From Protonemura montana (Eukaryota; Arthropoda; Insecta; Plecoptera; Nemouridae): 64,000 bases of DNA. Position numbers and translations under genes: made by a program. Below are positions 1 through 64,000 of the stretch, piece by piece; position 1 is the first letter of the stretch, and every line of letters starts with the position of its first letter. The notes beneath the pieces were generated by a model. That model had not been told where the DNA came from and did no database searches. It was given only the letters and a program-made list of their open reading frames with translations. The stretch is from assembly GCA_947568835.1 (NCBI GenBank), contig OX387604.1, forward strand, positions 8,711,860 through 8,775,859. The letters are read 5' to 3'.

Positions 1-3000
1 GCGACAAGCTATCACTCGTTTACGCTCGAACACCACAAGAGATCACCCAGCGGAGATTCGCAGGGCGCAAGGAGTCTGGCAGGAACGCCACCGCATCTGG
101 GTAAGCCACAAATTATGTCGATCGAATCCGTAGTTTTTGATGGATTAATATAAGTGTCATATATTTAAAAAAAGAGACCCCTTGGCATTGGTGAAATGGT
201 ATCCGTTAAGGAGAAGGTGGCGACATTGGTGGTTATTTTATTATCATGAACTCTACTAACCTCTCAAAAGTTTTTACTTAACCATCTGTGCAATACCATC
301 ATACACATGACCAGCTCTGTTTGGGAGCGAGGTTAGAGGGATGAAAGTTAGTACAGCAACTTCATTCGCCTTGCTTATCAACCTCTCGACAGCATGGATT
401 TGTGGAGGAATTCTACTGTTCGAGTTGTACCGTCCTTCGAAAGGGACGTTAAGCCAGTGGTCCCCTTGGTGCTGTTCGACAGGAGTAGGCTACCTGCCGG
501 CACCGGGTTTCCCCTCCTCCCTTCTAGACTAGGTTAGGTTCATCATCATCATTCTCATCATCATCCACTTGTTCACCGACGCCATTAGACCAGTGCCGCA
601 TGGCCAGATGTCAAAACAGTGCGTCGTTAAACACCACAAAATAATAATAATAGCCATCTAATCCAAGCATCCATGGAGCTTCTTCATCTAATCTGAATAC
701 CATTAATCCTTAGGAGCAAGAATTTGAGTCTTTCTCTAACCATGTACCAAGCTAAAAAACCATTTTTCAATGGACATTTCGTCTAACCTTGAGTTTGTGA
801 TATTTGAAATTTGAAGTACCAAGTAGACCTATTGTCTAGTTTATTTGCTGGTGTAACTTGCACAAGAGGATTTGTGGGAATATTAGTATTTGTGTTGTGG
901 AATGTAGACAATAAACTATTTTGTCTGTTAACTCTGCTGACTTTTTTTTTTTAAATAAACAGCAGTGCCATGTTTCCATCGACCCTACTGCGAATAATAA
1001 CATTTTAAAAATCATTGGGTTAATAATTCAAGTCTTAGTGCTAATGCTAAAATGGCATTGCAAAACTATGTCTACTGATCAACTGCCATAACGATATGCA
1101 TGGTGGCTGCCATATCGTGGGGTTACTGTCTTTTTGAGTGATTAAAGATTTAATAATTAGTTATAGATTCCTTGCATAGAAAACTGGGTAATGCTCAAGT
1201 AATCTTCATTGATCATTTAAATACATTTACCAATATTTTCAGTTGTCATTATTTAATTGTAGAGGTTTGTTAAAACGCACGGCTGAAAATGCCATCAAGC
1301 GGCCGGCTTGTTTACTCAGCTGAATGTTTGCATAAGCACTGTAACTGACTGAACTTATAAACCCAATGTAAGTAGCTAACAGGTCTGCGGTTGGTTCCAA
1401 TTCTCTTACGTTTTCCTGAACAATGTGTATCAAAAGTGGAAATTATGAGCATTCTATAGTAGTGTCGTGGTCTTTCTTTACAGCGGGAGCAAAGCTGGTC
1501 TTGCCCCCTGGTGAGATGCCTGTGCTCAAACCGACAGGAATGGGGGCGGCAATAGGGCGGCAAAACGAGCGCCCGCGTGTCCCCCCACCCCCCACGCCCT
1601 CCCCTAAGCTCAGCTCAAGGATGTCCAACGGAAGGTCGACGGAAAGCATCTCTTCCATGTCAGACGGGGAGTTAACCAACAGCGCCCACAATCCAGTTCC
1701 GCCGCCAAGAAAAGTAAGTCCAACTAACTAACTCATCTACCTTGAACTTAATTTTACTTTGTTTTAGTTACGTGCTTAAGCAAGCCACCAGACATTCTTC
1801 AAGGAGATGCCAGTTTTCTTCAATTTTCTTTCACATTTTTTAGAAAAAATGCTCGATTCCCTTAGTCAAATGCATCATAATTCTAGCCTCTTAGTTAATT
1901 TTTATTTTTGTTGGTTATACAGAAAGAAATCTTTTTCATGCAAAAGTTCTTTGCAAATTTCAGACCGCTCATTTTCTTAATTAGGCTTAAAATTTAGGCT
2001 TTTTTAGGCTTTTTTTTTTAGGCCTACATTTTTGGTAATAAAGAGGTGAGATGAGTAAGGCATGGCTGTGCCTTATCACCTATTATGTGCCTTAAGCCTT
2101 ATCTAAGCTGTTGATTTCAAGTGGCCGTGCGCAAAAGCTTGAATTACACGTTTTTTGCAGTCTAGAGAAGGTTTTGGAAAGTGTCGTACGTTTATCAATG
2201 AATGAATAACTAGCCGTACTACTATGAAATATTAGCGGGCTAGAAGGCGCATAATAGTTTTGGGTTTTTTGCCTCTTTTTAAATCAAGAGGTACAAGATC
2301 TTCAATGGTTCTTACATTTATCCTGAACAAGCTGCCAAGATCAAGACAGTGCTTTTTCTTTGCAGACCCAACTGCTGATCCGCTATGTTGTGGTGGTCAC
2401 CAAAAAATAGTTGTTGTCTGCATTTTTATGGGGTATTGCAATAAACCTCTTGCCAAAATTGCTAGAAATTTGAAAATAGACACATACTTGCTTAAGTTTT
2501 CCTAGATGGTTTGTTTATTATTTTTTTAACAAAGTGATCTCTATTAGCAATTACTTTTCTTTGTACCTACTTTTTAGTGTTGAACATGCTGTATGACAAA
2601 TGTACAGTATATTCCTAATGGAGCTAATTTTCATCAATGGAAAATAATGGTGTTATTGCAGAAAAGAGAAAGATGCCATCTTGAAAGTTATGCAGAAGAG
2701 AGCGATCAGCAAGTTTTTATGGTAATTTCATGTAAATCTGATAGGATCGGTTTTACAATTTGTATTATCTGTGAGTTCTCAAATCACCTCTACAAAGGAA
2801 AGAAATTGATTACTTGAAATACAATCGGTTACCTTGTAAATAACAAGTTGACTCGGAGCTAACGATAATTGTAAAACCAGCCCTTTAAGCTTGCCTGACA
2901 GTTGAAACTTTTTTCACGTTGCATTGACATGTAGATTGTGAGGTATGTAGATAGGATGAACTAACGGCAAATAATTTGTCTGAAGCAATCCCTTATTTAC

Positions 3001-4274
3001 TTCTTTTTTAATGTACATTCTTTGCATTTTATTCGTTGACAGCATGCATATTGCTATGTTTTGCAAGCATCCTTGAGGAGCAGCCCTTGGTTAGAAAGAT
3101 ACATGCAGCTATGTGCCAATAGTCTAAATTGGCATGAAGCAAATCCCACTTAACATCACCTACACTTTAGAATTCTACTATCAAAAGCATTTGAAACTTT
3201 GTCTGTGAGAACCCAAGATTCTGAGAGTGAAAAGTATATCAAGGTTTTTTGGATTTTTTTCAATACATTTTGCACATTTTTTGCTATGCTGTCTTGTTAA
3301 TTAAATCATGTCACAAAAAAGAAACAAGAAATAATATCTTGGCAGTTAAGTGCATTTTTGACAAATAATTCTATCATCATTGGATAACGAGAAAAACGGG
3401 AGGCAAATTTCAGAACTTTCCATGAAGCACAGAAAAATTAGCAGGTACCCTGGCAGCTTTGGATTATTTTATCTCCTGCTGACTTGAGCATGTAGTGTTT
3501 TCATTGGAAAAATGTCATGATGTAATGCGGCAACTTGGCCCGGAACGAAGCGACGCTGGTGTAAATTACGTCTCGCTAAAGCCGTGTCTGAATCACAATA
3601 GTAGGACTTGGTCTTGCACTCTTGGTCTTGCACACTTGGTCTTGCACACTTGGTCTTGCACACTTGGTCTATGTCATGCACACTTGGTCTCGGTGGCCTT
3701 TTTGAAATAATTTTGAACAGAAAACTACATTACGGTTGGGTTAGGACAGCAGGCACACATCCAAATGCCACCTATTTGTCATCATCACTGCCAAGTGAGC
3801 TTGTCTTTGGTACATTTCATTTCAAACAATACTTTTGGCTTCATTTTTTGAGATTAAACTCTGACTGCATAGACAGCCGATTCACACACGGGCTGTGTCT
3901 TCTCTTGCTTGCTAATAACTGTCTTTTTTTCTTTGTTTGTTCAATGCAATATGATTGTTGTGTGTATTTGTTGTTTGATGTTCCTACGTTTGCCACCTCG
4001 GCAGCCCTATTTCTTTTGCCCCGTGCAGCCGAGCAGCTCTCCTGCAGGAGTGGCAGCCACGACGGGGGCGGCCGCTGCCACTCTGCGTCGCTGCCGTGCC
4101 CTATATGACTGCGAGGCTGACAATCAAGACGAGCTTTCGTTTCGCGAGGGTGAAGTCATACTTGTCACCAATCATCACACCGACGATGACAACTGGATGG
4201 AGGGGATCGTGGAAAGTGACCCTGCTCGAAAAGGCATGTTCCCTATTAGTTTTGTTCATATGCTGGCTGAGTAG
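1..4274 (+). CDS. Asap: ASAP-type ArfGAP, C-terminal exons (5' part outside window)
   Basis: Three coding exons are visible: 1-100, 1484-1713 and 4029-4274 (stop TAG 4272-4274). The first ends at a GTAAG donor in phase 1, the second starts after a TTTACAG acceptor in phase 1 and ends in phase 0 before GTAAGT, and the third starts after CCGTGCAG, so the frame holds throughout. The first two encode a Pro/Ser-rich linker with PPPPTPSP and PVPPPRK motifs. The last encodes an SH3 domain ending at the C-terminus, with ALYDC, DELSF, EGEVILVT, a single Trp and ISFVHML. A terminal SH3 ending in SFVH is characteristic of ASAP1/ASAP2-type proteins, which carry BAR, PH, ArfGAP and ankyrin domains upstream and stimulate GTP hydrolysis on Arf GTPases at membranes and focal adhesions. 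Those upstream domains lie left of the window. The family assignment rests on the SH3 sequence and its position. Confidence 0.88.
101..1483 (+). other. ASAP intron
   Basis: Non-coding intron bounded by a GTAAG donor at 101 and a CAG acceptor at 1481-1483. It contains a dispersed repeat copy at about 325-645, listed separately. No other exon-like stretch was seen. Confidence 0.7.
325..645 (+). repeat. Dispersed SINE-like repeat, copy A
   Basis: This stretch matches the reverse complement of about 32075-32345. Shared blocks include GTTAGTACARCAACTTCA, TTTGTGGAGGAAT, TGTTCGAGTTG, CTGTTCGACAGGAGTAGGCT and GCCGGCACCGGGTTTCC, followed by a CATCATC-rich stretch and TTCACCGACGC. It ends in GTGCGTCGTTAAACACCAC followed by an ATAATA run, a tail typical of short retroposed elements. 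The matches are direct observation. Calling it a SINE is inference. Confidence 0.7.
1714..4028 (+). other. ASAP intron before the SH3 exon
   Basis: Non-coding intron with a GTAAGT donor at 1714 and a CAG acceptor at 4026-4028. It holds a 16-bp minisatellite at about 3606-3692. No internal exon with matching splice sites was seen. Confidence 0.65.
3606..3692 (+). repeat. 16-bp minisatellite
   Basis: The unit CTTGGTCTTGCACACT is repeated about five times in tandem. The first copy has one change, and the last copies are interrupted by TATGTCAT. It lies inside the last ASAP intron. Confidence 0.9.
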
Positions 4275-7200
4275 AATAGTCAAATCTTAAGAAAGAAGGA
4301 ATTTTTTTAGCTAGAGATATACACTTAAAAAAATGCATTCTTCCTCCTATCATTGTTTACCACCATGCTTTAATAACATTTTGCTGATATCTATTGATGA
4401 AACCATTCAGATTCTGGAATGTTATTTGCCAGTGCAAATTAAATCTCTTAGTTTGGCTTTTACAGCAACTGTTTGTCTCTGATGATATCCCTGAATAAGT
4501 CAGTGCAGATAATGCTAGAAGCAAGTCACTTTTTCGTGGTACGAAAGGCGAGGGCTGCAGAAACAGATTGTGCTTCGTAATTGGCTGTGCTCTTGAGCAA
4601 ATGATATTTTCATGCCATGTGAGAGAAATAATAGGTAATATTTTTTAGTTACCTTCTTGTACAATTTTTACCTGAATTTAAACTTGAACTATATATTACC
4701 TTTAGGACCATTATTTAAATACCTTAAGTCACGTTTGATAACTCAATTTTGCTATGGGCAAATCACAATTCTTTGGCCAAACACACAGAAACTTTCGAAA
4801 ATAACTGTGCACTTTTTGCTCCAAAAGTTATATTATAGTAGCTATATTATCCAGTTGATATTTTTGGCCATCGCTAACTATTGGCACTTGTAGCACAAGG
4901 GCATTCTACAGTTTGTTTATCATTTGACCAAACCAATGGTTCCATACTCCTTAAATCATTGCTATTAAAATAATGCAAGCAATGTTGAATATTTAACATT
5001 TTCCATTTTTTCTAGAGGCTATCGTCATGTCATTTATTAGTGATATTATAAAGAAGCACCAGAATGTTGTTCTTACGTATACGTACAATTGTAAAAGGTG
5101 CTTTCACAGAAATCTTGGAACTGTACACATGGATAAATGCAGGCTAAGGCTACACCCAAAGTAGAGACGTATGTTTTTGAAAGTCAAATCGAGAAGACTT
5201 GCCAAACCCATTTAAAAGGCCAAGTGCTTTATTTATTTCGACGAAGAAGATGTTGATTTTCAGTCTGCTGTTAGGCTGTATATAAGTAGGTTAGATATAA
5301 TTATATATAAACCATAGCCTAACTATAGTATATGCCTAGGTATTGATAATACTGTCCTATCATTCTAGGGAGATTTTGTAGTTGAAGCCAAAGATATTAT
5401 AATTACCTTAAATATGTGATGTGAACATAATACTACTACCTAAACTATTGTCCTTGACATTCACTTCCGTGTGTACTCTAAAGGACGAGATCGTAGATAT
5501 TTCGTTTCCTGTTGAAAACAATGATTTGTGTAAATAAGAGTAAGGCATTGATTGATAATATTTTATCACTTTGAAAGTATGGATTAAATTAAAATGATAT
5601 ACACTATGACTAGTACATTTAGAAATATATGTATATAATGAATAGAGATTGTAATAGATGCTTAGAATAAATGTAGCCAGTACCAGTTATTAATTACCTG
5701 CCTGTGACTGGGTACACAACGTTATATTATTTTGCTGTACATAATTTGAACTATTATACTCAATTACTCAAGTATTGTTAAATGTTTCTAGATCCGTACA
5801 AAGATGTATTTTACGACTTTAATTATCGAGCACAACTATTTTCAGCTCAATTTAACTGGAAGGGGAATGTGATGCTGCAACGTATAACAGAAACAAATTG
5901 TTTAACTGCTAGCACAAATTATTAAATGCATTACGATGGAATTTTTTGAAAGATTATATGCTGTTTGATATCACACTGTTGATGATCATCAGCTCAGTAT
6001 TATGATTTATTAAAAATGTAATCTGAAAATATCCTTTTTTTTACCTGTAACGAAGTACTCCATTTACTAGAAAACCATTCCAGTTATTCTTCTTTCTCCG
6101 AAGACATCCTACACACCGACTGACAATGCAGAAGAGTATTCTACCTGTGGTTTTGTAGCTAAAACATGCCATTGTACCAACCTCTGTAGTCTAACCGGGG
6201 TCACACTTTCTTGCATTTTGTAAGCAACATTGACAAAACCATTCCTAGCTAACCATTCCATTTCTCAATTTTCTTGTTTTAATTAACTGATATGATTGTG
6301 TACTAGCTGTTTCAACTTGGCCTAGGCTGACTCATTTGAGAGAGCTTTGAAGGTAGGTTATGATACGGGAGTGTGGTCAAGTGCTCAAGCTCTTTGATAA
6401 TTTTGGTAACGATTGGAAAGTGGCATTTAAGAAAGCACCTGAATGGACTTGAAGGAAGTCCAGATTCTACACTCCTAGTGGCTCATAATATCCACTTGAT
6501 TTTTCATTGCGAGAAAAGGTTTAGTTGTACCATCTCAGGGCATTTTCTAGATATATTTCAAATGTTTGATGAAAGATGGGGAAAGAGGAAATAGGAGAAC
6601 ACTGCTCACCAATAACGTTTCGGCCCTTGCCTTGTTCGCAGGGAGAGAGGAAGACAAACTTCTCACACTAACATAATAAAAGCTAAAATGTTGCAAACAA
6701 ACATTTTTGCAACAGACCATTCACCTTCAGTAATTTGCAATTTGCTTCAATAAAAAACTATTGATTACAGTAATACTCAAACAATAAAAAATGTAGAAAG
6801 AAATTATATTTCAGTGTGTGAGTACGATTGCCACTGCTCTCTTTGGTTCTAGTTTTTTCCTTCAGAGTGCATCTACCAGAGCAGCAGTGGCGTAACTACC
6901 GGCAGGCGGGGCGACCGCCCCCGGGCCCAGAGGTTTTTCCCTGAAAGGGAAAGGGAAAATCTTGGGCGCGTGCCGAACTCAGGCCAACCGACAAGCCTGT
7001 GCCCACAACCCACATTAAATTTATTTGTTGTTTGCAAAAATAATCTTGAAGTTATAGTTGCATTTTGGCTGTGGGACTAGCCTACTCCTGGTAATGGTTA
7101 CATAGTATGTTGTTACTGCCGCTGAGTGCGTAGGCTATACACTAACGCTACTGCCTTACTCTTTGTCAGCGCAAAAGACCGAATTTGCGCTATTTCTCCG

Positions 7201-8569
7201 GGCATGGATAACTTATTTTCCCCAATCGTAGGAAAAAAAATACTTTTACACAATACAGTAAGTAGTTTAGTAGTCACTGTTCACTAGGCTACGGTAGCTG
7301 ACGGAAGTCACCACGGGGCCATTGCGGGGCTCAAAGAAGGCGCATTAAATGTGACAATAACAAGAAAGTGAATAAACTTCCTAAAATCAGCAGCTTTTTC
7401 GTGTGTACTAGTTCGAGTTTTCCAGTACGCAGAGATAGTTTGGCCGTGACAAAAGAACTTCTTATAAAACTGGAAATTTGCCTGACGTGCACTACGAGAA
7501 AATGCAGTGAGAGTATATTAGATTATACTTATATAATGCAAGGTTAATTAATAATTACTAATAATCCCAGTTTTAGTTATTTTCAAGCAAATTCGACGCA
7601 AGGTGTTTTGTTTCATTTCCTCTCCTATAAAGTGCAGTATGCGGTCCCTTCGATCTTAAATGTATCATACTTTCTCAATCTGTCATCACTTTGAGGTGAA
7701 TATCTTTTAGCTGTCTCAGAATGCGTATGAGACTGAAATATTTGCGTTCTCGTCATGTCGAGATAGCCTAAATTTCCCGACACGAAAAAATAAGGAATAA
7801 TCCAACTGCTCGCAAACATGACCCGGACGTCGTTGGTGCCCGTGGAAAACATTTCCTTGTTGACAAGGGCCCATGTCGTACTTCGGGGCCTTTTCCGACA
7901 TTTACTGAGTTAAAACAAAGCTTTTCTGCTAGCTTCTATGAAACAAAATACAAAGCGGAGCTTGGCTAGTCACCTGCACTCGATGCCGCATATTGTCAAC
8001 CGTTTTGGCTATTTGCTGACAGAAAATAAGACAAGAAGCTATTTATATAAAGGGAAGCTACCCAGGTAAATGTAATTCGTGACTGGAAACATCTATTCGT
8101 CACTTTTCAACTTGGATTGCTTTCGGTGATCACGATTAATTTCTAAATCGCAAAGAATTGTTTATTTCTGGTAACCACAATTTTTAGTATCATTTTCATC
8201 ACTCGCAATTGAACGTAAAAATGTGTGCGATACAGAAACATTCGAACTGGTAATTTTGATGCCCCCGGGCCCAGGTATACCTAGTTTATATTTTTTTAAA
8301 TTTATTGATTTGTGAAAACAGCTTAGGAACTTATGCTACTGCAGAGCAGGATAGTTTAACTTTAACATGTTGGAATAAATTTGTCAGCAATATGTGGCCA
8401 AATTCGATTTTATTGATTGCTAAATTGCAAAAGGGATGTATATCTACAGAAAAAGTAATTTAAATGTTTCGTAGTGATAAGTCAACTAAAATTTTAGTAG
8501 TGGCATTATTGAAATATAATCAGGTTAATTTTCCCCAAGCTGTTTGTACTCTATCAATTTTTTGTCTCT
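4275..8569. other. Intergenic region, ASAP to YRxxY gene
   Basis: No coding region could be supported. The stretch begins with the ASAP 3' UTR and is AT-rich. At about 6886-8280 there is GC-rich transposon-like sequence, listed separately. Open frames here are short and lack matching splice sites. Confidence 0.5.
6886..8280. mobile_element. Possible degenerate DNA-transposon or composite repeat
   Basis: The left side reads CAGTGGCGTAACTACCGG followed by a GCGGGGCGACCGC stretch and CCCCCGGGCCCAG, a motif combination common at ends of non-autonomous invertebrate elements. GCCCCCGGGCCCAG recurs in the same orientation at about 8262-8275. The interior has another GC-rich patch at about 7305-7345. 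No transposase frame and no clear terminal inverted repeat were found, so the borders are guesses. Confidence 0.3.
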
Positions 8570-11500
8570 TCATTTCTGCATATTGCCATCCAGGTTTCTA
8601 GATTTATGCTGTCCATGGTAGTTGTGTGCAAGATTTAATCCTCCCAATTTGCCAATGACGTTTTGATATTCGGAAAATCCCGTAGTCGCTGTCTTACTAA
8701 ATGGAAAATTACCTGGAACAAAAATATTATGAATAAATTGGTGAATAAAGAGTGAAATTAATTGCTGCAAGAGAACATGGTAATCGGAATTTTGTTGAAG
8801 TTTTAAGAAGGCACTAAGAAAAATGAAACTAGAAAGTTTTCATACCAGCCGGTGGTTCGATCGGTTGACTTGGGGGTAGAATGATTGGATTTGGTCCAAA
8901 AACGGGGCCTCGGTAAGAGTCCCGGTAAGTGGAGCTCGGCTCTGGCCATCCGTCTGGAAGGTTTACGTTCACCCGGCCGTTTGGCATGTGTTGCAGTTGG
9001 AAAGTTTCCGCTGAATAATCAATGAAAGGTAAATTAGTAACAATAACTGCCAAAAAGTAATTTGAGTAGAGCACCAAGAGGCTGAATATTGATTGTGGTG
9101 GAGAAGAAAAGAGCAAGGAAATGCAACTTATTAGAAAAAAAATAAGAGTTGCATGGTGCACTTGTCAAATTTCTTTTAGAAAACCCAGGAATGTAGATGT
9201 TTTGGCCTGTTACCTTTGTCATTGCTAGCATAGATCACATTCGCCACATGGTCACATAAAAGTGTTAAAATTAAACAATCCTGAAAGAAAACGCTGAACT
9301 GCGAAATGAAAATACAATTTTAGTAGCACAGCTAGAAGCTAACCAAACCAAAAATAAAGTCTGAAATTTATCATATTTTCGAAATGTATTAAATCTTTAA
9401 TATTAATTATATCTGTGGTATCTGTGACTTCAACACTTAAGTTCACTTTTCACTTGCGACGGCACCGACACAGAAAATATGCTGAACATGTCTTGACGAT
9501 AGCTAGCCCAAAACCAATTTGTGATATGGATTTGGCAAATCAAACTCTTGCAGTTCAAACCACAATCAGTAGTCTACATGCAACCCAAACATAAGTTGCG
9601 GAGGATCTCGGAGGAGAGAGGCATATATCCCAAAAAGTTAAAGAGGGTTGACACTTAAGGATACTTAGTATTCAAACTTATATTCAAGCTATTAATATAA
9701 TTGCCAAACCTCATGACCTCCAGCTAAAATTAATTCCTAGATCTCAGGCAGAGTTGCAAAACGTCAGCAAGGCCATAAATGCTCTGCACGAGAAACTGCG
9801 TACTCTCCTGGTTTTTCTCGTCCATGGCTCGATGCAAAAGCGTTTGGTAGCAGCCTTCGGGACCTTAGTCCCAGCAATCCTTGTCAACTTGTTTTGGTGC
9901 TTCTGTTTTTGGTGTTTCAAAACAATGACAAAGACCAAAGGCCCAAAACGTTTAAAATCTCGGGTTTTCTACAAATTTCTTGACAAGTGCACCACTCGAC
10001 ACAAAAAAAGTAGATGAGTTAGTACAAAAAATTTCATAAACCTACCAAGGGTTTTACCAGGTCCACAAATTTTCTGTGAATATTCTGTTCGATAACGCCC
10101 CAAATAAATTTGCTCGATAACACTTATGTCAATTGGCGCATCAGTAAGGCGGTTTTTCATCGCTGGGTATTTTTCAATGGCCTGTTAAAGGAGATCGAGT
10201 AATGGTTTTTGATTGTATATAAATTATTAATCCTGTGAGAGTTAATTTTATAAGCGCTCAAGTTTGTTAATTCCACTTACCCTTTTAACTGCAGCATCAT
10301 GTTGCTCGAATTTGGCAAAACTGGGCAAGTTTTGTTTTTGAGATTCTGGTAGAAGGCAATGTAGGAATGGTCCAGCAGCAGGGTCGGGGTAATCTGGTTC
10401 AAATACAGCTGGGGAAATCCTGAAATATTTCAATTAATGGGTCTTTGATGCACTCTTTAAAATAGGCCTCATGCCATGATGCCTCATGTTTTGGTCGCTA
10501 GGGCCATGAAAAGAGGGTAGGAGCCTCGAAGATGACAAACGGGACGAAGAGGGTCCAGCGTCGCATGATCGTTTCACGGTTACATCAAACTCTTCTTCAG
10601 AAGAGTCGTCTGATGTATCCCAGGTGGCCAAGGCCAACTCAGAATGTGTGGGAATCTCTTCGTTCATCCAGACAATAATGCTTCTTGGCAAGATTTGCCG
10701 ATTAAGAGGCTGGGCAACCCACAGTTTTGAATCAGGAACTGGCTCTTCCACCACCGCTTTAAAATCTCGTGGAGGAAGGACATCTTCCCAGATGTCTTCA
10801 GTGTACTGCTTATTCTCTGAGCTGCTGTTACAACTAGGATAAGTTTTGAGAATGGAGGACATCTTGGGTGCATCAAAAGATTCGTCATCAGATTCGGTAG
10901 ACAGAAACGAATCTTGGCTCGATTTGTCAATGATCTCGATTTTGCCAAACTGAATGCATCGACTATCTGAATGAAAGGCACTTTCATAAAAGCTTGCATC
11001 TAGCTTCCTGTATCCTGTAAAAAGATCTTCCTCGGATGGTCGTGCTCTGGATGGCTGGCGACGAGGCTTCCACTTCTCAATCTTTACCACTTTCTTGAAC
11101 GTACGCTTTTTCCTAAAGTCGTTAGCAATTTCCGAAGAGGTACGGTGTACTTTATAGAAACCCCTCAAGTCCGTTGATGGCACCTCTACCCACTGGATAG
11201 CATTTCTCAGAGAGAAGTTTAATTTTCCACGGTAATTCGGTTTCAAGGGGGTTTCCAAAGGTTCTGGAATTTTTGGAAACTCGAAGTTTTCTTTACGAGC
11301 AATTCCTTCGGCAACCATCGAATCTTTTTCTGGATATCCAGGAAGGGGGGTGTTTTGAATGCAATACTGCATGGCTGCTCGCCTGTCAATATGTTCGAAG
11401 GGGCCCATCCGCCCCATTACCAGCTCTGTTAGAGACTTGCAGGCTTCATTTGCAAATCTGGTACATCCGATCTCATTGTGTTTCATGTACGATTCGATGA

Positions 11501-11998
11501 GCTTGTGTCTTAGTTTTGCTGGCAAATTTACTTTCTTCTCTTGAGGAAGAGATTCTAGAGTCTCTGTAGCAACGCAATCCTCCGTCTCATTTTCAGCGTA
11601 CTCCAGCATGGTTGATTTCTTAAGTAAAATTGAATAGACAGAGGCAAATCACTATTTTTCTTGACCTCTTGGTGTCAGTGAGCTCGTTGTGAGCTTGATA
11701 TATGTTTAAAGAGCCCTTTAATCAAGAGAAGGCACGAAAAAATTAAGTCGTTAACAATTTGATATGATGTAGTTGACAATATTTCGAATTCGTTGACCAG
11801 TTTAGCTGAAAGTTTATAGTCATTATATAACTGTCTTCTTTAATCTTCTATAATCAAGATGCGATCAAAATTCGTTTAGTATTCTGATTTTGACTAAGTA
11901 TAGGCCTAAGTAAGGTTTCCCAATTCTTACCGTTCTCCCTGTTTTCCCTTGTAATCTCGACGATAAACTGACTTTCCATACAAATCCGTGGAAAACAT
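8570..11998 (-). CDS. Five-exon protein with YRxxY motifs, possibly axonemal
   Basis: Five exons join with consistent phases on the minus strand: 11998-11931 (ATG, phase 2 exit), 10419-10281 (phase 0), 10181-10046 (phase 1), 9010-8846 (phase 1) and 8712-8570 (stop), totalling 651 nt or 216 residues. Every border is GT..AG. An in-frame TAG lies upstream of the ATG. The protein is small, rich in Tyr, Pro and Arg, with no signal peptide or membrane segment. Three spaced motifs of form YRxxY occur (SVYRRDY, GRYRTEY, STYRDSY). Such repeated Tyr/Arg motifs and irregular Pro-rich sequence are common in microtubule inner proteins of cilia and sperm tails, so a ciliary role is a guess from composition. 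I do not recognise the exact family. Intron 1 (1511 nt) contains a whole ORF at 10434-11609. Confidence 0.72.
9111..9228 (+). repeat. Dispersed repeat, copy 1 of 2
   Basis: Matches about 19209-19326 in the same orientation. Shared blocks include AATGCAACTTA, GCATGGTG.ACTTGTC, TTTTAGAA-like and CCAGGAAT sequence, GTTTTGGC.TGTT and CTTTGTCA. It lies in intron 3 of the YRxxY gene. The family is unknown. Confidence 0.65.
10434..11609 (-). CDS. Uncharacterised 391-residue protein, intronless, nested in an intron
   Basis: A single open frame of 391 codons runs from ATG at 11609 to TAA at 10436-10434. It lies wholly inside intron 1 of the YRxxY gene, on the same strand, and its stop is only 13 nt before that intron's acceptor AG. 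The product is hydrophilic, with no signal peptide or membrane helix. A basic patch (KKRTFKKVVKIEKWKPRR) sits near the middle. Acidic serine clusters such as DTSDDSSEEEFD resemble casein kinase 2 sites, and the C-terminus is Ser- and basic-rich. I do not recognise a family. Length and balanced composition make chance unlikely. It may be a retrogene, a separate gene with its own promoter in the intron, or the product of an intron-retaining transcript. Confidence 0.75.
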   Translation of the reverse strand: MLEYAENETEDCVATETLESLPQEKKVNLPAKLRHKLIESYMKHNEIGCTRFANEACKSLTELVMGRMGPFEHIDRRAAMQYCIQNTPLPGYPEKDSMVAEGIARKENFEFPKIPEPLETPLKPNYRGKLNFSLRNAIQWVEVPSTDLRGFYKVHRTSSEIANDFRKKRTFKKVVKIEKWKPRRQPSRARPSEEDLFTGYRKLDASFYESAFHSDSRCIQFGKIEIIDKSSQDSFLSTESDDESFDAPKMSSILKTYPSCNSSSENKQYTEDIWEDVLPPRDFKAVVEEPVPDSKLWVAQPLNRQILPRSIIVWMNEEIPTHSELALATWDTSDDSSEEEFDVTVKRSCDAGPSSSRLSSSRLLPSFHGPSDQNMRHHGMRPILKSASKTH

Positions 11999-12312
11999 CG
12001 CTTTAGCAGGATCAACCTATTCCAAGAATTGAGTTTTTATCACTCCTTTTACAATTAATTTATCAAAAATATAAAAATGACGTTCCTGACAGGCCGCCTA
12101 TAAAACAAAATGTCTGCAGAGGTTTCCTTCTCCCCTAAGGAGGTAGCTTGACACTTCCCTCTTCACAGCTTGCTAGAGTACGGTTCGCGAAACTGATCAC
12201 TGACGTAAACTTTCATACTTTCAAGGCTGTGCAGTTTACCTACAAGCAGCAGGTCGTTTGGTATAGTGATAGAAGTGGATTTCTCTGAAAAGAAAAAGGT
12301 GTTAAAGTAGAA
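11999..12312. promoter_or_regulatory. Head-to-head intergenic region, possible bidirectional promoter
   Basis: Only 314 bp separate the ATG of the YRxxY gene (minus, 11998) from the ATG of the Cys-rich gene (plus, 12313). Both UTRs and promoters must lie here unless an upstream non-coding exon exists. No convincing TATA box was seen. Regulatory function is inferred from geometry only. Confidence 0.4.
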
Positions 12313-12993
12313 ATGGCTTCCGAACTTGATATGGACGCAATGTACGCCTGTGCGTGCTGCTCGGTGCACTCAGCGAGCCTTGCCAACGAAGAGGGTTGCA
12401 GTGTTGTGGTAATAGCTCTAAGATGTCTGTCCGATGACTATGGTGACTGGCCCTTTGGTTTCACTGTGGAAGAGTTGAGTGAGTGGATTAAAGACAATAG
12501 TGTTGATTTCCAAGGGGGAAATATTCACCATCTGATCGAGAAAGATCTAAAGGGCATCCAACGCCATGGAGGAGTTGTCAAGCTCCATGATAGAAAAGTA
12601 GTGACGTGGGCTAGTGCTGACTACTATTCGAAGCACAAGGAATTTAATCCGCTAACACCCGGCGAACCTACGCAGTGTACGTGTAAACTGTGCATCGTTG
12701 CAGCTAGACGCCAATGTGTGTGTCTGAGACACGAAGATCACCTTGGGGTTGCAGGAATCCCAATTGAAAATGCGGGTGAGCCAATTCTCAACTGCCCCAA
12801 TATCGGGAGATTCGAAAACGAAAAATTGTTGGCAGTCGAGGTCTCGTCTGATTGTCTAGATCTAGACTGGAAAGGCCAACGAGTTCCCCCACTTCCAGAG
12901 GTCCAGGCTCCAGACCATGATCTGAAACAAGCACAAGATCCAGGACCATCTCAAACAAGACGCCGCACTAGACGCTCTAGACGCCGCAATTAA
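12313..12993 (+). CDS. Uncharacterised intronless Cys-rich protein with Arg-rich tail
   Basis: The frame has an ATG at 12313, an in-frame TGA upstream and a TAA stop at 12991-12993, giving 226 residues with no intron. The N-terminal part has a Cys cluster (YACACCSVHS). Residues about 50-110 are a mixed helix/strand stretch with FTVEELSEWIKD and VVKLHDRKVVTW, which could be a small winged-helix-like fold, although that is a guess. A second cluster, CTCKLC then CVCLRHEDH, could bind zinc. The last 11 residues, RRRTRRSRRRN, are almost all basic and could be a nuclear localisation or nucleic-acid-binding tail. I do not recognise the family. The frame has even codon use and no simple repeat, so it is likely a real gene. 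It lies head-to-head with the YRxxY gene. Confidence 0.7.
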   Translation: MASELDMDAMYACACCSVHSASLANEEGCSVVVIALRCLSDDYGDWPFGFTVEELSEWIKDNSVDFQGGNIHHLIEKDLKGIQRHGGVVKLHDRKVVTWASADYYSKHKEFNPLTPGEPTQCTCKLCIVAARRQCVCLRHEDHLGVAGIPIENAGEPILNCPNIGRFENEKLLAVEVSSDCLDLDWKGQRVPPLPEVQAPDHDLKQAQDPGPSQTRRRTRRSRRRN

Positions 12994-14477
12994 GTGACCT
13001 GACTGAAGTAACCCTCGCCCAATTCCCTCTTTTACTGTATCAATGATATGTACATATGTTTATTTAAAATGTTTAGTCTTAACCACGTTTGGCGAATCCT
13101 TTTTAAGGATGTCGAATTATTCAGAAGAATGTTTGATCACATTTCACGATTGAACCTCTATGAACGATTGCTACCATGAACCTCCAAAGAACGAAAGTTT
13201 TCAATTGACACTGAGTTAGTTTACATGGAAAAGGATGTTCATCTCAAGTCTTCTGAAACCGATTTCAATCACATTGTGAGCGTGTCCCTGTGCCCTAACA
13301 ACTCTCCGCCCTCTTCCTTTGTGGCTGGCACCGACTGCCGATTGCAAGGACTGCACAGTATAAGCTCTCTGAATTCACACACACTATACCCGCCGAGTTC
13401 CAGCTAGAATTCTAACCCTGAGTCATGCCAACTGGAGTCCATGCCAACTGGAGTCCAGTCCAACATATTATACTCTACATTCCAAGAAATGAAAAACACT
13501 GCCAAAGCAAATACGAGGTAAGAATGCTCTCTTTGATACACGAATGCTTTTTTTTTGTTACAGGCTTTGATGTGCCCAGTTGTCAAACCAATTACATTTT
13601 ACTCCACAGATTCCGAATTGCCAAAATTGGATTTTGCCCGTACTACAATTATTTTTATGAGTCCACATGATGCATATGGGGTAGTTACCACACACACGTC
13701 TTACCTGTTTGGGAAAGAATTTAAAGTGTGTCGTTAAACCCCAATAATCAAAGAATTTAGTAAAAAGATCCTCCAATTTAAGCTTGGAGAGCAATTTTTC
13801 CCTATCATTTGATAGTATATTTTGTATAATGCTATTGCGTGGGATACGTTCTTACTGAATGGCAAACTTTGAGGCATCTAATTTCCCTCGCCTCCAAAAA
13901 GCATTGCGGCAAATAAATGAATGGTGCGTTAGCAGCACAAACATTAGTAAGCCGAAATTGTTCATGATTATTGATTTCACTGTACAAATTTGTTCACAGT
14001 TCGACGTTGAACAATAAAATGTAATGGATCGATTTGGGTCAAGTACCATGATGAGCTCGACAACTTCAACAACCTCATATTGTACTCGCAACGTTGATAT
14101 TTTTCGAAGAATAGGAAGCTCCATGCAGATTTGCTTACCTCTATCACGTTTTGTTCAGTAAAATGATAGAACATAAACAAAATTTGCTTGCTGGACTTGC
14201 AATTATTTACAAAGTGATGTTCTTTTGCCCAAATACATTTAAGTGTATCTATTTTCGGACAATAGCGAGGCAAAAGCTCCATTGTTTTGTAACCTGTTGC
14301 TGTAGAGCCTAGAAGTAACCTAAACTGACGTCCAATGACGCAGCATGCAAGTAAGAATTCAACTAATTAATTAAGCGTTTTTTTCACAATCATATGTTTT
14401 TTTCTTTCAAAACCGATTTATTTTTTAGAATGGCCAATTTCGAGCGACAGTGTAGTTTCCTAACATAGTGGAAGCTG
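12994..14477. other. Region without a firm gene
   Basis: Two short plus-strand pieces, about 13424-13517 and 13562-13737, are separated by a 44-bp stretch with GTAAGA and TTGTTACAG borders, but an initiating exon and homology are lacking. A 16-bp direct duplication (ATGCCAACTGGAGTCC) lies at 13424-13455. The end GTGTCGTTAAACCCCAATAA near 13728-13747 resembles the tail of the 325-645 repeat, so part of this is probably a retroposed element. Minus-strand open frames at 13852-14282 look fortuitous. Confidence 0.4.
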
Positions 14478-15041
14478 GTGACTGAAGCGTTCAACTATGT
14501 TAGCCATTCACCGAAACAGCCGTACGTTCTCGTGTACCTACTGGACGTGTTGGAAAATCGTGAAGTCATTTGTTTCGTCCAAGAAGTTTGTACTCATGCC
14601 AGGTACGTAACAGAATTAAGTCATGATCCATGTCTTGCAGTGAAGATTGAATATGGCTTGCGGACAATTGGCAGCATTGAAAAGAAAATGTTTTTTCTTT
14701 ACACTTCTTTGCCTTTTAACTACCGGCTTGTATTTTTCGATGCTGACATCACCAAACACGTTATGATGCAGGGATGGATTCAAGGCCCAGGAAACCTTGG
14801 CAGAGGGCTTGTGCTTGTGGTTCGAGCACACGGTGGGTTGGACCTCAGGAGGGCCATCAAGGATCGCAGGCACCATGGGAAAGGGCATTGCTGTGTTCAC
14901 ATTCAACAAACAATACCAACGGAAGCTATTGGCGACCCTAAATCAACGCCATCCAACGCTCAGATAATAAAAAGATACACTCTATACCGCGCAAGAAATG
15001 GCCGACTTCAACAGGTGAAGGGCTATGTACTTTGCGTGTGA
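14478..15041 (+). pseudogene. VPS13-like C-terminal region, frameshifted relic
   Basis: One frame is open for 564 nt but has no good ATG start. At about 14770-14795 it reads QGWIQGPG. From there the similarity continues one frame over, through about 14957, with ETLAEGL, FEHTVG, SRIAGTMGKGIAVF, KQYQRK and LNQRHPTLR before TAA. VPS13 proteins carry a closely similar order of motifs (QGPEEFAEGL, GHTVGG, SRITGxxGKGLA, YQxKRR). Deleting one G in CCAGGAAAC would restore a single frame, so a one-base insertion is the likely lesion. The upstream part (LENREVICF... SIEKKMFFLYTSL) faintly resembles the end of the VPS13 adaptor-binding region, which would mean a large internal deletion. VPS13 proteins are bridge-like lipid transporters at membrane contacts. 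I infer a pseudogene, but the family match is from memory. Confidence 0.5.
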
Positions 15042-15459
15042 TACAGCACTGTAATTTCATAGTCTTTCGCAATTAACCATTTCCAGCCACAAATTCCTTT
15101 TACTCAACTTATTTACCAGAATTTTGGCACTAATGCAATATTTTTTTAGTTGCATCCTTTTAATGGGGGTGAGGGTTGCATTTGTCACTTAATTATTTGA
15201 ACATATTACATCGGAATAAAACAAAACAATTAAAAAAGCGTTCATTCTTACAAAAACTTAATAAAATCAAGCCTGTACTCACCTGGTCCTACATTCCAAC
15301 ATGGATTTTTAATTTGCAAAGAGTTTCTTATAATTTCGACGGACAATATCGATTTTGAATTGCTTAATTTTCATTCAGCATCTTGCTTAAATCATGCTAT
15401 GATGACATTTGGGTAAGAATAAGTACAAAGTAACCTCATGAGGTGACAAACGTGTTAAT

Positions 15460-15555
15460 GGTTTGGTGAAGTGGTTCAGAGCCGTGGGTGAATGTTGTGG
15501 TAAGTATCGGATTTGCTCTGTTGTGATTGACTTGTGGTCCTAAAAAGGACCTAAA
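15460..15555 (+). repeat. 96-bp dispersed repeat, copy 1 of 2
   Basis: Nearly identical to 60426-60520 in the same orientation, with about four differences by eye. It starts GGTTTGGTGAAGTGGTTCAG and ends with AAAAAGGACCTAAA. TGGTGAAGTGG near its start fits the RNA polymerase III box A consensus TRGYNNANNNG, and GGTTCAGAGCC just after resembles a box B at the wrong spacing. A tRNA-derived SINE is possible but unproven. Confidence 0.8.
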
Positions 15556-16199
15556 CGTGTAAATGTAATAAGTGATGATGAGTTTTCATCTAACTTTTTG
15601 GAATGTTAGGTGAGATTATCCGAACATCTTTGACAGGATCTACTGAAGAAACTTCTTGGTATATTTTATTTTAATATGATCTTCGTTTAAGGTTACTTGG
15701 AAACAGCGTGAACATCGCGACAACTGTTGTCGTTTACGAAGATCAAATCCTCTTCGTAAAATACTTTCAATTTCTAGTCGAAGAAAAGTAACATGGTTAG
15801 ATGAATTCAAAAAGTATTTGCCAGCTCAGATTTTTGAATACTCGTTTCGATTAGATCCCGTGTTTTTTGTTTTAGAGTGGATCAGATTAGTTTCTTTGGT
15901 ATTAAAAGACAGTTGCCTGGAGATAAGCAAATCTGAGAGGTTCAAATTGCAGAGTTAGCTTTTGCTTCAAGGTTTGATGAAGATGTGGTCTGATTAGACG
16001 GCTAGTATTAATGGCCAGCTTTGTAACTTTGGCGTTATTGATTATGTTAAAATGTTAAAAGTGCTACTTTAATGTATTACAAATGTATTACAAATGTATG
16101 GCAATCAACCCCCAAAATCCATTTAATCACACAAAAAAGTTGACCTCATGTCAAAAATGTGTTAGCAGACGCATGCTAAAACTTTATATACCTACTAAG

Positions 16200-16903
16200 C
16201 CAGTTAACCGATCTTACTTCACCCGTTCCTCAAAAAGCAAGGTATTGTAGGCACTGGGCACTCCAAAATCTACTAACTGTAGGGAGTTACTAGACCTTAT
16301 ATGTTCAGTAGATTTCGCTAAAAACCTAGTGGCACCCTTAAATCCAGTATGTCTCAGCCAGGATCGCAGTCAGGATAAAAAACAAGCATCAAACCAGCAA
16401 ATAAAAGCCCACTCTGCAGCCAATTGTCGATAAGTCCCCCCCCCCCCCCACCCCCCTAAAAAAGCTGGACATTTTTCATTCCAGAAATCATTCTAAAGTG
16501 CGTAACTTCTAATTAAGCACCAAAGGTAATCTTTTAATAAGTAGAAGAAATGTTTTATATTTAAGCGCTTCATTTTATAATAGACTGCCACTCAGGCTCA
16601 AAAACCCCAAATTAAGCAGAACGAGTTTTAAAAACAAAGCAAAGCATTATTTTTGATTATTTTTGAATATTGATGTATTTTTATAAAAGAAGGAATACAA
16701 GTGTGGCGACTGTTGTATAATTGATGAAATTTTGTGATTACGACTTTGAATTCGTATTTTAATTTTTACTACATTTTAGTTTTAAGCATTATGACAATTT
16801 CCAACGCCTGTAAAAATAACTACTGGTTCTTTTTACGTAATGGCATGGACCGGCAAACGGGACAATGAAATGTACAAATATAAGTAAATAAATAAATAAA
16901 ACA
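16200..16903 (+). mobile_element. 3' end of a degenerate non-LTR retrotransposon
   Basis: At about 16574-16655 one plus frame reads FYNRLPLRLKNPKL then SFKNKAKHYF and stop. This W/Y-N-x-L-P ... SFKxxxK pattern is usual at the C-terminus of LINE reverse-transcriptase ORFs. About 200 nt further there is a short tail of TAAATAAATAAATAAA, typical of LINE 3' ends. The upstream part is too decayed to read, so the left border is uncertain. Confidence 0.5.
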
Positions 16904-19080
16904 ATTGTCTCAACCCTTCATGCGTACGGGGGTGTACCCGCAACCGAAAGCACCCACTCTCGTTTCTGACCCCATGCACAATTTGCTAAAGATTCTCTTA
17001 CTCAATTACTCTAATATGCTTCAGTGAATTCATTCGTTCATTCATTTTTAAAACAACGAAGGATAAAATTATTAATTTTAGATTTTTTTCGATCAAATGT
17101 ACTTCCCGGTAGTTGGCAGTTATCCACAACTCACAGGTCATATAATTAAAATAATAGATAATATAATTAAAATTAGGTTTACAAATGTACTAGTTAGCAA
17201 TAATAAGCTTTGAATTATTTTGTTCAGTCCTTTTTCTAGCCCTGCGCTTCTTGTTATCGTTTGTTGTTGCCAACAATGGTGATCTAACTACACTACCCAC
17301 CCTTACATTTAAATATAAACCGCAAAGTTACTTCAACAATGGGCTAGAATTGCCGTATCCCATAAAGTTTTCCTATGCTGAGAACTGAGAACATTCACAT
17401 TTTGGTTCATTGTTGACCCCCTCCATCTTTCATTTCCATCTCATTCATTGGCCAATTCTTTCTCCCCCTAAACAGTAGATACTGATAGTCACTACCAGCT
17501 AGTGTTCACGGTTATTTGGTTCCACTGTGCCAGCCTTTCTATTTCATTGAATAGCGCCTTCAATTAAGAATTATTATCAGGTAATACATTATTTTGGGGT
17601 TTGGATTTCGAGGATGACTGAAACGCGTGTCTTTAAGTTTTCACCCCTAATTTTTGTTCTAGTTTTCAAAAAAAATGTAGTACAATTTGCATGCAAACCT
17701 ATCTTTGGTCTATGCTTCTATAGTGTAGCTGCTGTCAACGGATACTTTCTTCCAGTAAGTAGTCGTAATGTAAGATCAGATTTAAACATTACATTTATGT
17801 ATGTTCTTTATACATGCACATAAATAGTAAGGAAGGAAAAATAGCAGAAGTATAGCGTAGATTTAATATATTTGAATGATATAAAGTGTTAATAAGTTGT
17901 TTACAAGTTGTGTACAACAGGGATGAAACAGGGATGAAATGAACAGGGATGAAATGCTGAGAAGGATTTTGATGTAGAAAAAAAGCGAAAATTCTAGTGA
18001 AGTTTGAGAAAAAAGGTAGTATTACAGACTGACAGAAAAATATGAATTGATTAAAAAAAGGGAATGATTAATAAGGCGAATTAAATGTCATATAATTTAT
18101 AATTTTTATGCGCATGTGTTAGGTGTGTTAGGTATATTAGCATTTAGTTGTGTAGTCACAGAAAGTGGGGACAAGTAGAAAGTAATAGTAAACAAATATC
18201 ATAACTTGATCTTAAAAAAGATATCCATTACTTCTGATTGTTACGTGCCAACAAATTGTAATTCCGTTGTCACCGTAATAACTGTAATGAACATGGAGAT
18301 TGGAGTCCACTAATTTAGGAATGATTATCTGGCCCAAGCTTTTATTCATGTTGATAAAGCATGATATCATTGAATTCATAGGTATTGTCAGAGCGTCAAT
18401 GTTAAACTTTCTGCTGAATCTGGCAATACCTGGTAACCATATCCAATGGCTCTAGCGAATAACAACTCAAAATATCGAGACATGCCGATCGATTGTTGAG
18501 GTTAGCGTTAATGAAGATATTATATGTTGCAATTTAGCAAGCCAGAAGAATGTATTGATGAGCTTAGCAAGGCAAGCGAGCAGAGCAAAATCTTCAATTT
18601 CACTTCTCCCAGAAAAAAAACATTTTTGTTTGTTTGTTTTTTGTTTTTTCGCATTTTTGCTCGCGCTCTAGCGGCCAAACGCCTGCACCGATTTTTCCCA
18701 TTTTCTTAGACCCCCTGTGTTTGAATAGTAATCTATTTAAAATTTACAAACATTTCTAGATTTTACATAACATTTTTGGAGCTGTGCCCCCAAAAGATTT
18801 GATATTTTTCACCAAACCTTACAAAGACGTAAAATACATCAAAATGAAGTAGTTTGGAAGTTTTTGAACCCACGTGTGTTTTCTTTCTCCTTTTTTTAAA
18901 AATGTCTGACTTTATTTAGTGAATTTTGGCTGTTTTGATATGATCTTATAAAGTAGCTTGGCTTCAGATTTTATCATCCCTAAATATCGCTATGTTCATC
19001 TTACAACGCAAATCAAATTGCATTCGTGAAGCCATAGTTTAAATTTTAATGTCTTAATATTCTGGAACTGTTTTTTTCAG

Positions 19081-21095
19081 AAAATTTGTGAAGTAATGGA
19101 GCAGATTGAGATATCTACTAAACAAATACCAGCGGAAAATGACAGCCGCAATTTGGCTCCAAGAAGGAGCGACAGAATGTAAGTATTTGTTGTGATGAAG
19201 AAAGAAAGAGAGAGGGAATGCAACTTACATGAGAAGAAAATTGGTGTGGCATGGTGTACTTGTCCAGAAACTTGTAGAATTTCCAGGAATTTTAACGTTT
19301 TGGCATGTTGCCCTTGTCACTAGAATGTTTGTTAGAACGCTAGAGATGTTAGAATCCTACGGACTTATAAGTACCCACTTTAAGATGAATGGCAAGAGCG
19401 TGCATAATGGATTAATCAATTGGCTGCCCCAGTCTGCCCCAGGTGTGCACTGGGAGCGATCTAGGCGCTTGACTGGCAGAGTGGCTCACTTTCCGATATC
19501 TCGCAGAACTTTCCTTGCTTCGAAAATTTCGACTGTGCAATTGGGGATCAAATTAATGCATTGACAGCTAGTGATCACAAGTTCTAGTGAGATTGCTCTC
19601 ACTCAGAGCTGATGCCCACCTGGTGGAGAGCTTGATGTCATCCAGCAAGATTCAAACCCACCCCAGGCAAATATGCTTTAAATCAATGTGATACTTAGCT
19701 GCTTTGATGGAGAATGCAGCTCTTCCACCGTCAACTTACCACCAAATTTTTGTATTATTATGGTCACTTCTGCCCTCTCAAATGTACCCTCACTCCTCAG
19801 TGTTCTACCATTAGAAATTAAAATTAAGTATGTTTTGGGATTAGCAAGCGCTTGGAAGCTTTAAAAACTCCTCCTCCGATTGAAGATGACGGTTCGATAT
19901 CATCTGCAGAGGCCCTGTATGTCAAGCTAGACCTGGGGTCCAGGGCTCCCGGCGGAAGAAGACGCAAGATTCCCAAGCTCCTGCCTCCTCAGTCTCTTTA
20001 TACAAAGGTAGAGACCTGGTTGAGAAATCACCAGGCACTTTTCCAGGAAGACCAGGTGAGCAAGGTCTGAACTGTGTAACCACAATATGTTTTGTTTTTC
20101 TATACATTATCACTATTTCTTTCCTACGTTTCTGCTGCATAAGTTGTCTTTTGGCATAAAAACGACATATGGAAAGAGCAGAAACGTGTGGTTGCGTTGC
20201 ATAGGTTAATCATAGGTCAATGCAACAAAATTAATTGCCTATAGTAGAAGTAAGCATCCTTTATCTACATTTTGAGACCCAACACAATTCGTAATACCTA
20301 TTGCCAATTAACGGGATTGGTAGAGTGGTTACTTCTTTTTGTGGAAGTGTAGATTTGTATGACACATTGTTGGGTTGAAATTTGTAGAAAATGTCTCAAT
20401 GGCAAAGTTCTTGAGTTCTTGAGTTTGAAAGTCCTGAAAGCACCAAAAACTGTGGTGTTTTAAATTTCAAATCCAAGAAGAATCAAGTATCTAAGAATCA
20501 ATTCAAGAAGAATCAAGTATCTAAGAATCAATCCTGAGAAAAAAACCAAATATCGCAGAGTAAACGACAAATTTCCAGGAATTCTATGAATGTGCTAAAA
20601 ACTCTAAAAATTATAAAAATTAAACTGCTCTTAGGTTGCTCGTAGTATTTTACATTTTTGACCAATAAAGAGACTAAAAACACTCAGATCCAGTCGCTCT
20701 TGCTCCAATTGATTGAGTTGGCACTGCATTACCGCAGTATCGCTTGGTCAAACAGATGGGCTGTCGTTACCATGCTGTCCTGACGACGGCATTAATGTCA
20801 ATGCAATAGTTACTCTCCCTGCGTGGTGAGGGGGAGTGTGGGGGGGGGGGGGTGTCGGCACGGATAGCTTACCAACAACTAATTCTTGATTTTTGCTTTA
20901 CCTCAATCTGTGATTTTGCCATCATAACCAACAATATCTTTACATAGCGACGGATTTGGTACGAATGACAAAAAGGTACTGAAACGATCCATGTACTACC
21001 TTGAAAAATTCTTACCTCATAACTATTGTCTCTTTTCTTTCTTCTTACAGATGCCAGACTACAAAATGAGTTTTGCCAGCCTCCAAAAAGAGTGA
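19081..21095 (+). CDS. Small uncharacterised protein with basic motifs, at least three exons
   Basis: Exon 19081-19178 follows a TTTTTTTCAG acceptor, exits in phase 2 before GTAAGT, and has an in-frame ATG at 19096. Exon 19845-20055 joins in phase and exits in phase 0 before GTGAGC. A third exon starts at 21051 after TTCTTCTTACAG. The predicted protein includes APRRSDRIKRLE, KTPPPIEDD, then RAPGGRRRKIPKLLPP and a Trp/Leu-rich helix (KVETWLRNHQALFQEDQ). In strict phase the last exon adds 14 residues and stops at TGA 21093-21095. Another frame of that exon reads CQPPKRVKLKSN and would be reached if one more small exon shifts the phase. Basic patches suggest a nuclear protein. The family is not recognised, and the 5' end may lie in an unseen exon upstream. 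Confidence 0.5.
19209..19326 (+). repeat. Dispersed repeat, copy 2 of 2
   Basis: Second copy of the sequence at 9111-9228, in the same orientation. It lies in the first visible intron of the 19081-21095 gene. Identity is moderate, with small gaps. Confidence 0.65.
20363..20620 (+). repeat. Dispersed repeat, copy 1 of 2
   Basis: Matches about 23286-23480 in the same orientation. Shared blocks include ACATTGTTGGGTTG, a Lys-like AAAGTC.T.AAAGCAC stretch, ATGAGAAAAA/CTGAGAAAAA and CCAGGAATTC followed by GTG.TAAAAA-type sequence. It lies in the intron before exon 21051 of the small plus-strand gene. The family is unknown. Confidence 0.5.
20829..20854 (+). repeat. G-rich simple tract
   Basis: A GGGGGAGTG stretch followed by a run of about 14 G, in an intron of the 19081-21095 gene. 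Confidence 0.9.
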
Positions 21096-22388
21096 AGTTG
21101 AAGTCTAATGTCACACAAACAATGTCAAATTGAGCATGTCAAATAAATGTAACTAATCCGAATTATATGCACTCCTAGTCTCTTAAGCCTTTCGAAGACA
21201 TTTATCCCACATATATTATCGCATTGTAAGTAAAGCGAGCAAGTGTCAAACATTTCCCTAATTCTACTTAAAAAAATTTGTTCGAGTCAGTCAATAACCT
21301 GCAAACATACCAAACAGATGTTGGTGTGAAGTGTGCTAAAAATCTGGATGCATAAAAGAGGAAGAGGAAAGTGGAGTACTTATCAAACTTACCGAGTGGG
21401 GCGAAGCAATAGCTAGGATAGTTTTATGTTTGGTAAACGTTTCGGCTGAATAGCTTTTGTCACTTAAAGGAAGGCTCTCTCGGTAAGACCTATTCTACTT
21501 TACTCTTCCCTCTTCTGGGTACTAAGTAGATTGCAATTTTAACCAACAACACAAACCACGCTACCTTTTACAGAACTTATACATTTTTAAAGTAAATAAT
21601 GGTAAGTTATGATAATTTACTAATCTAAACATTTTAACATAAGAAATGTTAAAAAAAGGATGAGATATTGGAATAAAAACGCCCGACACTCGCTGCCCAA
21701 TGCATACATTTTGGCATTTCCTAGTACAAATATGACACAAACCTAATGAATTGACCCTCTGTACCTTTTTGCTCTTTTCTTTCATCAACGCTTAGAATAT
21801 AACTACCCCCTTCCTAAAAAAGGCTAACTCGAACAGTATATCACAACAATATCTATGGATATGGTGTTGAAGTTCTTTTAATTTTTTATGAGTATGTAAT
21901 ACCATACATTTCTTGAGATATTTTTTCTTTCTAATTATTTAAAAGACTAAAAATATGGAAGCATATTTCAAACCAAAATTTAGGGGCTCTATCCCTGCAC
22001 CCTAACAAATCAGAGTATAAAGTAGTGTGTGTCAATGGGAGTTGATATTTCAATATTTTATCATTTTTAAAAACTAGTCGGGGCACGAGTTTTTAAAAAT
22101 GCTTGAAACACACAAATTTGAAGGCATTGTGTGTGAGGCATTGTGTTGCCTTGTTTTAATTTTCAACAAAGTTGAAAATCCTGACTCGTAAAGATATGTT
22201 TTCATGAGTAGTGAAAAGCTCTTTCTGCACTTTTGGGTAGGAATTGCACATTTTGGGCTAACATTCTGTGATTGATCGCTCATTGAAATTCCACCCCTGG
22301 AACTCCCAAATTCCTCCCCAAAAGAAAATTCCTCTCCAGTTAGGAACCACTGCTCTATACAATTGATATTTATAAACAAATCACGCAC
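21096..22388. other. Convergent intergenic region
   Basis: Lies between the 3' end of the small plus-strand gene and the exon candidates of the minus-strand gene. No further exon with matching phase was found, although downstream exons of the minus-strand gene may be here. Confidence 0.4.
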
Positions 22389-23025
22389 CTTCTGCTTTCA
22401 TGATCTTGATCAATAAGTTGGAGTTGTTACTCTTCATTGCAGCATGGAAAAGGTTGACCACGTTGGTTTTATGTTTTCCCACTGTGAAAAGCAGTTTGTA
22501 AAAACACCATTGATAAATTTTAAATCCAGACTTTAGATGGAATCTACAAAAGAACTACAAAACATTGACTTAACCTGCAATCGAGCTGCCTTCTGAATGA
22601 TTCTTGAATGATGGTCTGAACTTGCTTCAATGCATTTACTAGTTCTCTGTGGTTGGTACTAAGTATGTTCAGACTTCGGATCAAGATCATACTGATCTCT
22701 TTAAGCTCAATGTACCATTTTTGCATACTTTTGGTGAAATTATAGAAAGATGAAAATATTTATTGGTAGGCAGAATGAAGCAATGAGCAAACATAATAGG
22801 AAATGCTAATTCTCATAACGTTATTGAGGGCAATTGTCTTAATTAAAAATAGGTTGAAATGAAACTCGTTAATCTAGAATCTTCTGCATGAACCACCAAA
22901 TTAGGAATAGATGCCGAGCTCTTAACCATTTCTGCCGCAAGCCTCAGGCGAACATCCTGTGAGGACGTCACTTGCTCGAGTAGACCCACCAACTTTTCCT
23001 GTTCTGTGGGAAAATCGGCAGTCAT
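22389..23025 (-). CDS. Candidate multi-exon helical protein, incomplete model
   Basis: Three protein-like stretches lie on the minus strand. The first starts with ATG at 23025 and is rich in Glu/Leu (EQEKLVGLLEQV, RLRLAAEMVK). The second, about 22738-22575, reads as a helical heptad-like stretch (ELKEISMILIRSLNILS, RELVNALKQVQTIIQ) and ends before a CAG/GTTAAG donor. The third, 22481-22389, follows a strong TTTTCACAG acceptor and reads GKHKTNVVNLFHAAMK and SNNSNLLIKIMKAE before GTGCGT. The second and third do not join in phase (exit phase 2, entry phase 1), so the model is wrong somewhere or an exon is skipped or missing. Family not recognised. A coiled-coil protein is plausible from the sequence pattern. 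Confidence 0.4.
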
Positions 23026-24686
23026 CTTGGACGTCTGTGATGTTCAAGTAGAGAGTAAGCAATTGAATTAGGTTGCCAGCTAATGTCATGTTACCAGTCG
23101 TTAACTTCAGTTGGTTCCGTTGGTATCGGTACCACTAATTTTCATGGCACTCTTGGGGTTACCATGATTGCTTCTTTTTTGTGGGTGTCAATATTTCTAA
23201 GACCTCTCCCCCATTGTCCGCAAAACCAAAGAATGGCATCAAGATTGCTTTGAAACTGCTTTGAAATTTTGATTTAAAAAAAAATACATTGTTGGGTTGT
23301 AAAAATGTTTCTACGGCAATTTCTCTGCAGTTGAAAAGTCTTAAAAAGCACTCAAAATTGTGTTCATTCAAATTTTTTTACATTTCCTACCAAAAAAAAT
23401 CGAGTTTTGCCTGATTCGATTCCCCATGAGAAAAACGCTGACTTCCCAGGAATTCCGTGAAAAGCGCTAAAAAACCGTGTTATTTCGCACTTTTACAAAT
23501 TCTTAGTCGATGAAGGTTAGAACTTTCCTAATTTCATTCCTTTTTGAATATTGTTCAAGATTCTCACAGCTAAAAGCAGTCAAATAACACTGGAATTATG
23601 ATATGCATTGTTAATGTTTAAAAATTCCACCAGCCGACCAAAGTTTAACCGACCCATGTCCAGGGAAACCAGAGTAAGAATTTAGTTAAAGGTTAATTTT
23701 GAAAACCCACCACCAAAATCAACTGAAAATCCACTCATAAGTTGGTAGCAATGCAGGGGCCAATCTGTGTGCTGGTATCTTCTCTCATGGGCTAGACTGT
23801 AAAGGGGCAAAAAACAACTTTTTAGCGTTGAATAGATAGATTTGAGACAAAAACAATCATGTATGCCTATTTCGAGAACCCCACACCTTCTACCCCACCA
23901 AACGTTAACGTGTACTGATAGCGACACCACGGCACATGCACTAGCTTAGCATAAGTTCGACACCCGGACATTGTGTCGCGAGTGGTGTAAGGTTTGGGGC
24001 GCTTAAAATGACCACATAAGATAGCATTAATCTCAGATTTATCTTGCCAAAGCTGAAAAGTAAAAAAACTTCAAGTATGCTCTTAAAGAGAGAATCAGTC
24101 AATTACTAAAATTTAGGGAGGAGTATTTCAGTTGCATAATTAATTGTGTGTATTTTTATTATTCATGCATCGGATACGAAACAAGCTGAACTGGACCCAT
24201 TCAGAGAAGCAACACAACTACCTCTCATCAGAAGACACACAAATCTTGTAACAAAAGCCATAAAATTACATTAACATTTTATTTGCTTCTTGAATTCTTT
24301 TTCTTTTCTGCTTTCCCAAAAAAAGGACCGAATTTCCTTAAAGTAAACGAATTAAGGTTTAAATTAAAAGTACCTACAACAATTTGGCATATATTTTATA
24401 TCTTTATTAATTAATTTCAATTTCAGGTATGGTAGTATGGTATGGTAGTATATGGTGTGGTATGTAAATTGATCAGGTAACATACCCCCTATAAACCCAA
24501 TGATATAATCTTACAGACCCTTAAGTGAACTATTTTATTTGTACTGTACATGGACAGATTAATACTTGCCTATTTGATATTCATATTTTGATCATAACAC
24601 TTTACTCTTCCAATCAATTTTCCATCAAAGTCCAGATAGAAAATATAAACTGTAGAAATTTGAAAAAAAAAACTGAGAGCAATCTC
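23026..24686. other. Intergenic region upstream of the minus-strand candidate
   Basis: Contains the second copy of the 20363-20620 repeat at about 23286-23480 and a short GGTATGGTAGTATG duplication near 24426-24450. No gene is supported. The right end is probably the 3' UTR of the LRR gene that stops at 24687. Confidence 0.5.
23286..23480 (+). repeat. Dispersed repeat, copy 2 of 2
   Basis: Second copy of the 20363-20620 sequence, in the same orientation and shorter, with divergence and gaps. Confidence 0.5.
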
Positions 24687-26933
24687 TTACACCGAAACTG
24701 TGCTAACTTCTCTAGTACATGATCCTTCTATATCCCTGGTTTTCATGATCGGAGTAGTTGGGCTGTTCAAATGTTCATTATTGTATAGAGGCTTGTAAAT
24801 ATTAAGTCGATGCCCGCGCCGTTTGGCAACTGTTTCTCGATGCAGCAACATCTGAGATCTGCATAGAATAATCAAAACCACTAATGCAACTATCACGACA
24901 AATGTTGTGACTGCAGCTACAAGCATGACGATAATCTGAACCGATGACCCCCATAAGTGTTGCTTTGCTGGTGTTTCTCCATACTGATTATGAGCTTCAT
25001 TTTTTTTACCGACTTGTTCATTCTTATCTTCTTCTTCACCATCTTCTTCTTCCTCTTCTTCTCCTTCTCTATCACGGCCATTTTCTTCTTTGTCTTTATA
25101 TTCTTTATCAAAATGTTCAAAAAAGTGGCTTCTTTTGTCATCCTCAGAGGACTCGTTACCATTGTTAATTGACAGTCGAGTGCTTTTGACAGTTTGTGCA
25201 TTCGGTAAGCAACCCAACGCACGAAGAAAGTCTGGCCAGGACATATTATCAGAGGTCGCCTCGCTTGCATGCCGAGTACTAAAAGACCCAACTCGGGCCT
25301 CAGACAGATAGTTGGCCAGATCTTTTAAGTCGGAATCACAAACCAATGGATTTGAATTTAAGTTCAACATGTCCAGGTTACTGAACACTTCCAAGTCCTG
25401 TCGTGTTATTTTTTCCAAATTATTTCCAGATAAATTTATTGTATTTACTTTTGGCAGCGAGAGTATTTCATTCCGCTTATTTTGCCATATGTGATCCATC
25501 CCACAATCACTTAGGTCCAAAGATGTCAGGAACTGTAAGTTGTCAAAAAAATGTGTTTGTAAATGTTTGACTTTGTTACCAGCTAGAGACAATTTTTGTA
25601 TTCGAGACCTTGCAGGAAACTGAATGTCATTTGTATCGGTTATTCTGTTAAAAGCTAGATTCACGTGTTTCACATTGGGTTGCAGAATACTGTCGCCTCT
25701 GAAGGTTGTCAGGAAGTTTCGGCTTATATCTAGCTGGGAAAGATTTTTTAAATTTTTCAATAAACCAGACGACAATTGTCCGATCCCGCAATTGGCAACG
25801 TTGAGTTTGAAAAATTCATCAAAATTTCCTTTGAATCCATCTTCTGGTAAAAATTTTATGTTAGGGTTGTTTTTCAGAGATAATGTTTCGAGTTGGCTGT
25901 TTTTGACAAATAAACTACCATCCAATTGTGAATCCAAAAAATTGTCTGATAGATCTAGATAGGCCAGTTTTGGCATTTTAGCAAATGCGCTAACTGTGAT
26001 TTCCGCAATCACATTATGGCTCAAGTTCAGATTAGTAGTCCCCAGGACTCCATTAAAACTATTCTCAGATATTTGAGTAAATTTACAAAAACTCAAATCT
26101 AAATAAGTCACTCCAGGAAGGAGAATGTCCTCCATTGTAACCAGAGGATTATTTTTTAGTGTAAGTTGAGCTAGTGCTTGGTTGTACATGAAAAGGTCTC
26201 CATTCAGGCTATGGATGTTGTTGTTTGATAGATCAAGATCTTCAAGAGAAGTCAAGTTTCTGAAGGTATCTGAATCAATAACATCAAGGTTGTTTGAAGC
26301 CAAGCTGAGATAGGCCAACTGTGTTAATTTCCTGAAGAAAGTGTTTGTAAGGGTATTTAGCTGGCACAATGACAGGTCCAACTCTTGCAATGAAGGGATG
26401 CTGATAGAATTATTCATCATTCCTTCAACTGCTAATGGATTACCGCTCAAAGAAAGTTGTCTCATGTTCTTATTAGAGGAAAAAGTGTCCGGATGAATTT
26501 GCTCAACAGAGTTATTTGTCAAATTAACTAGAACAAGATTGTGAAGTTCTTCAAAGGCATTTTTGTCAATTGATGCGATTTTGATGTCGACTATAGTAAT
26601 AGACTGAACGCTTTTCAAATGAAGATGAATGAAAACTCTGTCATAAAGTGTTATAGCTTCTTTTGTATTCTTGGAATCATTCAATAATTTGAAGTCACTG
26701 TATTTATCTTTGAAGTGCTGAGATGCTGTTAACTGTACACACTTTGCAATCAGCCCATCATTGGTTTTTCGCACGCATGTACAAAATTCTGGACAATCAG
26801 ATTTTGGCTCTTCTAACATCCAATTTTCGTGTTGTTCTGGCATATTATTCAGCGGTTTCTGATTACTTGCTCCGACCAACGAAGATGCCAGTGAAATGAA
26901 GATCAATGCTATAGCCAGCCTGCGTAACTCCAT
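24687..26933 (-). CDS. LRR single-pass transmembrane protein 1
   Basis: The start is ATG at 26933. The frame is open further upstream, but a TTACTTGCAG acceptor at about 26955 marks a 5'-UTR intron, and the 26933 ATG is followed directly by a good signal peptide (ELRRLAIALIFISLASSLVGA). The protein has 748 residues in one coding exon and stops with TAA at 24689-24687. After the signal peptide comes an LRR N-terminal cap (CPEFCTC, Cys 47/51/53), then many LxxLxLxxN repeats and a partial C-terminal cap (NPLVCDSDLKDL ... LGCLPN). A highly acidic juxtamembrane stretch (REGEEEEEEDGEEEDKNE), a membrane helix at about 665-690 and a 58-residue cytoplasmic tail follow. This is the layout of extracellular-LRR adhesion or receptor proteins. 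The ligand is unknown. It resembles LRR protein 2 (39350) in design. Confidence 0.88.
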   Translation of the reverse strand: MELRRLAIALIFISLASSLVGASNQKPLNNMPEQHENWMLEEPKSDCPEFCTCVRKTNDGLIAKCVQLTASQHFKDKYSDFKLLNDSKNTKEAITLYDRVFIHLHLKSVQSITIVDIKIASIDKNAFEELHNLVLVNLTNNSVEQIHPDTFSSNKNMRQLSLSGNPLAVEGMMNNSISIPSLQELDLSLCQLNTLTNTFFRKLTQLAYLSLASNNLDVIDSDTFRNLTSLEDLDLSNNNIHSLNGDLFMYNQALAQLTLKNNPLVTMEDILLPGVTYLDLSFCKFTQISENSFNGVLGTTNLNLSHNVIAEITVSAFAKMPKLAYLDLSDNFLDSQLDGSLFVKNSQLETLSLKNNPNIKFLPEDGFKGNFDEFFKLNVANCGIGQLSSGLLKNLKNLSQLDISRNFLTTFRGDSILQPNVKHVNLAFNRITDTNDIQFPARSRIQKLSLAGNKVKHLQTHFFDNLQFLTSLDLSDCGMDHIWQNKRNEILSLPKVNTINLSGNNLEKITRQDLEVFSNLDMLNLNSNPLVCDSDLKDLANYLSEARVGSFSTRHASEATSDNMSWPDFLRALGCLPNAQTVKSTRLSINNGNESSEDDKRSHFFEHFDKEYKDKEENGRDREGEEEEEEDGEEEDKNEQVGKKNEAHNQYGETPAKQHLWGSSVQIIVMLVAAVTTFVVIVALVVLIILCRSQMLLHRETVAKRRGHRLNIYKPLYNNEHLNSPTTPIMKTRDIEGSCTREVSTVSV

Positions 26934-28027
26934 GTTTGCTGCGACGCCAGATCTGCAAGTAACAAACAGCATGTAAGTAAACAATTTTGTTTTATTCAAC
27001 TTTCTAAAGTACACAAAACGAAATGTATGATTAGGCATTCTCAAAAGTGGTTACATTAGACCTGCCTATGCTGCACAGCTCACCCGATTTTGAAATGGGA
27101 CACAATCAGAGGAAATGCACTTCTCTTACAATACCCCGCCAGCTTTTATACTTTAAAGAACATTGACAGGTTGTGAATTTCTAAAAGGACCCTGATTAAG
27201 CAACAGAAAAAAATCTTTCCTTGCCAATTTATACACTAAATATGTACAAGTTGCAATACTGTCAAGCAAATAAGTGAATTATGCTATGTTTAATTTGACT
27301 GGCAATCCTCCGTTCTAGTTAAAAAGTTAACTAGTTAACTCCGTTCTAGTTAACTCAGGTACCTGTTAGTCATGGAGATATCTAAAAAAGTATTCAATGA
27401 TAAATTTCTCGAAGCCATGGAGGGCCAGAATTATCTGCTTCCTTTTAAGTAGGCAATTATGCTAATTCCATTACTTCCCTTACCGTAAGTAAGGAGGGAT
27501 AAGGAGGAACTGTATTATTTTCTTTTTAGTAATTCAGTAAGTTTATTTTGCATTTTCCACCCCAATTTTCTCAAATCTCATTCAGAATAGTTGATAATAG
27601 CATCGCAGATTGAGGTGCAAGTAAGTCAGATTTTGTCGGTGCTAGTCTAATCGACACTGCTGGTCGAAACATAAATTGCTCAAGGTGATAAAATACATTT
27701 TCTTTCTGAAAATCTGCAAAACTGCACAGCGTTGCTTTGCTTTGCTTTTGTCAAGTCATACCTCTGACTGTCACATGTCACACCTGACCAAAATGACAAT
27801 AAACTTGTTGAAATTTCAAAAAAAATTTCAATTTTAGGAGTGTTTGCGACTCACAATACCTCGCGTCAGCTTTATAATCGTGGGTTGGACCTAAAATGGG
27901 GCTCTGTTGGGACACATTTTTTTACTTCTCGCATTTGGCAGGTTTCCTTCTACTATTTCCAGAATGATCGACGGTATTATTACATTCAGGCTTTTGGGCT
28001 GCTCTTTTAATGCGGTCACGTGATGAT

Positions 28028-28147
28028 GTGTGTGTGTGTGTGGTGGTGGTGGTGGTGGTGGTGGTGGTGGTGGTGGTGGTGGTGGTGGTGGTGGTGGTGG
28101 TGGTGGTGGTGGTGGTGGTGGTGGTGGTGGTGAAGGGGGGGGGGGGG
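28028..28147 (+). repeat. TG/GGT microsatellite and G-run
   Basis: A short (TG)n is followed by about 30 copies of GGT and then a run of G around 28134-28147. It produces long poly-Gly and poly-His frames that are not genes. Confidence 0.97.
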
Positions 28148-30937
28148 AATTGTTAGTGAGTTGTTTTGCAAGACTGTTGTACTTTTTTTTTTTAGGCTTT
28201 GCATCACAGATTCTTGCATTATACTTTCGACGAAAAGACTATTTTTACATTATAACAATAATAAAAATAACCCTGATCCAGATCCTGATCCTGAACGAAG
28301 TTTTGCAAGTTTCGAAGTTTTTCTCGTACGACAGTATTGTAAATTGAAATCAAATACATCCTGTAAGAAGCTGTGTCACTCTAATTTTTGATAAATAAAA
28401 TTACACGAAATAATATTTCGACCCAATGAAAACCCAAAATGGCGTATTAATATTAGCACCAGCTGATTTTCTCCAATCATCGACTGACCGAAACACGTCT
28501 AATGAAGCTTTCCGACTTTGAGAAATGCATTTTTCGTTACTTTTGTTTATCTGCTAAATTGAATTCCTCTGAATGATGATATGGGAGAATGCAAATTACA
28601 TCTCGTGGTACGGTCTTGGTATTTTCCAGTTTCTGTTCCGATTGGAAAATTCTGTCTCAATAGCACGTTCCGCAACATACTAGGAGAGGAAGTAGCATCT
28701 TGAATTTCAGCCATATCAGTGTGCCAGCAAGCCCTGAGCACCAATTCTAAGAAAATTGTGATAGCTGGACTTGCTTCACCTGTAGTCTATGCATACAGTC
28801 ATAGATAAGAGTAAAAGATAATAATCTTTGCATTGCTTTAAAGATGTCATCCTCCTTCTATTGGCCAACAAAATGGCTAAAGCATGAACATTTCATTTGA
28901 TTCGCTAGTTGTTTAGTCAAAACTTAGGTACTGTTTGAAAAAATAAACGTCAACGCTGTAATGTTAGTACCTACCCGTGGTTCCCGCTGTATTTATTTGG
29001 AGATAAGATGCTGCTGTGGACACTAACCGATGTTATTTTCTTAACTGATGTACCATTTTATTATTAAACAAAATGTTAAATACATTGAAACCGATCTTGT
29101 TGGATTAATATTATGCATTTAATGTAAATTAATAGTGCATACGTACAATACAACAAACAAGTTGTGATCGACAAGCCGCTTTATCTAGTTTATCCCAACG
29201 TGTAAATCAACTTACCATATTTCCCATTATGGATTCAGCTGCACACAAGCATTTTTTAAAAATAAATCAAACATTACCTACCCCAGAAATGAGCCTTGCC
29301 TTGCAGCAATGAACCTGATCCGACGCTGTTTTCAGTATTCGAAACTCGAATGAAGGTATTGGGGACTAGCTGGTTGTTGCAACGTTCTCGCGGAGGTAGG
29401 TAGGTACTAACTAAACTGATAAACATTTCAAGCCATAATTGCCTTATCAGCACGAAACAAAAGTTGTCGACTATATCATTTTAACCGCTGTTCTGTTATA
29501 GTAAACAAGAGATTGTTCGCAAGGCTGGCATGCATGAGGCATCTCTTCACTCCCAACAACTTCAAAAGTCTGATCATGATATAGTTATCATACTTATTTA
29601 GTTACAAAAATAGCACGCCAATGCAATTTGCGTGCATTCGATTACGCTTCACCCAGTCAAGTTTCTCTGATCCAATACTATTTCGGAAACTGCTTGCGTA
29701 ATGGTTGGTTTATTGCCTCCTAATGTCTGCTATAAATTGTTCCTTCCTTTCAACGAGTTGCCTTGTCTGTTTTTGAGCAAACGTTGTCAATCGTTGCATT
29801 TTATACAAATAAATATTGCACTCTGCAATTTTAGCACACTCTGTCAAAGCAGTCGCAGTAGATAGTACTTCAGAAGTGTCATATATTTATAAATGACGAA
29901 ATAATGTGCCATTTTTAATTAATTACGGATATCGGTGATTCACTGTGATCGAGATTATGAAGAAGTGCCGCGAAGAAAACCTCTTTGCTTTTAGAATATT
30001 GAATCTTAGAACAATGTGCTGATAGATGTACGAAAAATATGCTTGTTAATTTGTTTCGCTATAAAATAGCTGTACAGTTCTGATTATAATGCCAATATTT
30101 CGAGAGTGCCACGGAACCTCCGACCCGGATAATAAAATGTCACATAGGTCAATAAGGTCACGTCAATTGGTCAGTGTTATACCGGCAATGTCTACTACAC
30201 AGCCACATTACTCCAATTAATTACTTAATTTGATGTAGTACATTTGAATTGTCACGGACACTATCAGTGCATGCACAATTATTAATTAAAATTGCGTGGA
30301 AGAAGCTGATGGAGGACCGTCGATCATTCGCTAACTAGTCTCATTCAATGCGCAATGTATGCAGAGTACCTACTATACGTACAGAATGAAATGCATTCAG
30401 CACTTGCACTCCAGACGGACATTTGCTACATATTATAATCAAGACCGCAAGCTGCTGTAAAAGTAGTACTTATTTATTGGCAGACAGTTCAATCATGCTG
30501 TCAGCTGTCCGTATCAAAGTACACATTTAATTAAACAACTAATTCTGTGTTTTCTGACAAATCTCGTGTGTTTGGAGGTTGCTGTGGCTTGTGACTGATT
30601 TTTTCCGAACCTTCGCTGAGCCAGTGTGTGCGCTGCTAGTTATATTATTTTTGAGAACATTGAAAGACGTGAAGACGCGAGAAAGACTTGATGAGTGCTA
30701 ACGTAATTGCCTTGGAAATTGAAGATAGGGCTAATCTGATGCAAGGATTAAATCTGCGTCGTTGAGTATATAGGCAAGGTGAAGAAAGTTCTATATCTTA
30801 GCTTCTCTCTTCTATTTAATGCAAAAACTATAAAATTAGCCATTGGTGTCGACTGTTATTTTCTACTCTCTTGAACCACCAAAGACTATTCTTGAGGCAA
30901 CATCGAAGAGAGCTGGTGTATATTGATATAACTGGCC

Positions 30938-30987
30938 ATCTCTCTCTCACTCTCTCTCTCTCTGTCTCTCTGTCTCTCTCTCTCTCG
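30938..30987 (+). repeat. TC/CTGT microsatellite
   Basis: A (TC)n tract interrupted by TG in several places. Confidence 0.95.
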
Positions 30988-31730
30988 ACGATAACGGAGA
31001 TAAGGCCTTTGAGCATTAATCGAACATTGAGTGTACGCTAGTGTCCCACGAACCTTAGACCTATTAGAAGTGAATAAGCACTGTGCTATTTAAATTTTAT
31101 TTTAACGTGTAATAACGGTGGATTGGCAACCCGTACCAGCATATCGTGTGACATTTGTGCCGAAGATCTTGGGTACGTTAGGGGTGTGTCTTGACTGGTG
31201 TGGTTGCTAAGTGAGATAGTTACCTGACTGAAACCTAATCTCTGAGAGTGACGATAGCCAGCTGAATCACGAGAGCCTGAAAGAGAGCAAGGCACTATCG
31301 CTGCAGTTAACCGTGAGGTAAGGCTTAACACATTTGCTAATTGTTTCGTTCGTGTAAGTACTATGCACTCAGCATGTATCCAACTGGCTGCAAGTGCACT
31401 ACAATATAGCACGTCACTTTGCCATTGACTAACAAGGCTAAGATCTAACTTCAGTATACTATCACATAATATTAAATTAAATTAAATTTCAATAATTTCA
31501 TCATACGAATGTAATAAATAATAGTCCGGTGTATTGATAAGATAATGATTCTTGAAATGTGTATGACTAACTATAGAATAAGGTAGATGTTTTGATTAGA
31601 AACGGTTCCATGAATTGTATTATCAATTTATCGGATTGCATTTAAGGAGCCAGGAGACCCTTTGAAGTCAATGTTTGTTTTGGCGTGTAGATCAAATCTG
31701 GAGAACACACCAATACGTATTGCCAAATTG

Positions 31731-31776
31731 CACCCCCCCCCCCCCCCTCACACACACACACCCACACCCACACCCA
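31731..31776 (+). repeat. C-run and CA microsatellite
   Basis: A run of about 15 C is followed by TCACACACACACAC and CCACACCCA repeats. Confidence 0.95.
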
Positions 31777-32074
31777 ATGCCCCGAAAGCCACAAATCTAG
31801 CATCACCTGAGAATATTTTGAGTCCAAACTATAACCAGTTAAGCATGCCATGTCGAAATTGTGCACCTTCACGTACCCCTCGCTGGCATTGATATTATCT
31901 ACCTATAGATATTTTATCTCCTCCTGCTGGAATCTTTCACGGTCGTTTGAGGGCGCGTCTATGCCAATATTATACTTGAATTAAATATATTTATTTCCAA
32001 AGAATTATCTTTGGTTGAAAGATTTATAAGTTTATTGCTTTTGTGGGGTTGTTTTACTCTGTGTTACTAGTCCA

Positions 32075-32345
32075 CATGCGTCGGTGAATAAGTGGGTGTT
32101 GATAAGGATGATGATCAGCACAACCTATTTTAGAAGGGAGAAAGGGAAACCCGGTGCCGGCATGTAGCCTACTCCTGTCGAACAGAACCTTTGTTCCGGT
32201 CGCGTCCCTCGAGTCCCTACCAATATACGGAGCAACTCGAACAACGAGATTCCTCCACAAATACTGCCGTCGATTGGTTGATAACCACGGCGAGTGAAGT
32301 TGTTGTACTAACTCTAATGCCTCCCACCTTTCTTCAGAACAGGAC
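32075..32345 (-). repeat. Dispersed SINE-like repeat, copy B (inverted)
   Basis: The reverse complement matches 325-645 over several blocks of 11-20 bp in the same order, including the CTGTTCGACAGGAGTAGGCT and TTTGTGGAGGAAT blocks. Its 3' end reads out toward lower coordinates. It lies about 420 bp upstream of the start codon of the acidic membrane protein. Confidence 0.7.
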
Positions 32346-32764
32346 ATCATGAAAATTATGGTCGCCCATCCAATACCTGACCCAGTGCAATGTTGCTTCA
32401 CTCTGTGGTATCACGCACGCCAAAATTACAAAATCATGTCATCTGATTTCCTGCAATAGAACAATTGCATGTCGATCGTTCGTCATATGCTGATCAGTAT
32501 TATTAAGAGGGTTAGGAACAATTGATTGGTCATGCTTTCTGGGTAAAAAAAGTCGAGAATTGAGATATTTTCTTATTTGTAATCTGTCATTCTATAGTTC
32601 AAACTTCAAACTGTAATACCATAAGTTTCGAGTCTTTGTGTTTAAAAAAATTTTTTTTTCTTCCAGTTTGGAAAATAACAATCCATAATCAATTTTCTTA
32701 TCTGTGCACATGTCTTTATACTGCCTGACCGTTGTGATACTTTCAGATTGCAGTTCGCCACACG

Positions 32765-34570
32765 ATGGCGGCATGGTTGCCTTGGCTCGTCGTCCTGATG
32801 TTGACGACCCACACTGCACAAAGCGCAGCCTCGATTCAGCAAAATATCCCGGCAAGTGGGCCTTCTAGAACGTTCGTGGGATTTGACGACATCGTCACAC
32901 GCGTTGCCTTCAAGGAACATGCGAAAAAAGTGTTCAAGCGAGAAATTGCTGACGACTTCACTCTCGACGACGAAAGCAACTCTCAGAATGTCTCGTCTGA
33001 AGCTTCATCGTTGCCTGTCAATGATACGAATGATGATTTGAAGCTGAATTCTATCGAAGTTTCTGACAGAGTTTCTACTGAAAATGCTTCCTCGGATGAG
33101 GACCTAACAGAAGAGACCAAAGACACGCCCCTCGGCAACGAACTCGAGGACGCTGAAAACACCAACGCAGGTAATGCAAATCCCGAGCAATCGACAGCAG
33201 CTGACGAGGAGACGGAGATGAAGGCGGAAGAAACGGTCCCAAAAGTGGTGACAAGTATCGTGGAAGATGACACAGAATTCTTGGAAGACATTTCAGCTGA
33301 AAATATAGCGGTGGACACGAGGGGCGAAGCAAGAACCGATATTCTGGGAAAGCTAATGGCCGTTGACGAAGGTTCAGGAGACAATGAGACTGATGGTGAG
33401 GTTGAAGAAATCGATTCGTCTGGCGAAACTACCCCCGTGTCATCTGATAATTCTGACCAAATTATTACAACTGAAACAGAAACAGCAGAAACAACTGATA
33501 AGGCTCCCGAAGGTGACGATACCATAAGAGATGAAGGAACAGATATCATTAGCGTCGATATTGACAGCGAAGAGACCACAGACTCTCCCGATGAGACTCC
33601 GATCCCAGACCCGGTCCCCGAAAAGGAGGACTCGACAACCAAAGATTTTCAGGTAGATGAGCTGATCAGGGTGAGCCCGGCGGCCTCGGCTATCCTTACG
33701 GACTCTGAGACAACGGAATCAGTAGCAGAGAATGTCGCCGAAGGATCTGGCGAAGGGGCCGGGGTAGGAGGAATCACTGATCAACATAGCAGCGAGGAGA
33801 GCGTAGAAAACGAGGATAAAACGGAACCGCCTCAAGTTCCCGCCGGTGGAGAAGATCCTTCAACTGTGCAGCCGTCTCAAACAGAAGCCGTTCCTCAAGA
33901 AGCCGATGACTCCGGAGATACTGTGTTGAGAAAGGCGGTCTTGCCCACCGGCGATGGCGAGGTTCAAAAAGAAGGTATTAACGAGTTGGGAATAGGGTTT
34001 GAAACGACGCAAGCTGAAGGGGATTCCTCTCCTGAAAATTCTTCAACTAGCTCGTATATCGTGCTGGGAGCAATCATGATGACGATTGTTGTCTTGGTGG
34101 CGTACACGGTAGTCAAAAGTCGTCGACAGAAGAGGACCAGACGGTCAGGCAACATAACGAAGGTGGAGGAGGAAGATCCAGGACGAGAGATGAAAGAAGT
34201 TGACAAGCTGCTGGCTCCAAGACCGAACGTGTTTTCTGCTCAGAATGGCGGTACAAGGGAAGATGACAGAACTCCGCTAAAATCATTCAAGGAAGAGGCC
34301 CGTCCAACTAAAAACGGATTCATGCCAGAGAACGGGGGTGGCGGGCTTACAGACGTAATCGTGGAAAATGTTCCGAGGTTGAGTACTGATCCGAAAACGA
34401 ATGGAAAAGCGCCGAATGATAATCAGAGTGAGGACGATCAGGATTCTTGGGTAAAAGGCACGGGGGAGGCGCTGGAATGTACCAAGATCAAGATGTACAT
34501 TGACGAAGATTCGATTCCGAAGACGCCGATTGTGATTGTCAAAAGAGGGTCAACGACTAATGAAGTTTAA
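32765..34570 (+). CDS. Acidic single-pass membrane protein, uncharacterised
   Basis: A single coding exon of 601 codons runs from ATG at 32765 to TAA at 34568-34570. A splice acceptor (GATACTTTCAG) ends just 18 nt before the ATG, so a 5'-UTR intron is likely. The N-terminus is a signal peptide (AWLPWLVVLMLTTHTAQSAA). Residues about 60-425 are low-complexity and dominated by Glu, Asp, Ser and Thr, with many SxE/TxE and some SG pairs, suiting a heavily glycosylated or extended ectodomain. A membrane helix (YIVLGAIMMTIVVLVAYTVV) at about 431-450 is followed by a basic stop-transfer patch (KSRRQKRTRR) and a tail of about 140 residues. No conserved globular domain was recognised. A mucin-like or proteoglycan-core role is possible but inferred from composition only. 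The opposite strand carries a long Ser-rich open frame that is a shadow of the acidic codons. Confidence 0.85.
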   Translation: MAAWLPWLVVLMLTTHTAQSAASIQQNIPASGPSRTFVGFDDIVTRVAFKEHAKKVFKREIADDFTLDDESNSQNVSSEASSLPVNDTNDDLKLNSIEVSDRVSTENASSDEDLTEETKDTPLGNELEDAENTNAGNANPEQSTAADEETEMKAEETVPKVVTSIVEDDTEFLEDISAENIAVDTRGEARTDILGKLMAVDEGSGDNETDGEVEEIDSSGETTPVSSDNSDQIITTETETAETTDKAPEGDDTIRDEGTDIISVDIDSEETTDSPDETPIPDPVPEKEDSTTKDFQVDELIRVSPAASAILTDSETTESVAENVAEGSGEGAGVGGITDQHSSEESVENEDKTEPPQVPAGGEDPSTVQPSQTEAVPQEADDSGDTVLRKAVLPTGDGEVQKEGINELGIGFETTQAEGDSSPENSSTSSYIVLGAIMMTIVVLVAYTVVKSRRQKRTRRSGNITKVEEEDPGREMKEVDKLLAPRPNVFSAQNGGTREDDRTPLKSFKEEARPTKNGFMPENGGGGLTDVIVENVPRLSTDPKTNGKAPNDNQSEDDQDSWVKGTGEALECTKIKMYIDEDSIPKTPIVIVKRGSTTNEV

Positions 34571-35612
34571 AATCGGATTTTGAATTTGTTTATTGTTAAT
34601 TTGGAACTTTGGTTACTTTGGATTGATACTTTGAATTTTGGCTTTGGAAAAGTCAGCAAAAATCAAAATCTGGACTGTAATCAGAGAATATACAACAAAT
34701 GTGTGTTTGATTGATCTTGACATAAAAATGGCGTGCACTTTGCAATTAGGTAGCTCCACATGTCATGAAGACCTACGTCGTATCTTAAAGGCAGTATTCA
34801 TAAGTGTTCATATTTTGTGGTTGAAGATGTACTCGGTACTCTCTTACTTACTTTCTAGTTTCTATTACTGTCTGCTTATATTAATATTATCAGTATATTT
34901 TGTTTTGTGTCGCAAGTCTATTTGTAAAATATCTCACCTACTCGAATTTGAGGAAGTCTGTTTTCTATTTTAGAATTGTCATTAAACATTACAGATGTGC
35001 ATGCAAAAAAAAACGAACAGGAAGAACGCTTGTCTTGATTATTTAAAAAATATATTAATTCACTGATGGAATACATAACAAATTATAGAATTAAAAAAGT
35101 GTAAAACAACCACATCTTTTATTGCTTCAGCATTTACTGAAAAAATATAAAAGACAATTCACTTCTAGTGCCAACATTTCAATTAGCAATTTTCTCATTC
35201 ATCGAAAAGTGTGCGGTTCATTCGATATACTATATTGGCGTTAAGTTCGTTTTTTACTAATTATCTCTTAGCTCCTGTGGTCTTTATTAATTTATGCCTG
35301 AAGAATAACAACTACAACGAGCACAGACATGACAAAAACATGAATTATATTTAATTGAGAATAGGTGTGAACCATAAAATTGTTTCGAATTTTATAGTTG
35401 GTTAAAAACCACACTTGAATAATTTACATAGGCTTTCAAACAGACCATGCTAATCCTTAATGTTACGATCCCTTAAAAGCCAAACACCGCAGACAAAACC
35501 GTCTTTATGAATCGCCAACAATCCACACTTGACGAGCCCCTTCACACTGACTGACACACTTATTAAATGAAGACACATTACGAAACAGTCTCCTCGTAAC
35601 CAGTCACGCATT
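34571..35612. other. 3' UTR and intergenic region
   Basis: AT-rich, with an ATTAAA hexamer at about 34981-34986 that could serve the acidic protein transcript. The right end is 3' UTR if the 35613-35941 exon is used. No gene is supported. Confidence 0.5.
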
Positions 35613-38600
35613 TCAATCATTGTTCGAGTTAGAATCGCCGCGAATATCTTCCCTGGACCATACTTCAATGCGCAGTTGATGCATAAGCTTCGCTTCATCA
35701 TGACGCTCGTTTCCTGATCCTCCGTCGCTAGCTGGCCTCACTGCTCCAGTGACAGGATTTATCGGCAAATCTTCTTCATCTTCATCGGTCGCCACCTCGG
35801 AGTAGATTGAAATCTCGTCGTAAGCCTCTTCACTCAAATGAGTCTCGTCTTCCGCTTGGACCAGGGCAGAGTTTTCTATTTCAGCTGCATCGTTACCTCC
35901 AGCACCTCGCATTCTCGTAGAAGCTTTTGAAATGTACAAAACTGTGTTAACATCTGTATGACTCTGCACTTTTAAAAAAGTCAGGGTTTACAGAGTGCAA
36001 GGGATCGTACAGATGAAATAAAAGTTCCTCCTAAACCACCCCACTACCCCTGTATCCAGTGGCGTCAACAGAAAGGAACAAGAGTGTACGGCGCCTCGGG
36101 CGCCCATATTTTTATTTTTATGTCGAAAAAAATTGCTTACGCAACGAGATTGGTCTCAGAGCGCTGAGTACCGCTCAGCGGTACGCTCAGATGGTAAAAT
36201 ATTCAAAATTATATTTATTCCAAAATGCGTGTGGGCGATCATTTCACCGAAAATAAGGTACTGGCATATAGATTATTTTTTGCTTTTTACTATTTTCTAA
36301 GTTTACTATAATTTAAACGGGTTTTTACTAAATTTACTGGGAACTAAGAACCTATTTCAGATAAAATTTTCCAGAAATGCATAAATTTTCCCAAAAGAAA
36401 ACTTTAACCTTACCTAACCTAACCTAACTTAACCAGCATGTGTTTTCACCTTCTCCACACAATCGTTTTCCACCAGAATGTGAAGGTGTGGGGTTATTTT
36501 GGTATCTACCCTTGCGTACACTGAAATCAGGTATGTTTTCTTGTAATAGTCTTGATATCTCTTAGATGGAGAGGGATATATATTCAAACGAGCATCCCCT
36601 ATCATCATTACGTAAATAAATCATTCCGTTTTAACTCATGATTGGTAAATAGCTCCAAAGAGCTTCATTTACATTTTTTCATTTTCCACGTCCTAACTTT
36701 TTTTGTTGGTATAATATAATAACAAACGCTGCAGCGTCTTCCTTCACTTGGTTTTAACTGACAACCGATGAAAAAAGTTTTTCTAACAATACAAATTTGC
36801 AGAAATTTAGAACTCGTAAAATATTCCGTTTTTTAGTTATTAGGTCTGTAATGTGGTTTCACGTGGCCTTAGTATTTGCATATTTACTGATTTTAAACGA
36901 ACTTTTGCAGTTTTATCGCTAGATATGTACAATACAACAATTGTTTATGTTTTTTTTGTTTTTTTTTACAGAAATCATCTACAACAAAATGATTTCAGAG
37001 AATTTTTACCCAGTCATACATGCTGCCTTCCATTACATACCAGCGACATACTTTTTTAACGCTACCCCACACCCCCAACCCCATTACGCTAATCCAAAAA
37101 CGCGACACAAAAAGCTGTTAGTAAAGCTATGCACGAGTTGACATGGAACTAGTTCTTTGTTCCGGGTTCCTGGTTCATACCAGGATCATTAGCCGAGTGC
37201 CGCGCGGACCAGAGCTCATCCCTGGAGGAGGAGTCCTCCCTTCTGGGCATGAGAACTGCCTCCTCGTAGGTTGGAGGATGTCGCTCGACTCGCTCCAGTA
37301 AACTCGCTTCTTCCTGTCGGCGGTGTTCCTCGTTGATTCGCTCTACACTCTCTCTGTAGAGGCGGACCACTCTGAAACAAAAATCATGCGGGGTTCACAA
37401 GGTTAGGCAAGCTTAAAGCAGCTGAGTCGATGGAAACTTCGATAATGGTATTTAAATCGAGTTCATTGAGATGAAATATCACCTTTCGTGATTTTCAGCA
37501 ACAGTCCTTCTGCGAGCTTCTAGGCGCCCTCTCAGGACCTTCTCCCGTTTCTTCATTCTTTCTCTGATGGATACGATGACCACTAGCGTGAAGCTGATTG
37601 TCATTACTGTGATTAGGATGTATACGCCGTAGCGGTCAAAAAATGTTGATTTATTAACCAGGAGTCGAAACTCTAGGCTGCATGCATCTTCCCAACGTTT
37701 GCCCTCAACATTTTTGGGAGACGTGCATTTCAATTCATTTCTTTCACTGAGAGTTAACTTTAGAGGTGGGTATAGTGCCCCTGTCAAATACTCCCAGAGC
37801 TCCTTGAAATCTGGGTCTTTACAGTCACAGATCCATGGGTTGTTACTCAACAGAATGGACTGAAGGTTCTTATTTGAGATAAACATGTACTGTTTAGGAG
37901 TTGTAAGTCTGTTACCAATTATATTTAGCGTTTCTATATTTGGTAGTTTTGAAAAAGTTTCGTTAGTGATCGAGGTCAAGCGGTTGTTGCCCAAATTTAA
38001 CTCTTTCAGTGAGTTTGACTCGATGTTATATGGTATGTGCTCGATGCCGTTGTGGGACAGATCAAGCGCTTGGAGTCTGGGAGTGTTAGTGAAACTTATA
38101 CTATCAAACATTTGAATCTGGCATTGGCTTAAATCTAGCTTGGTTAATTTTGAAAGAGTCAGGTTAACTGGCAGCGAGAATATTGGATTTTTAGAAAGAT
38201 TGAGAATCTCTAGCCCAAAATTTGTTATGAACATGTCCCACGTTAGTCTAGATATTTGGTTCTCTGCCAAAGATAAATTCCGAATATTTGTCAACCCCAA
38301 AAAACTATCCTGCTCGATTCGCTTTATAGTATTCGAGGACAAATCCAGGTGCTCCAACTTGCTATTTTTTATGAAATCGTTCTTTCTTAATTCTTCTATT
38401 TTATTTCCTTTCAAATTGGCTTCCTTCAAATTCTCCAACGCCCCGAGACCTGGTTTGGTCAGTTGACAAGAGCGAGCTTCAAAGGTGTGCAGGCTGTTAG
38501 ATACAAGAGTATGGTACAAACTAAAACCTTGGTTACCCGTCACTTTTAGCGTTTGAAGGCGAGGTAGCCCTTGCAGTTGGTCTCTATTCATTAGATCCAT

Positions 38601-39350
38601 CTTTCCGAAGCTAACGTCCAAGTAGTTGAGACTGTTCGACTGCAAATCCTTCACCCATTGTAATGGGTTTCTTGCCATATGCAAATGGGTCAAACTCGGC
38701 AACGCATCCAATACCGTATTTTCCAACGTTTTTATATGATTCGAGGTCAAGTCTAACACTTTTAACGATTGACTTGCAATAGAATTATACTTTTCATCAA
38801 ATATTGCTATCTTATTGTTCGACAAAATTAGTGTTTGGAGGTTGTAATTAGTCTCAAACAAAGTGTGTGCACTTATACCCGAAAGACTAGTTATTTCATT
38901 GAAAGAAAGATCTAACATTTTCAAAGCGCGAAGTTCAAAGAATACGTCCTGGTTCAATATTGAGATTAGATTTCCCGATGCATTTAGCGTAGTCAACATA
39001 CGATAATGTGACAATTTTGGAATCGTAAAAATCTCATTGTCTGCAATGCTCAGAAACTCCACCTGAAACCCAGAGACCATCCTTATAAAATCATGTACAT
39101 TGTTGCAACAAAGGTATTCAGAATTACTGAAATTTCATTCGCAATTTGTAGCTTGGAGAAGATTGTAGATATCTACACTTACGTCATTATTCAAATCTTC
39201 AGGAAACAATTGCAACTCCTTGTTTTCGCAAAAGACTTGGCCGCTTGGTGGGCAGTCACAAAGATTCGGACACGGGCGAACCGGTGGCACGATAGAAGTT
39301 AGGAAAACTGTGCAAGCTATCACATGCAAATTACTTTTTGTAACAAACAT
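35613..39350 (-). CDS. LRR single-pass transmembrane protein 2, two possible C-termini
   Basis: Exons on the minus strand: 39350-39183 (ATG, signal peptide, LRR N-terminal cap CPNLCDC), 39062-37483 (LRRs, C-terminal cap NPWICDC, membrane helix YGVYILITVMTISFTLVVIV, start of tail) and 37371-37181. Joins are phase 0, then phase 2. The third exon has a GTATGA donor in phase 1 that joins in phase to a last exon at 35941-35613 (alternatively starting at 35923), giving 755 residues. If that donor is not used the frame stops at TAG 37151-37149, giving 656 residues. The tail holds a PPTY motif (ERHPPTYEEAV) that fits WW-domain ligands. The distal exon adds acidic sequence with YDEISIYSEV, two tyrosine motifs seven residues apart resembling an immune-type tyrosine signalling pair. 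A 5'-UTR intron ends at 39386. Function is probably cell adhesion or signalling. Confidence 0.82.
35942..37180. other. Last intron of LRR protein 2 (if the distal exon is used)
   Basis: About 1.24 kb, AT-rich. It contains CCAGTGGCGTCAACAG and a CGCCTCGGGCGCC stretch at about 36057-36110, which recalls the GTGGCGTAAC element end near 6893. No additional exon is supported. Confidence 0.4.
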
Positions 39351-39385
39351 GTCGCAAGGTTACAATTCACCATTCACCTTCAGAT

Positions 39386-40820
39386 CTGAAAAAAAAGAAT
39401 CGATCAAATTTAAAGTCACATGTTGTTCGGAAGTTAACGCCATCGACGTGCTGATAAGAGTCTGTTATCTCTTGATATGATCGATTGATCCAGATTCCTG
39501 TTAATTTACTTCCTGAATCTTCAATGCAGGTCCTGATACGGAAACAAGTCGCTTAGTTTTACACACAAATACACACTTATCCATCAATGGACTTGTTTTT
39601 CTTTTAAGATGAGAATGAGAACTGTTTTTAATGCTTTCGACTTTCGAGTCATTGTGGTGTAGTGGAGTCTCCTGACTTGTCCGTAATTACTAATTATTAC
39701 TAATTTTTATGAAAGTGCACTCCGTAGTTGATTTCAACTACTATGATCAGCATATCGATGGATGTATGATCCATATGCAAGCAACCTATGATGGCTTACA
39801 ATTTTCCATGGTTCCGTATTTGTTTTCATATGACAGCATTTTATGTTTTTACCGTTGTAAATTCAAAATTATCACTTAAATTAATTGCTGATTTATACAT
39901 TTACTTTATAATTTCATATGGTTTACTCACCCACACTTCGGAGTAGAACGATTTTAGTCATAACCACACCTATTGCCTTCGCTTCGAGCCTCTAGCAGAG
40001 TCAGTAGATAAGTCGGTGAGCAGCAGTCTGTCAGCGTAGTTAGCAATGATGGCATGACACGAATCCCCTGATTACTCTCACTGAATCCCATATACTTTTT
40101 ACTCTAGCCAATGTAAGCTTTGTTCTCTGAGATAACAGGTTATATCATTTCACCTGTGATAACGTGTAGGTATCGACCAGCCGAACCAACCGAGCCGCAG
40201 ATAAGCAATGCTTGTCGTTTCAGGGAAAAGTATACATAGAACAAATTAGATCAAAGCTTAATGAAAATAAATGGGCTTTCCTTCGTTGCAGCAATGAGTC
40301 GATTCGGAGGACAGTTCGAATAATTGCAATTGGTAAAGCAAAATAATTATATATCTTTACAATAAAATTATCCAATAACCTGTTGAGCTTGAGAAACTAG
40401 TTTTAATCCTTGAAAATTAAGAAAAGAAACTGATTGAATTTTATTAGAAACTCCATTACTATTAAAGTTCGACCGTAAGACACAGACATTGGAATTTTTT
40501 CGAGTTGTGCCTGCAGTGAAAGTGGATGATAACAAAGATATCTAGCGCTCGATCCAGTCCCCCTGCTGCAGCGTCTCGTTTCTACAGCGTTCAACAGATG
40601 GCACTCGCGTCTACGAAAACTGATGGAAACTGGTGGAAATCGAGAGATTCATTGAAAGGTAAATTGGTGCGGTCAAATGAAGGCAATTTAATGTTGCTTA
40701 GTTGATTTTGTTCATTCATTACACACAGATTTTTATTTCTCTTTATACATAAAATCCAAAGCCGTAAATGAATAATTAAAGCACTGTAAACTATAAGTAA
40801 CTAAACGATAAAAAAATAAA
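39386..40820. other. Intergenic region, LRR gene 2 to OATP
   Basis: Upstream region of LRR gene 2 and the 3' flank of the OATP gene. The stretch is AT-rich, and no coding exon or repeat copy was recognised. Confidence 0.5.
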
Positions 40821-43800
40821 TTACAGTAAAGGCCTATCTATCCCTTCGTCTGCTATACTTTTATCAGCATTTTCTTTGTCGTCGTAAATCTCTAGTCCCT
40901 TTACGTTGTACCAAACACCTATATCGAGCATCGTGCCCGCAAACAAAAACGCTGCAAAGAAATTGATCAGTATAAAAGTGAGAAAATCATAGCAGTCGGT
41001 ATTGAAATTTGTTGCCATTAATTTGCTAACCTGCTGCAGTCAGATTGAGTAAATATCTGAGCGATTGTCCGTCATAGAGCCAGCAATTTCCTGACTGTCC
41101 GCATGTTTCTCCCCAGACCAGACACGACGAATCTGAAACCGAAAATAAAATCCGTGTGATGTATCTGTCTCTAAGCGTCAATATATGTATTGGTAATAAT
41201 TACTATTATTATAAGAATATTTATAATTACAAGTAAAAAGTATTTGACAATATTTTTAAGGTTACATTGTTTCTTATGATTTTGCATTTCAATGGCCATC
41301 GCCTTATTATACTCCTTTCCTTATCGTAAATTAATTTTTGTTGTCATATGATTAATATCTTCTTAATTTTCTTAAATTACTAGTTCTAGTTCCAGCCCGG
41401 TACCAATCCGCATGCATACTTTAGATACAGGTAGACCATTGACTAATTCGTTTTTTTCTTGGAAAGGGCAAGCCGGTCAATAAATCCCGTCCAATATACT
41501 GTGACTCGTCACAAGGTTTGCGTCGGATTACCTTTGCATTTAGGAGATTTTTTATGTAAAATGTGCAGACAGGAATCTTCAAGAAAGATAGTAACTGTTG
41601 TGCAATAGGAAGTGAAGAAATTGACGACACTTAGCTGTGGGTAAGCGTTATTGAATTGTGTGTTGTCTTATTGATTGATGATTGGCAATCGCAGCCGAAA
41701 TAATAGTAAGGTTTCATCGGGTAGGTACTTTGGACTCGCTGACTCCAGCAAAATAGCCAGTGGCCTAAAAGGCACATGTCGGGCGTGGTTCTGACAGGTG
41801 AGTATAGGTCACTGGAGCCATCTTTCGAAAGGTCTGATCAAGTGCCATCCGAGTTCAGACCTGAGGCTGTAAGTCAGGCTTTGTATTCACGAATGTTTTG
41901 AGCTAAGACCGGGCATGAGTTCTATAGCTGTGTACTGGTCCGTCTAGTAAGACCTGTCCGTGTGGTACTGGAATTCGTGTACGAAATTAATGTGTCATTT
42001 TTTATGAGGAGCTTCTGTTTTTCGTGAGTAATTGACGAAACTGATTACTATCTGTCGAAGTGGATAGAAGACGGACAATTGTAGTCAAATCACTCCTGTT
42101 ATTTTTTCTGCGCTTTACGTGCGGGTTTTGGCTGTGATCATCATTGGGCTTAGATGTACATGTTTGAAAAGCAAATATTAGTTGGTACGCAATAAGTGTA
42201 ATTGGTTTAAACTAGCAGTGCCTGCACAATCTATTTATGACGGGTACCTTTCGCTTAGCCAAGCGAGATTAGCCAAACTACACGACCCCGGAACTGTGAG
42301 GACCATCCGCAATACATTGAGTTATTTGCCTACCTAATATCATCCCATATACAATCGGTCCAGGGATGAAAGCCAAGCCACAGAGCAAGGCTTCGGTGAA
42401 CCCGATTGAGACGCTCTTGTCTCCAGGATCTACACATCTGAAGCACAAATAGCATTTAGTCCATTCGGCTTGTTTAATATGAAATTTGTGTTTGAGTTGG
42501 AATCAAAATGATAGAGTTACACCGTACCTGAATTGAATTATAGTGTTTCCAGCTCTTCCAGTGGAAGAAAAAAAACGAACCAGACATTCGAGAACTAGAA
42601 ATATTATGAAATTTGTTGCGCAATCTACTGGACAGGCTCCGTCGGTAGCGTACTGCGTGCTAGAGTTGCCAGCACCTCCAATGCAACTGCACTCCCCAAA
42701 CGACTATGGAAACACGTAAAATAAATGTAAAATGATCCAAGGGGGTGATTCCATGCTTTTTTCAATTCATATCATGTGGAAATTATTTTATGTCACTTCA
42801 GTTTTGGCATAAATTTAGATATGTTTTCTATGAATTTAAAGTATTTCTACTAGCTGAATCGAATCTATCACAAGCTAACGCTACTTTACAGTCAGCCACG
42901 CTTAGATGCAAACTGCCAGATGAACTCAAATGCCACTTAAATGCTAATATAGTGAATTATTGCATATAAATGAACAATACCTGAGTTCCATTGGTGATTG
43001 AAAATGAACTACAACCTGCATGGCAAGCGGAGTAAAATGTGGTCATTTTGTCGTAAGAGCATACTGGAGAATATTTTAAGGAATGGCCACATTCACAGTT
43101 TCCATTGCATTCAGCGATAAGATTCCAACTGGAAAAGAAGAAGAAACTTGTATAATAAGTTATTATGGCTTTTAGACTCTTGTATACTTTATCATGGTTT
43201 CAGGAGGTGAAGATAACTAGAAACCATTTATCATTTAATGATTAGTTTGATAAACTTTGAAATTTCCTCTGATGATCCTTGATGAAAATCATTGAAGATT
43301 AAAAAACATGCCTAATTGGGTTTTAGTCAAAGAGACAATCAGATCAGAGTTATAATTATCGAATAATTGATCAGTTTTGGAATGCACACGCTAATGCATA
43401 CGCTGGTCAATTTCCGTTTTCATTTTTGAATGCCATTCTTAAATTCAAGTTCGGGCAATCATGGTCATGGTACAGTGCTTCGGTTTATGAACGAACTGGA
43501 ACTCGCTATGTCTGATCACCTCTGATTTCAGTCAACCCATAGTCAGGTGATTGCATTTTAACATGAAGTACCTACCTACCTACCTACCTACATACTTACT
43601 TACCTTCATACCTACCTACCTACCTACCTACCTACCTACCTACATACCTACATACCTACATACCTACCTACCTACCTACCTACCTACCTATCTACCTACC
43701 TACCTACCTACCTACCTACCTACCTACCTACCTACCTACCTACCTACCTACCTACCTACCTACCTACCTACCTACCTACCTACCTACCTACCTACCTACC

Positions 43801-46800
43801 TACCTACCTACCTACCTACCTACCTACCTACCTACCTACCTACCTACCTACCTACCTACCTACCTACATACCTACCTACCTACCTACCAACCTATCTCAG
43901 TGATTGTGCAGTATTTTTTCAACTATACACACAGAAACAACCGGAAATGGATGGTATTTGATGCATAAATCCATCAATTAATGTTTTGAAGTTAATGCAA
44001 TGTGTTGGACATGCTAAAGAACATTTTTTACGTGGTTCTATCCTAAATGGGTCATTACCTTTAAAATTGAATGTTTCCACTTGATTATGTTACCTAGTTA
44101 TGCGTTTAGATATTACTTAAAAATGTCCTATGTTGCCACAACTGAGAACAAAAATGATCAAACTTGACATTTTTGGTTCATGTTTTAGCCCTTGTTCTAT
44201 GGATAAAAAAAATGTTTTACAATAGAAAAGAATAACTTAGAGACATTTTCGACCCTTAGCACCTGCAACATGCATCATTTCAATTAAAAAAATATTTTTA
44301 GAGGCAAGAAACTTCCTTAAAATGTTGATATGTGTGCAAAAAGCCAGCTATGCGATGCCAATTTACTAGATTATGTAGGCATTATATTGATAATCTCACA
44401 CTATATGATTATTATTCGAGAATATAGCTAATTTACATAAAAGAATAACCTACATAGATGTGCACTGAGGCAAAACCACCTAACTGAATGCTTTTGTAGT
44501 CCGGTTTATTTGCTTTACGCCAAGAATCGTTCCATGAAACATTTCCAGAATTATTTCATTTCAATTAGAAGCACTTGTAAAACATTTCATTCTTTCTCGT
44601 TTGAAAGTGCGGTGTACCGTTTGGCTATTAAGGATTAAGGTAGCGGGTTGGGGAAAGGGGAAGAGTGAAGCAAAGGAAATGGATAATAGGGCGATGACAC
44701 ATACCGCTGATCATCACCCATGCTCCCGTGCAAGTCGGTGGCGGGGCAGCCTATGAAAGCATAACCGATGCGGGCGAGAACGTCCAGAAGTTCCACCAAT
44801 ACATTCCAGCCCGCAACCAAACGAGCCCTAGGTTTAAATTTTGATATTACAGCCCCTGAAGTAATCATGCCGAGAGCAGTGAATACCAATCCCACAGAAC
44901 CTGGAACGAGAAAGAGTTTAGTGAAATTATGGTTAAGGATTTTCACAAATTCCACTAGTAAAAATGACTAATCTAACACAATTCTTGTGTTAGATCCATT
45001 TTTGTCATACGAATTACTGCAGACAAATGTAGTTCTTCTTATAACGCATAAACTATATAGTCTATGTTATATTTTCAAAGCCATCTAGATTCTAGACCCC
45101 TTTTTGCCATAACGGCTACTGCAACCAAATTTAAAATTAATGTGGTTAGTACACATGGTACCGATAGATGCCAACAGATAGCGCTTGCAGCCGTTCTTTT
45201 TAAAAAATCTCTACCTTTCAAAAATTAGAACTCACAATATTGAAACGTGTATATACATTTTAGAAGTTAGCATTAGAAAAAACGAAACTTCCGTTCACTC
45301 GAAACGAAGGTGAGCCCACTTACTAGCTACCTCCATTTTTGTCGATAAAGTAAACATTTGCCGGAATTTTTCGCCAAAACAGTATAACATTAGAGCTATG
45401 GCAGGTGTGTTGCATGTTTTACCTGTGATAAGACTGGCGGTGGCAGCAGACTGTCGAAATTGAGTCTCCATATACTTTGGCATGAACGTCCAATACCCAA
45501 TGAAGCCAAACATGAAACAGACCGAACTAAACGAGTTGAATACCAAAATTCGATTCTTGAGTAGTCTGCGCATTGTGCTTCGGAAATCTGTAACAATTAC
45601 CTTATCAATAAAATTTACTTGCTAATTTACTTAGACTCGTTGAACCTGTTATAGATTTTTTTCGAATTGTTACCTTTGAACGTTAACTTTCGTTTCGGCG
45701 CGGGAGGATTTATCTTCGCTTTAGCAGCCGCTCTCAAAGCTGCTCTAGGCAAAACTTTAGGAAAAGTCAAAAGAACGATTCCTAAAAGTATGCTTACAAC
45801 GCCAAATGGTGCCCATCCTGAAAATCGTTCACGCAAAATTAAGCCAGATTTTAAGAAATAGATATTAATGAGAAAAATAATATTTAAGAAAGCTTTGTTA
45901 ATAATATATTAAAATAGAAAAGATTATTTTCCGGGCATAGGTATTTTTTTATGACACAATCATCGGTCGTAGCATACCTAGCCACCATGCTCCTATCCAG
46001 CGCGGGTCATCGACGGTTATAGTTGGGTGCACGTGTGGGTCGATGTAAACTTGAAGGGCATAACTCGCGAAAACGAACCCAAAAGTGGGTCCCAACATGC
46101 GTAAACATTGCCATACAGCTGCAGACCAAAGTTGTGTTAAGATTTGAATCATAATACAGTGTTAAGTTTCAGTTTTAGTAGAGTAGGGGTTTATGATATA
46201 AAGTGGAATTACCTAAAAGGAGAGGCGTCTTGTTTTTTCGGGAGTTGTCGTCTAGGTAAGCAATACCTAGTGTGTAATACATCGAAGTGCCGATGCCCAA
46301 AAGAACCTGAGAGAAGAATGAGATTGCAGCTGCAATTGTGCCTGTGTGAGCTCCTTCCGAACAGTCTTCTTCGTCCGTTGCAGATATTCCGCACAAAGAA
46401 CCAAAAAAACCTGTGGAAAATATTGAGAGATACAAATTTATACAATTAACAGAACTTGAATGCTGATCATCAGTGATGGTTTCATGGTTGATTTTCATGA
46501 GATTGAAATGGTAGTGATAGGGGAAAACGTATCCAACGTGAAATTCCCCTTGGACGTGTTATTTATACAAAGTGGTTGTTTGCCAAAGAAATTAGTTGGT
46601 ATGTCTTTGGTTTTTTCTAGCATCGGACGTACTTTTTGACTATCTCATAGCTGTGCATAAGATGTGCATATTTTGCTTAGTACAAATATTGGTCATAAGT
46701 AGTACCTGCAGAGTATGAGTTGTTTACTGCAGCCCCGTGTTCTTCCGTTAATTCCAAAGCATCCAGGCCTGGCCCGTACATCAGGTGTGGCACCAAACGA

Positions 46801-47696
46801 ACGAAACAACTTATCCCGACTAAAATTGTTCCCACCGAAACCCATCTTGTTTTGTGGCTTTCGCTCCCCAAGTAAGAAATCATCAAGGAACAGCTGAATG
46901 CACCGACGTCCCATCCAGACGAAATCAGTCCTAGAAAATCGAACATTTTATACAAACTTTTCGCAAGTTCGAATCTAGGCGTCGAACTAGGATGCGACTT
47001 ACCTGACGTTCGACTAGGAATCTTAAAACGTTTTTCCATCGTGGAAATGGTTCCCACAAAATATGAGCCCAAGCCAAACTGAGTCATACCAATCAGCCCA
47101 TAAATCAGCACATAAGATTTCGTGCTGGCCAAACGCTGTAGCCATGCTGGCTTAAAAGGACCGATTCCGCAAATGGAATCTTGTAAGTATTCATCTTCGA
47201 GTCCTATGTCTGGCAAATTTGCCCCATTTTCTTTGGCCTCGTCATTCTTCGTCAACACTACCCCATTAGGCGTGGTCTCCGCGGTGTCAGTTGTCCCATC
47301 AGTGGATGTGACCGTGAAACGGGTTGATGCACCTGTTACTAGTGTTTCCTTGCTGATTTCCTCAAGTTTATTTTGCTTTTCTGCGAGAGTTTCTTCGGAC
47401 TTTATCTCTTCCACTTGAGTTTCAATCGAATGGTTGCTACCATTGGTTATTTCTGCGGCAGAGTGATCAAAATTTCCCTGGCCGCTAGACGCGTTAATCC
47501 TAGAACCGGAGTCGGCTGGAAAATTTTCCTCATTTCCTGACCTGACCGATGATAATGCACCGTCGGTTTCACTCGTCTCACTCGGTTCCATCGACGCGGA
47601 AACAGCGTCGCAAACGGAAACCACACTTCCTGTGTCTTGTCCAATAGTATTTCCCTGATTTCCAGGTTTTAATTGAACACTGTGTATGGTACTCAT
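40821..47696 (-). CDS. Oatp: Organic anion transporter polypeptide (OATP/SLCO), complete, 12 exons
   Basis: Exons: 47696-47003, 46930-46706, 46410-46213, 46118-45978, 45817-45674, 45587-45423, 44900-44705, 43128-42981, 42703-42528, 42437-42334, 41132-41031 and 40951-40821. They total 2424 nt, or 807 residues plus stop, and every junction is GT..AG with agreeing phase. Family marks are [10 protein letters not shown] with the first helix, [40 protein letters not shown] and [13 protein letters not shown] followed by FIPGPIVYG. Exon 8 encodes a Kazal-type extracellular loop with many Cys ([18 protein letters not shown]), continued in exon 9. OATPs are 12-helix plasma-membrane carriers that take up bile acids, hormones and drugs. 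The N-terminal 175 residues before the first helix form an unusually long acidic, Ser/Thr-rich cytosolic extension. Intron 1 is only 72 nt. Substrate cannot be inferred. Confidence 0.95.
43569..43892 (+). repeat. TACC tetranucleotide microsatellite
   Basis: About 320 bp of (TACC)n with occasional TACA, TACT or TATC units, in the OATP intron between exons 7 and 8. It yields a fake Tyr-Leu-Pro-Thr repeat protein in one frame. Confidence 0.98.
44971..44995. repeat. Perfect short hairpin
   Basis: ATCTAACACAA, TTC, TTGTGTTAGAT forms an 11-bp perfect stem with a 3-base loop, in the OATP intron between exons 6 and 7. Just downstream, CATTTTTGTCATACGAATT and CCTTTTTGCCATAACGGCT-type sequence looks like a diverged direct duplication spaced about 105 bp apart. 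Confidence 0.85.
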
Positions 47697-50600
47697 TTTA
47701 GAGGGATTTTAAGTTACTCACTTATCAATTACGGAACAAAGAAAAACCATTTATCATCGGAACTAATAAATGTGTCGCACTGGCATCTCTGTCATATTAT
47801 CTACCTTCTATCACAACTCCCGACATAGCCATGCGTTCTGCGCCTTGCAATCGCTATGGTCTCCTTGCCTATGTATACCCGACTACGCCATCGTCAGCCA
47901 CATTCAAATTGGACTTCGATTCATTTAAATGTTTAAACAAAGAGTCAGATGCTTTGCATGATAGCTCGGTCACTATTGTCTAAGGTATTAAACATCTTCA
48001 GTGAAAGATCACGCTTTAAAATTCTAGTCATGACTGTGCAGTGATTTAAATAATTTGCTATAAGTGTAGTTACTATTTCTGCCTCAATGAGTTGCAATAA
48101 GTGATGGGAAAGTTGTCCATGTTATCAACGCAAGCAAATGCAGTTCATATTGACTCCCCCGTTAAAAAATATCTGGTTACCGATATTATGTTTAGGTTTA
48201 GGAAAGTGGGGACGACACTTTGGGATGCAACAAACCACTGCCTGCTTAGATAGCTGGCTTAATGTTTGCCATTACCAAACATTCCCATACAACATTGATA
48301 TGGCCGAGCCCGACATTTAATCATACTAGTTGATTCCCGTGAACCAAATAATGACGTGAATTGCGCGATATGTAACGCACCCTTTATTGCGTACAGCGAG
48401 ACCCCCTATTAAGTGACAACACCCCATCCCAAGTAAGACGGCAAGCACCCTCCCTTCATAGGAGCCTAGACCACAAGGGACCGTTGGGGACCGTTGGGGA
48501 CCGTAGGGGACAGCGGTATAACGATTACGAGATGGCGATCTTTGTTCTAATAAGATCCTTTGAATCCGTGCAGAGACTTGCCAGTTGCCATCCGAAGATC
48601 TTATGCTAATAATGTCTTACTCTAATGCAAGACAGTCTTGTGCTAATTGGACCTAGTTGTGTATGTGGTATTTAATTAGAGAAGGTAGATCAACATTTGA
48701 CCAAGAAAATAGTACCGGTCTGTCTTAAATATGTCTTTGATGACGGTTTCGAAAGCTTAGATCAAATATGTCAGTATGATGAATGGTTATTCTATTTGCT
48801 TTGCGTTTAACAATTTACGATTGGCCAGGAAATCTGAAGTAACGAGCACCCGTCTCGTTTTTTTTTACTTTGTTATGTTGGTCTATTTAGAATCTGAATC
48901 AAAACGGCAAGCTTGTTTGCGCCCAAAAGTTCAATGTATTATTGGGTTCAATGCTTCAGTGGCACGTGTTGTATTTTTCCTGGAAATAATTTTGAATGGA
49001 CATATCTTAGACAGTCTTTTCTGTAGACGATGAGTGCGGAGGGTCAACGATGCTTTCCGGTCTTGATATAAGCTTCAGCTTTAGCCTAATATAAATTGTC
49101 CTGGTCCGACGAAAAAGCTTATTCGATATTTTGCAAAATATGAACTTTTAAAGACCCTTCCTTCGATCAAAACATAATTCTTAAGCTTTACTCCACATAT
49201 CCATACCCTGGGACTGGACAAGGAATGGGACGCATTTCTTTAGAACATCACAGGCGATCACAAGGCCCCACGTTCCGAGCGACTCGGCTCATGCGGTGGA
49301 GGTGCCGGTTCCAAGGTTTAAAGCTTACTACACGCTCAACGCACGCTTTTACGCAGATTACTTACAGAAAAAATACAATTTTCTGTCTTTCAATCAAAAA
49401 ATACTTTTTACATGGGTAAAAATGTTAGGGAAAAGAGTTACTTTATTTTCTTTTGTCTTGCATTTATTTTTTAAGGGAGACTTTTTTTTAGAATCCCTAA
49501 CTTCTAATGATGGTCAGTTGAAAGAAGCTTTACTTGCTCACAATATACGCACAGGTCAAAGCATTAGCTTGGACAATACACCAGTCCTCAGAGTAAAAGG
49601 ATCATTCCTGGAAATATATATAAATATGAAACATAGAGCAAAAGCGGGGTTGACTTCATTTCACGATATGTAGGATCTGTCGATACAGCACTGCCTTTAT
49701 CTGCTTCCTCGGGGAAATAATTCTTTTCCTTCTCCTTCAGACTCTCTTGCAACTTTCAAAATTGTCAGCGACTAAACATTTATTATGAACCAGACTTTTC
49801 TGTTATATTTTCCATTGTTTTAGTTAATATTTAAAATGTCAACAAAAATGTGAGTATAAAGTGAAATTTCAGCAATTAGTATATCAAGAAACACGTACAT
49901 GGAATCACACACCTGTACATTTGAAAGAAAATGTTCTTTTAGCAGCGCGTAGACTCGAGCTAGCTCATGGGCATGGCAATAAATATTATGTTTGTAATAT
50001 GTGAGGAACAAACACACACAAAGCCAGGAAAGCAGAAAGCTCAGATGTATCGCACGGCACGTTATTATTTATAGGTGAGATTTTACACTTTTACCAAGTT
50101 AATTCTATGTCGTTTATTACCAGTAACGTAATATATCAATACAAAAACTGTCCAAATAGTCTTCTAGTGTACAGCAAAACCACACGAACTATTTAAGACT
50201 CAGGCAAAATCTATAAGAAGTAACAGGAAAAATTGAAAACGCGTTATTATTATGTTAGTGAAACTGTCAACGGTTTGTTCAATCCATTTTTTCAAAAGAT
50301 AAATATATTTCGAATTATTCGAATTTTTTATTATATAACGGTTTTTTCAGTGAAACCATGTATTTATGAAACCTTGAATCTAAAAAAGGACAAGCACTGC
50401 TTCCTGTTTGGTATTAAACTTGCAAGAACATAATTAAATTTACAAGTCATGCTTTTCAAATGTTACCCTCTTGGCTCTCATTACGGTGTTTCTCTTTGCA
50501 TAACAAGTTACAGTGAAATGCAGCTACGGAGATGAACCGTGGTACAGTGTCAAGAGCCGTTGGTGGGTTGAGTAAAACGACTCCGTCATCCGGCTAAATC

Positions 50601-53600
50601 ACGCAGATGACCCACCTGTTGCGACTTTATCACCCACAAAGCGTAGCCTAGAGCCGAGTGCACGGGGTGGCACGGGGTGGCACGGATACCACGACTAGCT
50701 CTTGACTAGCACGGCTAGCACGGCTGCCTATGGTTTTGCAAGATAGCCGCTCGCCACCACTCCCCAGTTCACCCTCTCCGTTAAAACGCGGTGCTCAGCT
50801 TCCGCTGAATGCAGTTTCTGGATGATTTCCTCACTCCTGTGTCTTTTCCAGCCAAGCAAAGAAAAACACGGAAAATGATTGTATTCACGTGCACTAGTTA
50901 TAATTTGAATCCAGAAAAATCGCTATCCATACTTAATTAGTGATATCACTAGTGAAATAGAATAACAAGTAAAACAGAATGTCATTAAAAGAAAAGATCT
51001 TGATAATACTTTCATGGTGGTTCTTGAATGACAATGATTCTGGCTGCTTACACTGCACAGAGAGATAAATAGAATTTTGGCCAAGACCGTTTGTCAAATT
51101 ATAGCATCTAGAAAGATAGATAGCTCGATGTCTTTCATTTGGACTGGCCCCATGTTGTGTTATCTTTAGACGTGACAAACTGAAAACCAAACAGATTTTG
51201 TCTTGAATCGAAATCTTGACTTGTTCTTATTCGGAAGAATACCCAGGAAATTAACTTTTCAAAAATAGAACATTGGAGAGCAGGGAGCTGGGATAGGGGA
51301 TGTGTTTTCAAATTGATAAGTATATTGCGCATCGGAGGGGATACTTTATTTCGTAAGACATTACGAATTATTTTTCGATATTTTCTGCGAGAGCTTCTGA
51401 GTTCTGTACGTGTTCCTTTCTTGAGCATATCTTGAGCAGAGTGTCTCTCTTTTTGTTATTACTTCGCGACGAATGTATTTCTCATCTCAGTCTCAGAAGA
51501 AAGGAAATGGGCGTTCGAATATCAAAAAGCATAAAAAATCAATTAAAAGGAACGTGGTCGTGTTTTATTCACAGGTTTGGAACTGATTCGGATTCAAACA
51601 TTGGAATTTTGGGCAATGGGGGAGGGGGCGGGGGGAAGCTCAAACAGAGGATCATCAACAACCATATGTCCCCCAGACCCCCCCCCCCCCCCCTAACCAA
51701 AAAAATGGGGTTTGGATGTATTCGTAAACCTGTCAATCACTAAATTTCAAGTCTTGAATTAACCGAGAAAGTCGGTGATACTTTACGCAGAGAGAAAAGA
51801 AGGTACTGAAGTTAAGAATGCCACATTTTCTTTCTAAGATAACGAAACATTAATTAATATTCGTTTACATTTACCCTTTAAGTAAGACTTTTCAATTCAC
51901 GGGTATACCAACGTTATTTCATGTTTACGACGGTTTCTTCTTTCCGATTAATCAAGAAGGGTGCATCTCGTAAGATACGACACACCATCTACCTTACCCT
52001 TGGTAAGTATTAGGAGGAATATTACTACATAAGGCAATGCCATGTGTATAGTGTATACACGTTTGAGAAAATTTACTGCTTTTCGCAAACTAAGTCCAAA
52101 GTTGTGTGGAAAGTCGTTGGCTGGTGCATTTTCGAGCTTCCTTGTTGGTGATACAGCGATTAGGAAAGATGTTCATCATCGATGCCTAAGACCTTCCTAC
52201 AACCAACTCCTGTTTGTTCCCTGATAATCTTCAATAACACATAAATATCATACTAATACCACCTAAACTTCCCTTACAGACACTTTAAGATATACAACTA
52301 GAGATCGCTTGAGATATATCACATCTTACGCGCCCCTACACTTACCAACGTCTTATAGTCAGTTGGTTCGACCAGTAAACTATACTCGGGTTTCCTCCAC
52401 CAACTAAAGATGGGGCTCAGGCGTTTACACTTACATAACACCCCCGCACAGCTACTATGATTGCACCGTAGTCGTGCCTCATTGAAGTGTCTTTATTGCG
52501 CCGACCAACACCTACAATTATTTCAAAGTAAAATCCGCAACCAGAATCAATAAAAAACAGCCAAATTGAAAAACGCGACGACGCTTCAAATCATCTGGTT
52601 GAAGAAAATGAAATTTAACTTTATTACCGTACTTTGGTGCACTTATAGATTATTTCAAGTATTTCTTACCCACATAAAATTTGGATAGTGTCGTATTTTG
52701 TCGAGAGGAGCAGAAGTGAGGAGGCTAGCTGCTACCCCAACGGTATTCATCTAAATGTTGTGCTTGTAATCTGCCAGTGTAATGTAGCGGGTGGTTGTGT
52801 TATATGTCATCCTTTATTATATACAATCCTACGTTATGGCCGTCTTATGGGGGTAGATGGGCGAAAGAGAGTAGCGTACATTAGATCTGCAGGAAAGACG
52901 AAGATAAAGGCTCACTCCAGAAGAGATAACCAAATAGAGAGCACACTGATATCCAAGCAAGAAATATGTTCATAAAGTTCTAACGCTGCATTTTGTACAT
53001 TTTCATGGAAAGTGGTCCTTAATAAAACAAAAGTTGTTTTATTAAGAAGCTGAAGGGATGGTGTGAGATCCACCATACTACCATTATTAAGTCGGTTAAT
53101 GGTGTTGTGGTGCTTGCTGATTTGCTCCTTAAATAATAATTGCGTATAAGTAGATATATTAATGGTCATAAAGCATGCACCTACAATGAACATGGGGTGG
53201 TTAATTGGTTTTATCAAAGCCGCTGGAGATTTGTAGGAACGGCATTTTATGCTGAGCGGTCGTACGGTGTGACTGGCCGCGAATTGCTATCAAGTTAATT
53301 AAGTTCTCCATCATGACGACTGAAAAAACAAACAACTCCTTATAATTATATCACGTGACTCACACGAAACTAGATATTAAGTCCTCTATAATTGTTAAAA
53401 TTAAAAAATTTGACAAATTTTCATTTTAGTTTTAATGATTTCATATCATCACTTTCCCTTATTTCCGTGACACTTCTTAATCCACGTTGATCTTCATACC
53501 CCGTCAGCTTCTTTCACGAGAGCTCGACTTTACTCTAACTGCTTTAATACATTCTCACGGCCCCATATCTTGAGTCTAGTGAATTTCGACGCCAAGCGAC

Positions 53601-56600
53601 GCTTACGAACCTTCGGCGTCGACGTCGGCGTCGGCGTCGTAGGTAGCCGAGTCGAGCCGCCTACACTGTATAATAATAATATAATAGAAACTGCGGTATA
53701 TTTTCCTTACTAAACATTCTTAGTGTTTTCTGCGCTGTATAACGTTGGATGTAATAATTCATCTATCCCGAGGTTGCGCTTCTAAGATTACTGATCTTTA
53801 ATCCTTTACGAGTCTAAAAGTTAAGATTTACTGCCTCCTTCCACCCGCCAAGGCCCAAGCCAGCAGCGTCTCTCGGAATTATATTGTGCTAGGGGGAAAA
53901 TTATTATATGAAATATCTACAACTCTATATGGGAGCTTATCTCAGTGTATGTGTGTTGGGGTTTACCACCGGCAGGCAGCTATGATGCTGGTAAACTTAT
54001 AAAATATAGCGTCCTTTCATGAATCTTATTAAGATCTCTGCGCGTTGCTTTCTAAGGAAAGTCTGAGGTGGTGGGGTAGGAGAAAGAGGTTGCTAGAATC
54101 AATTACATACTTCCAGTCACTGTTTTCCATGCTTTTCCTACTTTCATTGATCATGCTCTCGGCTTTACAAGTGCGCCAGTTTACTTGCTAAATCAGTTAC
54201 AATTATAATCCCTCGAATGATTGTCGATAATCGTTTGCATCTAATATTTTAGTTCATACAAATTTGACAATACAGATTTAAAATAGTCATGATAATGTGA
54301 CTTATATTCAATTTAATCGTCGATGCTTATTGTAAGTGACTGCAATATGTGTTATACATGCGATTAATTGTCAGCCTTAACAGAATAACTAAATTGTTGG
54401 GTTTCACATTTCACGTTGTAATGTCCTTGTATGGGTAATGAGCAGCCCCTCATGGGTGGTTGGTCGGTTGTGAGGGTTTGAGGGGGAGGGGGGGCTCATC
54501 GGCGTCCCGTTCTCTGCGTCGACTGGCACGGTTTTGCGAACCCACTGGTGAGAACGAGCCAGCGCCTGGGAGAACGGATAGCTGCAACCCGCACCACCAA
54601 CAAGAGGAGCAGGCACGTCGAAAGGGGCTAGTATAGAAAGTTATGAGAAAGAACTGTATATAATCCGACGCTATATATCACCCAAGAAGAGCTAAGACGT
54701 TAACTAGAATTTAAGGCTAAGAAAATAGACTAAGTTTGTGAGGGAAATAAGTTGGGCCATCTCACAACGGATAGATGCAGTAGATGAGACAGAGAAGGGT
54801 GTGTTAAAAATAATTTAGCTGATTGAAAATGAAGATTGAAGGTATAAAGACTACAATGATAACGTAGCATACAGATAGCGGAGAGTTGTGAACTGAAGCG
54901 GAAAGCTACCCTTAATCATAAGCAATAATTAAAGAAAAAAATATTTACGGAGACAATAGACCATAGTTTATTTGAGTTTTCCGACTGCAACAAAGAGTGT
55001 ACGAAATATATTTGTTCCCTTTTCATGCGCCAGGGGAAAGTGCGTAGAAAGAAGGGTTCATTTATTTGATATAAATCTGTGACAAGATTCCCAGTGACAA
55101 GTGAACTGTTACTACTCGTGCACCCCACGCACCCCACGCATAACATGTACGCTCTTCTAAACGAGATTATCTAATTCGCCAATGCGTGAGCGCGACTTGT
55201 GAGGAACTTGGGTCTTGGGAACTTGCTTCCCACATTTCGCGCCGCTCTCGCCAGAGATTATTATTGCATTTCCTAAGTGTGTGTGTCTGCCTGAAAGCTA
55301 TCCTAAACGGCTTTTCCTTTTCTTATCGGAGAGAAATATAACCTTGTGCAAATCGAGTCCACACTCGCCATAGCAATTTTCTTTTCTGTTATAACTCTTT
55401 GCTAACGTTGAAATCAAAGAGGAAACAGTGAGGTTGTACACAAGCAGTAAGCCTAATAACAGCATAACGTCAGAAGAGATGCCGCCAGGGTCTCGATTTC
55501 GCCAGCTTCTAAGCCTAGGATTTTTCTCATCCGATTAACTTCTATCGACTTAGCACGGATGGAAGTGATAAAAATAATAGCATGATGAGTTTTAGTGGCT
55601 AGCTGATTCCCGGGGAGTCAGGGAAAGCTTCTGGAAAAGCGTCGTGCCGCTTCTGATTTTTCCGCAGTAGCTAGCCTCAAATTTCATATACTTTCTGATT
55701 ATGTCAGCTCTTGCAAGTTATAGCGCTAATCCAAGATGAGTTTCCCGCCAAAGTGGAGGGTGAGATTTGTAATGAGATGATAAAATCATTCTTGCGACAT
55801 TAATTTATAATAAAAGCAAGTTGAGCGATCCGCTACAGTGATTAGAGCAGGCATTTTGGTGGATGAAGAATTCCCTGAATTTGCCACCCATTTTCATGGC
55901 TAATTTATCTTCTACCTGTAGTCCAAGGCTTCTGGTGTACAACTAAATGTGTCATAATGGTGTGTGGTACTGCCAAGTGTTACTCTGTGCGAACTGGGAC
56001 GACTTGGTGTGAGATCTAGGAACTGATATGTCACGACTCAGCGCATCCAATTGTTGAGTATTGGTTGAGGAGGGGTTGAGGAAGGAGGTGGAGACGCCTG
56101 TTGGTGAGGATCGCCGTCGTCGCCATCGTCTATGCTCAACACATGGATACAACACCAGGGACACGTGATTCAAGTGGCATATGACCCCACTGCATGCATA
56201 TAGCCCTAACACCCTGTTGTGACATGTAGCTCCAGCTGACCAATATATTCTGCTCAAGGGCCGCAAAACTATTATTCGGTTTATTTTACTCAAATGAGAG
56301 CAATCGTCCCACACGTATTCCGATATAGTTTTTACATGTAATTCCAACAATCTCAGTGGAGCATCTTCTATGAAATCATCAATTCAGCGAGATGACTATT
56401 TTCAACATTTCACTGAACAGAAGGTAAATGCCCGATTTATTAGAATTATTGGAATTGCTTGGGGGTTTTGAAATTGTCAGTTGCGTGTGATGTTGCGGTA
56501 AATATTGATACAGTAATTATTTTAGTGCTGCTGTATTGTTCTCTGTTGTTTTACGGCTGTCCTATTTTGAACACCATTTCAATCGTTGGCGTGCTTTGAG

Positions 56601-57543
56601 AGTGCAACGCTTCCCCGAATGTCGCTGCTCTGCGCTGAGCTCACATAACTTTTTGAGTTTTGAGCTGCTTAGTTTTATTTTGACTGGCTCCGTTCATTAT
56701 AGGTGGATATGGCTTAAGTTAAAATCTTGCTTCAAGGGGACACACAAGTTTTATTTCGGAATTTAATTGGAGAAATCCTCTTTCATTTCATTATCTTGCT
56801 GGTATGATATTTTCGCTTCTTAAAGATTACACTTAACTCTGATAGTGAGGCACAAGGAGAAGTAACACAAACGCGGCCCAGGCGGCCTCTACAAGAGAGA
56901 AGCAGATCATTACGAGTTTGCTAGTCAAAAAATACCCGTTTTGGCATTGTCATGAAAGCTCTCCTTCTGGATTTCCTCTGAAGAGTTAAGATGGAGACCG
57001 AATCAATTGAAAGGATAAAATGACAATCGCACTAGAAAGTGGCCAAAAATCACTCAAGGAATAAGATAGGGCGAAAGAAGCTGTCGCTTTTACTTCACTA
57101 TACGATTTGGTTATTTATTGATTCATCATTTTCTTAGCTTTAGATACAGTCATAGCGTAGCTTAATTTTAATATCGAACGAACATAAATTTTTAATAATA
57201 CAATAAATTTAAAAAAAAATTCATCAAATGGACTAATACAATTTTAGTACACGTCCGCATAAGATCGCAGATAGTATCAATATTTGGCCACATTTTCTTT
57301 TGTAAATAATAACAATGATACAACGATGTATTGGCTAACATATGAGAAAGGAGGGAATAAGATGACCGACGTATTTTCTTGTCCATCCACAAGCGAAAAT
57401 CTCTTTGGTATGGCTAGTTTCTGGTAAGTTTGAGGTACATTTACATTGATAACATCACATTTTAACAATTAGGTATGTTTCTAAGCTTAGGTACAACATT
57501 TACCACGCATATATCAAGCCATTCATCCCTACGCAACAATAAT
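47697..57543. other. 9.8-kb region with no convincing gene
   Basis: Lies between the OATP start and the dve stop, so it holds the OATP promoter and the dve 3' flank. Short tandem repeats occur at about 48477-48513 (GGGACCGTTGG three times) and 50669-50695 (GGCACGGGGT). A C-run lies at about 51678-51693 and GGCGTC repeats at about 53611-53640. A 125-codon plus frame at 49296-49673 and a 132-codon minus frame at 55952-56350 have no recognisable motifs or splice context. The space could hold cis-regulatory DNA, but nothing in the sequence proves that. Confidence 0.5.
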
Positions 57544-60500
57544 CTAATCCCGGCTGACGCAGTATGGCATAGGACCGATCTGGGGAACAGATTGGGGAGA
57601 ATCGAACAATGACATTTTCAGTCTCTTGCATTTTGCTCGGCGATTCTTGAACCAAAACTGCACGTTTTTTGGTTCCAGCCTCGGAAACTTTTGTCTGTAC
57701 GCCATTCTGTTCAATTCGTCGGTGTACTTCAGTATAAGGTTGTGAGATGGATGAGTATTTAGTGAGAACCACTGTTCGAGACGTGGCACTTCTGAGACAG
57801 GATCGATGAATGTACGATTACGCTTGCGACGTTCGTCCAGCGCGGACAGATTGAGACCCTGCGACGACGACGTCGAGCTGTTTGGCTGGACATTGTGGCC
57901 CAATCCTGGGATGTAGTGCGACATGTACATGATGCTGTGACTGAACATGGAGTTGGGTACCAATGGGAAACCTGCCACGGGCCCGGGGCCCGCACCGGAC
58001 CCAGTCGGTGGGCGGGCCACAATCAAATCGGTGGGACTCGGGGTACGGAACGAGCCGTGCTCTTCTTTGCGATCATCCATATCATCCTCATCTTCCTCCT
58101 CTTCTTCTTCTTCAGATAAGTCATCCATATCCTTATGGTTGTTATTGTTGTTGTTATTGTTGTTATTGTTGTTGACTATGGAGAGGTTATCTGGAGGCTC
58201 CTGTTTGATTCCGCTGAGCTGAACAAGAAAGAAACTTCAGTCAGCAAAATGGTGGGTCCTCGCATGTTTTGGAAGAATTTCACGCTGATGCTGTAAAAGG
58301 CGGGAGGAACTTACGGGTGGCGTGCGAGGATGTGGAGACTTGTTAGTCGTCAAGCTCAGTGGAGCCTCCTCGATAAGACTGCTGGCCATATCGTCGTCGT
58401 CTTCACCTTCGGAATTCACTCCGACCTCCGTGTCAGAGTTCTCACTGGCCTGGGGACGAGAGAACAAACATGAGATCCAAACAATGGTGAAACACACTTG
58501 TTTTCTGTATTTAAAATACTCAAAAAATCATTGGTGCATTAGCGACATACCTGGTCTTGCATGCTGAACATTTGGTGTGCATTAGTGGAGTTTGGGCTGA
58601 GAAGAGCTCCCCTGGCTCCAAGGGGAGGGCTGTGACTAGCAGAGCTGTAACCATTCAGCCCCAAGTGGCCCATGCCCATGAGCCCCCCTGCAGGCGTCTG
58701 TCGGAGCTCGGCGCGCTTTTGGGCTGCTCGTGCGTTCTTGAACCAGTAGACCACGTTGTTCACGTCGAGAGGTTTTCTTCCACGACGTGATTCCAGACCG
58801 TTTAACTCTTTTACGTACTGCTGTATCTGAAACACAAATATTAGGGATTGGTTAGGCATCTGGGTTTTCTGATTCTTACTTCTCCAAAATAACCAATGGC
58901 AGCCAATAAAATATGCCAATAGCCAATGAAGATAATTCCTAAGCGGTGGCTTTCTCTGAATGGTCGGGGTGTTATAAAATGTATCTACCATTGAATTACC
59001 ATGACCATATTAATCCTGGTCTGAAGCCACTCACATTCTAGACATGTTTCTGTCGTTTATAATTGGAAGTTACTTGGACTGTCAAACAAGGAATTTTCTC
59101 TCCAATAGTATCATTTTCTGGGTGAATCGATTTTACAATCTCGCCGAGACGGATAATAATGACCAGAACTGAAATGTGAGGGTAGGTAACCTACCTGTTG
59201 TCGACTTGGGTGCTGATTTTCGCTGAACCATCGCTGAAGTTTCGGGAGTTCCAGTTCAGGATCAAAGGAAGTCCTCATCCGTGTCTTCTGCGTCGGGTAC
59301 TGACTCGAGACGGTCTGGAAATCAAACTTCACGCGATTAGTCCCGGACGAAATTTACTCGCGAAGGGTTACATTCATGCTGGAGGTCTGGGACACAAAAA
59401 AACTTTCATAACTTTCTAATATTCAATGATTAAAACCAATTATTTGTATTCACGATCTAATATTCATGTCCTTTAATCATTTTTAACCCATAAAATCAGA
59501 TCCCAACATTTTATATTTGCAACGTGAACATGAATTCTATTCTTATTATTTTTTACTTAAAATGCGTAGACTTGTTTTTTTCAAAATCAGCGAGATTTTT
59601 TCGTCCATTCAATTTTTAAAAGCGTGGTGCAGTGCGTGTTCAAACATTATTCCCACCTAGCTCTATCTAAGGAGTCCTAAAAGCTCTCTTGCTCACTAAG
59701 AAACTATTGAAAACACGTATAACTGCAGCTAAAAAAAAAATCGACATTAGAACTACAAGTTGAATGGCCGACCACACAGTTGTCTCACAATACAAACTCA
59801 TAAGAACAATGGAAAAATATCGGCTATATTAACTGGTATTGGTACTTTTGGGGTTAGCCGAGATCACCTGAACATTTCCAACTCATTTGAACTCAATACT
59901 CTTGAGTGGGTTACCTGCAGTGCTGGGTGTACGGCATCGCCCATCGAGGGCGACCTGTCCTGCAGGAGTTTATTGGGCGAGTGGTTACCAGTGAGCCCCC
60001 CAGGCCCCCCAGGACTGTACACTCCCCTGGAAGCCGGCGAATGAAGGATGCCACCGTGGCGATGTGCTGCCTGCTGGCTGCTGAGTTGCATTGACCACCA
60101 GTGCTCAAACTTCCTGCGGCACTCCTCTGTCGGCTCGGGCAACGACGAAGGACTCCCTGGCGACACAGGAGGACTCCTGCACAGATGCGATAGAGTTACC
60201 TGGAACACAAGCAAGAGACGTGTGGGATGGGCAATTCTCTGGATTTCTGGACTAGACCTCAGTTACCAGGACCAGGGGTAAGATGATATGAATTCCGACA
60301 CAGATGGTCGGACAGGGACAGGGTTACCTGGCTTATGCAAGAGAAGAGGATTTTAATAAACACGTGTAAGCAGAGGGAAGTTACTGCACAAGTGGCCGAA
60401 AGCAAAAGCTAGCGACATTTATTTTGGTTTGGTGAAGTGGTTCAGAGCCGTGGGTGAATGTTGTGGTGAGTATCGATTTTGCTCTGTTGTGATTGACTTG

Positions 60501-63500
60501 TGGTCCAAAAAAGGACCTAAAAAGGACCCATTTATTTTGTTTGATTTTAGAAAGACTTGCTTTGAAAATTTCTTTTCAAATAGATTATCAATAGATTTCT
60601 CGCATAACAAGGGAAAAGGGTTTCCTTAAATTACTTTGCTTCTTAATATTTGTCTTAATTTGGATAAAAACTTAACTCCATTGATGTTTAATAATAGTTT
60701 AGGCTTTTGTTTGTGTGTCAAAATCTTCGCACTTTTCCTGATTTTAATACACTTTAAACTCGATTTTGTGTAAAAAGTTGTGTTACCTATATTATGTTAT
60801 ATGTATGTTACGTATGTTGTGCATAGTGTTACCATAGTACAGAATTTTGTTCAGTATTTAGTCCAGACTAACGAGTAAACATCTGAAGAACACTAAATCT
60901 TACACACTTCAAGAAGAATAAGCCGCGGGGCATGATTTTAAACCCCATAAACCTATATGAAGTTTGATATAAAAATCGCTTAAAGCTTATATTTTGTAGC
61001 CAGAAGCTATTTACCTTGGAAGTATATATCATAAAATACATATCACAGACTAATCTTCTTTTAATAGTCTAACAAATAGCTGAGACGTTCGCCGCTTCAC
61101 TGTACGTTCTGTCGTAAATTAGCGGGATTCAGCCATAAAAATCTCCAGAGATTAACGTACAAATTAGAAGCTATCGTAATTCTTAAACGAGAAAATATAT
61201 CCTTCTTCTCCTCCTGTTCTTGCGTCTAAAACCCTAAGAAACTCCTAGCGATTGCCGTGTGATCAGAATACGTGAGGAAAATAATACTGGAGCCACTAGC
61301 ACTCAGAATCTTTAGGCGATGATTTAGATGGTATAATAAACCAGACATCAATTAGCACCGAATGTATATTCTTTAGATTTAGTCTATTTTACACCTAGCA
61401 TTAGTTTAAAAAAAAAAAAGCTAAAATGGGTAAAACATATTTGGCACTCAATATCCATTAAAAAAAAAAAAAATTTAACTATCCGAAGTATTTTCACAGA
61501 TGAAATTGCTTCAAAGTACTGATTTTAAGTATCGTTACAACCATGACACCATCCATGATTCCTTCTACTTGGCGACTGTAACATAAAACCTAGCCGTTTA
61601 TTGATTGCATCCATATGGTTAAAAATGATTTTATTTTCATTTCATTGTTTCATTTTCTTAAAATATAATGGAATAGAAGCGTTAACGTCGTATAGTCAAC
61701 ATGATATCGAAGTGCACTATAATACCAAAGAAAGAAGTGTAGTAAATCTTAATGTTTTTCTGAACAATTATCATTATGTAACAAATTTGGAGGAGAATGC
61801 AACTACATTGGTATTAGTTGACTGAGATTGCAAAGTCATGGAAAAGATTTGGTGGTCGAGATATCGTACATGAACCACAGCACGTAAAACGGAGAACCCA
61901 TGCCATATTACGAGACAATGAATTCGAATGAGGCAACCAGGTATAATAATTAACGTACATATTTGATACCAGGTTTCATAAAGCAAGTGCGGTATGAAAT
62001 ACTCATGCACCACCGGAAATTTGTACCATCGATAACCAAAACTAACTGAACCAGGAATCGAAGACAATTTTACTGTATTATGGTTCTGATAGAAACGCTG
62101 TGAATGTCCCCATGCAATCATCCATTACACACTATGAACGGGGACCCGAACCCGAAGTTTTCACGAGTTCAGATCGCAAGCCATGTATTGTTCTTCCGCA
62201 TATGTCGGCGATACACCTTCGAAGTCTCACAATGCCCCGGGGCAGAAACTCCCTTCCAACCCCGACACCCAAAGTAGGTATATTGTAAGAATTATCTCAG
62301 ATGAACGATTTTGATTCACTATCCTAGCCATGAGTCTCTATACTGTGTTAACACTCTGCAACATTATTCAACCCCACCCTCTTCCCCACCCCCAGCTTTA
62401 AATACGAAATAGAATAGAACTTCCTTGTCACAGGATTAATGCATTGAACCGTTGTGTATTAATAAATATAGGAACATTGCGATACCTTATGTGCCTGTAG
62501 ACTGTAACACCCCCATGCATTTGATTACGATTAAAGTCGCAAGGAATAAAGGTTGGCGCGTTAGTTCCAATTGAAAAAATATGTTGGTTGTTCCGTTTTG
62601 TTTCAGGATTCAATTCAAGCGAATCAGCCGAGAAGCAGGCACCTTGGCACATACACCATAGCAGCGCACCCTATCAGGTACCGGTGAGCTCATCGTGCCA
62701 AAATACTTCTTGAGAAAACTGCACTACACCAGTCTATTACACTACTATTTCCTAAAATTATTATTTTATTATATTTAATGTGCAATTTAGTTATATTACC
62801 TTGATCTCATTCGAAGTAAAAACCAAATACAAATATTGAACAAAATTAATTTCACGTAGGTTGTTGTTAAGATGAATGTTGTTTCTAAACAAACAAACCT
62901 CAGTCCGATCAGATTTCTATCCTGCTAATGCAAAACATAACATATTTACTATAACAAACGTGTAATTTGCATCAAAGCTTTCCATAACGGAAGATCAGTT
63001 AAGCCTTATACCCTAAAACCTTTTACGTGTATTTAATATAGCAGGAATATTTTCTTATGAATGGAAAACTGATCTCGCAGTTGCTTTGATGTAGTTACTT
63101 GCTTAAGATCACGGATTAGTGTGCATGTTACTGGTAGCGATACCATGAGCAGTACTTATTGTTGTTCCAATGATAAGTACCGAGTTAGGAGGGGTTTAAA
63201 CTAATGTTTGTAATACTGAGTTGGCTCTGATCACCAAGAAAGTGCACGCTTTGGAATGGGGTTCCTGTTGCATAAGAAGATTATACTTCTTTGAGTGCCT
63301 ATATATACATAGATAATATCGAATATCTTTGAGGCGGGCTTGACAACAGGAGACAGCCATAACTAGTTATATTTTGGTTATATTCTGAATCCAGATTATT
63401 ATACAGAGGAGACCGGAAAATAAATGGGATGCTAACACTTTAGTAAATGTCATGCGAATCCCGGTTGAAACATCCTTTTTGAGATGATAAACAGAAAATA

Positions 63501-64000
63501 TAAACCTTAGGTGCAATCACAAAACTGCTAGGTGGTAAAACAGTCTCAAGGTTTGATCCGTCGTCACCTACAAAATATTGAACGTGAAATACCAACCCTA
63601 TCAAAATGAGTGGCACTCACCTCGTCCAAAGGACAGCCCGTCGAGAGCAAAAGCCCGTGACTTTGAGTGAGTAAAAGCTTGAGAAGCTTATCCTTCACCT
63701 CGCTCAGGATACTTCGACGAGGTTTAAATATCTGAATCTTGAGAGTGGCGACTGTCGTCAACTCGCCCAAGATGTCACCGACATTATTCATAGATGAGTC
63801 GCTGATTTTGTCAAAACTTAGCGGCTTCCAGTTCTTGATGATGAGACATCCTTTCGCTGAGCTGAACAGGTAGTTGGGGTAGTTGAGCCGATGCAGTGCC
63901 ACGTTTACAAGTGCGTGAAACGGCGTGTTCACGGGAATGATCACGTAGCTGTCAGTCTCAATCTGAGCCTTTCGTCTCCAGGTTGCCTCTTCGATAGCTG
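57544..64000 (-). CDS. dve: Defective proventriculus (Dve)-type double-homeodomain factor, 5' end outside window
   Basis: Exons: 64000-63621 (partial), 60199-59915, 59314-59195, 58826-58551, 58449-58315 and 58218-57544 (stop TAG). All introns are phase 0 with GT..AG borders, giving 622 residues in the window. The first exon encodes a CMP/ULD-like domain (YVIIPVNTPFHALVN, GELTTVATLKIQIF) related to the SATB oligomerisation domain. The next carries a CUT-like stretch (EECRRKFEHWWSMQL). Homeodomain 1 is split across the third and fourth exons (RMRTSFDPELELPKLQRWF; then DVNNVVYWFKNARAAQKR). Homeodomain 2 lies in the last exon (KRNRTFIDPVSEVPRLEQWF; NVQFWFKNRRAKCKR) and has the long spacer before the recognition helix typical of Dve. 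Poly-Asn, a long Glu/Asp run and an IKQEP SUMO-type site precede it. Dve is a nuclear DNA-binding protein in gut, eye and appendage patterning in flies. Confidence 0.93.
58136..58177 (-). repeat. Coding AAC/AAT microsatellite (poly-Asn)
   Basis: An AAC/AAT tract within the last dve exon encodes a run of about 13 Asn just before the Asp/Glu-rich stretch. It stays in frame and is probably length-variable. Confidence 0.9.
60200..63620 (-). other. Large dve intron
   Basis: A 3.4-kb phase-0 intron separates the CMP-like exon (donor GTGAGT at 63620) from the CUT-like exon (acceptor CAG at 60202-60200). It contains a 96-bp repeat copy at 60426-60520 and poly-A tracts near 61410 and 61460. No extra exon was recognised, but one in phase 0 could be missed. 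Confidence 0.55.
60426..60520 (+). repeat. 96-bp dispersed repeat, copy 2 of 2
   Basis: Nearly identical to 15460-15555. It lies in the largest dve intron, in antisense orientation to dve. Confidence 0.8.

Follow-up and report, generated by a model that had tools for sequence, protein, structure and literature searches.

The window, i.e., the whole stretch of 64,000 nucleotides from Protonemura montana that was analyzed, contains on its minus strand a predicted gene of five exons, hereafter the host, whose first intron is largely filled by a long open reading frame (ORF) of the same strand, hereafter the inner ORF. The features of this gene pair are as follows:

11931..11998, minus strand: host exon 1, coding part, 68 nt, ending in phase 2 (in-frame join, donor score)
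10420..11930, minus strand: host intron 1, GT-AG, 1511 nt, containing the inner ORF (splice sites and joined frame)
10434..11609, minus strand: inner intronless ORF, 391 codons (ORF listing, shuffles, codon score; without family match)
10281..10419, minus strand: host exon 2 (in-frame join)
10046..10181, minus strand: host exon 3 (in-frame join)
8846..9010, minus strand: host exon 4 (in-frame join)
8570..8712, minus strand: host exon 5 with the stop codon (in-frame join)

The five host exons join into one frame of 651 nt, which encodes 216 amino acids and a stop codon. All four introns are of the GT-AG type, all four modeled acceptors end in CAG, and intron 1 is in phase 2. A preliminary description of this DNA had placed a complete, intronless ORF of 391 codons within intron 1 of a gene on the same strand, with the exons on either side (ending at 11931 and beginning at 10419) joining in frame in phase 2; the sequence bears out both the coordinates and frame of the ORF and the junction of the exons. 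The predicted host protein is small (24 kDa) and basic, with YRxxY-like motifs. Its codon score is less clear, being 0.012 in its own frame versus 0.034 in the next.

The coding signal of the inner ORF and the assignment of host exon 1

In the ORF listing of the minus strand between 8000 and 13000, the inner ORF runs uninterrupted from ATG to TAA (11609-10434) and occupies 78% of the 1,511-nt intron. Its ATG is preceded by an in-frame TGA 42 nt away, the base at position -3 of the AUG is A, and the predicted protein has a mass of 45 kDa. When the bases of intron 1 were shuffled, none of 5,000 sequences contained an ATG ORF of this length, the longest averaging 56 codons with a maximum of 228; dinucleotide shuffling likewise gave none in 2,000 (mean 61, maximum 167). 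Codon use was scored after training on five other ORFs of the window. The inner frame scores 0.075, the best of the six frames, with the remaining five between -0.136 and -0.017. A score at least as high is reached by 37 of the 2,514 chunk-frames of the window, a set that includes real genes and the inner ORF itself. In overlapping windows of 80 codons, the inner frame is the best of three in seven of eight cases, the exception being codons 118-197; codons 354-391 fall outside these windows. An ORF that arose by chance is ruled out by the shuffles together with the codon score; by these measures of the sequence, the inner frame appears to be protein-coding.

The claim that this frame is nested depends on exon 1 belonging to the host. 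Its donor, ACG/GTAAGA, scores 9.1 bits, versus 5.9 bits for the next best GT in 10420-12050, with generic weights. On the same generic weights, the remaining host donors score 10.6, 6.6 and 6.4 bits, and donors within the inner ORF 5.9 bits at most. Exon 1 is also the sole ATG-bearing exon in 10420-12600 to combine a phase 2 end with a donor scoring 6 bits or higher. The exon 1 peptide SVYRRDYKG aligns with STYRDSYRG of exon 4; this alignment was equalled by 164 of 5,000 shuffled exon 1 peptides, and it lends modest support to the placement of exon 1 in the host.

If exon 1 were instead outside the host, the two genes would not be nested, and the inner ORF would either lie upstream as a neighboring gene or serve as an alternative first coding exon. 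Chance can indeed produce a short frame from an ATG to a donor, and the motif match of exon 1 is the modest one just given. However, the exon 1 donor is the best-scoring in its region, the exon is the sole fitting one there, and the donors within the inner ORF score low. In addition, the inner and host proteins show no significant similarity (BLASTP, E = 0.25), in keeping with the earlier proposal that one locus could encode two unrelated proteins. We therefore consider the non-nested arrangement to be quite improbable. In the gene model that we favor, the inner coding sequence lies entirely within the host intron, and the inner ORF is very probably a real gene nested there.

Relatives and origin of the two proteins

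Searches for relatives of either protein were negative within the collections covered. In the genome of 258 Mb (34 contigs), no sequence other than the inner ORF itself matched the inner protein (E ≤ 0.001), the matches of the host protein (E ≤ 10) were confined to its five exons, and the DNA of 10281-12300 found only itself at E ≤ 1; this search scores just the best candidates of a first look, and a very diverged copy could escape it. In Pfam, neither protein rose above a family cut-off, the sole host match (E = 0.23) lying below it. Among solved structures there was no credible relative of the inner protein, and the best PDB match of the host protein, an amidase-related protein at E = 0.075, was not credible either. 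The motif style of the host protein is reminiscent of sperm and ciliary microtubule inner proteins; no sequence relative of this kind was found among the solved structures.

That the inner ORF came from a virus or a bacterium was considered and rejected, within the reach of the following searches. Six short peptide patterns of the inner protein, whose reach is limited to close relatives, gave no match in viral contigs, and in prokaryote genome contigs they gave 10 pattern matches and no confirmed relative; PHROGs likewise held no relative. The relatives of the inner protein were thus sought in Pfam, solved structures, and viral and prokaryote collections, and the lack of a match in these does not make it an orphan gene. 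A transposon or other repeat was also rejected: the DNA of 10281-12300 is unique in the genome, and the repeats within 10281-12313 are just 14-27 nt long and imperfect. Nothing in the window reached the Rfam gathering scores.

The preliminary description had also raised the possibility that the inner ORF is a retrogene, i.e., a processed copy of an intron-bearing gene that was inserted in the host intron. This is a claim about origin, compatible with other readings of the locus, and the absence of introns from the coding frame is what it would predict. The window has three further ORFs above 500 codons that are likewise uninterrupted, however, so that intronlessness is not unusual here. A genome search at E ≤ 0.001 revealed no intron-containing parent; intron 1 contains no run of seven or more A; and the flanks at 11610-11960 and 10281-10433 have no word of nine or more bases in common, although both an A-tract and a target-site duplication would decay with age. 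Because the genome holds no second copy of either gene at the thresholds used, the retrogene proposal finds no support, and we regard it as very unlikely. An old retrogene whose parent was lost or has diverged would still be compatible with these results.

Possible start and end of the inner RNA

Upstream of the inner ATG, the following candidate elements were noted:

11813..11829, minus strand: TATATAA (11829) and TATAAA (11818), candidate TATA boxes for an internal promoter (consensus match only)

The distances from these TATA-like words to the inner ATG are 220 and 209 nt. At a fitting distance behind them there is one initiator-like word, with four of six positions matching.

On an unspliced host RNA, AUGs at 11998, 11979 and 11823, which open frames of 23, 41 and 26 codons, precede the inner AUG; the first two are in exon 1, and a fourth, at 12216, would be added if the host RNA starts that far upstream. 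These AUGs bear on the earlier proposal of a switch between spliced and unspliced transcripts, in which a single host transcript would be translated into the host protein after splicing, or into the inner protein if it retains intron 1. Such intron retention would fit with the common strand of the two genes and with an inner stop that adjoins the acceptor. It is nonetheless a poor route to the inner protein, because a scanning ribosome must pass the preceding AUGs, and we judge the switch to have little likelihood. By contrast, an internal start in the first 321 nt of the intron would skip the first two AUGs, and also the third if it lies past 11823. An internal promoter is thus the likelier explanation of the two.

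Another route to the inner AUG would be a shared first exon, as in VAChT/ChAT. Here the host promoter would serve both genes, and the inner mRNA would gain an upstream noncoding exon through an acceptor located directly ahead of the inner ATG. A candidate for this acceptor exists, namely the acceptor-like sequence TCTGTCTATTCAATTTTACTTAAG, in which 14 of 20 positions are pyrimidines; it ends 9 nt before the inner ATG, with 11618 as the first exon base. A precedent is found in ticks, where ChAT and VAChT have exon 1 in common, as described in passages of PMC7524744. The site at 11618 ends in AAG, however, versus CAG in the modeled host acceptors. Moreover, joining the modeled exon 1 (donor 11931) to 11618 would place the host AUG first, reading out of frame for 43 codons, so that this route would require another, noncoding donor. 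A direct fusion of exon 1 with the inner frame was likewise tried and rejected, since none of five acceptors gave an open joined frame; two had the right phase, and there a stop followed after 23 or 25 codons. We consider a shared first exon to be unlikely, if somewhat less so than intron retention. It is compatible with an internal promoter, and both could be used.

At the other end of the inner ORF, three elements are found in close proximity. Only 14 nt (TTGAAATATTTCAG) separate the stop from exon 2, the stop being 12 nt ahead of the acceptor AG. The closeness of stop and acceptor noted in the preliminary description is therefore correct, while the distance of 13 nt given there is to be revised to 12; as also stated there, almost no room is left for a 3′ UTR within the intron. 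The candidate signals on this side are:

10433..10437, minus strand: TTAAT, branch-point candidate over the inner TAA stop (YTNAY match, putative role)
8161..8414, minus strand: three AATAAA (8414, 8306 and 8166) past the host stop, the first ones downstream of the inner stop (motif match)

Within the final 61 nt of intron 1, no word besides TTAAT matches YTNAY. The candidate branch A of TTAAT, at 10434, is 15 nt from exon 2, which is close for a branch point, and the role is putative.

Between the inner stop and the host stop (10433 to 8570) there is no AATAAA, and three are found in 8569-8000. Because 1.3 would be expected by chance in the former interval, this absence is only suggestive of a tail shared with the host, in line with the earlier prediction that the inner mRNA runs into the host exons. 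ATTAAA at 9401 and TATAAA at 10252 could instead end the inner RNA within host introns. It is plausible, if just short of probable, that the inner gene shares its tail with the host and uses the host 3′ end. Rather unlikely is the more specific possibility that the inner gene lacks a separate 3′ end: the inner mRNA would be an alternative-first-exon form with host exons 2-5 as tail, and the TAA of the inner ORF would double as the branch point of intron 1. If the host exons were the tail and the TAA the branch point, the end of the inner protein and the splicing of the host would be unable to evolve apart.

On balance, the most likely reading of the locus is an ordinary pair of nested genes on one strand whose 3′ junction is tight, and probably one in which the inner gene has an internal start. 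The likelihoods given here are rough, and the explanations are not mutually exclusive. According to the proposed mechanism, the host would produce its small five-exon protein, and the inner ORF an unrelated protein of 45 kDa. The inner gene would be transcribed from a separate start site among the first 321 nt of intron 1, such that the inner AUG would be the first AUG on this RNA. The inner RNA would then run on into host exon 2, and would either take an untranslated tail from the last exons and the poly(A) sites of the host or end at a weaker signal in a host intron. When full-length host transcripts are spliced, the inner gene would be removed along with intron 1.

Known nested genes and the surrounding window

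Among same-strand intronic genes, the clearest match is VAChT in intron 1 of ChAT. In passages of PMC7524744 and PMC3053374, VAChT is described as a single-exon ORF in the first ChAT intron; in both cases a single exon carrying the entire inner ORF is enclosed by the first intron of another, same-strand gene. For VAChT/ChAT the common strand follows from the splicing of both mRNAs from one exon 1 in ticks. The two pairs differ in that VAChT and ChAT serve one pathway and, in ticks, have exon 1 in common, whereas the proteins described here have no known family and no demonstrated functional link or shared exon. Nor is the present pair VAChT and ChAT themselves, given that the inner protein has no Pfam family and the host match is below cut-off. 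The Su(var)3-9/eIF-2gamma locus of insects is alike in that very different proteins arise from one locus, possibly after a gene moved into an intron (PMC4528330). There, however, the pair has promoter, start codon and 80 N-terminal residues in common, whereas exon 1 and the five acceptors tried here give no open joined frame.

The arrangement itself is familiar from Drosophila, where, in the relevant passage of PMC4528330, the FlyBase authors hold that a gene nested in a same-strand intron merits no special comment; no difference from such genes is evident here. Nested genes make up ~6% of D. melanogaster genes, according to a passage of PMC3786989. In the counts excerpted from PMC8467205, simple nested pairs are on opposite strands in 220 of 296 human and 193 of 248 mouse cases, so that same-strand nesting is a minority at least in mammals; inner genes of Drosophila are there said to be often testis-specific. 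For two mosquitoes, a passage of PMC3689595 places ~87% of embedded genes within host introns, with overlapping pairs predominantly in opposite orientation. PMC4528330 further counts 14 Drosophila genes with common 3′ UTRs and 159 dicistronic pairs, which the present pair would join if the inner mRNA uses the host 3′ exons, a sharing that we infer here. Same-strand intronic nesting is thus already known in animals, and the unusual part is the tightness of the inner end against the next host exon. The locus adds a well-defined case, with the inner stop, the host acceptor and a possible branch point all contained in a stretch of 20 nt. Should the inner gene share its tail with the host, the pair would offer a compact system in which to study how overlapping same-strand genes avoid or use transcriptional interference.

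Elsewhere in the window, a 226-codon ORF on the plus strand (12313-12993), Cys-rich by eye, begins 315 nt from the host ATG and runs in the opposite direction. The two may form a head-to-head pair, perhaps with a common promoter. This ORF has no Pfam family, and no solved relative better than E = 0.2. Two long uninterrupted ORFs on the minus strand (24687-27038 and 37479-39080) encode leucine-rich-repeat proteins that by eye have a hydrophobic segment close to the C-terminus, and such long frames without interruption are therefore not rare in the window. On the plus strand, an uninterrupted ORF of 601 codons (32765-34570) looks acidic, begins like a signal sequence and contains one membrane-like segment, all as judged by eye, and shows no Pfam family above cut-off. 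The Pfam search also identified an OATP exon in the window. Lastly, the minus strand contains a homeobox ORF at 57544-58128 (Homeodomain, E = 5.9e-08) and a homeobox-like ORF at 58539-58991 (Homeodomain, E = 0.038, below cut-off), which we take to resemble insect dve.
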